The notes under the pieces were generated by a model, which ran no database searches, was not told the DNA's origin, and saw nothing but the letters and a program-made list of their open reading frames with translations. From Mesoplasma sp. JKS002658 (GTDB taxonomy: Bacteria > Bacillota_I > Bacilli_A > Mycoplasmatales > Mycoplasmataceae), in NCBI RefSeq assembly GCF_023566355.1, contig NZ_JAKNSW010000001.1, positions 248,001 through 312,000 of the forward strand: a stretch of 64,000 bases of DNA, read 5' to 3'. The translations under genes were made by a program, and so were the position numbers. Numbering within the stretch: position 1 is the stretch's first letter; every line of letters begins with the position of its first letter. Shown one piece after another: positions 1-64,000 of this stretch.

Positions 1-542
1 TTGATGGTCAAGATTGACCACGAAGAAGACAAATACAAACAGTTTTATTTGAAATCTTGTGAGGTTTAATTGATATTTTGCGACCATTAATTCCTCATAC
101 AATCGAAGAGGTTTATAGTTATTTGCCTCATGATGAAAAGTTTGCTTCAGTTCATTTGCTAGATGTGAGAGAACAAAATTTTGCTTTAGAACCAGAAGAA
201 GTGGAATTATGGACAAAAGTGTTAAAACTTCGTGAAGAAGTTAACAAAGCTTTAGAAATTGCTCGGGAAAACAAGTTGATTAATAAAGGTTTTGAAGCAA
301 GTGTTGAGTTGAGTTTGGCTAAAGATTATGAAGTGGTTAAAGTTATTGAGCAATTAGCAACTATTTTTATTGTTAGTGAAATCAAGTTTAGTCCTGATTT
401 AAAAAATCCAACATTTGTAGGAAAAACCGCTAAAATTAAAGTAACGCCACGAGTTGGTGAAAAATGTGAACGTTGTTGAGGAATTTTTGATCAAACTATT
501 GATGGTTTGTGTGAACGTTGTTTAAAGGTTGTTCACCAATAA
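1..542 (+). CDS. ileS: Isoleucyl-tRNA synthetase, C-terminal part (5' end outside window)
   Basis: This is the 3' end of a class I aminoacyl-tRNA synthetase that charges tRNA-Ile in the cytoplasm. The frame is open from base 3 and reads through TGA codons as Trp. It begins in the anticodon-binding helical domain (RPLIPHTIEEVYSYLP) and ends in the zinc-binding tail, with paired motifs CERC and LCERC near the C-terminus, as in bacterial IleRS. The stop is TAA at 540-542. The following lspA begins 16 bases later, the usual ileS-lspA neighbourhood of Firmicutes and mollicutes. The catalytic domains lie outside the window. Confidence 0.95.
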
Positions 543-558
543 AAAGGATGGCTAAAAT

Positions 559-1353
559 TTGACTTGGATAGATAATCTTAAATTCTGGTTAAAGAATCAT
601 AATTTTGCCTGAAGGTTCAAACTAATGGTTTGCCTGCCGATTTTTAGTGTTTTAGTTTTAATTGATTGAGCAACTAAAATTGCAGTTCAATTTAGTATGG
701 ATCAAGGTGAAGTTCACCGTTTTCTCCCTCATTTTCTAAAGTTAGAATATATGATTAATCCTGGAAGTGCTTATGGAGCGAATGCAAGTAATGCTGGTTT
801 AGCGATTGGTCTAGCAACTTTGGTTACCATTGTGGCACTAATAATTTTTATTTTTGCCAACGATAAAAAGTGATTAATTGCGATTGTTTTTATTCTTTCA
901 GGATCATTTGCTAATCTCCTTGCTCGGGCTTGAGCACCTGTGGTTAGTGGGGACAATCATCAAGGACAAAAGGGCGGGGTGATTGACTTTTTGGTCTGAG
1001 ATTTTAAAATCTTAGGTTCTGGTGATTATGTCTTTAACCTCGCCGACGTATGAGTTAATATCGGGGTCATTATTTTGATTATTGACTTAATCATTGAAAT
1101 TGTTTTATACCTTAATGCTGCTTATCACCAGAAACATCTTAACCAATTTCGAGATGTGGAAAACCATTTAATTAAACGAATGAGAACAATTAACCAAAAA
1201 GTCAATAGTCCCGAACCAAGTTTGGTGATTGATGAAAAACCAGTGGTAACGATCAAAAACCAGTCAGGAAATACGAATAAAAAAGAACAACGGGCAATGG
1301 AAAAATCGCAAAAGATGAGAGAAAAGCAAAATGGAAAAAACAATTCAAATTAA
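559..1353 (+). CDS. lspA: Lipoprotein signal peptidase (signal peptidase II)
   Basis: This membrane aspartic protease cleaves the signal peptide of prolipoproteins after lipid attachment, so it serves the lipoproteins encoded elsewhere in the window. It has four hydrophobic segments, the family NPGSAYG motif near residue 67, and both catalytic aspartates: D143 in GGVIDF and D163 in FNLADVW. I chose the TTG at 559 because an AAAAAGGA ribosome-binding site lies about 10 bases upstream, while the ATG at 548 hits a stop after seven codons. At 264 residues it is longer than the usual ~160; the extra length is a charged C-terminal tail of about 70 residues. It overlaps the next gene by 23 bases. 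Confidence 0.9.
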
Positions 1354-2257
1354 AGATGTTGATTATCAAAATGCTCGGTTAGATAAGTTTTTAGTAGCTT
1401 ATCTCAAAGAAGAATACGATTTTTCTCGCGTTTATTTGCAAAAGTTAATTAAAGACGGTTGTGTTTTGATTAATAATTCTCCTCAAAGTGCTAATTATCG
1501 ATTGGTTAAAGGTGATGTAATTATTATCAATCTTCCTTCCCTTGTTGTTGGTACAATTCAGGGTGAAGATTTGCCTTTAAAGATTATTTATGAAGACAAG
1601 GATTTATTGGTAATTGATAAACCTAACAATATGGTTGTCCACCCTTCGCTTGGTAATTGATCAGGAACAGTGGTTAATGCTTTGATAAATCAAGTTGATG
1701 ATTTATCAGGAATTGGGGGTGTAGAACGTCCTGGTATTGTGCATCGTCTAGATAAGCAAACTACAGGATTACTAATTGTGGCAAAAAACGATATCACTCA
1801 CCAAAAGTTAACCACAATGTTTAAAAATCATGAGATTGAAAAAGAGTATATTGCTTTGGTGTGAGGGGTGATTGAAGAAGATGAAGCTTTGATTGATGCA
1901 CCAATCGGGCGTAGTAGTAGTGATCGTAAAAAAATGAGTGTTACTGCAACAAATTCCAAATCAGCCAAAACTTGATTTAAGGTTTTAGAACGTTTTGCTC
2001 ATGCGACTGAAGTTTTGATAAAAATTGAAAGTGGTCGGACCCATCAAATTCGGGTTCACTTTAATTACATTAATCATCCTGTTATAAATGATCCGATGTA
2101 TGGAAAACTAAAAGAAAAATCGACTAGTTATGGACAATATTTACATGCTTATAAGTTAACTTTTCTTCATCCAATTATTGGAAAGAAAATGGAATTTATT
2201 AGTAGTCTTCCTCAGGAGTTTAATGATAAAATAGAAGAGTTGAAAAGTGAGGCTTAA
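1331..2257 (+). CDS. rluD: RluD-type 23S rRNA pseudouridine synthase
   Basis: This enzyme isomerises uridine to pseudouridine in large-subunit rRNA. An N-terminal S4 RNA-binding domain (about residues 12-75) precedes the RluA-family catalytic domain, whose signature HRLDKQTTG carries the catalytic aspartate D141. The later motif SGRTHQIRVH is also intact. The length of 308 residues is normal. The start lies inside lspA, and the TAA stop overlaps the ATG of the following gene by one base, so lspA, this gene and the next appear translationally coupled. The exact target uridines (RluD, RluA or RluC type) cannot be decided from sequence alone, so the symbol names the family. Confidence 0.9.
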
Positions 2258-3624
2258 TGATGAATTTTGATTATAAACAGTACGAAAAAGCCTTAATCTT
2301 TTTCTTTCAAAACCAGCATTATCAAGCTCTTTTGAGTAAGTTAAATAAGCAAAAGGTTTTTCTTTATTCTAGTAAAATGGATGTTGCGATTATTAAAATC
2401 GCTCATCATTTAGACGAAGCTAAAGATAGTGAATTTACCCATCTAATAGGAAAATTGGCAAAAACGCGTGGCGTTAATAAGGCGGATTTAAAGGTTTTAG
2501 AAATTTATTTAGATGAAACCAAAACCAATAAATTTAGTGAGATTAGTCCTAATCATTTCTTGTTAGTTTCAACTGATCAAAAGTATCTTAGAACTCAGTT
2601 AACCAGTTTTTGAGCGATGAGTCAAACCCTTGATTTTTCTATTCAAGAAGATGTTAAGATTCTTGATAAAAAAAGTAAAAGAAATCGCCAGGCTGTTGAA
2701 GATTTTGATGATCTTAGTAGTGTAACTAACGAAGCTGATTTGCAAAAAAAGCTGAGTTCGTTTTCAATGCGTTTTAAAAAAACTCCTTATTATGGGAGCA
2801 GTATCTTTTTATTGCTGTTTATTATTGTTCCGTTAATCTTTCAGTTATTAATAACTATTTGAGGTTATGATTATACTGATGATATTGCCAAACTTTTTAG
2901 TGGAGGAACTACTTATCATTTAACTTTTTTAGGTGGTCAAGGATGAAGGGTGCTCACGTATGGAATGAGTGCTTTATCATCAAACTGGTTTGTTGGTTTT
3001 GCAATCATTATTTCGGTGGGATTTAGTATGTATGGACTGTTAAAACTCAACGAGTTTTACATGAGCACGTGAAAGTTTATCCTTTCATTTTTGATTAGTT
3101 ATCTCTTGTTAGGTTATTTCAGTTCGGTATTGACTCCTAATTACACTACAGGGAGTGCCTTACCAATTTATGGAATGACTTTAGGAATGTTAGCTTTAAA
3201 TGTTAGTGGCAGCAAAACCTTGTTTGCTCAAGTAAGTAAATCAAAATTAATTCTCCCAATCATCTTTTTAATTATCCTGCCAATCTTTGTTTCAGGAATG
3301 GAATATATACCGATTTTAGTGGGATTATGTTTAGGAGGAGCTACTAGTTTCTTATTTACTTATGATTATAAAAATGCTAATTGAAGATTATCTTTACCCT
3401 TGGTAGTTTTACTCATTGGAATTCTTTTACCTTCAATTATGTTGACAATTCCAATTTATGTACCTGGTAAGGATGGGGTGGTTATCTACACCTTGATGTT
3501 TTATGTTGACCGACACTTGATGAGTATTGATAAAGCGAATAATCTTTTACATAAAATCGGGTGAACTGATATTGTCATTACCCAGTTTTCTAATAACCGT
3601 TTAGGAATTGGTTCATTAATTTAA
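2257..3624 (+). CDS. Multi-pass membrane protein, possibly rhomboid-like
   Basis: I do not firmly recognise this 455-residue protein. The first ~170 residues are soluble and charged. They are followed by about seven hydrophobic segments, starting with SSIFLLLFIIVPLIFQLL. A GWRVLTYGMSAL stretch before the second membrane span and a GSALPIYGMTLG stretch at the fourth resemble the WR-motif and the GxSG active-site region of rhomboid proteases, but the exact catalytic Ser and His context is not clean, so this may be a distant or inactive relative. It overlaps rluD by one base. Two internal TGA codons near 2611 and 2860 are read as Trp; without that the gene would look broken. Confidence 0.75.
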
Positions 3625-3664
3625 AGTAGAAAATACTATTTTTAGTGAAAGGAACAAAGAAATA

Positions 3665-4000
3665 ATGGTTGAAAAAATTGGGGTTGATATTGTTCAAAAC
3701 AAACGAATTAAACTTCGTTTAGCTTTTTTAAGGAAAGTGTTAAGTGAACATGAATTACAAATGCTCGACCAATTTGTCTCTAAACGCCAAAAACAAGAGT
3801 TTGTTAGTGGTCGATGAGCAGTTAAAGAAGCGATTATTAAAACCCTAACTGTTAAAGAAACGATGCACAAACTTGATATTGGTTATCAAGCAAATGGGGC
3901 GCCAGTTATTAAGAATCCAGAGTATGCTCATATTCTTATTTCAATTAGTCATGAAAAAAAATACAGCGTTGGCATCGCTTTAAATCAAACGTATAATTAG
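3665..4000 (+). CDS. acpS: Holo-acyl-carrier-protein synthase
   Basis: AcpS transfers the 4'-phosphopantetheine group from CoA to a serine of acyl carrier protein. The 111-residue protein has the family metal-binding aspartate D8 in GVDIV and glutamate E55 in RWAVKEA, followed by the closing SISHEKKYSVGIAL strand. The start has an AAAGGAA ribosome-binding site about eight bases upstream. The gene follows the membrane protein and precedes plsC, so two lipid-related functions are adjacent. One internal TGA is read as Trp51. Confidence 0.92.
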
Positions 4001-4033
4001 AGAAGTATACCCCACTATTAGAGAAGGAAAATC

Positions 4034-4942
4034 ATGATGCGTGATCAAAAACCTAAAAATCAAGCAACCAATTCACCCAGAGAAAAGTTTTATTTAGACA
4101 AGAAGAAAATGCTTTACATGTGACCGATGGCATTACATATTTATCATAAAGCAAAAAAAATTAATAAGAAAAATAAAAAAGACCCTTTAGCTTATAGCGA
4201 ACAATACCGTTATGATTGGTTAAGTAAGCAAGTGCAAAAGGCACTGCCTTTGTTTGGTGTGGAAATTCAGGTTGCAGGAATTGAAAACTGGTTAGACCGA
4301 GGCGTGGTTTTGATGCCTAACCATGAATCTAATTTTGATGCGATTGCCTTGTTAGCAATTAATGATTTTTCTAAACAACAACCAGTTGCTTTTATTGCCA
4401 AAAAAGAACTTTGAGATGATAAAAGAGCAAGTCGATTTTTGAATTTAATTGATACGATTCCTTTAGATCGTCAATCACCCCGCAGTGCGTTGGCAGCGTT
4501 TCGGGAAGCTAAAGATTTAATTGTGGACTATAAACGAAGTTTAGTTTTGTTTCCTACTGGGACTCGTTCTGGATCAAATGATGTTGGTGAAATGCAACCA
4601 GCAGCCTTTAAGTTGCCCCAAATGGCTAATGCTCCAATTATTCCAGTGACAATTATTAATTCTTATCAAGTTTTTGAATATCCGCGTAAAAATAAACACG
4701 TGGTGGTGAAAGTGGTTTTTGGTAAACCAATTTATGGTAAAAAACATTTAGCAACTTCAACCACTGATTTAGCAACTCTGATAAAAAACCAGATTGAAAA
4801 GAATCGTGATGAATACATCGATCAAGAATTAATGCCACTAAAAGAATTAAGAATGAGCGAAAAAAAACAAGCAAAACGACACCAGAAAAAACATAAAAGC
4901 AAGAAAAGAAAGTTTTCTGATTTTTTCAAAATTATTGATTAA
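4034..4942 (+). CDS. plsC: 1-acyl-sn-glycerol-3-phosphate acyltransferase
   Basis: PlsC acylates lysophosphatidate to phosphatidate at the inner face of the membrane, ahead of CdsA encoded at 10.7 kb. The catalytic block NHESNFD (residues 96-102) is the NHxxxxD motif, and FPTGTRS (173-179) stands where most homologues have EGTRS. The 302-residue protein has a long N-terminal segment before the catalytic domain and a lysine-rich C-terminal tail (KKQAKRHQKKHKSKKRK) that could bind membrane phosphate or nucleic acid. The start is the first of two adjacent ATGs after GAGAAGGAAA. Confidence 0.9.
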
Positions 4943-5050
4943 AATAAATTTCTTAAATTCTAGATAAAAACCTGCTTTTGTCTTGATTTTGAAAGAAAAA
5001 TCATTAATAATAACTAAGTGTTTATACAGAATAAACTTGTTACTAACAAC

Positions 5051-5066
5051 TCAGGAAGGATCCTGA
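5051..5066 (+). terminator. Hairpin downstream of plsC
   Basis: A perfect 6-bp inverted repeat (TCAGGA, loop AGGA, TCCTGA) lies between plsC and the tRNA cluster promoter. Only a short mixed T-run follows, so it is a weak terminator at best. Confidence 0.35.
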
Positions 5067-5074
5067 TTGTTATC

Positions 5075-5104
5075 TTGACTTTTATTTTTTAAACAAGATA
5101 TAAT
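5075..5104 (+). promoter_or_regulatory. Promoter of the tRNA cluster
   Basis: TTGACT at 5075-5080 and TATAAT at 5099-5104 are separated by 18 bp and lie 26 bp before the first tRNA base. This is the best match to a vegetative sigma promoter in this region. Confidence 0.8.
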
Positions 5105-5129
5105 CTAAAAGTTGTTATGTTTAGATTAT

Positions 5130-5206
5130 GCTGACTTAGCTCAGTCCGGTAGAGCAACTGACTAGTAATCAGTAGGTCGTAGGTTCGATTCCTATAGTCA
5201 GCACCA
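5130..5206 (+). tRNA. tRNA-Thr (anticodon AGT)
   Basis: A full cloverleaf is visible: acceptor GCTGACT pairs with AGTCAGC, the anticodon loop is CTAGTAA (anticodon AGT, reading ACN codons), the T-arm is GGTTCGATTCC, and CCA is encoded. It is the first gene of a five-tRNA transcript. An unmodified A34 in tRNA-Thr is known from mycoplasmas. Confidence 0.93.
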
Positions 5207-5211
5207 TTTAT

Positions 5212-5295
5212 GGAGGGGTAGCGAAGTGGCCAAACGCGGGTGGCTGTAACCCACTTCCTTTCGGTTCGGGGGTTCGAATCCCTCCCCCTCCACCA
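5212..5295 (+). tRNA. tRNA-Tyr (anticodon GTA)
   Basis: Acceptor GGAGGGG pairs with CCCCTCC, the anticodon loop is CTGTAAC (GTA), and a long variable arm follows, as expected for the class II tRNA-Tyr. CCA is encoded. It lies five bases after tRNA-Thr. Confidence 0.93.
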
Positions 5296-5299
5296 TTTT

Positions 5300-5374
5300 T
5301 GGGCCATAGCCAAGCGGTAAGGCAAAGGACTTTGACTCCTTCATGCGTTGGTTCGAATCCAACTGGCCCAGCCA
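5300..5374 (+). tRNA. tRNA-Gln (anticodon TTG)
   Basis: Acceptor TGGGCCA pairs with TGGCCCA, the anticodon loop is CTTTGAC (TTG), and discriminator G precedes an encoded CCA. The first base pair is U-A, typical of bacterial tRNA-Gln. Confidence 0.93.
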
Positions 5375-5378
5375 TTAT

Positions 5379-5454
<76 letters not shown>

Positions 5455-5482
5455 TTATCTTTATATATTTTGGTTTTTTATT

Positions 5483-5571
5483 CCTCGAGTGGCGGAATCG
5501 GTAGACGCACTGGACTTAAAATCCAGCGGGCTTAATCGCCCGTGCCGGTTCAAGTCCGGCCTCGAGGACCA
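5483..5571 (+). tRNA. tRNA-Leu (anticodon TAA)
   Basis: Acceptor CCTCGAG pairs with CTCGAGG, the anticodon loop is CTTAAAA (TAA, reading UUR), and a long variable arm is present. CCA is encoded. It is the last tRNA of the cluster, after a 28-base spacer. Confidence 0.92.
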
Positions 5572-5585
5572 TTTCAATGTAAGAC

Positions 5586-5609
5586 ATCACCTTCAAGGTG
5601 ATTTTTTTT
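5586..5609 (+). terminator. Rho-independent terminator of the tRNA cluster
   Basis: Stem ATCACCTT/AAGGTGAT with a one-base loop is followed by a run of T's, 14 bases after tRNA-Leu. Confidence 0.85.
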
Positions 5610-5653
5610 ACTTCATTTCAAGAATTATCTTCCCTCCCTGAAAAAGAAAGTTC

Positions 5654-5659
5654 TATAAT
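5654..5659 (+). promoter_or_regulatory. -10 element before the dehydrogenase cluster
   Basis: A perfect TATAAT lies 28 bases before the first SDR start codon. I see no convincing -35 hexamer at the right distance. Confidence 0.5.
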
Positions 5660-5687
5660 ATACTGTAAACAGAAAGAAGGATGACTA

Positions 5688-6422
5688 ATGAAAAAAGTGG
5701 TAGTAATTACTGGGGCCAGCTCTGGGATTGGTGAAGCAAGTGCAAAGATGTTAGCTAAAGATTATCAATTAGTTTTAGCAGCTCGAAGTGAAGATAAGTT
5801 GCAATCAACAGTTGAAGAAATTAAAAAACTGGGTGGAGAAGCACAGTATAAAGTTACTGATGTGAGCCAAAATGATCAAGTCGAAGCCTTAGCCAAGTTC
5901 GCTTTAGATACTTATGGTCAAATTGATGTTTGAATTAACAACGCGGGAATTATGCCCCAAGCCTGAATGAAAGAAAAAAAGGTCAAAGAATGAGACGCGA
6001 TGATCGATGTCAACATTAAAGGAACTTTATACGGAATTGGCGCTGCTCTTCCTGGGATGCGCGAAAAGAAGAGTGGTCAAATTATTAACATCGCTTCTGA
6101 TTTAGCTTTTAGTGTTCATCCTGGTGGAGTTGTTTATAGTGCTACTAAATATGCCACTAGAGCAATTAGTGAAGGATTACGTCAAGAAGTTGCTGCTGAT
6201 AGGGACAATATTCGAGTAACAGCGATTTATCCGGGTGTTGTTGATACAAATATCATTAATACCATTAGTGATGTAGCAATGAAGCAACAAGTTGAAAAGT
6301 TTAAGGAGGCAGTGGGAGCAATTGCTCCAGAACGAGTGGCATTAGCAATTAAGAATGCAATCGAAATGCCTGAAGACACAGGTTTAAATGATATTGTGCT
6401 TCGTTCAATTAACCAAGCATAG
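5688..6422 (+). CDS. Short-chain dehydrogenase/reductase, copy 1 of 3
   Basis: This is a classical SDR, an NAD(P)-dependent oxidoreductase of a hydroxyl or carbonyl substrate. The Rossmann motif TGASSGIG spans residues 8-15, NNAG follows the fourth strand, and the catalytic YSATK has Y150 and K154. The length of 244 residues is typical. AGAAGGA lies just upstream of the ATG. In-frame TGA codons are read as Trp. It is the first of three tandem paralogues and differs most in the substrate-side segments, for example NIASD where the other copies have NVSSV. The substrate cannot be inferred. Confidence 0.9.
5830..6004 (+). repeat. 175-bp segment identical to 7318-7492
   Basis: This stretch of SDR copy 1 is base-for-base identical to the matching part of copy 3, while copy 2 between them differs at several positions. 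It covers the end of the cofactor domain through NNAG. The pattern points to recent gene conversion. Confidence 0.85.
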
Positions 6423-6439
6423 AAACATAGGAAAAACTA

Positions 6440-7159
6440 ATGAAAAAAGTGATTGTGATTACTGGAGCCAGCTCTGGGATTGGGGAAGATACAGCCAAAA
6501 TGCTAGCACCAGATTATAAAATTGTTTTAGCAGCACGGAGAGAAGACCGGCTAAAGGCTTTGGTCGAAGAGATTAAAACAATGGGTGGAGAAGCACAGTA
6601 TAAAGTTACTGATGTTGCTTCTTATGATCAAGTCGAAGCCTTAGCCAAGTTTGCTTTAAATACTTATGGTCAAATTGATGTTTGAATTAATAATGCTGGA
6701 TTAATGCCAATTTCTTATCTTAAAGAAAAAAAGGTCAAAGAATGAGACGCGATGATCGATGTTAACATTAAAGGAACTTTATACGGAATTGGCGCTGCTC
6801 TTCCTACGATGCGCGAAAAGAAAAGCGGTCAAATTATTAATGTTTCTTCAGTCCAAGGTTTAGTGGTTTCACCAGAGATGGTAGTTTATAGTGCTACTAA
6901 ATTTGCAATTCGCGCCATTACTGAAGGATTACGTCAAGAAGTCGCTGCTGATAGGGACAATATTCGGGTAACTGGGATTTATCCAGGGGCGGTTGCAACT
7001 GAATTAGTAAATATTCTTGATGGTGATTTAAAGCAGTACTATGAACAAAATGCGATTCCTCCAGAACGAGTGGCATTAGCAATTAAGAATGCAATCGAGA
7101 TGCCTGACGACACAGGTTTAAACGACATTGTTATTCGTCCGATCAACCAAGTGAGATAG
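6440..7159 (+). CDS. Short-chain dehydrogenase/reductase, copy 2 of 3
   Basis: A second classical SDR of 239 residues starts 17 bases after copy 1, so the three are probably co-transcribed. TGASSGIG (8-15) and YSATK (Y150, K154) are intact. Its first ~175 bases are nearly identical to copy 3, whereas its middle segment diverges from both other copies (NNAGLMPISYLKEKK against [15 protein letters not shown]). The C-terminal substrate loop, which is the shortest of the three, ends in a different sequence. The substrate is unknown. Confidence 0.9.
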
Positions 7160-7175
7160 ATTAAGGGAAAAAAAT

Positions 7176-7913
7176 ATGAAAAAAGTGATTGTGATTACTG
7201 GAGCCAGCTCTGGAATTGGGGAAGCTACAGCCAAAATGCTAGCACCAGATTATAAAATTGTTTTAGCAGCACGGAGAGAAGACCGGCTAAAGGCTTTGGT
7301 CGAAGAGATTAAAACAATGGGTGGAGAAGCACAGTATAAAGTTACTGATGTGAGCCAAAATGATCAAGTCGAAGCCTTAGCCAAGTTCGCTTTAGATACT
7401 TATGGTCAAATTGATGTTTGAATTAACAACGCGGGAATTATGCCCCAAGCCTGAATGAAAGAAAAAAAGGTCAAAGAATGAGACGCGATGATTGATGTTA
7501 ACATTAAAGGAACTTTATACGGAATTGGCGCTGCTCTTCCTACGATGCGCGAAAAGAAAAGCGGTCAAATTATTAATGTTTCTTCAGTAGTTGGTTTCAA
7601 GGTTGCACCTGGAGCAACAGTTTATAGTGCCACTAAATTTGCAGTTCGCGCCATTACTGAAGGATTACGTCAAGAAGTTGCTGCTGATAGGGACAATATT
7701 CGGGTAACTGGGATTTATCCAGGGTATGTTGATACTGAATTACCTAATTCAATTACAGATGAAAAAATGAAAAAACAGGTGGAAGATGGTGCAAAGGCAG
7801 CTCAAGCAATTGCTCCAGAACGAGTAGCATTAGCAATTAAGAATGCAATCGAGATGCCTGAAGATACAGGTTTAAACGACATTGTCATTCGTTCTGTTTA
7901 TCAAGCATTTTAA
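7176..7913 (+). CDS. Short-chain dehydrogenase/reductase, copy 3 of 3
   Basis: The third SDR has 245 residues, with TGASSGIG at 8-15 and Y150/K154 in YSATK. It is a mosaic: its 5' part matches copy 2 and its middle is identical to copy 1. The [22 protein letters not shown] and [14 protein letters not shown] blocks are shared by all three. Divergence is concentrated after the catalytic Tyr, where SDRs set substrate specificity, suggesting three related enzymes with different substrates. A strong terminator follows directly. Confidence 0.9.
7318..7492 (+). repeat. 175-bp segment identical to 5830-6004
   Basis: This is the partner of the identical block in SDR copy 1, offset by 1488 bases. Identity breaks at a C/T difference in the MIDVN codons. 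Confidence 0.85.
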
Positions 7914-7916
7914 TGA

Positions 7917-7948
7917 AAAAAAGACCTTATTCTTACAAGGTCTTTTTT
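7917..7948 (+). terminator. Bidirectional terminator between SDR cluster and lipoprotein gene
   Basis: The 12-bp stem AAAAAAGACCTT/AAGGTCTTTTTT has an 8-base loop. The A-run and T-run allow it to work for the plus-strand SDR operon and for the convergent lipoprotein gene, whose stop codon overlaps it. Confidence 0.9.
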
Positions 7949-9056
7949 ATTTGTATTTTTGTCAATCAAGGTTATAAACAAGTTTTGCACTGCTGTCATC
8001 ATTGCTATTGTTTAAATTTGTTAAAGCACTTGAATCAGGAACGTTGTTTGTTCCTACAAAAGTTCGGTTAGTTCAAGTATCGACAAGATCTTTGTTGCTA
8101 GCCCAGATAGATTTGTTGGTTTGAGCATTAAATTGTGCATAAGTTTGGTTAACTCAAGAACCATAGCCTCTGGTAGCTGAACCTACTAAATAACTAAATA
8201 GGTTAGATAAATCATTAGCTGCTTGAATATAAACATCAATAGCCCCAGTACCATCATTTTTTAAATCAGGATTATATTCAAAGTAGTTGGCATAACCTGA
8301 AGTCATATTAATCAACTTACCGTTTCTAAACACCAAAAAGTAAGGACCACTACCATCTTTAATCATCGTATTAAAGTCGGTTAACCGTTTAGTTTTGGCC
8401 AGCGACTTGACTGTATCACTACTTTGGTCGGCATCATCATTTGGTGTGGTACTCTTTGCTTGCATAAACTCTCAATAAGCTTCAAATTGATTATCAAACA
8501 AATCAGTAATAATATTTTTTCCTAAATTAGAAGACTTTCAAAAGGTCGTAATGTCGTTAACTAGAATTGTATTCAAAGCAATACTAGTTGCTTGTTGAGC
8601 ACTTTCAACCCCATACCATTCGTTATTATCTTCGTTATCTAAACTTGCTGCATCAATTGGAGGAGTAATTGTCGAACTTAAAATCGCATCACGAATTTTT
8701 CTTTGATAACTTGTTGCTCCTAACTGAGTTAGGTCGATATTTTTACGCACAGCGCTAATTGCTTTGGTAGGATTATTGACATTATCACTATCAAAAGTTT
8801 TATCCACTACAGGGACAGTACCATAGACCCATTGGTTCAAAGCAGACAAGTAACTGTAGGTATCTGAGTTTTCTCTTCCACCGATAAAAACAATCGAAAC
8901 ATTGCTATTTTCTTTAGAAGCACTAACTCAACTTTGGTAGGTACTAAACTTGATGTTTGTATTCTGGTGGTCATTACTACTTCCACAAGCAACTACACTA
9001 GTTGTTGCTGTTGAAAACAATGTAATCGTACTTAAAATAGTTAACAATTTTCTCAT
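7947..9056 (-). CDS. Surface lipoprotein with a thioredoxin-like sequence pattern
   Basis: A 369-residue secreted lipoprotein begins with a basic, hydrophobic leader and a lipobox (SVVAC) placing the lipidated cysteine at residue 24. The mature part carries VSIVFIGGRENSDTYSYLSAL near its start and PYFLVFRNGKLINMTSGY further on. The second resembles the strand-loop-strand after cis-proline in thioredoxins, but there is no CxxC, so redox catalysis is unlikely. Several TGA codons encode Trp. It is transcribed alone and convergent with the SDR operon. The function is unknown; an outer-surface binding role is only inference. Confidence 0.85.
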
Positions 9057-9105
9057 TTGCCGCTCCTATTTACTGGGTTTTAGTTAAAAACGAAAAACCA
9101 CTCTT

Positions 9106-9111
9106 ATTATA
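9106..9111 (-). promoter_or_regulatory. -10 element of the lipoprotein gene
   Basis: The minus strand has TATAAT about 50 bases upstream of the lipoprotein ATG. It is placed back to back with the rpmG promoter; the -35 element is poor. Confidence 0.5.
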
Positions 9112-9141
9112 ACTTATCAGTTTTCAGATACATAGTTTATC

Positions 9142-9170
9142 TTGCAAGTTATTAAAAAAATTGCTATGAT
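9142..9170 (+). promoter_or_regulatory. Promoter of rpmG
   Basis: TTGCAA at 9142-9147 and TATGAT at 9165-9170 are 17 bp apart, with an extended -10 (TGCTATGAT). Confidence 0.75.
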
Positions 9171-9239
9171 AAATTGGCATGTTAGAGCATGTAACTTTAG
9201 CTAAATTTATATGATTATTAATTAACAAGGAGAAAAAAG

Positions 9240-9383
9240 ATGCGTGAAAAAATTATTTTACGTTGCAGCGTTTGCAAAAACGAAAATTACATCGGAAAAA
9301 ATGATAAGAAAAAACCAAAAATTGAAGTAAAAAAATATTGTTCAAATTGTAACGAGCATCAATTACATAAACAAAAGAAATAA
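9240..9383 (+). CDS. rpmG: 50S ribosomal protein L33
   Basis: This 47-residue basic protein of the large ribosomal subunit has two CxxC pairs (CSVC and CSNC), which marks the zinc-binding form of L33. It starts with MREKIILRC, the family N-terminus, after an AAGGAG ribosome-binding site. It is monocistronic, with its own promoter and terminator, and too short for many gene finders. Confidence 0.93.
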
Positions 9384-9393
9384 ATTCGACCCC

Positions 9394-9425
9394 GACCTTT
9401 GTAAAAATTACTAAAGGTCTTTTTT
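9394..9425 (+). terminator. Terminator of rpmG
   Basis: Stem GACCTTT/AAAGGTC with a 12-base loop is followed by six T's, 10 bases after the rpmG stop. Confidence 0.85.
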
Positions 9426-9469
9426 ATGCAGATAATTTCTTATATTATTAAAAGCAAAAGGAGCATTTT

Positions 9470-10546
9470 ATGAGTAAACAAGCAATAATTCAGAATCTTT
9501 TAACCACCAATGGGGTGGAAGCAATTTTAATTACTTCTGAACAAAATCGGTTTTGATACACTGCCTTTCCTTCTTCACTTGGATACTTGTTAATTACTAA
9601 AAAAGGGAGTTATTTATTCTTGGATGGTCGTTATATCACTGCTGCTAGAGAAAGTAAAACTTTACAAAATGTTAATGAACTTTTCTTGTTTAAAGGTGAT
9701 TTATTTGCCCAAATTAAACAAATTTTAGTTGATCAGAAGGTTAAAAGTTTAGGGTTTGAAAGTGATTGAACAATTTATCAAGATTACCTAACTTGAACTA
9801 CAAAGTTTAATCAAATTGAATTAATACCAGTTAATACTAATCGGATTAGAATGATTAAAGATGAAAAAGAGATTCAGGCTTTAAAAAAAGCAGCAGAAAT
9901 TACTCATAAAGTTTTTTTAGAAGTACTTGGTTATGTTCGCCCGGGAATAACTGAACGAATGGTGGCCACCTTTGTCAGTGATGCTTTTTTGCGTAATGGA
10001 GCGGATAAGTTAAGTTTTGATACAATTGTTGCTAGTGGAGTTAATGGGAGCAAACCTCATGCTGTTCCTAGTGATAAGGTGATTGAAGCAGGCGAATTTG
10101 TCACTTTAGATATGGGATGTTATTTTCAGGGTTATGCCTCTGATCAAACCAGAACCTTTTTAGTAGGTGAACATCCAAGCAACTCTGAATTATTAAAGGT
10201 TTATGATGTTGTTTATCAGGCACAAAGTTTAGGGATTAGTCTGTTAAAACCAGGAGTGTTATGTGGTGATATTCACCAAGAAGTTGATAAGTTTATTGCA
10301 TCGCAAGGTTATCAAGGATACTTCACTCACGGTCTTGGTCATGGATTAGGAATTGAAATTCACGAAGAACCTTATGAAAATCCGGTTGGTGATGTTGTTT
10401 TAGCTCCGGGAATGACTTTAACTGTTGAACCTGGAATTTATCTTCCTGGAGTTGGAGGTGTGCGAATTGAAGATGACTTTGTGATTACTGCTCAAGGAGC
10501 AGAAGCACTAACCACTCCTTTGCGTGAACTTCAAAAAATTAAATAG
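9470..10546 (+). CDS. pepP: M24 family Xaa-Pro aminopeptidase
   Basis: This cytosolic metallopeptidase removes N-terminal residues before proline. The 358-residue protein has an N-terminal creatinase-like domain (about 1-125) and a pita-bread catalytic domain. All five metal ligands are visible: D214 (LDMG), D225 (SDQT), H291 (GLGHGLG), E320 (VEPG) and E334 (RIEDD). The start has AAAGGAG upstream. Two internal TGA codons in the N-terminal domain are read as Trp. The symbol is assigned by family; Xaa-Pro dipeptidase activity is the main alternative. Confidence 0.9.
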
Positions 10547-10655
10547 CTTAATCTTCTGGTTTCTTTTAATGCTGAACCTGGTTTTTTCTACCATTTGAGG
10601 TTAATAATGTTATGATTAGGTTATTAATTAACTGGTTGGGAAGGGGTAATTGTTG

Positions 10656-11711
10656 ATGAAAAGAACCACCAAATCACGAGAATCAAAAAAACCTTCTTTT
10701 ATGCAACGTTATGAGTCTAGTGACTTTGTTAAACGTTTGGTTTCTTCGGTTTTTTTATTAGTTTTTTTGATTGTTTATGTTGGTTTATCTGCACTCTATA
10801 CTGAAGGTTTGCGTCATAATCGACTTGAACACATTCAAGCTGCTAGTTATCTTAATTGGGCTTTAACCATCATTTTGGTTGCGGGATGCACCTATGAATT
10901 AATTAAAGCGTTGGGAATCAAAAAAACTAGTTGACCACTTTATTTAGCAGGAATTATTAGTGGGGTAATTTTGTTTGCTTTTCCTTTTGAAGACCACGAA
11001 AACTGAGCCTTTACTAAAGATATTAACTTGCACGATTGGTATCATTGGTATATTGTCTTTTTAGTAATTTTATTAGGTGTGGTGGTTTTTGCTGCAATTC
11101 CTTATTTTGCTAAGGGTAATTTCACTGATAGTTGAAAGCAATCAATAATGTTAGTTTTGTATGCATTGGTAGTTGTGTTTGGATTTAAAGGATTTAATCA
11201 AATTGCTTTGTCAATGGAGTTTGACAAGGATCCTTTTCCTCTTTTTACTTTCAATACAATCATCTGAGCTTGGGGAACAATTATTTTTACTGACAGTTTT
11301 GCTTATCTTGGGGGCCGAAAGTTTGGTAAAACACCTTTGGCACCAAAAATCAGTCCTAAAAAAACTTGGGAGGGAAGCGGAATTGGTAGTGCTATCGCAA
11401 TTGTTAGTGGTAGTGTCTATGCGTTGTTGTTCTTTTATCTACTCCCAGATTATGCTCCTTTTGCTTACATCATGGAAGTAAAAGTCAACGATAAAGGTCA
11501 TGCAATTCCTGGAGTTGTCCTTTTCTTGTTGACGATTTTAATTTCTTTTGCTGGACAGGTGGGCGATCTCTTCTTCTCTTGATATAAACGAGTTTTTGGC
11601 GTTAAAGACTTTTCAAACTTGATTCCTGGTCATGGGGGATTATTAGACCGTTTGGATTCCTTCTTATTTGTTTTCTTTATTTTGTACTTTATTAGTTTAG
11701 CGACTTTTTAA
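10656..11711 (+). CDS. cdsA: Phosphatidate cytidylyltransferase
   Basis: CdsA makes CDP-diacylglycerol from phosphatidate and CTP in the membrane, the branch point for phosphatidylglycerol and cardiolipin. The 351-residue protein has about eight hydrophobic segments and the C-terminal family signature: SPKKTWEG, then [20 protein letters not shown] with its conserved aspartates. I chose the ATG at 10656 because AAGGGG ends about nine bases before it; TTG codons at 10650 and 10653 sit too close. A basic N-terminal extension of about 35 residues precedes the first membrane span. It acts directly after PlsC. Confidence 0.93.
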
Positions 11712-11728
11712 GTACATGAGAAAGCATG

Positions 11729-11770
11729 AACGCTTGCGCTTGGTTTAATTTAATTGACTAAGCGTTTTTT
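11729..11770 (+). terminator. Terminator of cdsA
   Basis: AACGCTT pairs with AAGCGTT across a 24-base loop and is followed by a T-run. The loop is longer than usual. Confidence 0.65.
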
Positions 11771-11882
11771 ATAAGAATCTTGGTGATTCTGTTCTTGTTG
11801 ATTTTTCATACAACTGGTCTTTAGTAATAGTAAGGATTAAAGACTTAGTGGTAGGATAAAATGTGATGGGGTGTAATAAAAA

Positions 11883-14800
11883 ATGATTAAAAATGACAAA
11901 ATTAATAAAATGTTTGCAGGAATTGGTTTATCTTTAACTGCTGAAGAAGAATTGATAATTGATCAATGTACCCAAGAAAGAGTTGAAATTGACCGACGAA
12001 AGAATAAAGCTCGAGTTTATTTTCAAGCGCCAAAATTATTACCAGTTAGTCTTGTTAAAAAGGTTGAAACTGCCTTTAAAAATAATTCTGTTATGAAAAT
12101 GAAGTTAATTATCAGTGTTGATCACCTCGTGCTTGATGAGATGATTTTTGCTGAGTATTTTGATTTTATTAAAACTAGTAAAGCGCAGTTAGTTGAGGGT
12201 GGAGTAAAGATGGTTTTGACTAGTAATTGCCATTTTGATGCCTTGATGAACGAATTTCAAATTAAGTGCGCTAGTAAAATGGAGTTTGAAGAAGTAGCAA
12301 AAGATGCAACTTACTATGAAGCTAAGTTTCACCAGTACGGATTAAAAGATATGAAAGTTAAAGTTAGTTTAGATGAAACTCTAGACCCGCACCAAATTCT
12401 AGAAAAACATAATTCTCAATATTCTAAACTAGTTGAAATGGAAAAAAGTCGTCAAAACGAATTTGTTCGTCAAACCGGAAGCAAACCAAAAGTGATGGTT
12501 GGTGGTTATAAGGGAGGAAAGAATAATGCCTCTTTAGAAATACCAACATATGAAAAACTTCTTGATGTTGATGATAATGCTCAAAATATTGTGATTCATG
12601 CCTATTTATTAGACAAGGAGATTCGAACCTCCAAGTCAGGACGTAAGATTTATTCTTTAAAAGTTAGTGATGGGACTGATTCGATTAAAGTAACCTACTT
12701 TGCAAAGGGTGAGACTACCACTATCTTTGATGACTTAACTGATGATGAATTAAAAGATCGTGATCTAGCAAGTTTAGAACAAGTTAAAGCCAAACCAGGT
12801 GATTGAATTGCGTTTAAAGGACGAACTAACTACTCTGAATTTGACCGAGAACAAATTTTTGTCGCTGATAGTTTTAAAAAGATTGACCGAGCAATTCACC
12901 AACGACTTGATGATGCACCAAATAAACGGGTAGAATTGCATGCACACACCAAGATGTCGGTTATGGATGGTATTTCCACAGGAAGTGATTATTTAAACCA
13001 AGCGGTTAACTGGGATTGAAAAGCGATTGCAATCACTGATCATTTAAATGTCCAAGCCTTTCCTGATGCTTATGCCACTTTAAGAAAAATTAATAAAGGA
13101 CGGAATGCTCAAGATCAATTTAAGTTAATTTATGGTTCAGAGTTAAACTTGGTTAATGAAAATATTTGGTATGTATTTAATCCAAAGGGTGTTGATTTAA
13201 ATAAAGCAAAATGGGTAGTTTTTGACTTAGAAACTACAGGATTGAGTCCAGAGTTTGATGAAATTATTGAGTTTGGTGCGGTAAGTTATGACTATGTTTC
13301 TGGGCGCCGAGAAAAGATTGATATCTTAATTAAACCAACTCACCCTCTAAAGCAATTTACCAAAGATTTAACGCACATCACAGATGAAATGCTTGCTGAT
13401 AAACCAGGGATTGAAACTGCTTTTAAAACCATTTATGAAACGATTAATGGGGCAATTTTAGTAGCTCACAATGCGAACTTCGACTTTGACTTTTTACAAA
13501 GTTATGCAAAAAAACTTGGTTACCCACCTCTGGAAAATACTGTAATCGATACTTTAACAATTGCCAGAGCTTATTGACCAAACCTTAAAAATCACCGGTT
13601 AGGAACTGTTGCTAAAAAAACTGGGATTTTGTATGATGACAAAATAGCTCACCGGGGAGATTATGATGCTGATGTTTTAACTGATGTTTTCGAGCGCATG
13701 TGAGCCGAAATTAAGAAACAATACCCAATTGTCAAAGATGAGGATTGGAATTTAATTCGTCCTGTTGATCATCACAATGATGCGAACTTTACTCGTGCTC
13801 GGGGAGTTCATGTCAATGTTTTAGCTAAAAATCAGGAAGGGTTGAAAGAACTTTATAAATTAATTTCTTTATCTCACACTCAAGAATACTTCACTTCACC
13901 CAAGGTTTTAAAGTCCACTTTAGACAAATTTCACGCTCAGAATAACCTTTTATTTGGTTCGGGATGTGTTAATGGAGCGGTTTTTGAAAGTGCTCGTACT
14001 GATACTGAAGCAAAACTTCGTGAACAAATTAATTATTATGACTATATTGAAATTCAACCATTAAGTGTTTATAAACATCTAATTCAAAATGGGGCGTTAG
14101 ATGAAGCGGAATTAAAAGCAGTAATTAAGTTGATTATTCAAACTGCTAAAGAAGAAAATAAACCAGTTGTTGCTACTAGTGATTGTCATTATGTTGATCC
14201 TGAATTGAAGGTTATTCGTGATATTTATATCAACACCAAAGGTTTGGGTGGGCAATCTCACCCCTTATATGATTATCGGGGGAAAGTTAAGGATTATCCT
14301 GACCAATACCTTCGCACAACTGCAGAAATGCTTGAAGAGTTTGCGTGATTAGATGACAAAAGTTTGATTGAAGAGATTGTGATTACTAATTCGCAAAAAA
14401 TTAGTGCCATGATTGATGTAGGAATCCAACCAGTCAAAGACGGAAGTTTTGCGCCAAACATTGAAAACGCTGACCAGTTATTACACGATAAGTGTTATCA
14501 AACTGCTCATGAAATGTATGGAGAGAATTTGCCTACAATTGTTTCTGAACGGTTAGAAAAAGAACTTGCTTCAATTACTAAACACGGATTTGCGGTGATT
14601 TATTGAATTTCACATAAGTTAGTAGAACGTTCGTTACACGATGGGTACTTGGTAGGATCGCGTGGTTCGGTAGGATCTTCATTTGTAGCTACTACTGCTC
14701 ATATCACTGAAGTTAACCCGTTGAAAGCGCATTATCGATGCTTAAACTGCCAATATGCTGATTTTGAGACTCCTGCTGATATTAAGTGCGGTTATGATTT

Positions 14801-16361
14801 ACCTGAAAAAAACTGTCCCAAATGTGGGGAAATTTTAATGGGAGATGGTCATGATATTCCCTTTGAAACGTTTTTAGGTTTTGATGGAGATAAAGTTCCT
14901 GATATCGATCTAAACTTTTCTGGAGAATACCAACCCCAAGCGCATAATTTTACTAAAGAAATGTTTGGTGAACACAACGTCTTCCGTGCGGGAACAATTT
15001 CTACAGTCGCTGAAAAAACTGCCTTTGGTTATGTTAGTGGTTATTTTGAAAAAACTCACGATGAATATCATCAACCTCGAAGGGTAGAAAAAGAACGTTT
15101 AGCTTTTTTAGCTCAAGGAGTTAAAAGAACTACAGGTCAACACCCAGGAGGAATTATTATTCTACCTCAAGAATACGAAATCGAAGATTTTACCCCTGTT
15201 AACTATCCCGCTGATGACCAAAACGCTTCGTGATTAACAACTCACTTTGATTTCCATTCAATTCACGATAACTTGTTAAAAATGGATATTTTAGGTCATG
15301 TCGATCCAACTGCACTAAGAATGCTTGGCGATTTAACCAGAGTTGATCCGATTAGTATTTCAACATCAGATCCAACAGTTTATTCCTTGTTTTATGGTTT
15401 AGATGCGTTGAACTTAAAACCAGAGCAGATTAATGGTGAAATGACAGGAGCAATTGGGATTCCTGAGTTTGGAACTGAATTTGTTCGGGGAATGTTAAAA
15501 GAAACTAAACCTTCATCATTTGCTGATTTAGTACAAATTTCTGGTTTATCTCACGGAACTGATGTGTGGTTGGGTAATGCTAGAGATTTAATCAGAAAGA
15601 ACCAAGCCAATATTTCAACAGTAATTGGGTGTAGGGATGACATTATGGTCTATTTATTAGAAAAACACCTACCTTCTCATGATGCGTTTGTGATTATGGA
15701 ATCGGTGCGAAAGGGAAAAGGTCTAAAACCAGAGTGAATGGAGTTAATGCGTAAACACGATGTTCCTGAATGATACATTGAATCTTGCTTAAAGATTAAG
15801 TATATGTTTCCTAAAGCTCATGCTACAGCCTATGTTTTAATGGCATACCGGGTGGCGTGATATAAGATTTATTATCCTGCAGAATATTATGCAACTTATT
15901 TTACTACTCGTGCTGATGCCTTTGATTTAAAGGTTGCTTTGGGGGGTTATGATAGTGTTTTACAATCATTACGAGAAATCATTTATAAACAAGAACATAA
16001 CTTGCCGATTAGTAAAAAAGAACAAGATTTAAAAACTGTTTATGAAGTGTTAGTCGAAATGTATGCTCGAGGAATTAAGATGCAAAACATTGACTTTAAC
16101 TTGTCGCAAGGAACAAGGTTTGGGGTCAAGATTGATGAGCAAACCAGAGAAAAAGTTATTATTCCTCCCTTTAATGTCATTGACTCGTTAGGAGGGGCAG
16201 TGGCTAATTCAATTGAATTGGCGAGAAGATTGAAGAAGTTTAGCTCAGTTAACGATTTAAAAGCCCGTACCCAAATTACTAATACCCAAATGAAAATTTT
16301 TGAAGAACTGAAGATTACTGATTCGTTAACTAATGATGAACAAATTAGTTTTGATTTTTAA
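11883..16361 (+). CDS. polC: DNA polymerase III alpha subunit, PolC type
   Basis: This is the replicative DNA polymerase of low-GC Gram-positives. The 1492-residue protein has an N-terminal region, an OB fold near 235-330, a PHP domain starting with [13 protein letters not shown] (H353, H355), and an inserted 3'-5' proofreading exonuclease with FDLETTG (D448, E450). The polymerase palm includes PDIDLNF (D1007, D1009), a zinc-like CxxC/CxxC cluster near 955-985, and TTGQHPGG before the fingers. At least eight in-frame TGA codons encode Trp. The length is close to B. subtilis PolC. The ribosome-binding site is weak (GATGGGGTG). Confidence 0.97.
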
Positions 16362-16378
16362 AGAAAGTGGGGTTAAGA

Positions 16379-17053
16379 ATGAAAAGTAAGGATAGTCGTT
16401 TGGTTGCAGACTTATTAAAAGATCGTCATAGTGTCCGTAAGTTTGACCCAACTTTTAACCTTGATGAAGATGATTTAGAATTAATTATCAAAGCAGCTCG
16501 TTTTTCACCAAGCAGTTTTGGGATTCTGAATAGTCGAATCATCGTAATTAAAAATAAAACTTTTCGTCAAAGTCTTTTACCCTATTTTTATTATCAAACA
16601 GCATTAGTTGATTGTTCAGTTTACCTTTTGTTTGTCGTTGATCATGGTGATTATATTTTAAGCGAATCAATTTTTAAAGCCAGAAAGTATATCCTTGATC
16701 CTGAGACTTTAACTAAACACGAAATTGATTTAAGTAATATTATTAGTAGTTGGGATGAACGCTTAACTTGAGGTGAGGGGTTTAATCCAACGCAATGATC
16801 AATTGCTCAAACTTACATTAATATGACTGCATCAATGATTCAAGCAGAACAACTACATATTGATACCACTCCTCATGAAGGATTTAATCAAGTTCAATTA
16901 ACCAAGTTTTTACAAGAGCAAGGTTATCTTCACCCTCACGAAGTCGTGGGCATTGGTTTAGCATTAGGAAAGGTTAATCCAGAACAAACTCACGCAAACA
17001 ATCAAGAAAAGATACGAAAATCTTTAGCTGATTATGTTTTAGTGATTGATTAA
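16379..17053 (+). CDS. Nitroreductase-family protein
   Basis: This 224-residue FMN-dependent oxidoreductase likely reduces quinones or nitro compounds with NAD(P)H. The N-terminal RHSVRKFDP matches the FMN-phosphate-binding start of the family, followed by ARFSPSSFGILNSRIIVI and, near the end, GIGLALGKVNPE where nitroreductases have a glycine-rich FMN segment. The ATG at 16379 follows AGTGGGG at suitable distance. It lies 17 bases after polC and may be co-transcribed with it. The physiological substrate is unknown. Confidence 0.85.
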
Positions 17054-17055
17054 TC

Positions 17056-17083
17056 TTGTTTTATTAAATAAAAAGTATATAAT
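17056..17083 (+). promoter_or_regulatory. Promoter of the rimP-nusA-infB operon
   Basis: TTGTTT at 17056-17061 and TATAAT at 17078-17083 are 16 bp apart, immediately after the nitroreductase stop. Confidence 0.7.
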
Positions 17084-17112
17084 AGAAAAGGACATTAAGG
17101 AAATAGCACTCC

Positions 17113-17135
17113 AAGGAAGGTTAATAACCTTCCTT
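17113..17135 (+). promoter_or_regulatory. Near-perfect palindrome in the rimP-nusA leader
   Basis: An 11-bp inverted repeat (AAGGAAGGTTA/TAACCTTCCTT) has a single-base centre and lies 30 bases after the -10 element and 30 bases before the rimP start. As RNA it would form a stem with several bases opened for the loop, as DNA an operator. The pyrimidine-rich stretch after it (TCTTATTT) is not a clean T-run, so it is not an obvious terminator. Confidence 0.6.
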
Positions 17136-17165
17136 TCTTATTTCCAAAGGTTAATAAGGGGAAAA

Positions 17166-17663
17166 ATGATTGATTTAAAGAAAATTCAACCACAATTAGA
17201 AGCGTTGATTCAACCGCTTCTTGCTGTTCATGAACTTAGAATTTATGAACTTAATTGCTACCAGAATTCTGATAGCGAAGATGTTTTACAAGTGTTAATT
17301 GAGTTTAAACAAGGGAATAAACCACTTGATTTTGATTTATTAGTACAAATTAATGAAGCGATTTCAGCAGGTTTAGACACTTTAGATAACCAATTTATCG
17401 AACCTTATCTCTTAGAAGTTGCTAGTGCTGGAATCGAAAAACCAATTCGTAATGAAACAGAATTAAACCAAGCAGTAAATGATTATGTTTATTTAGAACT
17501 TAATAATCCCCAAAAAGGAATTACTAAGACTTATGCGACGTTTTTAGGTTTTGACCAGACAAACAAGAAATATGTGTTTAGTTATTTTGTTAAAGGAAAA
17601 CCACAAAAGTTAGACCTTGAGTTTGCCCAGATTAAATTTATTCGCCATGCGGTAAAGTTTTAA
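17166..17663 (+). CDS. rimP: Ribosome maturation factor RimP
   Basis: RimP assists assembly of the 30S subunit. The 165-residue protein has the two expected domains: an N-terminal alpha/beta domain containing LLEVASAGIEKPI (family VSSPGLxRPL) and a C-terminal SH3-like barrel. The ATG follows AAGGGGAAAA. It opens the conserved rimP-nusA-ylxR-ylxQ-infB-rbfA operon of Firmicutes. Confidence 0.93.
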   Translation: MIDLKKIQPQLEALIQPLLAVHELRIYELNCYQNSDSEDVLQVLIEFKQGNKPLDFDLLVQINEAISAGLDTLDNQFIEPYLLEVASAGIEKPIRNETELNQAVNDYVYLELNNPQKGITKTYATFLGFDQTNKKYVFSYFVKGKPQKLDLEFAQIKFIRHAVKF

Positions 17664-17683
17664 AGAAAAAGGAGAAAAAGTAA

Positions 17684-19156
17684 ATGGAAAATTACGCCAA
17701 CATTTTAGAAGCAATTAACCAAATTGCTAATGAAAAAAGTATTGATGAAAACGAAATTATTACAGCAATTAAAGAAGGATTTCAAAAAGCTTACGAACGT
17801 TTTTTTGACACTGAAGCATTGACTGAAGTTGATTTAGATGACCAAACTGGATCGATTAAAATGTATTTATTATTAAAGGTTGTTGATCAAGTTCAAGATG
17901 ATCTTGATGACTGGTTAGAAATTAGTCTTGATGATGCTCGTCAAGAGTTTGGTGACAAGGTTAAAGAAGGAGATATTATTCATCGTCAAATTCCGTTTGA
18001 AAAGGAATTTTCTCGATTAGCAATTCACCAAGTCCGTCAAATTATTCAACAAAAAATCAAGGGTGCAGAACGTAGTCGTTTATATGATAAGTTTGCTGAT
18101 AAAAACCACCAATTGTTAACTGGAAAAATTGTTGGTACTAATGATCGGGGAGATGGTTATTTAATTGAAGTTGATGATGCCACTACCTCTTTATGAAACA
18201 AAAAGTTGATTCCTGGTGATCATTTTGAAATTGGTGATTTAGTTTCTTTTTATGTTGATGAAGTGCAAAGAGAAAACCGCTTTTCACCAATCTCAATTTC
18301 TCGAACTGCACCAGGGTTTTTAAGAAGAATTTTAGAACGTGAAGTGCCAGAAGTTGCTGAAGAAATTATTGATATTAAAGGAATTTCGCGTGAACCAGGA
18401 ATCAGAGCAAAAGTTGCTGTCCAATCTTTAGATCCTAATGTCGAACCAATTGGAGCATTGGTTGGGGTGCATGGGTCACGAATTAGTAAAATTTCAGAAC
18501 TATTAAACGGAGAAAAGATTGATATTGTTTTGTGAGACGAAGATTTAAACACCTTCATTATGAGTGCAATGGCTCCAGTTAGAGTTGTTTCAGTTGATGT
18601 TGATTTAGAAAACAACGAAGCTGATATTATTGTACCTAACGAACAACTTTCTTTAGCAATTGGTCGTGGTGGGGTCGCTGCTCGCTTGGTTGCTAACCTT
18701 TTGAAGATGAAAATTAATATTATTTCAGTAAAACAAGCTCAAGAAATAGGAATTGAAAATAAGTGAAACGGAAATATTTCTCCTGATGAACTTGCTTCAA
18801 AAGAATTTATCGACTCAACAATGCGTCGAAGAAAAGGTCCTAAGAATAATAATCTTCGTACTAGTCAACCCCGTTTTAGAGATGGTCAAAATTATCAAAA
18901 ATCTGTTGTTCAAACCAATGATGATATTCTTAAAGAATTAGAACAAGAATTAGAACGTTTCCAAGCTGAAATTGCTGATGAGGAAGGAAATCAAACGATT
19001 TCTCAAACTTCTGAACATTCTTCAATCCTTGAAAAAAATGATGAAAGTGACTTGGATGAAATCAGTAAAAATCTTCAAGCTTTGGATGAAGTAATAAGTG
19101 GGGATGATAGTGATGACGACGACGAAGGCGATGAGTATGACTCATACTATGATTAA
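17684..19156 (+). CDS. nusA: Transcription termination/antitermination factor NusA
   Basis: NusA binds RNA polymerase and nascent RNA and controls pausing and termination. In order the 490-residue protein has the N-terminal polymerase-binding domain (1-125), an S1 domain (about 130-200), and two KH domains with GVHGSRISKI and AIGRGGVAARL. An acidic tail ending in an Asp/Glu-rich run replaces the Gram-negative acidic repeats. Two TGA codons are read as Trp. It is 20 bases downstream of rimP with a GGAG ribosome-binding site. Confidence 0.96.
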
Positions 19157-19159
19157 CTA

Positions 19160-19423
19160 ATGGGACAACTAACTTTAAGAAAAGAAGTAGTTTCACAAAC
19201 TTTGCAACCTTTTGAGAGTTTAATTCGGGTAGTTAAAACTCCTAAGGATGAGATTTTGATTGATTCAACTAAAACAATTAAGGGTCGGGGAGTTTATCTT
19301 GCTCCAAGTTTAGAAGCTATTAGACAAGCGCGTAAAAAACGTTTATTAGATAAAGGGTTAAAAATCCGCATCCCTAACCATATCTATGACCAGTTAGAAA
19401 TTGAAGTAAAAGAACATTGATAG
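19160..19423 (+). CDS. ylxR: YlxR-family RNA-binding protein (RnpM)
   Basis: This small basic protein, also called RnpM, has been described as an RNase P modulator. The 87-residue sequence keeps the RxV core and the signature GRGVYL followed by a basic helix (RQARKKRL). The cysteine usually found near the N-terminus is absent (LRKEVVSQ). The last codon before the TAG is TGA, read as Trp. It starts three bases after nusA and overlaps the next gene by seven bases. Confidence 0.88.
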
Positions 19424-19734
19424 TTAGACAACAAAAAAAATTCTTACAAGCGATTGGTTTAGCTACAAAAGCCCATCAGGTCGTTTATGGTCAACGTTTG
19501 CTTGAAATGATCCAGTCTCAAAAGATTTTTCTGGTAATTCTAACTGCGCAAATGGGAGTAAGTCAGAAGAAAAAAGTTGTTAATAAAGCAAACTATTATA
19601 AAATAGAAGTAATCGACAGTGAGATTAGCAAATACGAGTTAAACCAGATTTTAAAAACTCCAAATAACATTAGTGCAATTGGAATTAGTGATAAAAACTT
19701 GGCTTGATTGCTCAAATCATATCAAGAAGAGTAA
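19417..19734 (+). CDS. ylxQ: YlxQ, L7Ae-like ribosomal protein
   Basis: This is a 105-residue L7Ae/L30e-family RNA-binding protein. The pattern LQAIGLATKAHQVVYGQRLL at the start and LKTPNNISAIGISDKNLA near the end is characteristic. The start is a TTG inside the ylxR stop region, a typical translational coupling. One TGA near the C-terminus is read as Trp. Confidence 0.88.
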
Positions 19735-19750
19735 AAAGAGGTGGAGTTAA

Positions 19751-21646
19751 ATGGCAGAAAACAAGAAAAACAAACCAAACCATAATAAAAATCAATCAAA
19801 AAAGGCTTTGGAACGACAACGGGTAAACCAACATACCAAAACGATTAAAAATAAGTTAAAAGAAGAAAAACAAACTGGGTTAGTTGATGGGGTGTTTGTT
19901 TATACTGGTCCTTTAACAATTGCTGAGTTTGCTTTAAAAATCAATAAACCAGTGACTGAAATTGTTAAGTATTTTTTTAAGCAAGGTTTAATGCTAAATC
20001 AAAATACATTATTGAGTGAAGACCAAATTGCTGAATTAGCAATTGAAAATGGTTATGACTTTAAAAAAGAAAATATTGTTACTAAAGAAAACTTGCTTGA
20101 AACCTTTCAAGTTGAAGATGACCCTAAGAGTTTAGTGACCATTCCTCCAGTGGTTACAGTAATGGGGCATGTTGATCATGGAAAAACCACCCTTTTAGAT
20201 GCTTTGCGTCATTCTAATATCACTACTTCAGAGGCTGGGGGAATTACACAAGCAATTGGAGCTTATCAAATTGTGATGCCTCAAACTGAACAAAAGATTA
20301 CTTTTATTGATACTCCAGGACACGAAGCGTTTACTGAAATGCGAAGCAGAGGAGCGAACGCAACTAATATTATTGTTTTAGTTGTTGCTGCTGATGATGG
20401 GGTAATGCCTCAAACTGAAGAAGCTATTGATCATGCCCGTCAAGCTAAAGTACCGATGATTGTTTTCATTAATAAAATGGACAAACCAGGAGTTAATCCT
20501 GACCGGGTAAAAGCAGAATTGATGGAAAAAGGAGTGATTAGCGAAGAGTGGGGTGGAGAGGTTCCTTTCATTGAAGGAAGCGCAAAAGCCAAATTAAATC
20601 TCGACCAGTTATTAGAAAACATTCTTTTAGTAGCTGAAGTTGAAGACTTAAAAGCTAATCCCAATAAGTTTGCTTCAGGGGTGGTATTAGAAGCTCATTT
20701 AGATAAAGCCCGAGGACCAGTGGCCTCAGTGTTAGTGCAACAAGGAACTTTACGTTTACGTGATGTTTTGGTAGCTGGGGGAACGTATGGAACAATTAAA
20801 GACCTTCGTGACGACCAAAATAAAAGTGTTAGTCAAGCTGAACCAAGCATGCCAGTGCTGGTTATAGGATTAAATGATGTTCCTTTACCAGGAGATAAAT
20901 TTTTAGTTTTAAATGATGAAAAGACTGCTCGTCAAATTGCCACAGCCCAAGCTGATCGTCAAGCTCGCGAAGCAGAACAAACTAGTAAGATTGTGACTTT
21001 AGATAAAATCAAAACTCAGATCGAAGAAGAGGGATTAAAGAATCTTAATATTATTATTAAAGCTGATACTCAAGGTAGTGTCGAAGCGTTAAAACAAGTT
21101 TTAAATAAACTTGAAATTCCAGGAGTAAAGATTGAAGTTATCCGTGCTAGTGTTGGAGCAATTACCAGTACTGATGTTTCTTTAGCCCAAACTGCAAATG
21201 CAATTCTTTATGGGTTCAATGTTCGTCCTAGTGCTGAAGTGCGTAGGGTAGTTGAGGAACGTGGAGTTGACTTAAGACTACACAACGTGATTTATAAAGT
21301 AGTTGAGGAATTAGAACAAGCAGCCAAGGGGTTGTTAGATCCAGAAATGGTTGAAAAGGTGCAAGGACAAGCTGAAGTGCGTGTCTTGTTTAAACATTCT
21401 GCTGTGGGAACCATTGCTGGGTGTTATGTTGTTGATGGGGTTATTAAACGAAAAGATAAGGTGCGTGTCTTGAGAAATGGTGTGGTTATTTATGATGGTG
21501 AAATTGCTGGATTAAAACACGAAAAAGACGATATTAAAGAGGCAAAAACTAGTTCTGAATGTGGAATTACGATTAAGAACTTTAATGACTTGAAGATCGG
21601 CGATATAATTGAGTCTTATCTAGTGGAGACTGTTGCTAATAATTAA
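19751..21646 (+). CDS. infB: Translation initiation factor IF-2
   Basis: IF-2 is a GTPase that places initiator tRNA on the 30S subunit. The 631-residue protein has a short basic N-terminus, the IF2-N domain, and the G domain with G1 GHVDHGKTT (from residue 139), DTPGHE and NKMD. Domains II-IV follow, ending with the fMet-tRNA-binding C2 domain. There is no Trp TGA in this gene. The long repetitive N-terminal region of larger bacteria is missing, as usual in mollicutes. The ribosome-binding site is GAGGTGGAG. Confidence 0.97.
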
Positions 21647-21681
21647 TACTAGTATAATTACGAAGATTGGAGAGATTGAAA

Positions 21682-22029
21682 ATGAAAAATCCTAAAGTTC
21701 AAGGCCGCAAAGAGTCAATAATTAGTCGAGAATTAACTTTAATTCTTATTAAAGAGATTGATGATGTCATCTTGAAAGCGGTTTCAATTAGTGAGGTACG
21801 CTTAATTAATGATAATGAGTTAGCTAAGGTTTATTATTCTTTTATTGCTTTTTCAAACCAAACAATTAACCAGAATATTGTTCAAACTCATTTAGAAGAA
21901 AAAAAGAATTTAATTCGCAAACTGTTAGCCAGAAAGTTAGAAATGCGGAAAGTACCAGATTTAAGCTTTGTCTATGATGATTCTTTAGATCGTGCTAACC
22001 GGATTGACCAAATCTTAGCTGATAAATAG
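21682..22029 (+). CDS. rbfA: Ribosome-binding factor A
   Basis: RbfA is a cold-response 30S maturation factor with a KH-like fold. The 115-residue protein contains VSISEVRLINDNELAKVYYSF and ends with SFVYDDSLDRANRIDQIL, which matches the family C-terminus (F..D.S...G..I..LL). The ATG at 21682 follows GGAG by nine bases. It closes the operon and is followed by a strong terminator. Confidence 0.93.
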   Translation: MKNPKVQGRKESIISRELTLILIKEIDDVILKAVSISEVRLINDNELAKVYYSFIAFSNQTINQNIVQTHLEEKKNLIRKLLARKLEMRKVPDLSFVYDDSLDRANRIDQILADK

Positions 22030-22031
22030 TT

Positions 22032-22067
22032 AAAATACTACTCAAAAAAGTCAAGGAGTAGTATTTT
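22032..22067 (+). terminator. Terminator of the infB operon
   Basis: A 12-bp stem AAAATACTACTC/GAGTAGTATTTT with a 12-base loop begins two bases after the rbfA stop. Confidence 0.85.
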
Positions 22068-22118
22068 CTTTATCAAAAAATCCCTGGTAAAATTAACTTA
22101 CTGCAATAAGGGAGAGTA

Positions 22119-23003
22119 ATGACACAACAACCATCAGGGATTTTTTTAGTTAACAAACCAAAAGAAATGACCACCAACCAGTTAATTCAAACTATTAAAA
22201 CCAAGTTAAAAGTCAACAAAATCGGTCATGCAGGAACTTTAGATCCTCTAGCTACAGGAGTGGTCGTTGTCTTGGTAAATCAAGGGACAAAGCTTTCAGA
22301 TTTGTTCTTAAACCAAACTAAAACCTATCAGGTTGGAGCTAAGCTTTATGAGCACACTACTACTTATGATAGTGAAGGTGAAGTGGTTAAAACTGATCTT
22401 AATCATACAGTGAAGAACATTGATCAATTACAACAAGTAGTGGAAAAATACAATGGTTTGGTTTATGAACAAACACCACCAATCTATAGCGCAATCAAAG
22501 TACAAGGAAAAGAACTCTATAAATACGCAAGAAATCATGAGGTTGATGTGCTAATTTCCCCAAGAACTGTAGAAATTTATCAAAGTCGGATTGATGAATT
22601 TATTCAAGAACCAGATAATATTTTTTATTTGACCACTACAGTAAGTAAGGGAACTTATATTCGGAGTTTGGTTGTTGATATTGCTACTGATTTGAATACT
22701 TATGCTCATGTGGTGATGTTAAATCGTTTGCAATCGGGAGTTTTTCATCTTGATGAAACAAAAACCCTTGATGAGTTAACTTGAGCAGATTTAATTCCTA
22801 ATTACGAAGCAGTAAAACTAAGTGATTGAACCATTCATGAGTTGAATGAAACAGAGTTTTATCAAGTGGAAAACGGAAGAAAAATTACCCTTCCCTTAAC
22901 TCTTGATCGCGTGTTTTTAAGTTATCAACACCATTTGGTTGCTTTGTATGCTCGAGAAGAGAGCGGACAATATAAGAGTATAAAAGGTGGTTTTAACCAT
23001 TAA
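22119..23003 (+). CDS. truB: tRNA pseudouridine-55 synthase
   Basis: TruB makes pseudouridine 55 in the T-loop of tRNAs. The catalytic motif is HAGTLDPLATGVVVV with nucleophile D42, followed by QTPPIYSAIKVQGKELYKYAR and SKGTYIRSLV. The length is 294 residues, with TGA at two C-terminal positions read as Trp. The start follows AGGGAGAG. It is followed 15 bases later by ribF; truB-ribF is a conserved pair. Confidence 0.95.
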
Positions 23004-23018
23004 GAAGAGGGGATTAAC

Positions 23019-23789
23019 ATGATTACAATTAGAGCTGATATTAATGATTTACAAAAGATTCCAGGAATCAAGCGGAGTTTGGTGGTGATTGGAAAATTTG
23101 ATGGTTTACACCAATATCACGAGAAATTGATTAAAATTGCTACTAAACTAGCAGTTAAGAACTATTTACAGTTAATTGTTTTAAGTTTTGATTCCTCTTT
23201 TAATTCTTTAAATCATCAAGTTAATGACCAGATGATGCATCCAAAGGAAAAAGAGACCATCTTTGAGGACTATTTTGCTCTTGACTATTACATTGAGTTA
23301 GTGGTGAATGAAAATTTGCAAAGTTATAGTCAAAACCAATTTATGGGTTGGTTAAAAAAGACTTTAAAGTGTCAGATGTTAGTTGAAGGTAGTGACTTTA
23401 CCTTTGGAACTGATAAACAAGGAACAGTAACAGATTTAAAACGTTATTTCGGTGATGAGAATGTTTATGTTTTAAATCGAAACTCGCGTTCACTTTCTTC
23501 GACTAAAATTCGTGATCTTTTAAAAAAGGGTAAAATTAACCAAGCAAACAAACTTTTATACACTCCGTTTAAATTGTATGTAGAGGCAAATAACCACTCG
23601 ACAAAAAAGGTAGTTTTTCCCAATTTAGAGTTAAGCGAGGGTTGCTACGAGGGAAGAGTTGATGACAAACAAGCTGCAACGATTTTGTTGACTAACCACA
23701 CGGTTGAATTGCTTGATTTTGATCAACTCAAGAACAAAAAACCAGAATTTATTACTTTAGTTAAATATCTAGGAAAAACTTTGAAATAA
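23019..23789 (+). CDS. ribF: FAD synthetase (RibF), reduced kinase domain
   Basis: Bifunctional RibF phosphorylates riboflavin and adenylates FMN to FAD. The first ~170 residues form the adenylyltransferase domain, with VIGKFDGLHQYHEKL (H31, H34; the usual HxGH reads HQYH) and the SSTKIRDLLKKG motif. The remaining ~85 residues are shorter and more divergent than a normal riboflavin kinase domain, and its GxP..TAN and GV...N.G.RPT motifs are not evident. The protein may therefore make FAD from FMN only, or kinase function may be relaxed. The total is 256 residues against a usual ~310. Confidence 0.85.
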   Translation: MITIRADINDLQKIPGIKRSLVVIGKFDGLHQYHEKLIKIATKLAVKNYLQLIVLSFDSSFNSLNHQVNDQMMHPKEKETIFEDYFALDYYIELVVNENLQSYSQNQFMGWLKKTLKCQMLVEGSDFTFGTDKQGTVTDLKRYFGDENVYVLNRNSRSLSSTKIRDLLKKGKINQANKLLYTPFKLYVEANNHSTKKVVFPNLELSEGCYEGRVDDKQAATILLTNHTVELLDFDQLKNKKPEFITLVKYLGKTLK

Positions 23790-23833
23790 AAGGGTTTTAT
23801 CATTTTGAAAATTAAGGTTTAGACCTGAAAATA

Positions 23834-23901
23834 TGCTATGATTATCAAGTATTTGTTTTTACTAAGTTTAGATTCTGCCCTTAGAATTTTTACTAAGTTT
23901 A
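23834..23901 (+). promoter_or_regulatory. rpsO promoter and leader with direct repeat
   Basis: An extended -10 (TGCTATGAT, 23834-23842) is followed by TTTTTACTAAGTTTA at 23856-23870 and again at 23887-23901. The repeats are separated by 16 bases that can form an ATTCT/AGAAT hairpin. S15 represses its own translation in several bacteria, so a leader regulatory element is plausible here. Confidence 0.55.
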
Positions 23902-23938
23902 AACAGTATTTAGCAAAACTAAAGAAAGGGAAAATAAA

Positions 23939-24205
23939 ATGGTATCAAAAACTCGTAAAGCTGAGTTGGTTCAACAGTTTGGAGGTTCAACACTTGACAC
24001 AGGGAAACCAGAAGTGCAAATTGCGATCTTAACTGAGGATATCAATAACATGACTGAACATCTAAAAATTCACAAAAAAGATGTTCCAACCAGAAGAACT
24101 TTATTAAAAAAAGTTGCTCAACGTCGTCACTTACTAGACTACTTAACTCGTAAAGATGTTAACCGTTATAAAGAAGTGGTAGCTGCTTTAGGATTAAGAA
24201 AATAA
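23939..24205 (+). CDS. rpsO: 30S ribosomal protein S15
   Basis: This primary 16S-binding protein has 88 residues. The start [33 protein letters not shown] and the end [25 protein letters not shown] match the S15 family throughout. AAAGGGAAAA lies upstream. It has its own promoter and a strong terminator. Confidence 0.97.
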
Positions 24206-24222
24206 ATCCTTATTGATTTAAA

Positions 24223-24253
24223 AAAACAGAACCAATAATGGTTCTGTTTTTTT
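24223..24253 (+). terminator. Terminator of rpsO
   Basis: A perfect 12-bp stem AAAACAGAACCA/TGGTTCTGTTTT with loop ATAA is followed by T's. The A-run on the other side lets it also serve the convergent lipoprotein gene. Confidence 0.92.
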
Positions 24254-24276
24254 GTTATAGAACTTTATCTACTTAT

Positions 24277-25902
24277 TTATTCTGAAACAGAACCAGTTGA
24301 AACTGGAGTAGTAAGGTTTAAGTTTAAAGTTAAAACTTTATTAATGATTGTTTTTACTTGATTGTCTAGTTTATTTTTAACTTCTCAAGTATTGTTGATA
24401 AATTCAATACGAAGATCTTTTGCTGTTAATAAGTCTGCAAATGTCTTAGCTTGTAATCAATTACCATCAGTTTGATACCAAACAGTCATTTCTCCTTGAG
24501 TTCAATTCAAGTTTAGATAATCAAGTTTATTTTCTAAATCTGGGTTTGAGTTTAAAAAAGTTTTTAAAGAATCTTTTATTGCATCAGCCAAATTATTGGT
24601 TGGAATCTGGAAATGAATAGGATCATCAAATCCAAGAATTTTTCCTCCAAGAGTGAAGAAGAATGAAAGTGGATTTTGTAAATCATAACCACCTTCCCAA
24701 GTTTTTTGTTCGTCTTGGTTATCATCTCAAGAATGATTAGTTCCTAGAATAAAGTCGATAAAGTTGCTAAGATTAACTTCAGGAATAAAGTCGAAAACTC
24801 CAATGGCGATATTGTTTTCATCAGTTAGATTAGATTGATATCTAATTGGTTGGCCATTGTAATCAAGCTTGATTGGGGTTGTGTTTGGCACTTTTGATCC
24901 AGTTGAAGTTTGTCAACCTTCAAAAAGATCATAAACCAAACGTTCTAAGTTATTTGTAAAAGTAATTGTTTGTCCTTCATTATTAACATCTTTAATACCT
25001 TGATTAATTTGACCAAAACCATCATCGTTAATATCGCTTGGTTTAGCAAAGAAATATTGAATTAAATTTAAAATCAGATTGGTATTTCCAGTTTGACTTT
25101 GTTGTTCAATAAAGTTTGATAAATGAATTAAATCTGGAAGAATACTTGTTAAAACATCAGTAATTTTTAGACTAACATTTAAACTAATTCCCTCCATTGG
25201 GGTAATTGATTCATTAATTGTATTGTTGTCTTTCAATAGTGTTTCAGCAGTGGCTATCAATCCTTGAAATTTTGCTCAATTTTCATCATCTGTAAAATTA
25301 GCAGGAATTTTGGCAGGAAGAAAAGCTTTGATGGTAGGAATAACTGTGTTAATTAAATTCTTGATTGTTTGTTTTCCTCCAACCACTGGAGCATCACCTA
25401 AGTCAACTTTAAAATCTGCTAGGTTAACTGATGGATTGTTGTTTAACAAATCAGTTACTTGATTAGTTAGTCCAGGGATGGTTTCTTTCATATCTTCTAC
25501 GATATCTTTGGTTAGGAAATTAAACACAAATTCATTAGAACCATCCTGAGGATTTTTAATGTTTTCTTGTTTGTGAAGTACTTCTAAAGCTATCTTTCCT
25601 TTATCTCCGTCTTCACTTGCTGCACTAAAATTTGCAACCTTAATTGTTAATTGTTTTTTATATTTACTCAAATTAACACTTTGACTGACGATCTTTTCTT
25701 TAACCTGATCTTGACTTTGTTCGTTGTTAGGAACATCGACACTTAAATAACTAGCGGTAGTCTTTTCTTCTAATTCTGCAGCAATACTATTGATGATAGC
25801 ATCGTTCACAGGATCTTTATCTGTGCTACCACAACTAATTACGGTTGCTGCAGATGAAGCAGTAATTCCTAAGGCTGATAGAGTGACTAAAAGTTTTTTC
25901 AT
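24277..25902 (-). CDS. Large surface lipoprotein, mollicute-specific
   Basis: A 541-residue lipoprotein has a typical leader and lipobox (TVISC) with the lipidated cysteine at residue 24, so it is anchored on the outer face of the membrane. The mature protein is acidic, rich in Asn/Asp/Leu, and has several amphipathic leucine-rich helices (for example LPDLIHLSNFIEQ). It may belong to the MOLPALP lipoprotein family of Entomoplasmatales, but I hold that weakly. Several TGA codons encode Trp. The ribosome-binding site is GAGGT, and a TATAAT lies 35 bases upstream of the ATG. No enzymatic motif was found. Confidence 0.85.
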
Positions 25903-25936
25903 TTTTTTACCTCTGTTTCATTTCACTTCTGTCTTT

Positions 25937-25942
25937 ATTATA
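25937..25942 (-). promoter_or_regulatory. -10 element of the large lipoprotein gene
   Basis: The minus strand has a perfect TATAAT about 35 bases before the ATG. A TTGAGT 14 bases further upstream is a poorly spaced -35. Confidence 0.5.
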
Positions 25943-26101
25943 TTACAAAAAAGAGAACTCAACACTTTTAAGTTTATTTTTTTAACAATTTAAACAAGTT
26001 TCTATTTTTAGAGTTGAGTGGTTTTTGTAAGTTAAAAGATACTAAGTTTGGTTAGTTTTTGGTAGAATTATCCTGGATCTTTAAAAAAGGATGGATTGAT
26101 A

Positions 26102-26734
26102 ATGACTAAAAACCGGAAAAGGATTAAATTTTTATATCAGTCCTTGATGGTTTTGATTATTAGTTTTGCAATTGTCTCTTCTGCTTTTAAAGTAATTTAC
26201 TTTAATAGAATATTTATTAATCTTACTCTAGTGTTTTTTTCAATAATTACGGTGATGATGATATCAATTTTTATTACTGAATCGTTAAAAGCTAACCAAG
26301 AAAATGATTTTAAGTACGTTGTTTTAAGTATGAGTTTTATTATTTCGATTCATGAAATTTTTGTTTTTTGGCAATACCGTGAATCGGGATTGGGTTTATT
26401 GTGAAACCTAGCAATTATTGGTTTACTACTTGGTTTTGCGGTTTTCCACTTGATTGTAGTTAGTTCACAAAACTTAATTGAAGTTTATGTTAATTTAGAA
26501 GTTGTTTTTATCACTGAAAAAAATCTTTTTTCTGATAAAGTTTTTTCAAATTCTTTAGCACTATTCTTTATCAAGATAATTTTGATTTTTAATAACAAAG
26601 TTAAACAATTAATCAGAAGTTGATTATTGACTCAAGAATTGATAAGTACTTTCAAAGTAGTTTTGCTGACTAAATACATGAAAAGCCAACTTTTTCCACC
26701 CAAAGTTAGATACTTTTTGATTAAAAAATATTAA
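26102..26734 (+). CDS. Small integral membrane protein of unknown function
   Basis: I do not recognise this 210-residue protein. It has about four hydrophobic segments (residues 10-35, 37-58, 68-95 and 103-125), then a basic, amphipathic C-terminal half ending in KVRYFLIKKY. The ATG at 26102 follows AAGGATGG. It sits 14 bases before the ABC ATPase gene and may form an operon with it. One TGA around 26402 and others are read as Trp. Confidence 0.7.
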
Positions 26735-26748
26735 AGGAGCATGAGATA

Positions 26749-27663
26749 ATGACAAATAAAATTATTGATGTTGAACACTTAACCAAAAACTACAAAAACA
26801 ATAAAGGAATTTTTGATGTGAGTTTTAGTGTCAATGAAGGCGAAGTATTTGGTTATTTAGGGCCTAATGGGGCTGGTAAATCAACTACTATTCGTCATTT
26901 AATGGGTTTTATTAAACCAGCAAAAGGTAAGGCAAAAATTCATAACCTTGATTGCTGAAAAGGTTCAACTAAAATTCAAAAGAAGCTTGGTTATTTACCA
27001 GGAGAATTAGCTTTACCAGAAAACCAAACTGGGATTAGTTATATTAAATACATTTATCAATTAAGAAAACTAAAAAATTGGACTGAAATTGAAGAAATGA
27101 TTAAGTATTGAGAATTTGATCCCACTGTCAAAATTAAGAAAATGTCAAAGGGAATGAAACAAAAAGTCGGGTTAATCTTGACTTTTATGCATCACCCTGA
27201 TGTTTTGATTCTTGATGAACCTACTAGTGGGCTGGACCCCTTAATGCAAGATAAGTTTGTCCAACTAATTAAAAGTGAAAAAGCTAAGGGTCATACCGTG
27301 TTGATGTCTTCGCATATTTTTCAAGAAATTGAAAATACGTGTGATCGGGTAGCGATTATTAAACAAGGAAAAATTATTTCTCAACTAGATTTAAGTGAAA
27401 TCAATTCGGGAAAAACTCGAGAATACACGGTTGAATTTGATCAACCCTATACCTCAAAACCAAAAACTTACAAAATTAAAACAATTAATGAAGAAAAAAC
27501 TACAGTGACTTTTACTGTGCCTAGAACTTATGTTGGAAGTTTCTTAAAAGCAATTGAAAAGTATAAACCAGTTAGTTTTGAAGAAAATAAGTTCGATCTT
27601 GAAAAATACTTTTTACACTTTTATAAAGAAGAGGAAAGTAAGAAAGGAAAACGTCATGAATAG
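26749..27663 (+). CDS. ABC transporter ATP-binding protein
   Basis: This is an ATPase subunit of an ABC exporter of the CcmA/NatA/bacitracin-type group. Visible motifs are Walker A GPNGAGKST (38-46), signature MSKGMKQKV, Walker B VLILDEPTSGLD, and the switch histidine in SSHIF. The length of 304 residues includes a C-terminal domain of about 80 residues typical of this group. The stop overlaps the start of the permease gene by eight bases. The substrate is not predictable. Confidence 0.92.
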
Positions 27664-28402
27664 ATTTTTATTTAATAAACAAATTAAATCCTACTGGATT
27701 TTTGAATTACTTTGTTTAATTGTTCCTGCTCTTGCAGTAATTGCAATTGTTGCTGTAGCTGAAGCTGATGACGGAATTAAGGTGGTTTCAGAGGTTATTG
27801 ATGCAGTCTTTTTCACTTCAATTGCTTTAGAAATGTCAGCGATTTTTATTATTGTTGCAGGAAATGGGATTGTTACTGGTGATGTACAGAAGGGAACGAT
27901 TACTTATACTGCGACAGCAGGAATTGGCCGTTGAAAGATTATTAATACTAAGATTATTTATTTTGCTGCTTATGCTTTGCTTTTCTTCTTGATTAATTTA
28001 ATTATTATTCTTCCTACAGTTTCTCTGCAAAAAACTGATGTTGATTTAGGATTATTTACACTAAAAATGTTTGGTTTCATGTTGTTGTTGTTTGCTACTT
28101 CAGGATTTATGTTTATTATTTCTAGTGTTTTTAACAAATCTGTCTTAACTTTTGCTATCGGCGGGGGAATTATTGTTTTCTTTATTTTGATGTCAATTTT
28201 ATCCCAAATCGGTTCGATTGGAAAATATACCAAATATTTAACCATTAATACTTTATTCTATGTTGAAGGCTACACAATAAAAGAGGGTAAGATTGATTTA
28301 AACCCAACTGCTATTTTAGGAATGATTATTTTAGCAGGAATTGGGATTGGAACTTATGTTGGTTCTGCTTTTATCTTTACTAGAAAAGACTTACCGCTAT
28401 AG
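27656..28402 (+). CDS. ABC transporter permease
   Basis: This 248-residue membrane protein has six hydrophobic segments, starting with IFELLCLIVPALAVIAIVAVA. The loop after the second segment reads NGIVTGDVQKGTITYTATAGIGRWKIINTKI, the pattern of ABC-2 type permeases (G....E...GT......P.sR..i...K). It overlaps the ATPase gene and is followed by a terminator, so the module is an ATPase-permease exporter. Confidence 0.87.
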
Positions 28403-28424
28403 AGGATTGTTAAACCAAGTAATT

Positions 28425-28452
28425 AAAAAGGAGATTTTGATCTCCTTTTTTT
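28425..28452 (+). terminator. Terminator of the ABC module
   Basis: An 11-bp stem AAAAAGGAGAT/ATCTCCTTTTT with loop TTTG begins 22 bases after the permease stop. Confidence 0.9.
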
Positions 28453-28494
28453 GTTTTAAGAAAGGTGATTTTTTAAGAATAAACCAAAAATTTA

Positions 28495-28524
28495 TTGACA
28501 CTCTCTGATGATATTGTGTATTAT
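28495..28524 (+). promoter_or_regulatory. Promoter of tRNA-Gly
   Basis: A perfect TTGACA (28495-28500) and TATTAT (28519-28524) are 18 bp apart, 16 bases before the tRNA. Confidence 0.8.
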
Positions 28525-28539
28525 TAAAAGGTGTTAAAT

Positions 28540-28613
28540 GCAGGTGTAGTTTAATGGTAGAACTTCAGCCTTCCAAGCTGACTGTGAGGGTTCGATTCCC
28601 TTCACCTGCTCCA
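28540..28613 (+). tRNA. tRNA-Gly (anticodon TCC)
   Basis: Acceptor GCAGGTG pairs with CACCTGC, the anticodon loop is CTTCCAA (TCC), the T-arm is GGTTCGATTCC, and CCA is encoded. A single-gene transcript with its own promoter and terminator. Confidence 0.93.
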
Positions 28614-28629
28614 TAAGTAAATGAGTTTA

Positions 28630-28657
28630 AGCAACCCCTTCTGGGGTTGCTTTTTTG
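28630..28657 (+). terminator. Terminator of tRNA-Gly
   Basis: A 9-bp GC-rich stem AGCAACCCC/GGGGTTGCT with loop TTCT is followed by T's. Confidence 0.93.
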
Positions 28658-28707
28658 TTTGGTTAAAATTAGTTATAATTACCCTATTACAAGGGAATTT
28701 AAGAAAA

Positions 28708-29493
28708 ATGAGTAAACAACTTAATAATGAGAAACAAAAAGTAGGAGAAGATTCTTATTGAAATAAAATCCGAGAATTTAACTTAACTAGAACTAGATTT
28801 GGATGGTTAGTTTTATGGCAGTTAATCGAAACGATTATCCCTTTTATTTTAGTTTGAGTGTTTGTTGGTCCTGAACTTAAAAAATATCATGCTTTTAACC
28901 ATTACAACGATTTATTAAATCCCCACGCAGGATTCTTGGTTTTAATTTGTTTAGCAATCTTGTTGTGAGCATGAACTATTCAAATTGTTAGTTTTTTTTA
29001 CCGCTGACAAAATGCAGATAGTTTTACCTTCACCTTAATTTTTTCTTTAGTCTTTTTTACTTTAATAATGAATGGATGTTGGTTAGTTGATAGTAAATTA
29101 AATCTCAGTGTCCAAATAATTATTCGATTCCTGATTGGTTTATTTATTGCCATTGGTGGATTATTTTTAGGAGTTCTTGTCACTTCCTTTGCCCGAAATT
29201 ATCGTTATAAGGTTGAAGAAGATGAAGAAACCTTGTTACTTGCTTATCAGAATGGTGAACCAATTCCCACCAAAGCTCAGCTTCGTTTAGTTCGCGCGCA
29301 AAAAAACCATGAAATTCGTGAAGCTCAAGCCAAGGAATTAGACGAATTTAAAAAGCAATTGGATGCAAAATTATTAGAAGCTTTTAATAATAAAACGATT
29401 GATAAACATGAAGTTAAACTTGAAGCCAAGGAAGCTAAAAAGCGTGAACGTTTTGTTAAAAGACAAGCAAAAAAGACTAAAAAGGAAGTTTAG
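28708..29493 (+). CDS. Membrane protein with a charged coiled-coil tail
   Basis: This 261-residue protein is not recognised. It has four hydrophobic segments (about residues 34-52, 70-92, 105-125 and 138-160), followed by about 95 residues of highly charged helix rich in Lys, Glu and Ala that ends in a lysine-rich run. The tail looks like a cytoplasmic coiled coil. A TATAAT lies 28 bases upstream. The 3' end overlaps the convergent choline-kinase-like gene by 17 bases. Confidence 0.75.
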
Positions 29494-30271
29494 CGAAGTT
29501 TTGTAATTTTTGATTCATTAACTGCACAATTTCTTGATAAACTGGTTGGTGCATCTTTTCATACATATAAGTTGCCCAGTTGATTCAAAGCAAATAAGCA
29601 TAAAAAACCAAATCTTTGAGTTTGGTTTTTTCTTTGTCACTTAAGCCTAAAAGGTCAACAAAAGCTTTGATTTGATTTGAAGGTAAAGTTTCACTAATTA
29701 CGCCAGCATAATCAAATAAAGCAAGGTTGAAACAACTATATTCAAAATCAATCAGTTTTAACTGATCATCAACAAAAAGAAAGTTGCCAGGAACCATGTC
29801 GTTGTGCGATAAACAAACCTTAAATTCTGGTTCGTATCATCTGGTGATAATTTGATCAAGTTTGGTTTGATAACTCGATAGATCAACTAGGGGGTTTTGA
29901 ATTTTTGTGACAAACTTATTTAAATATTCTCTTGCTTCAAAGAAGGGCATTTCTACTTCTAAATGATGGTATGCTTCAATGATCTTAATCATTGCAGTTA
30001 AGGTTGTAGGATCGCTAAGTTTTTCTGGTTGGTCTAATAAGGTATAACTGTTTGGATAATAAGTTCAGGTACTAAAAAAGTGTTGATCAACATCAACTCC
30101 TCAAGTTAAGGGTTTTAAGTAAAAATCCTGATCAGGAAGAGTTTGAAATTGTTGATAAAGTTCACTCTCTGCTTTACGGTTTAAAAAATAGTCGACCGTT
30201 GGTGAAGAGGTTTTTCTAATCATTCCTTTTTCTAAACTAATCTTGTTGGTTAAACCTTGACCGACTTTCAT
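29477..30271 (-). CDS. Choline/ethanolamine kinase-like phosphotransferase
   Basis: This 264-residue enzyme of the choline kinase/aminoglycoside phosphotransferase fold shows Brenner's motif CLSHNDMVPGNFLF (family HNDLxxxN) and LIDFEYSCFNLALFDYA, which supplies the metal-binding aspartate. It resembles LicA-type choline kinases; in a mollicute this would feed phosphocholine into lipids, but a sugar or thiamine kinase role is possible. It is transcribed alone on the minus strand, with several TGA codons as Trp. The ATG at 30271 follows AAAGGTTC. Confidence 0.85.
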
Positions 30272-30341
30272 TTCTGAACCTTTCCTATTAAAATAAATAA
30301 AGTATAAAATAATATTAACTCAATTTTTACAAAGGACTTTG

Positions 30342-30950
30342 ATGATGGGTGAACCACAAATTTGAATTGCGACAACTAATCTTCATAAAATTCAAGAATT
30401 TAAAAAGATGTTAGGTGGTTATGAAGTTAAGTCCTTATTAGATTTACCAAATTCCTTAGTAATTGAAGAGAATGGCACGACTTTTTGTGAAAATGCGCTC
30501 ATTAAAGCTAAAGCTTTAGCTTTAATGATTAATCAACCTTCAATTGGTGATGATAGTGGTCTTCTTGTTGATGGACTTGATGGTTTTCCTGGAGTTTATT
30601 CACGAAGATGAGCGTTACCTTTAACTCTTGATACAGAAATTAATGTTAAATTACTAAGATTAATTGATGATAAAGGGTTGAAAACTAAGGCCCAACGCCA
30701 AAGTAGGATGGTTAGTTGCTTGGTTTATTATGATCCAATTACCAAGAATGAACAAACTTTTGAAGGTGAATTAGAAGGTTATATTACTTACCAACCTCAG
30801 GGTGTTGATGGATTTGGTTATGATCAGGTCTTTGCTTTGAATGATTCTGATTTAACTCTTGCTCAAATCGGAATAGAAAAAAATAGTTTATCATCACGAA
30901 GCCAAGCCTTAACAAAATTAATGCAGTGATTAGAAAGTAAGGATAATTAA
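30342..30950 (+). CDS. rdgB: Non-canonical purine NTP pyrophosphatase (RdgB/HAM1)
   Basis: This enzyme hydrolyses ITP, dITP and XTP to monophosphates and keeps them out of nucleic acids. The family motifs are complete: ATTNLHKIQEF at the N-terminus, ENGTTFCENALIKA, GDDSGLLVDGLDGFPGVYSRR and GFGYDQVF. The length is 202 residues. Two adjacent in-frame ATGs (30342, 30345) follow AAAGGAC, and either could be used. The next gene starts five bases after the stop, so the two are co-transcribed. Confidence 0.93.
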
Positions 30951-30955
30951 GCAGA

Positions 30956-31492
30956 ATGCGCAAAATTAACATTGTTTTATTTGAACCAGAGATTGCGCAA
31001 AATACCGCGGCAATTATGCGTACTTGTGTTGCTTTTGACATGAATCTTCATGTTATTGAACCCTTGGGTTTTATTCTCAATGAACACAATATGGCGCGAA
31101 GTAGTGCTAATGAGTATAAAAAGGTACAACTTTTTCGTTATGATAATTGGGACGACTTTATTACTAAGCATCCTTGCGTTTCGCTTTATTGTTTAACACG
31201 TTATGGGAATAAACCCTTGTCAAGTTTTGATTTCACTACGATAAACGACGAAGTTTATTTACTATTTGGTAAGGAATCGACTGGGATTGATAAAGAAATC
31301 CTTTATGCCTATCAAGAAACGATGTTTCGAATTCCAATGGTTGAAGCTGCTCGAAGTATCAATTTAGCCAATTGTGTTGGAATTGCTAGTAGTGAAGTCT
31401 TGCGACAATGAGACTATTTAAATCTTTGTCAAAGTGAAACTCAACGAGGATCGGACTATATTAATTCTCGAAAATGAGTCAAAGAACAATAA
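30956..31492 (+). CDS. trmL: tRNA (cytidine(34)-2'-O)-methyltransferase
   Basis: This SPOUT-fold methyltransferase modifies the wobble base of leucine tRNAs. The 178-residue protein has motif 1 QNTAAIMRTC, motif 2 LLFGKESTGI, and motif 3 FRIPMVEAARSINLANCVGI that forms the SAM-binding knot. The length is slightly above the 155-160 usual for TrmL. One of the tRNA substrates, tRNA-Leu(TAA), is encoded in this window. TGA is used for Trp near the C-terminus. Confidence 0.92.
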
Positions 31493-31506
31493 AGGAGGTG
31501 ATAAAA

Positions 31507-32367
31507 ATGGCAAACGATAAAAATAATTTACCCTACGTGCTAAGTGATCTTGATGGGACGATTTCGCTTATGGATTTTAGTTTTTTAAAAACAACTTTAA
31601 CTGATATTGCTTCATATCAAAAAGCTAGTGGTAACAAGTTTAGTTTCATTACTGGTCGAAATATGGTGGTAAATAAAGCGGTGATTGAACAATTAAAGAT
31701 TAAACTTCCGATTGTTTCTTGTAATGGGGCGTTAATTACTGATCATAAGGGTGAGGTCTTGGCTGCTGAATATCTCGATAAACGTACTTGTGTAACGATT
31801 TTCCGTGAGGCGGATAATTTTGATTTGGATTTGATTTGTTATACTCCCACTGCAATTGTTGGTACTGCTGATTCTAACCGCATTAAAGCGTGAAATGCTT
31901 ATAATCAAAAGCAAAAACCTTCACATAAGTTTGAAATTACCATTTTTCCTGATCTTGATGCAATCGCAGACGCGATTGCTGATGAAAGTATTAAACCCTT
32001 AGAGTTGGTCTGTGTTGTAGAAAATGATGAAGAACGCAAGGCCATGCAAGCAATCTTTGATAGCTATCAAGATGAAATTAACTATGTTCAATCTGATGCC
32101 ATGCTTTTTGATGCCTTAAAAAAAGGAATTAATAAGGAGTTTGGTTTGAAGAAGTGAGCAGAATTAATTAATACCGATCCTCAACAAGTGGTTTGTTTTG
32201 GTGATAATTATAATGATTTAGAAATGATTAAGTTAGTTGAACACGGTTATGTGGTTGATAATGGGGTCCAAGCTTTAAAAGATTTAGCTTATAAAGTTAT
32301 TAAATCAGTTGATGAAAACGGGGTTGGTGAACAATTAGAAAGAATTATCAAACATGAGTACGACTAA
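31507..32367 (+). CDS. HAD-superfamily (Cof-type) phosphatase
   Basis: A 286-residue cytosolic hydrolase of the Cof subfamily has nucleophile motif SDLDGT (D14, D16), a C2-type cap, and the metal-binding motif GDNYNDLEM near the C-terminus. These enzymes dephosphorylate sugar phosphates, nucleotides or pyridoxal phosphate; the substrate is unknown. An ideal AAGGAGGTGAT ribosome-binding site fixes the ATG at 31507. The stop overlaps the nadD-yqeK start by 14 bases. Confidence 0.88.
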
Positions 32368-33472
32368 AAAAATTGCTCTGTTTGGAGGAAGTTTTGATCC
32401 AGTTCACACCGATCATTTAAACATCGCTAAAGCTTGTTATTCTGATTTAGGATTTGAAGAAGTTTGATTAATTCCTACTTATCTAAATCCGTTTAAATCT
32501 CAACAAAATAGTAGCAATTCTGATCGTTTAGCAATGTTGAACCTTTTAATAAAAGATTATGATTTTTTAAAAATTAACACTCACGAAATTGATCAACCCC
32601 ACGCTAGTTACACTTATCATACAGTTAAATATTTTTTAGACTTGTACGATGATCAAGATGTGGAATTTGCTTTTATTATGGGTAGTGACCAGTTAGATCG
32701 GTTTGAATCTTGAGACCAGTTTGATGAATTGATCCAAATGATTAAGTTTAAGGTTTTTTTAAGAAGTGATGATTATAACCACGAAGTCGTTGATAAATAC
32801 CACTTAGAGGTTTTTAATTTCAACCGTTTAGGTTTAAGTTCGACTGATATTCGTAATTTAAAACACCTGGATTTACAAGTTCCAGCAATTAATGATTATA
32901 CTAATTACCATCTGTTATACCTTTCTGAACGTTTAGAAGCGCAAATGGATAACAATCGTTACTTGCATTGTTTAAATGTGGGGCAAATGGCGCACGATTT
33001 AGCAACTCACCACCATTTGGATGCTAAAAAAGCCTTAATTGCAGGAACTTTGCATGATGTTGCCAAGCAGTGAGAAAAACCAAAACTCCAGCAATATTTA
33101 GCCAAGTGAGCTCCAGATTTACTAACTGAACCCTCACAAGTATGACATAGTTTTGTTGGAGGATTACACTTAAAACACGATTGAATTATGGGTGATGAAG
33201 AGATTATCCAAGCAGTCTTTAACCACACAGTGGGTAAACAAAACATGAGTCTTTTAGATAAAATTGTTTTTTGTGCTGATAAAATTTCAAGTGAACGGAA
33301 TTATGATGGTGTAAAAGAGTTTCGCGAGTTGTGTTTCAAGGATTTAAACCAAGGTTTTAAAACTTTGTTAAAAAACCAATATGATCAGGTAGTGAACAAA
33401 AACCAAAACCATGAAGTTGGGGAGAGATTGGCTAAAACTTATCAATATTATATTAAAGAGGGAAAGAATTAG
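32354..33472 (+). CDS. nadD: Fused nicotinate-nucleotide adenylyltransferase and YqeK-type HD hydrolase
   Basis: Two genes that are adjacent in Bacillus are one 372-residue protein here. Residues 1-185 are NadD, which adenylates nicotinate mononucleotide for NAD synthesis: LFGGSFDPVH, HTDH (H18, H21) and GLSSTDIRN are visible. Residues 195-372 are an HD-domain hydrolase of the YqeK family (Ap4A hydrolase) with H205 in HCLNVG and H234-D235 in TLHDVAK. The joint keeps one frame with no stop. Four or more TGA codons encode Trp. The fusion is also known from other mollicutes. Confidence 0.92.
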
Positions 33473-34162
33473 ATGAAGATTGTGATTGGAGCGATGGAAG
33501 AAGAATTAAACCAGTTTGTGATTGACCTTGAAGCACAACGAGTTGAAGGTTCTTTAATTCCGGAGTTTTATCAACCTGATTTAGACTTAACGATTGCTTG
33601 AACTGGGGTAGGGATTAGTAATGCATCATGAGGATTAACTTACCTACTAACGAAGTATCAAGACCAGAAAATTGAATGAATCATTAATGCTGGCACTGCT
33701 TGTGGGGTTAATTTAACGCTAAACCAAAATGATGTTGTTTTAGTTAATCATGCCTATTATGCTACTGCTGATGCTACTTCTTTTGGTTATGATTATGGTC
33801 AAATTCCTTCAATGAAGAAGTATTACTCTGCTGCTCAAACTTTAATCAAACAAGTTCAAACTTTAATTTTGGATGAAAGCATAGTTTTAGGCAATGGAGC
33901 AACAAGTGATATTTTTTTTGTGCAACCACAACAAGTTTGTCAGTATCTTGATAAATTAGCTGAACCGATCGTTGTTGTTGATATGGAATGTGCGAGTTTT
34001 TATCAAGTAGCCGATCATTTCAATCACCCAATGATCGCACTTAAAATTATTAGTGACGTTTTGGAAAAAACCAAGGAGAATAGTCAGCAGTTTCACGAGT
34101 TTCTGCCAAAAGCTGCGATGAGGTTAAGTTTGATGCTGAGAAACTTTTTAAATATCAGTTAA
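33473..34162 (+). CDS. mtnN: 5'-methylthioadenosine/S-adenosylhomocysteine nucleosidase
   Basis: This enzyme cleaves the adenine from methylthioadenosine and S-adenosylhomocysteine, the by-product of all SAM methyltransferases, including those in this window. The 229-residue protein begins with IGAMEEEL, has the ribose-contacting VVDMECAS (E172) and the SDVLEK segment with the putative catalytic D195. The start codon directly follows the stop of nadD-yqeK. A purine nucleoside phosphorylase is the less likely alternative. Confidence 0.88.
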
Positions 34163-34201
34163 CTTTTTGTTAGAATTAAATTATTGTTATGGGGGTTAAT
34201 A

Positions 34202-34828
34202 ATGCGAGTTGCAATTTTTGGGACGGTTGGAGCTGGGAAGACTACTTTAATAGAAAATATCCATTCCTTTCTTCCTAACTATGTTACTTTTTGAGAGCCT
34301 CTAGAAAAAAATCCTTATTTTTCCCAGCTTTATAGTAATAATAAAGATATTCGTGCAATTACTTATAAAATGGAGATTTGGATGCTTGCTGCGAGAATGA
34401 AGCAGTTAAAACAATCTTCTGACCAAAAGGATGTCCTTTTTGATCGGGGAGTTATGGATACAATTATTTTTGCTGATACTAACTACCAGTTAGAAAAACT
34501 TGATGCTCGAGATTGACAAGTCTATAGTGACTATTTCCAAATTGCAACAATTCCTTCCTTGTTTAATCATCAAGATCCCGCTTATGATTTGGTGATTTAT
34601 TTAAAAGTTGATAGTCAGGTGTCAATTGAGCGGATTCGTGCTCGGGGAATTGAAAGTGAACAGAATGTTGATCCGATGTTTTGAAACATTCTGAACCAAA
34701 CTTATGATAAATGATATGAAAAATTAAAGGATTGTGTACCATTTTTAGTAATTAATGGTAATAATAATGATAGTAAGGTTTTAGCTCAACAAGTGGTTGA
34801 AACGATTAAACAACAGCAAAAACAATAA
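34202..34828 (+). CDS. Deoxynucleoside kinase (deoxyadenosine/deoxyguanosine type)
   Basis: This kinase phosphorylates salvaged deoxynucleosides. The 208-residue protein has the P-loop GTVGAGKTT (7-15), the FWEPLEKNPYF substrate motif, DRGVMDT where relatives have DRS, and the lid RIRARGIESE. Such kinases are well known in mollicutes, which depend on nucleoside salvage. A GGGGG run stands upstream of the ATG. The end of the gene forms part of its terminator. Confidence 0.9.
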
Positions 34829-34859
34829 ATCATTTTGTCAAAGTGATTTATTGTTTTTT
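34821..34859 (+). terminator. Terminator of the rdgB-to-kinase run
   Basis: A 12-bp stem AACAATAAATCA/TGATTTATTGTT, with an 11-base loop and T-run, overlaps the stop codon of the kinase gene. Confidence 0.85.
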
Positions 34860-34884
34860 CCTGTTAAGAGGGGAAAATTGAGAC

Positions 34885-35808
34885 ATGAAAATTAAAAAAT
34901 TAGCCGACCAAATAATTGTTCAATTAAGTCAAGAAAATGCTAAAAAATATGATCAGGCAACCAAAACAAGTTATCATGAAATTCTTGGTGATGAGTTGTC
35001 AATGAGTTTAGCAGAAGCATTTTTGGCAACCAAGCGAACTTTTCTGGTGAAAGATTATGGTTTTGAAGAACAGATTACTAGTTTAACTGGTAGTGATTTT
35101 TTTAATACCTTAAGTTATCTTGAAAAGTTAGCTTGTGAAGAGGTGGCAGATTTATTTGCCAACCAGGAATTAGAAAAGCTTAACGATCACTTTTTATTTA
35201 TTTTTGAAAATGGTCAAGAAACTTTGTTTAATGCGAAAAATAATCTTAGTGGGGATAATCAGTTAATTGAAATTGACTATCAAAACCTTTTTATTGCTTA
35301 TTATCAAGATTATTTAGAATTACTTTGTCTTCGTTTGCCAATTTATCTAAGTAAAATTCTTTCAATTTACCAGTCGTTGGCAAATTATGATGATGATCCC
35401 GGGTTTTTAATGGAACTTTTAGATGATGAAACTTTTGAATTTTTCAACGATTTAACTTTTAAAGCAACCCGAATTTTGAAGGGTTATTTAAAACAACTCT
35501 ATGCGAAGTGACCAATGGATGTTGTTAAAATGCGCAAAAAAAACGCTTTTAATAAAAACGCATTTGCTGATTTTGCGACCAATGTTTCACCCCACGATTT
35601 TAACCAAATTGTAATTGATAATGTTGAAGATGCTTTGATGGTGTTAGATTTAGCTCCAGGAGCTAGTGTGGCTGAAATTAAAAAAGCTTATCACCAGTTA
35701 GCGAAAAACTTTCACCCTGATTTAAATCCTGAAGATCCCGAACGTCAAGCAGCGATTTATTTAATCACGACTGCATACAACTTTTTAAAGCAGTTTTATC
35801 AGCAATAG
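34885..35808 (+). CDS. Protein with a C-terminal J domain
   Basis: A 307-residue protein has about 245 residues of unrecognised, acidic, helical N-terminal sequence. A C-terminal J domain follows (roughly 248-305), with helix II AEIKKAYHQLAKNF and the intact HPD triad (H277-P278-D279). The J domain stimulates DnaK ATPase, so the N-terminal part probably chooses a client or site for DnaK. The J domain of DnaJ itself is N-terminal, so this is a different architecture. A TGA at the junction is read as Trp; treating it as stop would split the gene in two. Confidence 0.85.
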
Positions 35809-36543
35809 TTACTTAATGAAGAAACTTCCTTTATTTTTGTGACTGGCATATTCTGCAAGATAAACTTTTAAATAGAATAAGAAGAGATAAACTGAAAGAA
35901 TGATTTCAGTGAAGAAGTTAAAAGTGGTGTTTTCAAAGGCTTTAGGATCTTCAATCTTGAATAAAACTCCGTAGTGTTCATCGATGTTTCGGGCTTCTTT
36001 TAAAAACTCACTTCATAAAAAAGAATTTTCATATTGAGTAATGAACGGGTTATATCTTCAATTGTTGAAGGTTACGCGTTTTAACTTGTTTCTGATGATT
36101 TTAGAAATGTTTGCGGTTTCATCTTTTTCTAATTCTTCTTCAATTAGGTTATAAAAATAGTCAATATTACTTTCAATATAATGAAGCATTGTTAACCGGT
36201 TAAGCAAGGAAAAAACGAAAGTAAACATCGTTTGGAGATCATAATAAGCAGGTTGAGTGGCGTTGACCTGGTTTGCAAAATTCATGTGGTTTTGGTGCTT
36301 TTTTAACTTTGATTGGAGATAGTTTCAAGAATACTCAAATTCTAAGTAAGGTGTTCCTTTGATTTGACTAATTAAGGTTTGTGCTAATTCAAAATTGTTT
36401 TCATAAAGTTGTTCTTTTAATTGGTCGATTCAAGTAAAGAATTCAAAGTTAGTGTTTTCAGGATTAATGTTTTTTGAAGTATCAAGGGTTTCAAAAGTTT
36501 TAAACTTTTCATAAAAGTCATTAAGAATTTTGGGGTCTTTCAT
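35809..36543 (-). CDS. Unknown protein with one hydrophobic C-terminal segment
   Basis: I do not recognise this 244-residue protein. It is mostly helical and rich in Asn, Phe, Lys and Glu, with one hydrophobic stretch near the C-terminus (FFTEIILSVYLFLFYLKVYLAEY) that may be a membrane anchor. Three ATGs in a row lie after AGGAGGGA; the third (36543) is best spaced. The gene converges exactly on the J-domain gene with no gap. Several TGA codons encode Trp. Confidence 0.7.
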
Positions 36544-36559
36544 CATCATTCCCTCCTGC

Positions 36560-36748
36560 CGCTAATGACTTGATTATATCGTTAAGTGGTTTTGTTTCAA
36601 AGAAAAATTCGAACCAAAAAGTGCGTTTTGTTTGCAAATAATCCCTAAAACAAACCTAATTAATGAGGTGAAACTTCGAACTTAATCGCTTAATTTTAAT
36701 CACATTTTGTTAAAAGTTGTAGAAAATAGCGGTTTTTTATTTAATTCG
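36560..36748. other. Intergenic DNA without recognisable genes
   Basis: This stretch lies upstream of the minus-strand unknown gene. It is AT-rich, has no open frame longer than a few codons on either strand, and must contain that gene's promoter, which I could not fix. No repeat was seen. Confidence 0.5.
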
Positions 36749-36777
36749 TTGTATTTGTAAACAAAACTCCATAAAAT
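36749..36777 (+). promoter_or_regulatory. Promoter of a candidate small RNA
   Basis: TTGTAT (36749-36754) and TAAAAT (36772-36777) are 17 bp apart. A second reading, TTGTAA with TATAAG and 16 bp spacing, overlaps it. No coding region starts within 300 bases downstream. Confidence 0.55.
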
Positions 36778-36783
36778 ATAAGT

Positions 36784-36993
36784 GTTAATTAGAAATGATT
36801 AACACCACAACGATGTTTGAGAAGAGGAAGTAGAGATCTTTTCTTGAACTTGGCAATGAATGAAATAATTAACTAATAACTAAAAACAATCCCATATAAC
36901 AACGTGTATTTCATATAATTGCTGAATATGAATTTAATTTATGTTAAATTTGTACCCTAAAAGGCAGACTTGGTTTTTCTAAGTCTGCCTTTT
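36784..36993 (+). ncRNA. Candidate small RNA or dhaK leader RNA
   Basis: About 210 bases lie between a promoter and a strong terminator, with no open reading frame. The 5' end forms an 8-bp hairpin GTGTTAAT/ATTAACAC with an 8-base loop (36782-36805), starting about at the predicted transcript start. I see no conserved core of tmRNA, RNase P RNA, SRP RNA or T-box. It could be an independent RNA, or a leader controlling dhaK 90 bases further on by premature termination. Confidence 0.45.
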
Positions 36994-36996
36994 TTG
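36959..36996 (+). terminator. Strong terminator upstream of dhaK
   Basis: A 13-bp stem AAAAGGCAGACTT/AAGTCTGCCTTTT with a 9-base loop runs into T's. No plus-strand gene lies just upstream. Confidence 0.9.
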
Positions 36997-37081
36997 CCTT
37001 GATAAGAAAAACTTCTGTTGTAAGTGGCTAATTTCAGTTAGAATTAGAATTATTAAGAAGAGAGTAGAAAAAGTTTGATTT

Positions 37082-38080
37082 ATGAAGAAATTTATTAATA
37101 AAGTTGATGATATTGTCCCAGAAATGTTAGAAGGTTTGACCTTGGCTTTTCCTGAAATTCTCAAAAGACTGCCAGATTATGAAGTCGTTGTTCGCAGTGA
37201 GTTTGATGAAAATAAAGTTAGTTTAATTAGTGGTGGGGGTAGTGGCCATGAGCCAGCTCACGCTGGGTATGTGGGCAAAGGAATGTTAGATGCTGCAATT
37301 GCTGGACCAGTGTTTACCTCCCCCACTCCTGATCAAATCCTAGCAGCAATTCAAAATGTTCCTAACAAAAATGGGGTGTTGTTAATTGTTAAAAACTACA
37401 CTGGGGATGTGATGAATTTTGAAATGGCTGCCCAAATGGCTGCAACAGAAGACATCAAGGTTGAAACTGTGATTGTTGATGAAGATATCGCTTTAAATGA
37501 TTTAAGTTCAGTTGGAGCTGGTAAGCGCGGACTGGCAGGAACGATTTTTGTTCATAAGATTAGTGGGGCAAAAGCTATGAGTGGAGCTAGTTTAGCAGAG
37601 GTGAAAGCAACTGCTCAAAAAGTAGTTGCTAATGTGGCAACTTTTGGAATTGGTCTAAACGGAGCAACAGTTCCTGCTAACCACAAACGCGGCTTTGAAT
37701 TAAGTGATGGGATTGCTGAAGTGGGATTAGGAATTCATGGTGAACCAGGATTACGTCAAGAACCTATGAAAACTGCTGATGAATTCACTGCAATGATTAT
37801 GGAAAAAATTATTGATAGTTTAAAACTAACTGCTAATAGCAAGGTCGGATTACTAATCAACGGGTTAGGAGCAACTCCAGAAATGGAATTAGACATCATT
37901 GCTAGAAAAGCAATTATGATGTTAAAAGATCTCGAAGTTGAAGTAGTTAAAACTTGGGTTGGTAATTATTTAACTTCAATTGATATGCCTGGAATGAGTA
38001 TTTCAGTGGTTAAACTTGATGATGAAACTCAACCACTCTTGCTAGCTGGGGCAAATACAATTGGAATGAAGGTGTTTTAA
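37082..38080 (+). CDS. dhaK: Dihydroxyacetone kinase subunit DhaK
   Basis: DhaK binds dihydroxyacetone covalently for phosphorylation by DhaL. The 332-residue protein has the substrate motif SGGGSGHEPAHAGYVG with H56 and the hemiaminal-forming histidine H219 in GLGIHGEPG. It starts the dhaK-dhaL-dhaM set, which turns dihydroxyacetone into DHAP for glycolysis using phosphate from PEP via the PTS. There is no TGA in this gene. Confidence 0.95.
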   Translation: MKKFINKVDDIVPEMLEGLTLAFPEILKRLPDYEVVVRSEFDENKVSLISGGGSGHEPAHAGYVGKGMLDAAIAGPVFTSPTPDQILAAIQNVPNKNGVLLIVKNYTGDVMNFEMAAQMAATEDIKVETVIVDEDIALNDLSSVGAGKRGLAGTIFVHKISGAKAMSGASLAEVKATAQKVVANVATFGIGLNGATVPANHKRGFELSDGIAEVGLGIHGEPGLRQEPMKTADEFTAMIMEKIIDSLKLTANSKVGLLINGLGATPEMELDIIARKAIMMLKDLEVEVVKTWVGNYLTSIDMPGMSISVVKLDDETQPLLLAGANTIGMKVF

Positions 38081-38082
38081 GA

Positions 38083-38700
38083 ATGAATGGTGAACAATTA
38101 ATTGTAATTTTAGAAAAAATCGATCAAGTAGTGAACGAACAAAAAGATTACTTAAATGATTTGGATCAAGCAATTGGGGATGGAGATCACGGCACTAATG
38201 TTGTACGGGGTTTTGATGAAGTCAAAGCGATTATCCCTCAACTTTCTGGGCAAACTCCCAAAAAAATTATGAAACAAGTCGCAATGACTTTAATGAGTAA
38301 AATTGGGGGTTCAAGCGGACCGTTATTAGGTACTTTAGCGTTACAAATTAGTCATGCACTCCCTGATGAAGACAACACCCCTTTAAGTGCTTGAGTTACT
38401 GGTGTAGCACAAGGGATTGAAGCAATAAAAACGCTTGCTAAAGCTCAAGAGGGTGATAAAACTCTTCTTGATGCTCTTGCTCCAGCTTTGATAGCTTTAC
38501 AAGCAAATGATGATGAAGCCACAGCTTTTGCGCAAGCTGCTGCTGCAGCTAAAAAGGGTAGTGATGATACTGTTGATTTAGAAGCTAAAAAGGGAAGAGC
38601 TTCTTATTTAGGAGCCCGTAGCATCGGTCATATTGATCCAGGAAGTGTCACAATTAGTTTGATTTTTGCCACAATTAGTCTGGTTATGAATAATGGTTAG
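38083..38700 (+). CDS. dhaL: Dihydroxyacetone kinase subunit DhaL
   Basis: DhaL holds a tightly bound ADP that is re-phosphorylated by DhaM and passes phosphate to dihydroxyacetone. The 205-residue protein shows the magnesium-binding aspartates D28, D33 and D35 in LDQAIGDGDHGTN, plus KIGGSSGPLLGTLAL and the C-terminal GARSIGHIDPGS. It starts three bases after dhaK. One TGA at 38392-38394 is read as Trp. It overlaps dhaM by eight bases. Confidence 0.95.
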
Positions 38701-39088
38701 TATCCTGGTAATTTCACATTCTTATCACGTGGCTAAAAGTGTGGTGGAATTACTTGGTGAGATGAAAAGTGAACCGTTTAAATTTGATTATTTAGGCGGA
38801 ATTGAAGACCACCAAGCTTTTGGTACTGATGTTTTAGCAATTAAAAACAAAATCAAAGCAATCGATGAAGGTGATGGGGTGTTAATCATTGCTGATATGG
38901 GTTCTTCAATTATGAATAGTCAAATGGTGTTAACAATGTTAGATGAATCGTTAGCTAAGAGGGTAAAAATTGCTAACGCTCCATTTTTTGAAGCAATCTT
39001 GGCAAGTGTTGTTGCCAATCAACCCCAAATGAGTGTTGATGAATTGTTAATGGTTGCCCAAAGTACTTTGAACCAAAAGAAGTTTTAA
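38693..39088 (+). CDS. dhaM: PTS-dependent dihydroxyacetone kinase phosphotransferase subunit DhaM
   Basis: DhaM is an EIIA-mannose-like domain that accepts phosphate from HPr. The 131-residue protein has the phosphorylated H9 in VISHSYHVA and IADMGSSIMNS. It is the single-domain form found in Gram-positives, without the HPr and EI extensions of E. coli DhaM. No glycerol facilitator gene follows, unlike some Firmicutes operons. Confidence 0.92.
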   Translation: MVSILVISHSYHVAKSVVELLGEMKSEPFKFDYLGGIEDHQAFGTDVLAIKNKIKAIDEGDGVLIIADMGSSIMNSQMVLTMLDESLAKRVKIANAPFFEAILASVVANQPQMSVDELLMVAQSTLNQKKF

Positions 39089-39105
39089 ATAACTGTCTAA
39101 TATTG

Positions 39106-39137
39106 AAAAAACATTGCAAAAGAGCAATGTTTTTTTC
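39106..39137 (+). terminator. Terminator of dhaKLM
   Basis: A perfect 12-bp stem AAAAAACATTGC/GCAATGTTTTTT with loop AAAAGA begins 18 bases after the dhaM stop. Confidence 0.93.
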
Positions 39138-39243
39138 TTTTTAACCAAGTTCTTGATTATTTCAAATCGTTTACTTGCTATCTTGTTAATTGTCTGTAAA
39201 ATTTGTTAACAAAATAGGGTAAAAACAAGAGAGAAATAGGTTA

Positions 39244-42200
39244 ATGGGCAAAGATTATTTAGAACTGTTAAATAATTTAACACGTAAAGAAGAAAATAAA
39301 CAAAGTACGAAAGTAGATGTAGTTGATGTCGACAACGAATGGATTATCAACCAGTTTAGTAGTCAGCTAAGAGCAGAGTTTGACCAAATCACCTTCAATA
39401 GTTTAGCTGAAAAGTTAGACTATTTAAACAAGCGTTTTAATTATCAGTTTAATGCAGAAGTGGTCGTTAACAAACACCAAAATACTACTGTGATTCCTGA
39501 GTTGAGTAAAAACTTGAGTATGAACGAACTGATTACAAGCAGGCTGTATCATCATTTACACCAGAATGCCCAAACTGCTGATGAGATTTATTTAATTAGT
39601 CCCTTCATTTCTCAACCAACAGTGAACAAACTGCGGAGTTTGTTAGAAAATGATGCAGCAATTAGTCTAAAAATTATCACTACTACTTATGATGGTAATT
39701 CTTCACATTTAGAGTTACGCGGATTACAAAGGTTATACCAAGATTATCCTTCAAGAGTGGCAATCAGGATTGAAAACCTCACTTCATCAAGTCAAGAAAG
39801 GTTACACATCAAGAATTATTTCTTTAAACGTAATCATAGTTTTTCAACTGCTTTTATTGGTTCAAGTAATTTAACTTATACTGGTGTGGTCACAGGGAAA
39901 GAGTATAACTTAAAGATTTCTGAATTTCGGGAACCATCGTTGATTAAAACTTTAGAAGAGAATTTTTTCCTCCTTTGAAATGATCCTGGTTTTGTTGACT
40001 TTAGTGATCATAAGATTATTAATGAATTAATTATTAACAAGGAAATGTTCTTATTAGTTCAAGAACAAAATGCTACAGAATTAAGGTTAAACCACCCAAC
40101 CAAGAATACTACTAATGATCTTATTACCCAAATTATTAAACCTTTTGCTTATCAACAAGAGATTTTGGATGTTTTGAACCAAAGAATTGAGATTGGAAAG
40201 AATAAACATTTAATCGTGATGGCAACAGGAACTGGTAAAACTGCTTTAGTTGCTTTCTTTTATAAACAATTATTTAGTCAAATGGGGAGAAAACCAAAAC
40301 TGTTATATATTTCTCACCAACAAGAAATCTTGAGTCAAGCTCGTAGAACCTTTCAAAGTGTTTTGAAAGATCACCAGTTTGGAGTAGATTTTTATGATGG
40401 GTCAAGCATTTCTCCAAGTGATGATCAGATTTTTGCCACGATTCAAACCCTATCGCGTCATTTAGAACTAGTTAAAGATAAACCTTTTGATTTGGTTGTC
40501 TATGATGAAGCACACCACATTCAAGCCTCAACTTATAAACAAGTTTATGAAACCTTAAAAGCAGTTTCAAGTCAAATTATTGGTTTAACTGCAACACCAA
40601 AACGAACTGAAGGTTTTGATGTCAAAGATTATTTCTTTGATGGTGAGTATGCCTACCAGTTGGATTTAGCCACGGCTTTAAACCGAAATTTACTAAGTAA
40701 CTTTGATTACTACTTTATTAAAGATGATAGTGTTGATTTACATCAAGTCGATATTACTACTCAAACTAAGTTGTTATCCCAACGGCTAAGTAGTTTGAAA
40801 CGGAATGAATTTGTTTATGAAAACCTGGTGAAGTATATCGGATTAAATCGTCATGATGTAAGTGTCTTAATCTTTTGCGTCGATATTAACCATGCTAATA
40901 GTGTTGCTAATTACTTATCACAGAAAAATGAACGGGTTGCTGTCTTGTTTGGTGAAACTAATAAAGAAGCTCGAAAGGCGATTATTGAAAACTTTAAGCA
41001 TAAAGCAATTAACTATCTTTGTGTGGTTGATATTTTTAATGAAGGGGTTGATATTCCGAATGTTGATCGTTTATTTTTGTTGCGCCCAACAAGTTCATTG
41101 ATTGTTTATTTACAACAATTGGGAAGGGGGTTAAGAAAATTTCCCGGCAAACGTTTGGAAGTATTTGACTTTATTAACAACATTGATGCTGAAGTTAATA
41201 AGAATTACAACCCTTTTATTTTTTTAGAACCTTTAATGAGTAAAGATTTAAATAACAAACAAGTTAAAGACTTAAAGGTTAACTTTGACAAAATTAGTGG
41301 TTATGTGGCAGGAGATAGTTTATTTCACTTTGAAAAAGCATCAAAGAATTTTTTCAAAGACAAAGTTGCTAAAATGACTCAAAGAAGTTATCTTAACCGA
41401 ATTGCTCAGTTATTAGAAAGTTATTGAGAGAATAATGTAATTAGTTATGAAAATTATGAAGAGTTTGTTCTTAATAACTTTGACCATGTTTATCAGTTTT
41501 ATGCCGAAAATAACCTTACCTGATTAAAAGAGAACAAAATAACAAAATTAAATGGGTTTCGTAAGATTAGTGATATTTATGCTGATTTTACTATTTTAAA
41601 TAATTCAGCTTTGATTCGTGAACTGCAAATGATGATTCAAGAAAGAAAATCCTCTGATTATTTAATTGTCAATGGTTTGGTGTCTGTTTCGCTGTTTGCA
41701 GGTTTAAAAGAATACGAAGATTGTTTAAAAAGAAACAATGCCATTGATATTTGAGAAGTCTTAAAGAAAAGAGAATTTAATTCATTTTTGAGAGAATTGG
41801 AATATATACTAAAATTTAAATTATCAAATGAGGATTTAATTGAAACAAAGATTTCTAATGAGACTGAAGATTATGTTGATTCAACTTTTACCAAACGACA
41901 AGCCTTGACAATTACCAAAGTTCTTTATAAAAAATATGATGAAATGATTAATTGAAAAGGTGGAAAGGTTACTAGAGGTTTTATTAACGGTATTGATAAA
42001 AACAGGCATGTTGCTCTTTGTTCTGCTTATAGTGATCGACGAAATGGTTATAAAAATGAATTCAATCACTTAACCAAGGAACTTGTTTGATTTTCACCCG
42101 CAGGACAATGATTGAAATCTGATAATTCTTTAACTAACAGAGCTAAAGAATTTGAAGACACTATAAATAATAAAGTCTGATTTATCTATGCGAATGAATC

Positions 42201-42348
42201 CTTGTGGGACAAATATCAGGGTTTCAATGGCGATAGACACATCAAGGTATTTAGACTTTTAGGTAGAAATGAACAAATTGTTTCAAAAGAAAATGATGAA
42301 ATTAATAGTCAAACTATAAGATATGTTTTAAAAATTTCTAACAGATAA
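39244..42348 (+). CDS. PLD-nuclease / SF2 helicase / DUF3427 protein
   Basis: This 1034-residue protein joins three parts. Residues ~60-260 are a phospholipase-D-like domain with LHIKNYFF (H188, K190) and FIGSSNLT, the HxK and following Ser/Asn of PLD nucleases. Residues ~290-700 are a superfamily 2 helicase with GTGKT (329-333), DEAH (421-424), GLTATPKR and QLGRGLRK. The remainder matches the DUF3427-type C-terminal region. Such proteins are widespread in Firmicutes, sometimes near defence genes, but are not proven antiviral. TGA codons at the domain junctions and in the C-terminal part encode Trp. It lies 156 bases after dhaM. Confidence 0.88.
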
Positions 42349-42514
42349 TTTTTATCGCTAAATATGAGTCAATTAATATTGTTAAAGAGAGCAAACTTAA
42401 TATTTTAACAATACTATTTTCACCAAGTTAAAGAATTTATCAAGTTTTATCTTTTACACGATTATTATAATTAATTATTTTATTGTTTTAAAAATAAATC
42501 ATAAATTGTTTATC

Positions 42515-42543
42515 TTGTATAAGTTCGTTAAAAACACTATACT
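42515..42543 (+). promoter_or_regulatory. Promoter of udk
   Basis: TTGTAT (42515-42520) and TATACT (42538-42543) are 17 bp apart. The other ~165 bases between the helicase gene and this promoter show no gene or repeat. Confidence 0.75.
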
Positions 42544-42562
42544 AAACTATTGAGGTATTGAC

Positions 42563-43213
42563 ATGGAGAAGACACAAAATACAAAAAAACCAGTAACAAT
42601 TATTATTATTGCTGGTGGATCAGGATCTGGAAAAACTACAGTAGCTACCAAGATTTCTCAACAGATTTTAAAAGATAAGTCTGTTGAATATTTATCAATG
42701 GATAATTACTATAATGATTTATCACACATGGATAGTGATGAGAGAGACAAAGTTAACTTTGATCATCCCAATGCACTTGATGTTGAATTACTTGAACAAC
42801 ATTTAATGGCATTGAAAAACCGCGAAACAATTGAAGTTCCTCAATATGATTTCAAAGAACACGTAAGAGATAAAAAGAGTAAGACAATGAAAGCGGCCGA
42901 TGTCATTATTTTAGATGGTATCCTCGCTTTACATATTGAATCAATCAGAGATTTGGGTGACATCAAACTTTTCATTAAAACTGCTGATGATGTGCGTTTT
43001 ATTCGACGTTTGGAACGGGATGTTAAAGAACGAGGAAGAACTTTGGATAGTGTGATTGAACAATATCTAAATGTTGTACGACCAATGCACCAATTCTTTG
43101 TTGAACCAAGTATTGATTTTGCTGACTTGATTGTTCCTTATTATGAAGGAAATGATGTTGCAGTAGATATTGTGGCTACTAAAATTGCGTCCTTAGTTGA
43201 GGAAAGTAATTAA
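42563..43213 (+). CDS. udk: Uridine kinase
   Basis: Udk phosphorylates uridine and cytidine in pyrimidine salvage. The 216-residue protein has the P-loop AGGSGSGKTT (17-26), SMDNYYNDLS, PQYDFKEHVR and the late VKERGRTLDSVIEQY motif. No TGA occurs. It has its own promoter and a long terminator, so it is a core gene standing between the helicase gene and the restriction-modification island. Confidence 0.96.
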   Translation: MEKTQNTKKPVTIIIIAGGSGSGKTTVATKISQQILKDKSVEYLSMDNYYNDLSHMDSDERDKVNFDHPNALDVELLEQHLMALKNRETIEVPQYDFKEHVRDKKSKTMKAADVIILDGILALHIESIRDLGDIKLFIKTADDVRFIRRLERDVKERGRTLDSVIEQYLNVVRPMHQFFVEPSIDFADLIVPYYEGNDVAVDIVATKIASLVEESN

Positions 43214-43252
43214 TTAAAAAACTCTTTGCTAATTACAAAGAGTTTTTTAATT
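43212..43252 (+). terminator. Bidirectional terminator after udk
   Basis: A 17-bp perfect stem AATTAAAAAACTCTTTG/CAAAGAGTTTTTTAATT with loop CTAATTA overlaps the udk stop. It can end the minus-strand restriction operon as well and marks the left edge of the island. Confidence 0.92.
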
Positions 43253-43287
43253 GTGTTAAATAATGGTCTATAGTTGATTGATATTTT

Positions 43288-44037
43288 TTATTTGAAACCT
43301 TCATAATCTTCAAAGGCATATTCAAAGATTATATCAATTAAAGGCTTTTTTTCTTCATTAGCTTGAGATTTTATTTGTTCTGATAAATCTATACTTGTTT
43401 TCATATTATTAGTTGAAATAAAAGTTTCTTCTGAAACTATTTCCTTAATTCCTTGACATAAATAATAGAACATTTTGCTCTCTCTGGTTATCAATTCTAA
43501 AAACTTATCAATTGAAATTAATCTTATATTTTCATGGCATTCCTTATTACTAATTTTTCAAATATCATTTTTACTACCTTTTGCCATTATTTGTAATAAG
43601 TAACATGTGGCTTTACTGTCATCTTTAATTTTTTTCTCCATTTTTTCAAACGTTGACAATTGAGAACTAGAATTCATTGTATTAAATTTATTTTTGATTT
43701 CTACATATATATGTTCTTCTTCGTTTACTAGATCCCACCCTTTCTTTGGCACGTTTCATTTTTTATAGTTTGTGTATTCAAATATATACTGATGAAAATA
43801 TCCGATTTTGCTCTCGGTTTTCTTTCCATGTCTTCTTAATATTTCATCAGTAATTAATTCGTCTTGCTTATTTTCAAGTAAATAACTATCAAATAAAAAC
43901 TTAAATGGATCAGTCGGAGTTTTTTTGAAATCTTCTAATGTTATGCTTGAATAAGCCTCTTTATAGTTTTTTAATTCAGTTTTTACATATTTTCTTAAAC
44001 TTTCTTTTGAAATAAACTTAAATAATTTCTCGTTCAT
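43288..44037 (-). CDS. Type II restriction endonuclease, Eco47II/Sau96I-like
   Basis: This 249-residue protein matches the Eco47II restriction endonuclease family pattern: DPFKFLFD early, KIGYFHQYIFEY, then GWDLVNEEEHIYVEIKNKFNT, in which D102 and the E113-x-K115 pair form a PD-(D/E)xK site. Members cut GGWCC or GGNCC, so a site of that kind is likely, not certain. Two TGA codons are read as Trp. It starts inside the upstream methyltransferase gene (20-base overlap), ensuring coupled synthesis. The gene is AT-richer than the housekeeping genes. Confidence 0.82.
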
Positions 44038-45040
44038 TTTCTACTCCCTCTAAATAATTTTTGATACTTATAGCAACTCTCTTTGCTAATTCAACTGGGA
44101 CTGCATTTCCGATTTGCTTGTATTGACTTGAGATGCTTCCATAAAAATTTCAATAATCTGGAAAGCTTTGTATTCGTGCAGACTCTCTAATTGTGAAAGG
44201 TCGAGTTTCTTCTGGATGACATCTTTCTGTTTGCATTTGAGATGGCGAGGTTGTTAACGTTAAGGAAGGTTCATTTCATGATATTCTTCTAGCAATTCCT
44301 GTCTTCCCTCCTCCCAATGCATAGCTTCCCTTCATATATTCTCTAGCTATGTCATCTGGAAGATTTTTTCAGCATCCTCCGGGTGGGATCATTTCCAAAA
44401 TTTTCTTTTTTTTATCCGAATACGGCGTAAAAGGAGAATTCGGAACATCCTTAAGAACATCCTTAAGAACTTTTTTCTTTTTTGATGGTTCTGGAAAAGA
44501 AAATTTGTTTATATTCAAATCTTTTCTTATCCCTACTATAAAAAGTCGTTGTCTTTTTTGAGCTACAGAATAATCTCAAGCGTTTAACACTTTATGGTAT
44601 ATTACATAGCCACTTTTTTCTAAAGTTTTTTTTATTTTTTTAAAAGTTTTTCCACTGTCGTTGGTTAATAAACCTTTTACGTTTTCAAAAAGAATAGCTT
44701 TTGGTTTTACTGAATTTATTATTTTAGCAAATGAAAAAAACAAATTTCCTCGCTCATCTTTAAAACCCATTTTTTTCCCCGCGTAACTAAATGGTTGGCA
44801 AGGAAAACCTCCTGATATTAAATCAATATCATCTACGGAAATTATATTTTTTATTCCATCATTTGCCAATTTACTAATATCGTAATTTATGACAATTCAT
44901 TTTGAATTATTCATCTTTAAAGTTTTGATTGAATCTTTGTCATTATCTACGACATATTTAGTTTTAAAACCGGCTTTTTCAATACCTAGAGCAAGGCCAC
45001 CTGCTCCAGCACACAACTCTAAAACGTTATATTTCTTCAT
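44018..45040 (-). CDS. DNA (cytosine-5-)-methyltransferase, partner of the endonuclease
   Basis: This 340-residue C5 methyltransferase protects DNA from the overlapping endonuclease. Motif I is LELCAGAGGLALGIEKAGF, motif IV GGFPCQPFSYAGKK with nucleophile C81, motif VI FENVKG, motif VIII QKRQRLFIVG, and motif X QIGNAVPVELAKR. The variable target-recognition region lies between VIII and IX. The ATG at 45040 follows GAAAGGATG on the minus strand. TGA codons encode Trp. It is divergent from a second methyltransferase gene. Confidence 0.95.
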
Positions 45041-45064
45041 TTGTGTTATCACATCCTTTCAAAA

Positions 45065-45130
45065 ATAATCTCAAATTACGAAATCACATTTGATTTATAT
45101 TATAATAGGAAAAAAAGATTATCTCAATTT
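45065..45130. promoter_or_regulatory. Divergent control region with a repeated 13-base motif
   Basis: The motif ATAATCTCAAATT at 45065-45077 recurs as ATTATCTCAATTT at 45118-45130 (11 of 13 bases equal), flanking a TATAAT at 45101-45106 that faces the plus-strand operon. The repeats could be operator half-sites for one of the encoded proteins; no separate controller gene is present. Confidence 0.45.
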
Positions 45131-45183
45131 TGATTTCTTTAATGAGACTGCAATTTATATTAGTAAAAGGAGAAAAAAGTTTC

Positions 45184-46266
45184 GTGACAAAAGTGGTGGG
45201 GATTGATTTGTTTTGTGGAATAGGTGGCTTAACTAATGGTTTAGTTCAATCTAACATTGAAATAAGAGCAGGTTTTGATATAGATGAAACTTGCAGAAAA
45301 TCGTTTTCCCAAAAAAATAATGGTTTTCCTGACTTTGTTTGTGGAGACATAAAGAAATTGGGGGAACAGGATTTCAAAAAATATTTTAGCGACTTAAAAC
45401 AAGACGATTATAAATTAATTGCCGGTTGTGCACCGTGTCAACCCTATTCTTCTTATCAAAAAAACAAGGATTTCAAAAGTAGATCAAATCATAAATCCTA
45501 TGGTTTAATTGAGGAATATTTAAGAGTTGTTAAGATAGTGGAACCAGATTTTGTTGTTATGGAAAATGTGCGTTTATTAATAAAGGATGATGTATTTTTA
45601 AATCAGTTCGTTGAATATTTTCGCGAAAATAACTTCCATGTTGATTATAAAGTAGTTAATATGGCTGATTATGGAGCTCCTCAACGCAGAATGCGTCTTT
45701 TATTTTTAGCTGTTAATAAAAAAACTGTAAAAAATTTTAGAGATTTTGTTGTACATAAAAAGATTAAGAACCTCAATAAAAAGACCGTTTTTGATACCAT
45801 AGGTTATCTACCTAAAATAAATAATGGAGAAATCAATAAGACTGATTTTTTACATCAATCTTCAAAATTAAGTGATTTGAATTTGAAAAGAATCAAAAAT
45901 TCAAGGGAAGGTGGTACTTGAAGAGATTGACCTAAGGATATTCTGCCAGATTGCTACAAAAGAGAATCAGGCAGTACATATAGTTCTGTATATGGAAGAA
46001 TGAAGAAACATGATGTATCTCCTACTTTGACAACTCAGTTTAATAGATATGGAACAGGAAGATATGGTCATTATGAGCAAGACAGAGCAATTTCTCTTAG
46101 GGAGGGAGCCTTGCTCCAAACTTTCCCTGTTGATTATGAATTTGATTCTTCTCTCGGAACTACAGTTATAGCTAGACAAATAGGTAATGCTGTTCCTCCG
46201 ATTTATGCTAAGGTTTTAGGAGAAATGATATTGGACAATTTGAAAATGGTGAAAAAGAATGAATGA
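45184..46266 (+). CDS. Second DNA (cytosine-5-)-methyltransferase
   Basis: This 360-residue C5 methyltransferase is clearly different from the first. Motif I is GIDLFCGIGGLTNGL, motif IV GCAPCQPYSSY with C85, motif VI VMENVRL, motif VIII PQRRMRLLFLA, and motif X RQIGNAVPPIYAKVLGEM. The GTG at 45184 is the likely start, since AAGGAG lies 11 bases upstream and the earlier in-frame ATGs have no ribosome-binding site. It overlaps the ATPase-TIR gene by eight bases, so the two are made together. A TGA near 45919 is read as Trp. Confidence 0.93.
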
Positions 46267-48109
46267 TAATAAAAAGTTTAAGATGCAAATTGAACCTAAG
46301 GTGTTGAAATATCTGGGTCCATTGTTATATACCAATGTATATTCAATAATTGGAGAATTAATAGCAAATTCATATGATGCGGATGCAGAAAATGTTTATT
46401 TAACAATTGATCATAAAAAAAATAATATAACAATTGAAGATGATGGAATCGGAATGTCATATGATGATATTAATGATAAGTATTTAGATATAGCATTAAC
46501 TTCAAGAGAAGATGATATGAACGTTTTTACCAGTAAAAATAGGAAGAAGATGGGTAGAAAAGGTATAGGTAAATTATCTGCTTTAACCTTATCTGAATCA
46601 ATGTACGTTGAATCAATAAAAGACTATATAACTAATGGCTTTATTTTTACGTTGAATATTCAAAAAGATGATTTTTTTAGTGTTCTAGAAGACGATGAGA
46701 TAAATTTTAGAAAAGAAATTAACAAAAATGGACACGGCACAAAAATAGAAATAAATAATGTAAAATCATCTATTCCTAAAAAAGCTAAAACTTATAAGAC
46801 TAATATTTCTAAATTATTTCCTTTTTTTAGTGATGATTTTAAATTACATATTTGTTGTATTGACGAAAAAGAGGAACAAAATGAAATTTTAGATTCGTTT
46901 GACTATTCCGTTTTTGATGACTTGGCTTTTGTAAAATTTTATGGATATTCCGAAGATAAAATTGAATTAATTCTTAAAAAAATAAAGAATCAAGAATTGT
47001 CAAAAGAAAAGAAATTTGAATCAATTCCCTCACTCAAGAAAGAAATTGAGATTAATAACAATAAAGGTTTAAAGGCGAAAAAAGAAGTAGAAATAAAAGG
47101 TTGATTAGGTGCATTAAAAACAATTACAAAGAAAAATAAAACTGATATTGAAGATTTTTCAAAAAGTTATATATCAATTGTTTCAAATAAAAAGGTTGGA
47201 TTGTTTGACTTGCGTCCAAAGATTACAAAAAATCGAACCCTAGAATCGTATTTGTTAGGAATACTTGAGGTTGATATATTTGAAGATAGCTCTCTTAATG
47301 ACATGGCGTCATCGAATAGAGAAGGATATTCCACCTCTGATCCTAGATGAAAAGAATTTATTAATTTGATTAAACCAGAAGTTGATAAAATTCTTTCAAA
47401 AAGAGCAAAATTGAATAGTGCGGATGATGCCAAAAAATCTGAAAAGAACAATAAAAAAATTAATGAAATTTTCGAAAAGATTGAAAAATATAAAAGTGAT
47501 GATTTCGTTGATTCTTCAAAAAAACAAAAAACCAAAGAAGAAATTAGAACATTATTAGAATTAAAAGACAATGAAAAGTCAATAACAAAGAAGATTATGA
47601 TTAGTCACTCCGGAAAGGATAAAAAGTTTTGCGATTTTGTTTATGATGTTCTGGTTGATAATAATATAGATCCCAAAGATATATTATATTCAAATTGTGA
47701 TGATGTTTTATCAAGAATTCCTGAAGATGAAAATATTTATAATTATCTACGAACCTTTTTTGTTAATAGTGTCGTAAATAAAAAGATGCATGTCATATAT
47801 GTTTATAGTGAAAATATGAAAGGAAGTTGAGGAGCAATAAGCGAGGTTGGAGCGGGCTGAATAACTCAATCCAATTCATCAATTTTTAATTTAAAGTGAA
47901 ACGGAAAAGATCCAGGAAATCCGAATAAACCCTTGGATAATGATAAAATTTTTTATAATTTTGACATGAGTGATGATTTTAAGATAACTATTGATGAACT
48001 AGAGTTAAACAAAATAAGCAATAGAATAGAAACTATTTCAGAAAATGTCGGAGTTCAGTCAAAAACGCTTGAACAAATAAAAGACCAAATATTGAAAAAA
48101 ATAAATTAA
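46259..48109 (+). CDS. GHKL (MORC/HSP90-like) ATPase fused to a C-terminal TIR domain
   Basis: A 616-residue protein. The N-terminal ATPase shows the Bergerat fold: N-box IGELIANSYDADA (E33, N37, D40), G1 DDGIGM (62-66) and G2 MGRKGIGKLSA (98-108), as in HATPase_c_3/MORC-type proteins. A transducer-like middle part (about 190-380) and a lysine-rich linker follow. From about 445 a TIR domain begins (MISHSGKDKKFCDFVYDVL), with a candidate catalytic E529 in SWGAISEVGAG and a helical C-terminal tail. By known families, TIR domains cleave NAD, and MORC-like ATPases occur with C5 methyltransferases in restriction operons. Combining both in one protein here is inferred to be a defence effector. Several TGA codons encode Trp. 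Confidence 0.85.
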
Positions 48110-48125
48110 TTAGGAGATAAAGACA

Positions 48126-48662
48126 ATGATTAATAAAGATACTATCAAAGAAGTTACTGACTTCTTAAACTTACACCTTTCAACTCAATTGCGTTGCATG
48201 CAACTTTCTAAAGAATTAAATAAAAACGGTTTTCCTGGTTTTGCTTGATTTTATCAAGTTCAATCTGTTGATGAATTTATGCACCAACGTCGAATTATTA
48301 ATTACTTACAAGGAAGTTTAGGAGCTGAAGATTACCAGTTAGTTTCACCAGTATTTGAAAAATTTACTATTGCTCATCCAAAAGAAGCTTTAGAATACTA
48401 TATTAAGATGCGCCAAGAAACTTTAGACCTTGCTTTAGATTTTAAGAGAAAAGCAGTTGATCGCCATGATTATTTAACTGGTGAATTCTATACTTGATTT
48501 ATTAAAGATTATTGAACTGAAATTGATGAAAACAATGACATTCTTGACCGAGTAAAGATGAATGGTGATGTTTTAGCTGGATTAGACCGAAGAATGAATA
48601 AGCGTGCCGAGATTGATCCTGAAAATGTGATTCACCCAATGAAAATCTTTTTGGCAGATTAA
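48126..48662 (+). CDS. Ferritin-like protein
   Basis: This 178-residue four-helix protein resembles bacterial ferritin: LNLHLSTQLRCMQLSKEL, GFAWFYQVQSVDEFMHQRRIINYL (family EExxH, here DEFMH) and the late WFIKDYWTEIDE helix. The first ferroxidase glutamate appears to be replaced, so iron storage capacity is uncertain. It starts 17 bases after the ATPase-TIR gene with GGAGATAA as ribosome-binding site, marking the right edge of the island. TGA codons encode Trp. Confidence 0.8.
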
Positions 48663-48699
48663 TACAATGTTCTGTCTAAAGATATGACCGTGTTCTTTT

Positions 48700-48727
48700 A
48701 AAAGACCTTACTAATAAGGTCTTTTTT
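48700..48727 (+). terminator. Terminator of the ferritin-like gene
   Basis: Stem AAAAGACCTTA/TAAGGTCTTTT with loop CTAA is followed by T's. Confidence 0.9.
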
Positions 48728-48795
48728 ATTATTTAAATTATTTTTTTCTTTTTTGAAAAGGACTAACTACGGTATGATTAGAACGAGGTAAAATT

Positions 48796-51286
<2,491 letters not shown>

Positions 51287-51314
51287 AATAGTTAACAAGA
51301 GAGAAGGCAAAAAA

Positions 51315-52235
51315 ATGAAAAAAGTGTTAAACAATCAAATAAGCGATGTTATTGAGGAGTTAAATCATCAAGCTGATGAATTAAAACAGTTTCTCGGGTT
51401 TGTTCCTAATCATTATTTGATTAGTGTTAGTAATGATGAAAGAATCTTGATCGAAGTAGTTTCTTCCCGAATGGATGGCGCTAAAACAATCATTAATAAA
51501 GTTGAAATATTAGTTGAAGATGAAGCAAGTACAACCTGATTTTTTCAAGTTGCTAATCGTCAACAAACTTTATTAAAAATTATTCTTGATAAAGTAATTA
51601 CTTATAATACTCAAGAAAAGTTATATCTTCTTGATACCAAGAGTGAGAAGTGAAACGTTAATAACAAAAAGTTGTTCAGAAAACGAACTGTACAACAATT
51701 AATTAGTTTAGCTCACTTAGATTTTTTTAATTTATTAGCAGGTTATCAAACAGTCGATATTAAAGAATTGGTCCAACCCTTAGAACAAGAAACTAAAACT
51801 TCAATAGAACAAAAGATTGTGGTTGAAATTAAAACAATCAAAGATGCAATTTTCCGGATTAATTTTTTTGAAGGTTCACCAAAATTTCATCTTGACCTCT
51901 CTTCTGCACAAAAAAGTTCTAAAATAAAAGTATTATTAAATGAACAACAGTTATTGAAATTAAACTTCAACTGAACTCGTAATAGTTTAGCAACGCTTTA
52001 TGAAGGTTTGATTACTTATAGTAAAACAACAAAACTCTTGATTACAACTTTGGATTTTTATCGAAAGGCTGAAAGTCTTCAAGAACCAGTAGTTTACACC
52101 AGTAAATTATTCTCTAAACAATGATCGTTGACTGATGGTGGAAAAATCTTGAATCAAGTTTTAGATTTAGGATCATTACTACAGGTTCTAACCACCATTT
52201 GATTTAACCAACCAAAATCCAATTCTGGAAAATAA
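51315..52235 (+). CDS. Unknown protein between parE and parC
   Basis: This 306-residue protein is not recognised. It has no membrane segment, starts with a helical charged stretch (LNNQISDVIEELNHQADELKQFL) and is rich in Lys and Leu. It begins 28 bases after parE with AGAAGG upstream, and ends 21 bases before parC, so it sits inside the topoisomerase IV operon, where parE and parC are normally adjacent. TGA codons encode Trp. Confidence 0.75.
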
Positions 52236-52256
52236 CTATTTAAGAAAGGCTACTAA

Positions 52257-54962
52257 ATGGCTAAACAAAACTCTGATTTAACAAAAAACAACGAAATTAT
52301 TTCTTTTCCAATTGATGATTTAATGGAAGATCGTTTTGGTCGTTATGCTAAATATATTATCCAAGACCGGGCTTTACCTGATGTACGTGATGGTTTAAAA
52401 CCTGTGCAACGTCGGATCTTGTATGGGATGAGTGAGTTGAAAATCTTTTATAATAAACCAACTCTTAAATCAGCTCGGATTGTTGGAGATGTGATGGGTA
52501 AATATCATCCCCATGGTGATAGTTCGATTTATGAAGCGATGGTGCGAATGTCTCAGGATTGAAAGATGGGTGTTCCGTTAGTAAGAATGCAGGGAAATAA
52601 CGGTTCAATTGATGGGGATAGTGCTGCAGCATACCGTTATACTGAAGCAAAACTGCAAAAAATTTCTGAGTTATTATTAAGTGATTTAGATAAAGATACA
52701 GTTGAATTTGCTCCAAACTATGATGATAAGTTAAAAGAACCAACCGTACTACCAGCTTATTTTCCAAATATTTTGGTTAATGGATCGACTGGAATTGCTG
52801 CAGGATATGCCACAAACATGCCCCCTCATAATCTTAATGAAGTGGTTGATGTAACAATTGCTTATATCAAAAACCCGGAGTTAACTTTAAAAGAAGCGAT
52901 GAAATTTTTAAAGGGTCCTGATTTTCCTACGGGAGGAATTATTCAGGGTGTTGATGGGGTCAAGAATGCCTTTCATAAGGGTCGGGGAAAAGTTATCTTA
53001 AACTCAAAATGACACGAAGAAAAACACGCGTTAATTATTGATGAAATTCCTTATGAAGTAATTAAACAAGATTTAGTTAAAGATATTGGTCTGGTGGCTG
53101 ATGAAAATCCTGGGTTGGAAATCAAAGAAGTGATAGATGAATCAGGAAGAGAACACGCCATTCGAATTGCGATTTATTTAAGTGCAAAAGCTAATCTAGA
53201 AGTCGTAAGAAAAGTTTTATTTAAACAAACTAACCTTTCAATCTCTTATAACTATAACAACGTGGTGATTATTAATAAACAACCTCGTCAAGTGGGATTA
53301 TTAGAAATCTTAGATTCTTATGTTAATCATTATGTCGATGTTTATCAAAAGAAAACTAAGTATAACCTTAACAAAGCGCTTGAGCGTTTAGAAATTGTCG
53401 AAGGTTTGATCAAAGCAATGGGAAATTTAGATGCAGTAATTAAAACCATTCGCGCTAGTGATAACCGTGGTAATGCCATGACAAACTTAATCCAAAGTTA
53501 TGACTTTAGTCAGGCCCAAGCTCAAGCAATTGTAGATATGCAACTTTATCGGCTAACTTCAACTGATGTTGTTAAACTAGAACAAGAGCAAAAAGAATTA
53601 AAGGGTTTAATTAAAGAATATAAAACTTTATTAAAAGATGATTTAGCGTTAAACCAAGCAATTATTGATGATTTAAATCAAGTTAAAGCCTCATATGGTC
53701 GTCCTCGTCGTTCGGTGATTGAAAAAGAAGTCGAAAACTTAGAAGTTGAAATTAAAGATACCATTGTGGAAAAAACTTTGCACCTCTACCTTTCTAGGGA
53801 TGGTTATTTAAAAGCAATTAGTAATGATGTTTATGGTAAAAATGAAATTGAAACTTTTGGTCGCAAACCTGGTGATGCGTGAATTTATCACCAAGAAGTT
53901 TCTAACATGGACCAGTTGATTGCGGTGTCGAACCAAGGAAATTACTATTCAATTCCCTTGTTTAAAGTCGGGTTTAGTAAATGAAAAGATAACGGAATTC
54001 ATATTAATGAGTTTGCTTCTATGGGTGGTGAGGAAGTGGTTTTAACTGCTTTTTGTTTGCATGATTTTGCTTCCAGTCAAGGACAGTTATTATTAGGAAC
54101 CAAACAAGGGTTAACTAAACGAGTGGTTCTGAGTGATTTAGAAACTAAAAGTTTTAACAAAGGTTTTAGAATTATGAAACTAGCTCAGGGTGATGAAGTA
54201 GTTAGTGCTAATTTAATCGCATCTGAAACTAAATATGTGGGAGTAGTGAGCAAAACTGGTTATGGAGTACGGTATAGTTTAGAAGATATCCCGATTCAAG
54301 GATTGAATTCTAAGGGAGTAAAAGCTTCTAGTAAAGATGATTTAATTAGCGGTGTAGTCCCTTTAACTCCACAAGAACAAGTTTTATTCTTAACTCAACA
54401 AGATAGCTACCAACGTCTAAGTCAAGACCAACTCCCCCTTTATGTTCGTCCCAAGAAAGGGGTTAAGTTGTTTACTCCTTTGAAGAGCAAACCAGAAGTA
54501 ATCAGTAAGGTCTTTAATGTTAATTTAGATGATGAACTTGTTTTATTAAACGCTGATGATGACATTAAGGCTTTACCAATTAAAGCAACCAAAGTCGGAC
54601 AATTAGGAGCAACAGCTACCAAATTGCCAATTAAGCAAGTTGTTGATGCTTATGTGATTGCTCGTGAAATGATTGATCCACACACTAAGGTTTTAGGAAG
54701 TGAAGAATATGTTGAGGAACAAACTTCTTCAATTCTGGTAGAACCAAAAACTGCTAAGGTTAAAAAAACTAAAAAAGTAACCCTTGAGACAAAACAAAAA
54801 GTTGATTCACAATTGCAAGAAGATATCGAAAAAAAAGTTAATAGCTTAGGTTCTTCTCTTCTTGATGACTTTGATTTTGGATTAACCACAAAGAATAATG
54901 TTGATGAAACTCAGTTGAATTTTGATGATTTATTAGCTGATGAAGACGATAATAAGGTTTAA
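52257..54962 (+). CDS. parC: DNA topoisomerase IV subunit A
   Basis: ParC is the DNA-cutting subunit. The 901-residue protein has [29 protein letters not shown] and [19 protein letters not shown] with active tyrosine Y128, then the coiled-coil and C-terminal beta-pinwheel repeats. It lacks the canonical GyrA-box in the pinwheel, which supports ParC over GyrA. A ~100-residue acidic tail (from about 800) follows. TGA codons encode Trp. Confidence 0.93.
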
Positions 54963-55037
54963 ATTAGTTACTTAACCAGAAAACCTTTATAATAAAGAAA
55001 GATAAAAAAAGATAAGGAAAAAAGGAGTAGATAAAAA

Positions 55038-55826
55038 ATGAAAGATACTACTGTAGAAAAAAAAGTAAAAACAAAAAAGCATAAAGTTGATTGAAAGATG
55101 TTTTATCCAATTATTGGAATTCTTTTATTTGGTGCTTTATCTTTAATTGCTTTTGTTAGCATGGGGTTCGGGGTAAAAAATTCAACAACAGTTTTAGGAG
55201 CTCCTGTTTCTTTATTAATTCCGATTGGTAATTTAACTGATCATAACCCTACTTATGGAGCAACGGTTGCAGGAATTGTGATTGCTTGAATTACAATCAT
55301 TGTTCCTTTTGCGATGATGTTTTGAAGTCCAAGTCCGAAATTAACCAAATGATTGGGAATTATTCCAATGGTTTTAACAGTTCTAGCAGGAGTCTTGATG
55401 TTGGCTGGAATCGGTTTATTCATTCGAGATTTTCAGAGTTTTGATGGATTAGCTACTTATAAGGTTAATGGTGGGGCGATTGCGGGAATCGTGGTTGTTT
55501 TGGTTATTGGGTGATTGATTGCCTTAGCTGGAATTACGCGTGGATTCTTCAATTTCAACTTCTGAACTGTTAAAATGTTTAACAAAACCAGAACCAATAA
55601 AGAAAATAATCCTCAATCATTAGGTGATTCTGCATCAACTTCTGCAACTTCAACTACTAATCCGAAGTTAAATAATCAAACTACTAAGGTTAAACCAGTG
55701 GTACAACAAGAATCAAGTGTTCCTAGTTCATCACCAATTGAACCAAGTCCAGTTTTATCAGAAATTGATGACGATCAAACGATTACGATTGGTGGTTTTA
55801 ACCAAAATAGCACTCCAATTAAATAA
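55038..55826 (+). CDS. Membrane protein with four spans and a Ser/Thr-rich tail
   Basis: This 262-residue protein is not recognised. Four hydrophobic segments (about residues 23-45, 72-95, 105-127 and 145-168) are followed by ~80 residues rich in Ser, Thr, Pro and Gln with no regular fold. A TATAAT lies 45 bases upstream and AAAGGAG before the ATG. It is arranged like the next gene, and the two may be distant paralogues. Confidence 0.75.
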
Positions 55827-55830
55827 CTAT

Positions 55831-55858
55831 AAAAATCACTTCTAAAAGTGATTTTTAT
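55831..55858 (+). terminator. Terminator after the first four-span gene
   Basis: An 11-bp stem AAAAATCACTT/AAGTGATTTTT with loop CTAA begins four bases after the stop. Confidence 0.9.
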
Positions 55859-55941
55859 TAAGGATAAGAAATTTGTTCTGTTTATTAAGTTGCAATTGTT
55901 TTATACTTAAAGATATTAAAGAAAAGAAAAGGAAAAAGAAT

Positions 55942-56481
55942 ATGAAAATTAACTTTAGAATGTTATGAGCCACTTTAGGAATTCTAGGCTTTTTGGTGTT
56001 CTCATTAATCGCTTTTGAATTAATTGGTTTTGCTACTAGCACTGATGGAGGAGATGGTTATTCAATTTTGCATACTGCAAGACTAAGTGACTTAAATCAT
56101 GCTTCAGGAAAGATGTTAGATATTTATGGTTTAGGAATCGCTGGGTTAGTCGTTGCTTTTTCAGTTCTTGCGCTTCCGTTAGTGGGCTTCTTTTTGGGGA
56201 AAATGCCTAAAACTAATGCTGCTTTGGGAGGAGTAGCGTTGTTTTTAGAAGTCATTGGAGCTGCTTTGATGATTACTGCAATTTCGCTATTTATTACTGC
56301 TTCTGGAACTTTGGTAATTGATGATCGAAAAACTGGTTCAACTTTTATCAACCCTAAGGATAATTTTTCTGGTACTTTAATTGCTGCAGATTACGTGTTA
56401 TTAGGTCTTGGTTTAGGAATTTCCTTGGGTGGAGTGGCAGCAGCTTTCTTTAAAATGAGTAATAAATCTAAAAGTAAATAG
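55942..56481 (+). CDS. Small four-span membrane protein
   Basis: This 179-residue protein has four hydrophobic segments, with MLWATLGILGFLVFSLIAFELIGF as the first and a short lysine/serine tail. A long extracellular-type loop with DRKTGSTFINPKDNF separates the last two. It is not recognised as a known family. TATACT stands about 35 bases upstream, and AAAGGAAAAAG serves as ribosome-binding site. Confidence 0.75.
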
Positions 56482-56530
56482 ATTAATCTAAATTGAACTA
56501 AGAATAAAGTTTTGATTTATTCTCTTATTG

Positions 56531-56560
56531 AAATCTAACCTTAATAAGGTTAGATTTTTT
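56531..56560 (+). terminator. Terminator after the second four-span gene
   Basis: A 12-bp stem AAATCTAACCTT/AAGGTTAGATTT with a three-base loop ends in T's. Confidence 0.9.
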
Positions 56561-58254
56561 AATCATTGGTATAAAAACGATAAAATTATCAGTATAATCG
56601 CTTTGATGTTTAGAAAAGAATAATAAAAAGTCTTAATTAGAGATTTTTCTAAAAACTATTTAATTTTTGGAAAAAGTTATTGTTTGTGGAAAACTAAAAA
56701 TAAGTATCAAAATAAAAAGGTTTATATTTGCTATTTTTCTTAAAATACAACTTTTTAGTCTTTTTTGGTGTTTTAATAACGAAAAAGTGTAATACTAAAA
56801 TTAGCAATTAAGGAGAAATTTTAAAAAGAATTTCTGTGGAATTGACGATAGCAGAAATGGTTATTTTTGTTAACAAGTTTAGTTTTCACAAAAACTTTGC
56901 AAAGTTTTAAATTAATTGCGAATCGGTAAAATAGCTTAGGATATAAACTGTTAGGTACTTTGCTTTCTACTATTAAAAATGGTAAAAAACAAGTGAATTA
57001 TCACTAAACCTTGCTGATTAATTAGCTTTGGATTCATGATTCAAGGTTATGAGTTATGACTTTTAGTCATCAACATTATGAGGTCTTTGGACCAGTAATG
57101 GATGTTTGGTATGTGAATGCTATTCAGGCTCAGCAAAACTAATTAATTAAAATCAGCTTTGGTTTTTAGTACCTTATAAGTTTTTTTACTAGAAATTGTG
57201 CTTTTCAATAATAATGATGCCAAAAAAGTTATTGAAATCACTAAACTTTATTAAGATCTGAAGCCTGTACAGATAATAAAGTTTAATAACCAAGTAGTGG
57301 TGAGTGGGACTTAAAAGTTAATGTTTTCGTCCAACATTAATTAAAAAATCGTCATTTTAATTCTTGATTAACTCGCCATTAGTCATTTTGATGATAAAAA
57401 AAGCAGTCCTCTGCTCAAGGATTGCAACAATTCTCTCTACAAAATACAAACATACACAAGTCGTTTACTTTTGATATAAACTTAATTTCTTAGTTAGTTT
57501 TAAATATTGTGGATGAAGTTGATTGATAATGACAATCAACAAGATCTGTTCGGACTGATCGTTTCTACTAATTAGGCTTGCTCTCTAACCTAATTAAATA
57601 TTTATGATACCCTACCCCAACTAGTTTTACCAGCGTTTAAGTAAGTAAAAAAGAATTTTTTAAAACTAATTCTCTCTCTAATCTCATGTTTTAATCACTA
57701 TTCTTGTTAATTTTATTCTTATGGTTGGTCAAACAATTTAATTGGATCTGGGTGTTGATAAACTAATGTAAATGCATTGTTCTCTTAATTAAATTTCTAT
57801 AGGATTTATTCCTAGATGCTCTCTTTCAAACCTTTATTTATGCCGCTAAAGGTGATGTCTATTGCTCGTCAAGTCCTAATTTCTTTATTTTAACAACAGA
57901 ATTGCCATGAATTCTGCGTTGATTGAAATATGGACAGTGGTTATCTTCCAAGAGTTTTTGCTCTCTCTTATTTTTAACTTTTGGTTTCATGATAACTACA
58001 CATTATTTTCTTAAAACAATTCTCTTTAATATTTTTTATTAAATTTTTCTCTCCAAAAAGTTAACCATCATCATCTACTATGGTTATGCTTGTTAGTAGT
58101 TGTTTCTAATTAGATCAAGTGTTTATTGCTCTAAAAATGCTTTGTCAATCAATTAGAATCACTATTTAAATTGATATCCTAAATCTTTGTTGTTATATGG
58201 GTTTAGAGTTATTAAACAAACTAAAGTGCTAGCTAGTGCTAAGGTATTTTTACC
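56561..58254. other. 1.7 kb without a real gene; probably decayed sequence
   Basis: No conserved or long open frame exists on either strand. Short frames remain: a minus-strand ATG frame of about 42 codons around 57870-57990 (MKPKVKNKREQ..., with CPYF) and a plus-strand frame near 57050-57140 (YEVFGPVMDVWYVNAIQ). They look like remnants, but I cannot assign a family. The stretch contains a minus-strand terminator at 57395-57425, an 8-bp inverted repeat GTTGATTG/CAATCAAC at 57518-57540, and many TTCTCTCT-like tracts between 57.4 and 58.06 kb. Confidence 0.5.
57395..57425 (-). terminator. Minus-strand terminator inside the gene-free region
   Basis: Read on the minus strand, GCAATCCT/AGGACTGC forms a stem (one G-U pair) with a 7-base loop and runs into eight T's. 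No intact gene lies upstream on that strand. Confidence 0.6.
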
Positions 58255-58282
58255 AAAAGAGTGGTTTAACCCACTCTTTTTT
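58255..58282 (+). terminator. Plus-strand terminator upstream of recD2
   Basis: A perfect 10-bp stem AAAAGAGTGG/CCACTCTTTT with loop TTTAAC is followed by T's. No plus-strand gene is seen upstream for 1.7 kb. Confidence 0.88.
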
Positions 58283-58348
58283 CTTGTTTGGACTTTGTCT
58301 TGATTTAGGTTTGATAAAATTAAAGCAACAAAGAAAGTGGATGGAAAA

Positions 58349-60628
58349 ATGAGTGCACAAGATGAAACACAACCTTTAATCCTTTCTGGAACAATTACTA
58401 AATTTCTCTTTCAAAACCAAGCTGGGTGGGGAGTGGCACTTTTTAAAAGTGATGAACAAAGTAATGCTTCAGTAAAAATTAAGGGCCAAATTGGTAGTTT
58501 ACAAGCTCATGTGAATTATGAATTAACAGGAGAATTTGAAGACAATAACAAGTATGGAAAGAGTTTTAATGTTTTGAGTGCCTCACTGGGAGTTGGTAAA
58601 AGCAAAACTCAAGTGATTAACTATCTTTCAAGTGCCTTGTTTCCTGGAATTGGAAGACAAGCAGCAACCTTAATTGCTGAACACTATCAGGATAATGTCA
58701 TTGAAAAAATCAATGCTGACCCTGATAGTTTAACTTTAGTTAAAGGTTTAAGTTCTCAAAAGGTTAGTTTAATTCAACATGTTTTAGCCCAGATTGTTAA
58801 TCAGAACCAGTTAACAAAAATTTTCTATGAACAAAACCTTAAAATTGATTTTTATAACTATTTAAAAGAACACAGTGAAAGTGATACTGAAATTGATGAA
58901 ATTTTAACTAATAGTTTCTATGAATATGCCTATGATCACCACTTAACTCCTTTTAGTGAAGTGGAAAAAGTAGCGGTTTATTTTGAAAAACTAAGTGTCG
59001 ATGATCCCAAACGTCTTGCGTGAGCTGCTCACAACCAGAGTGAAGAACTCTTGTATGAGTCTGGTAATACTTACACGAATGTAAAAAAATTAACTCTCAA
59101 ACTACAAACTTATACCCACCAGTTTGATTCTGAAGTTATCTATCAAGGATTGTTAAAAGCGAAGGAACTCAAACTGCTTTACTTTATTGACCAGAGGATT
59201 TATTCTGCAGAATCTTGAAATGATGAAAATTTAATTGCCACAACAATTAAACAACGTATCGAAGCACAAGAAGGTTTGTTAGTCGATGAAAAAGTACTTG
59301 ACTCTTTAATTGCTAAAGTTGAAGCAGAACTTGCTTTTGAATTGAAATTACCAGAATTTAAGTATGACCAAGAACAACAACAGGCGTTAAAAATGGCTGT
59401 TGAGAAAAATTTCTTACTTTTAACTGGTGGTCCAGGAACTGGAAAAACCACGGTAATTAAAGGAATTTATAAACTTTTAACTTATTTAAATGATCGAATT
59501 AAGATTCGGGTAGCTGCACCAACAGGACGAGCAAGTGCTAGGTTAAACGAAATTGATGATCATTTAAAAGCAACAACTATTCACAAACTTTTAGGTGCTG
59601 AAGAGAATAAAACGTTTCGGTTTAATCGTGATCATCAGTTTGATTTCGACTGTCTAATTCTTGATGAAGCCTCAATGATTGAAAACTTCTTGTTTGCTCG
59701 GGTAAGTGAGGCTAGTCTTGGGGTGGAAAAAATTATTTTGGTTGGTGATCAAAACCAACTACCAAGTGTGGGATATGGGGATTTGTTTGCTAATTTGTTA
59801 GCAGTTGAACAGTTAAGTCAAGTGCGCTTGACTAATCCTTATCGTCAAAAGAATGGTAATGGGATTATTGATTTAGCGTACAAGGTTTTAAATAAAGAGA
59901 TTCAAACTCCTGATGATTTAAAAAGATTGAGTAATGTTGAAGTTATTTTTGATCAAAGTGTTGAAGAACAAGCAAAAACTCTTGAAGAACTTTTTTGTAA
60001 GTTTGTTAAAAGTGCTCCAGCGACAAACTTGTTAAACATTCAGGTGATTGCTCCTTTTTATAAGGGTAATTTGGGGATTAATACTTTAAATGCCATCTTG
60101 CAAGACAGTTATCAAGAAAAAGTTTTGAAAAAAACCCCAGAAGTTTTAACTTCTCAAACTTTAGTTAAGAAGAACCTTCGCTTTAGTCAGGATGACAAGA
60201 TTATGTATCTAGTCAATGATGGTGATTTGGGATTGAGTAATGGGGATGTAGGAATCATTGAAAGTATTACTCTCGTTAATAATCACTTAGAAGACACAAT
60301 GGTTAAGTTTAATGATTTAACCAAACAATTTCACGCTGATAACTTTAACTTTACAGGTTTAAGTTATGCTTGTAGTGTTCATAAAACCCAAGGGAGTGAA
60401 TATCAGAACGTGATTTTAGTTTTGGAAAAAGGAATGAACCAAATCTTTTTGACTAATCAATTGATTTATACTGCAATCACTCGAGCAAAGAAAAGTTTGA
60501 CTATCCTTGGTGATTTTGATACTTTCTACCAAGGAATTAATAAAAGAAATATTGTGCGAAGCACGACTTTAACCATTAAAATAAAAGAGCAATTACTTGC
60601 AAGTAAGGAGAATAATCATGATTATTAA
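58349..60628 (+). CDS. recD2: RecD2-type DNA helicase
   Basis: This SF1B 5'-3' helicase lacks RecB and RecC partners. The 759-residue protein has an N-terminal OB-like region, helix-hairpin-helix segments (FPGIGRQAATLIAEHY), and the motor with P-loop GGPGTGKTT (360-368), LDEASM, GDQNQLPSVGYGDLF, SVHKTQGSEY and YTAITRAKK. I chose the ATG at 58349 over the in-frame GTG at 58337 because AAGTGGATGG gives better spacing. It overlaps nagA by 11 bases. TGA codons encode Trp. Confidence 0.92.
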
Positions 60629-61778
60629 AAATGCTCAAATTGTTTTAGTTGACCAAGTTGTCAAGGGATGAATGGAAATTTTAGATGATAAGATTGTTAA
60701 AATTTGTCCAGGAGAAACTGATCAACTTGGAGTTGATCTCAATTGGTCTTGAATCATGCCAGGATTTATTGATTGTCATGTCCATGGTGGGTATGGAATT
60801 ACTTTTGAAAGTGGTCGGATTGAAGATTATGTTGAATATGCGAAAAAAACTCCCCAAGAAGGAGTTACTAGTTTTTGTTTAACTTCAGTTACCAATACGG
60901 TTGAAAAAAATAACCAGTATTATGCTGAATTTGGAAAGTTTATGCTTGAATTCAATCACGGAGAACAAGCTACTTGTTTAGGAGCGCATCTGGAGGGTCC
61001 TTTTATTGCTCCTAGCAAAAAGGGAGCTCATGATGCTACATTGCTAAAAAAACCCGACATTAAGTTAACCCAACAATGAAATCAGTTAACCCATGAAAAC
61101 CTAAAAATTGTCACCTATGCTCCTGAAGAACAGGATGGTAGTTACACGAAGTGATTAATCCAAAACAAGATTTTACCAAGTGCTGGACATTGTAACATCG
61201 GAGCTAAGCAATTTCTTGAACAAGAATACTTGTTAGGGGTCCGTCATGTTACTCATTTGTTTAACCAAATGAGTGGTGTTGATCACCACCATCCTGGACT
61301 AGTAGTTGCTGCAATGGATCGCGATGACATTTTATGTGAAGTAATTTCTGATGGAATTCACTTAGATCCTTTAGTTTTGGAAATGATTTATAAAACTAAA
61401 GGATCTAAGGGGATCGTGATTGTGACTGATGGAATGATTGCTAAGGGAATGAAGGATGGTGATTATCTTTTAGGCGATTTATCAGTGACAAAAAAAGGTT
61501 TAAGAGTGGTTTTAAAAGGTACTGATACCCTGGCGGCTTCTCCGGCTGGTTTTGATCATAACGTGCGTACTTATGCACAATTATGTCAGATTCCGATGGT
61601 TGAACTAGCACATATGAGTGCGACTAATATTGCTAAACAACTAAACATCATTGATCATACTGGAATGATTGCACCAGGAATGGATGCTGATCTTGTTGTT
61701 TTATCAAATGATTTAGTCGTTGAACAAACGATTATTAAGGGAAAGGTGGTTTATCAAAATGAACACAAAGACTTATAA
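60618..61778 (+). CDS. nagA: N-acetylglucosamine-6-phosphate deacetylase
   Basis: NagA removes acetate from GlcNAc-6-phosphate for entry into glycolysis via NagB, which is not in the window. The 386-residue protein has the metal motif DCHVHGGYG, GAHLEGPFI, the GHCNIGA and HVTHLFNQMSG segments, and ISDGIHLDP. The late LAASPAGFDHNVR is a family C-terminal motif. It starts inside recD2 and overlaps the next gene by 20 bases. TGA codons encode Trp. Confidence 0.93.
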
Positions 61779-62406
61779 TTTAGCTAAGTATATTTCTACG
61801 ATTGGGTCGGTGTTTTTATTTACTGGTCCGTTGTTAGGGTTTTTACAAGCTTGAAAAAACATCTTTCATCACAATCAAGCTGCTTTACAAGGGGTAAGTT
61901 TAACCTTGACCCTTCTTGGTGCTTTTTTGATTGGGATTTATTTATTAATTCGTCAGAACTTGAAGAAAAAAACTCCCTACGTTCATACTGCTAAAGATTT
62001 AAAGTTGTTTTATTCGAGTATCGGAGTTTATCTTAGTGGTGCTTTTTTTGCTTTAATCACTTTGATTTTTACCTTAACTCTAACTCCTGCAAAAACCATC
62101 ATGATTGTTTTTGCTCCGTTTTATCTAATCGAGGTCTTGTGTTTAATTGCTGCTTCGATGCTTGAATCGATGAGTCGAGTTAATGAACAAATTTATCTTT
62201 ACCAAGAAGAAAACAAGCGTTTAGAAGCAATTGCTAAGCAAGATCGAAGTGAACAAGCTGCTTATTCTGAACAAGGAATTAAACGAACTAATGAAGGAAA
62301 ATCACTGTTGAGTGAAATCGAAGTTACTTCTGCTGTTAGTGAAGATTTAAAAGCAGAAATTCAAAATGCTTTAAGTGAACAGTCATTAGAGGAGAATGAA
62401 AAATAA
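61759..62406 (+). CDS. Membrane protein with a charged cytoplasmic tail
   Basis: This 215-residue protein is not recognised. Four hydrophobic segments (about 13-33, 45-65, 85-110 and 115-135) precede a ~75-residue Glu/Lys/Ser-rich helical tail. It begins inside nagA, suggesting translational coupling, but gives no hint of a sugar role. TGA encodes Trp31. Confidence 0.75.
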
Positions 62407-62510
62407 GTTTCATTTTAAAATATTCTCAAAACACAAAGCGGAAATTTCTGGTTTTCGTGGTAAAATTTCTCTTAGTTTTTAATTTTAAATAGAAAGTTTT
62501 GATTATAAGA

Positions 62511-63899
62511 ATGACTAAAAACAAAACCCAGGCCTATTATTGAGAAAATATTATTGCAATTGCAGTAGTAGGGATTTTTTGTATTTTTGGCTTGATTAGT
62601 TGAATTGTTGCTAGTAATTATTCTTTGGATTTAAAGTTTTCTGAAGCCTTGGATAATGGAATGAAGTACAAGTTTATCCGGTTTTGAACTATGTTTCGGG
62701 TATTAGATGGATATGAGGGAGTAGTTACTTTCATTCTGCCAATGGTGTTTGTGATTGCAGAATCCTTTCTTTTAGCGATGAAAAAAGCTCGTCCTCACGG
62801 ATGGTTTGCTCACCATCATGCTTCTTTTACTTGAGTATACTTATTGATGGCCGCTTTATGAAGTGCAGGAATTACCTTAGAGTCAGTTTATTTTTTCTTT
62901 AGTAACCAAGGGTTTGGTCGGGGATACTGGTACTGGTTTCAAACTGGGTGAAGTTATCTAATCCCTGGATTTGTTGTTTCACTAACAATTCAGTTAGTTT
63001 ATTTGTGAACTGCTACTTGGTATGTGCACTGAAAATTAGCTCGTCGTCACGATTTTTTAACCAATCAATATTGAAAACGTGCTTGTGTGGCACTACTAAC
63101 TATTGGTTTTATTTATATCCCAATTGCTGTCTTTAAATCTGGTCTCCGTAGGGAATACTTGTATAACATTAGGTTTGCAGACTTACTGACTCGGATGGAA
63201 ACTGATTTTCCCCAACGATTTGCCTTCTATCTTAACCAGGGGGGGGTTGGTGGATGAGACTATGGTTTTAATCCTGATGCCTATTCTGATTCTGATTTAA
63301 AAAATTTGTTTGGAGAGCGTTATTTTGAATACGTGCAAAACCGTAAGGCTTATATTCAAGAATGAATCCAAAACTGAAATACCGATCATCCTGAGAATCC
63401 GATTACTTTAGTCAATAAATATTATTTCAATTTTCCTGAAAATAGTCCTCGTGATCTCTTTAACAATCCTCGTACAGGTTGAAACTACTTTGATTCAAAC
63501 CAAACTTATCCTTGATATAAACCAACCGGATGAGGAAAGTGGAGGGGCGATAACAACCTGTTAAAAGAAGCGATTCCTCACCAATCAGCTTTTCCTAGTG
63601 GCCATATGGCAGCCGCTTTTGGAATTTGTATGACAGTTTATATCTTTAAAGGTGATCGTCAAAAAAGTGTTGTAATTGGTCGTCGGATTGGGTTTGTTGC
63701 AGGATTAATTTTCTGTTTGGATATGTTCTTTTCTTTGGCAATTTCGTTAAGCCATTGATGAAGTGATCTTGGTTTTACGATGTTTTGGTTAGGACCAGCC
63801 CTAATAACAGCTTATGGAGTAACAATGTTGGGGACAAAGGTTTTGGTGAATCCGTTCTTTAAGTGAGTAAAGAATTGAAACCAACCTCACCAAAAATAA
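62511..63899 (+). CDS. PAP2-family membrane phosphatase
   Basis: This 462-residue membrane protein of the type-2 phosphatidate phosphatase/acid phosphatase superfamily has motif 2 AFPSGHMAAAFG (H365) and motif 3 SLSHWWSDLGFT with H415 and D419. The first ~240 residues hold six hydrophobic segments, then a ~110-residue extramembrane loop rich in Asn, Asp and Tyr, larger than in most relatives. It may dephosphorylate phosphatidate or phosphatidylglycerol phosphate. There are many TGA Trp codons. A TTGACA at 63981 near the window edge may belong to the next gene's promoter. Confidence 0.85.
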
Positions 63900-64000
63900 T
63901 TCGCTTGATGCGAAAAAACTCTCAAAACGTAATGTGGATCAAATTGGAGTTAACTTATCAAGAAAAAAATAGTTATAGATTTGACAAGAAAACAACAAAC

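Follow-up and report, generated by a model that had tools for sequence, protein, structure and literature searches.

Does the ORF-free stretch ahead of dhaK in this insect-associated mollicute encode a small RNA of its own, or is it the leader of the dha operon? The locus lies in the 64-kb window (the whole stretch of DNA analysed here; G+C 32.9%), which comes from an assembly of 768 kb in four contigs; UGA is read as tryptophan in this DNA, and split genes were joined under code 4. An earlier note had described a promoter, an 8-bp 5' hairpin and a 13-bp terminator bracketing a segment free of ORFs, with dhaK starting about 90 bases downstream, and had read these elements as either a trans-acting RNA or a transcription-attenuating riboswitch. 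The elements themselves were recovered, with both stems longer than given there. The promoter-like site, TTGTAT-17-TAAAAT, spans 36749-36777 on the + strand (-35 TTGTAT at 36749-36754, -10 TAAAAT at 36772-36777, 17-nt spacer); it carries 8 of the 12 consensus letters, which is too weak for the standard promoter scan to detect. Where the RNA is expected to begin stands a hairpin of 10 bp rather than 8 (H1, 36782-36805), and the segment closes with an intrinsic terminator hairpin of 15 bp rather than 13, with a 5-nt loop and a subsequent T-run (H5, 36959-36993), which a simple terminator scan missed. No ORF of at least 20 aa occurs on the + strand in 36649-37081 under code 4, the minus strand holding only frames of 23 and 61 aa, and the dhaK ATG follows at 37082, 88 nt past the terminator stem.

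Between H1 and the terminator we found three further hairpins on the + strand that the earlier description lacked: H2 (36815-36849; 12 bp with an 11-nt loop), H3 (36850-36925), which carries a 39-nt apical loop at 36868-36906, and the A+U-rich H4 (36927-36954). Among 638 windows of 214 nt, the one at 36782-36995 on the + strand was the most stably folded (z = -7.1, as compared with -4.9 for the second-best) in a scan of both strands of the 64 kb at a 200-nt step, with 14 shuffles each and a fixed standard deviation. For the 248-nt segment as a whole, the fold z-score was -6.55 on the + strand, where none of 200 shuffles folded as well (0/200), and -2.43 on the - strand. A terminator serving an upstream gene is unlikely, because the gene directly upstream (35809-36549) is encoded on the - strand and the nearest coding gene on the + strand ends at 35808.

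We compared the locus with the one other sampled genome of the genus, that of Mesoplasma lactucae ATCC 49193, which carries an orthologous RNA in the same position. There, the kinase and DnaJ-like genes are followed by an oppositely oriented gene, then by the RNA and by dhaK, dhaL and dhaM; the oppositely oriented gene corresponds to the divergent neighbour at 35809-36549, which encodes a 246-aa protein with an RNxDxH motif that we take to be the signature of HEPN RNases, and which we refer to as HEPN-like. The order of the hairpins is kept in the M. lactucae RNA (fold z = -3.9), including an 8-bp hairpin in the position of H1, a counterpart of H4 and a terminator that differs from H5 in sequence and occupies the same place in an equivalent role. 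The promoter-like site, TTGTAT-17-TAGAAT, has identical -35 letters and spacing. All 12 pairs of H2 are preserved, with six both-sided and four one-sided changes and none broken, and so are all eight pairs of the inner H3 stem, with one both-sided change; sliding the pairing partners by 1 to 3 columns as a control reduced pairing to 40-55%. This covariation is strong for each helix but derives from a single comparison of two sequences. The loop of H2 is 11 nt long in both species and contains AAGUAGAG in both, and in the loop of H3 a run of 37 consecutive nt is identical.

A chance fold in A+T-rich intergenic DNA, with no gene behind it, is scarcely credible given a z-score of about -7 and the compensatory evolution in the relative, even with a promoter that is weak by consensus; the structure first noticed in the earlier note thus exceeds chance. 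By all the sequence evidence the locus is a real small RNA gene, restricted to the genus, and the stretch of about 210 nt very likely encodes a free-standing structured RNA, the signals that would mark a discrete transcription unit (promoter-like site and terminator) being present and conserved as sequence in two species.

The position of the RNA raises the alternative that it acts in cis, as a riboswitch or attenuator that passes transcription through the terminator into dhaKLM. The arrangement is akin to that of attenuating riboswitches before metabolic operons, namely a structured RNA, a terminator shortly ahead of the first gene and then the operon, and M. lactucae shows the same arrangement. 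However, no antiterminator is shared by the two species: the terminator arm in the window pairs worse than most shuffles (407/500 as good), and that of M. lactucae pairs somewhat (20/500 as good), amounting to a weak antiterminator in that species only. The part of the RNA that is invariant, the apical loop, is distant from the terminator, and between the terminator and dhaK M. lactucae has a promoter-like site of its own, TTGGCT-17-TATAAT (10/12 consensus letters). The dhaK leader in the window contains no promoter match at 8/12 or better, which leaves some room for read-through in this species. Among 60 genomes of the family, dhaK occurs in eight, and six of these eight lack the RNA, so that it is not a general dhaK leader; nor do we see a dhaK link outside the genus or a match to any riboswitch in Rfam. 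The attenuator half of the earlier interpretation thereby becomes improbable, and a stand-alone small RNA rather than a dhaK riboswitch is the most likely reading, in keeping with the trans-acting half of that interpretation, for which the conserved promoter spacing, hairpins, terminator and invariant exposed loop all speak.

A covariance model built on H2-H3 found the RNA in 2/60 genomes of the family and 2/320 genomes of the order, both of this genus, with no match in the other 318. A 31-nt core, allowing up to three mismatches, was present in 2/198 order genomes, and a 20-nt core hit one record in the genome collection, that of M. lactucae. Plasmids contained no match to the RNA and viral contigs none to the 20-nt core. 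Twenty phage records matched at E values of 0.2-0.7 through short A+T-rich stretches, which we judged to be chance, as we did a 27-nt blastn match in a further genome (G045; E = 1e-4) that the covariance model did not support. The RNA also matches no family in Rfam: at the gathering threshold only six tRNAs in the window passed, and at E values up to 10 the best match to the RNA (E = 0.09) scored 20.4 bits where 80.4 would be needed to pass, so that comparison with known families returned nothing credible. Neither this RNA nor a dhaK riboswitch was named in the titles or abstract openings of the literature found. The small RNAs predicted in Mycoplasma (PMC5088518) are likewise lineage-specific intergenic candidates in Mollicutes; they come from other species, and the likeness drawn here is one of description.

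How might such an RNA act? The invariant segment of the H3 loop (36867-36903, + strand) is 37 nt long, devoid of G and contains UCCC, a make-up (G-free with CCC) shared by 0.11% of the 37-mers drawn from the two strands of the window. In both species its computed mean pairing probability is 0.07 across 36 of its nucleotides, and the UCCC is computed to be accessible within the hairpin loop. The exposed loop therefore looks suited to pairing with other messages, and we propose the segment as a binding site for a target or a protein. In a review of S. aureus RNAs (PMC3861533), accessible UCCC motifs of small RNAs are described as pairing with Shine-Dalgarno sequences, in Listeria and B. subtilis too. 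On that precedent we compared the loop with the leaders of both genomes.

The leader that stood out belongs to a deoxynucleoside-kinase gene (34202-34828, + strand; Pfam), encoded 2.6 kb upstream of the RNA. Its ribosome-binding region TTGTTATGGGGGTT (34184-34197, + strand) can form 14 bp with the loop, with one bulge, and the pairing spans the G-run of the leader (UUGUUAUGGGGGUU here and UGUUAUAUGGGG in M. lactucae). Among 157 reciprocal ortholog pairs, drawn from 224 kb of the window's own genome and 240 kb of the M. lactucae genome, the kinase leader ranked first, with a joint duplex energy of -33.0 kcal/mol (z = -4.0) for 65-nt leaders; taken singly, it ranked 3/199 and 1/208. With leaders of 100 nt, the joint energy for the kinase was -39.9 kcal/mol. 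Four kinase leaders from a genus that lacks the RNA paired poorly (-4.7 to -7.6 kcal/mol) and contained no such site. The kinase leader in the window (34162-34202) has an unusual ribosome-binding run, GGGGG, which is kept in M. lactucae.

Shuffled versions of the loop also reach the observed best. Across the 157 pairs, shuffled 37-mers did as well in 52/300 cases and shuffles that keep CCC in 106/300 (17-35%), and the kinase is therefore a candidate target and not a finding. A 19-nt sub-segment, picked after the result was seen, was equalled by 10/300 shuffles and by 20/300 that keep CCC. When 54 pairs were used, shuffles were as good in 52/1000 and 143/1000 cases for the 37-mer, and in 10/1000 and 39/1000 for the 19-mer. 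Matches to the target pattern across the two genomes numbered 16, with 18 for a reversed control pattern, and so showed no excess. The leaders of the HEPN-like gene and of dhaK were considered as loop targets as well and were not outliers (joint energies of -12.2 and -10.5 kcal/mol). The best reverse-complement match to the RNA in its own genome (22 nt, E = 0.002) fell in an A+T-rich stretch just past a gene, whose product is presumably HU-like; it showed no conserved partner site and was set aside.

Building on the observed anatomy, its conservation, the compensatory changes and the restriction to one genus, we infer a transcript with antisense action on a target, as follows. Transcription would start at or slightly before H1 and end at the RNA's own intrinsic terminator, with H1 and the terminator shielding the two ends and H2 and H3 forming the body. 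H3 would present its long single-stranded, G-free loop with UCCC as an antisense arm, which would pair with G-rich ribosome-binding regions and block translation, in the way known for C-rich loops of other Gram-positive small RNAs, the kinase mRNA being the best candidate target. We hold this explanation, a free-standing RNA of about 210 nt with an antisense loop directed at ribosome-binding regions and the kinase mRNA as its best candidate target, to be about evenly balanced between right and wrong. Its closest counterparts are the antisense RNAs of Gram-positive bacteria with UCCC loops (the Rsa RNAs and the loops of RNAIII), which are discrete genes with a terminator and an accessible UCCC in a loop, as is predicted here, and as with these a candidate pairing covers a ribosome-binding site. 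They differ from the RNA described here in that its loop is very long (39 nt) and shows no sequence relation to theirs, its target is statistically unsupported, and it is a prediction from sequence.

As only two sequences are compared, the invariance of the H3 loop could equally mark a site for a protein or a ligand. A conserved structured RNA that works via some other protein or via a ligand (in a sequestering or housekeeping role, for instance), and not through base pairing, would account for the fact that 37 invariant loop nucleotides, together with the second conserved loop AAGUAGAG, exceed what one pairing seed needs. We regard such a mode of action as doubtful: the RNA has no relative in Rfam, and its occurrence in one genus only disfavours a housekeeping role in particular.

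A more specific protein partner is suggested by the divergent HEPN-like gene. The RNxDxH motif in its product and the precedent of AbiF, a toxin with HEPN links that is held by a non-coding RNA (PMC12373285), led us to consider the RNA as the partner or antitoxin of an RNase toxin or defence effector, checking the protein through its invariant loop in an AbiF-like manner. The RNA and the gene are adjacent in both genomes that bear the RNA, recognition by a protein fits the strong invariance of the loop, and the window has restriction genes close by. The HEPN-like protein is 61% identical in M. lactucae, and all three homologues compared, the most distant of which (G013) is 27% identical, retain RNxDxH unchanged. 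This third homologue adjoins a gene for an AAA_21/DUF4435 ATPase in a defence-like pair (G013, L031:1495-3619), which would also suit a defence role.

Against such a partnership, the genome with the third homologue yielded no match to the RNA, and the features of AbiF that we tested all failed save the HEPN-like motif. A search for Abi_2 at E values up to 10 found no match in the window protein or its M. lactucae orthologue, the abiF RNA (RF03085) was not among the 15 Rfam matches of our RNA at E values up to 10, and the RNA and the gene lie on opposite strands (+ and -, respectively) and so are not co-transcribed as in AbiF. The locus thus resembles AbiF and its RNA antitoxin in that a structured RNA, ending in a terminator of its own, stands beside a gene with a HEPN-like motif, and departs from it in domain, RNA family, orientation and the use of a separate promoter. 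The predicted structure of the protein is poor (pLDDT 43), so that its assignment to HEPN is drawn from the motif, and searches of Pfam, NCBIfam and PADLOC, as well as a profile search of the PDB, matched nothing. Homologues are rare and scattered, occurring in 4/148 order genomes, one of which (G121) we judged to be chance; a profile search of class genomes matched 2/395, the second weakly and partially, with G001 (M. lactucae) and G013 not among the matches listed, and plasmids, phages and viral contigs contained none. Overall, we consider an RNA that restrains the HEPN-like protein possible but unlikely. The stronger proposal, in which the RNA is the dedicated antitoxin or cofactor of an undescribed small family of Mollicutes RNxDxH HEPN-like RNases, unrelated in sequence to AbiF and expressed from divergent promoters, which would stand next to AbiF and Cas13 as a second, independent case of RNA-HEPN pairing, is one that we would advance only with reserve, as rather unlikely. 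If the link to the HEPN-like protein were true, the locus would provide another natural RNase held by a structured RNA.

Near-minimal Mollicutes are generally credited with sparse regulation; a small RNA whose structure shows compensatory change is useful in such organisms. The antisense reading and the protein-partner readings can both be approached from this locus: the RNA offers compensatory changes, an invariant loop and testable partners (the kinase mRNA and the HEPN-like protein), and the genus has a cultured reference strain. We regard it as a candidate new regulator, though not an exotic one.

The DNA on the far side of the dha operon carries several restriction-related genes. Directly 3' of the operon lies a gene for a 1034-aa protein with PLD nuclease and helicase parts (39244-42348, + strand), whose best match in PADLOC is a type IV restriction enzyme. 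It is followed by a gene for an Eco47II-type restriction endonuclease (43288-44037, - strand; Pfam E = 5e-55) and by two ORFs, at 44018-45040 (- strand) and 45184-46269 (+ strand), that are DNA methyltransferase-like by their first residues. In M. lactucae, the position after dhaM is occupied by a different protein of 275 aa (L021:803-1630), which matched no family and bears an Rx4H motif (RNLIAH), and this flank therefore seems variable.
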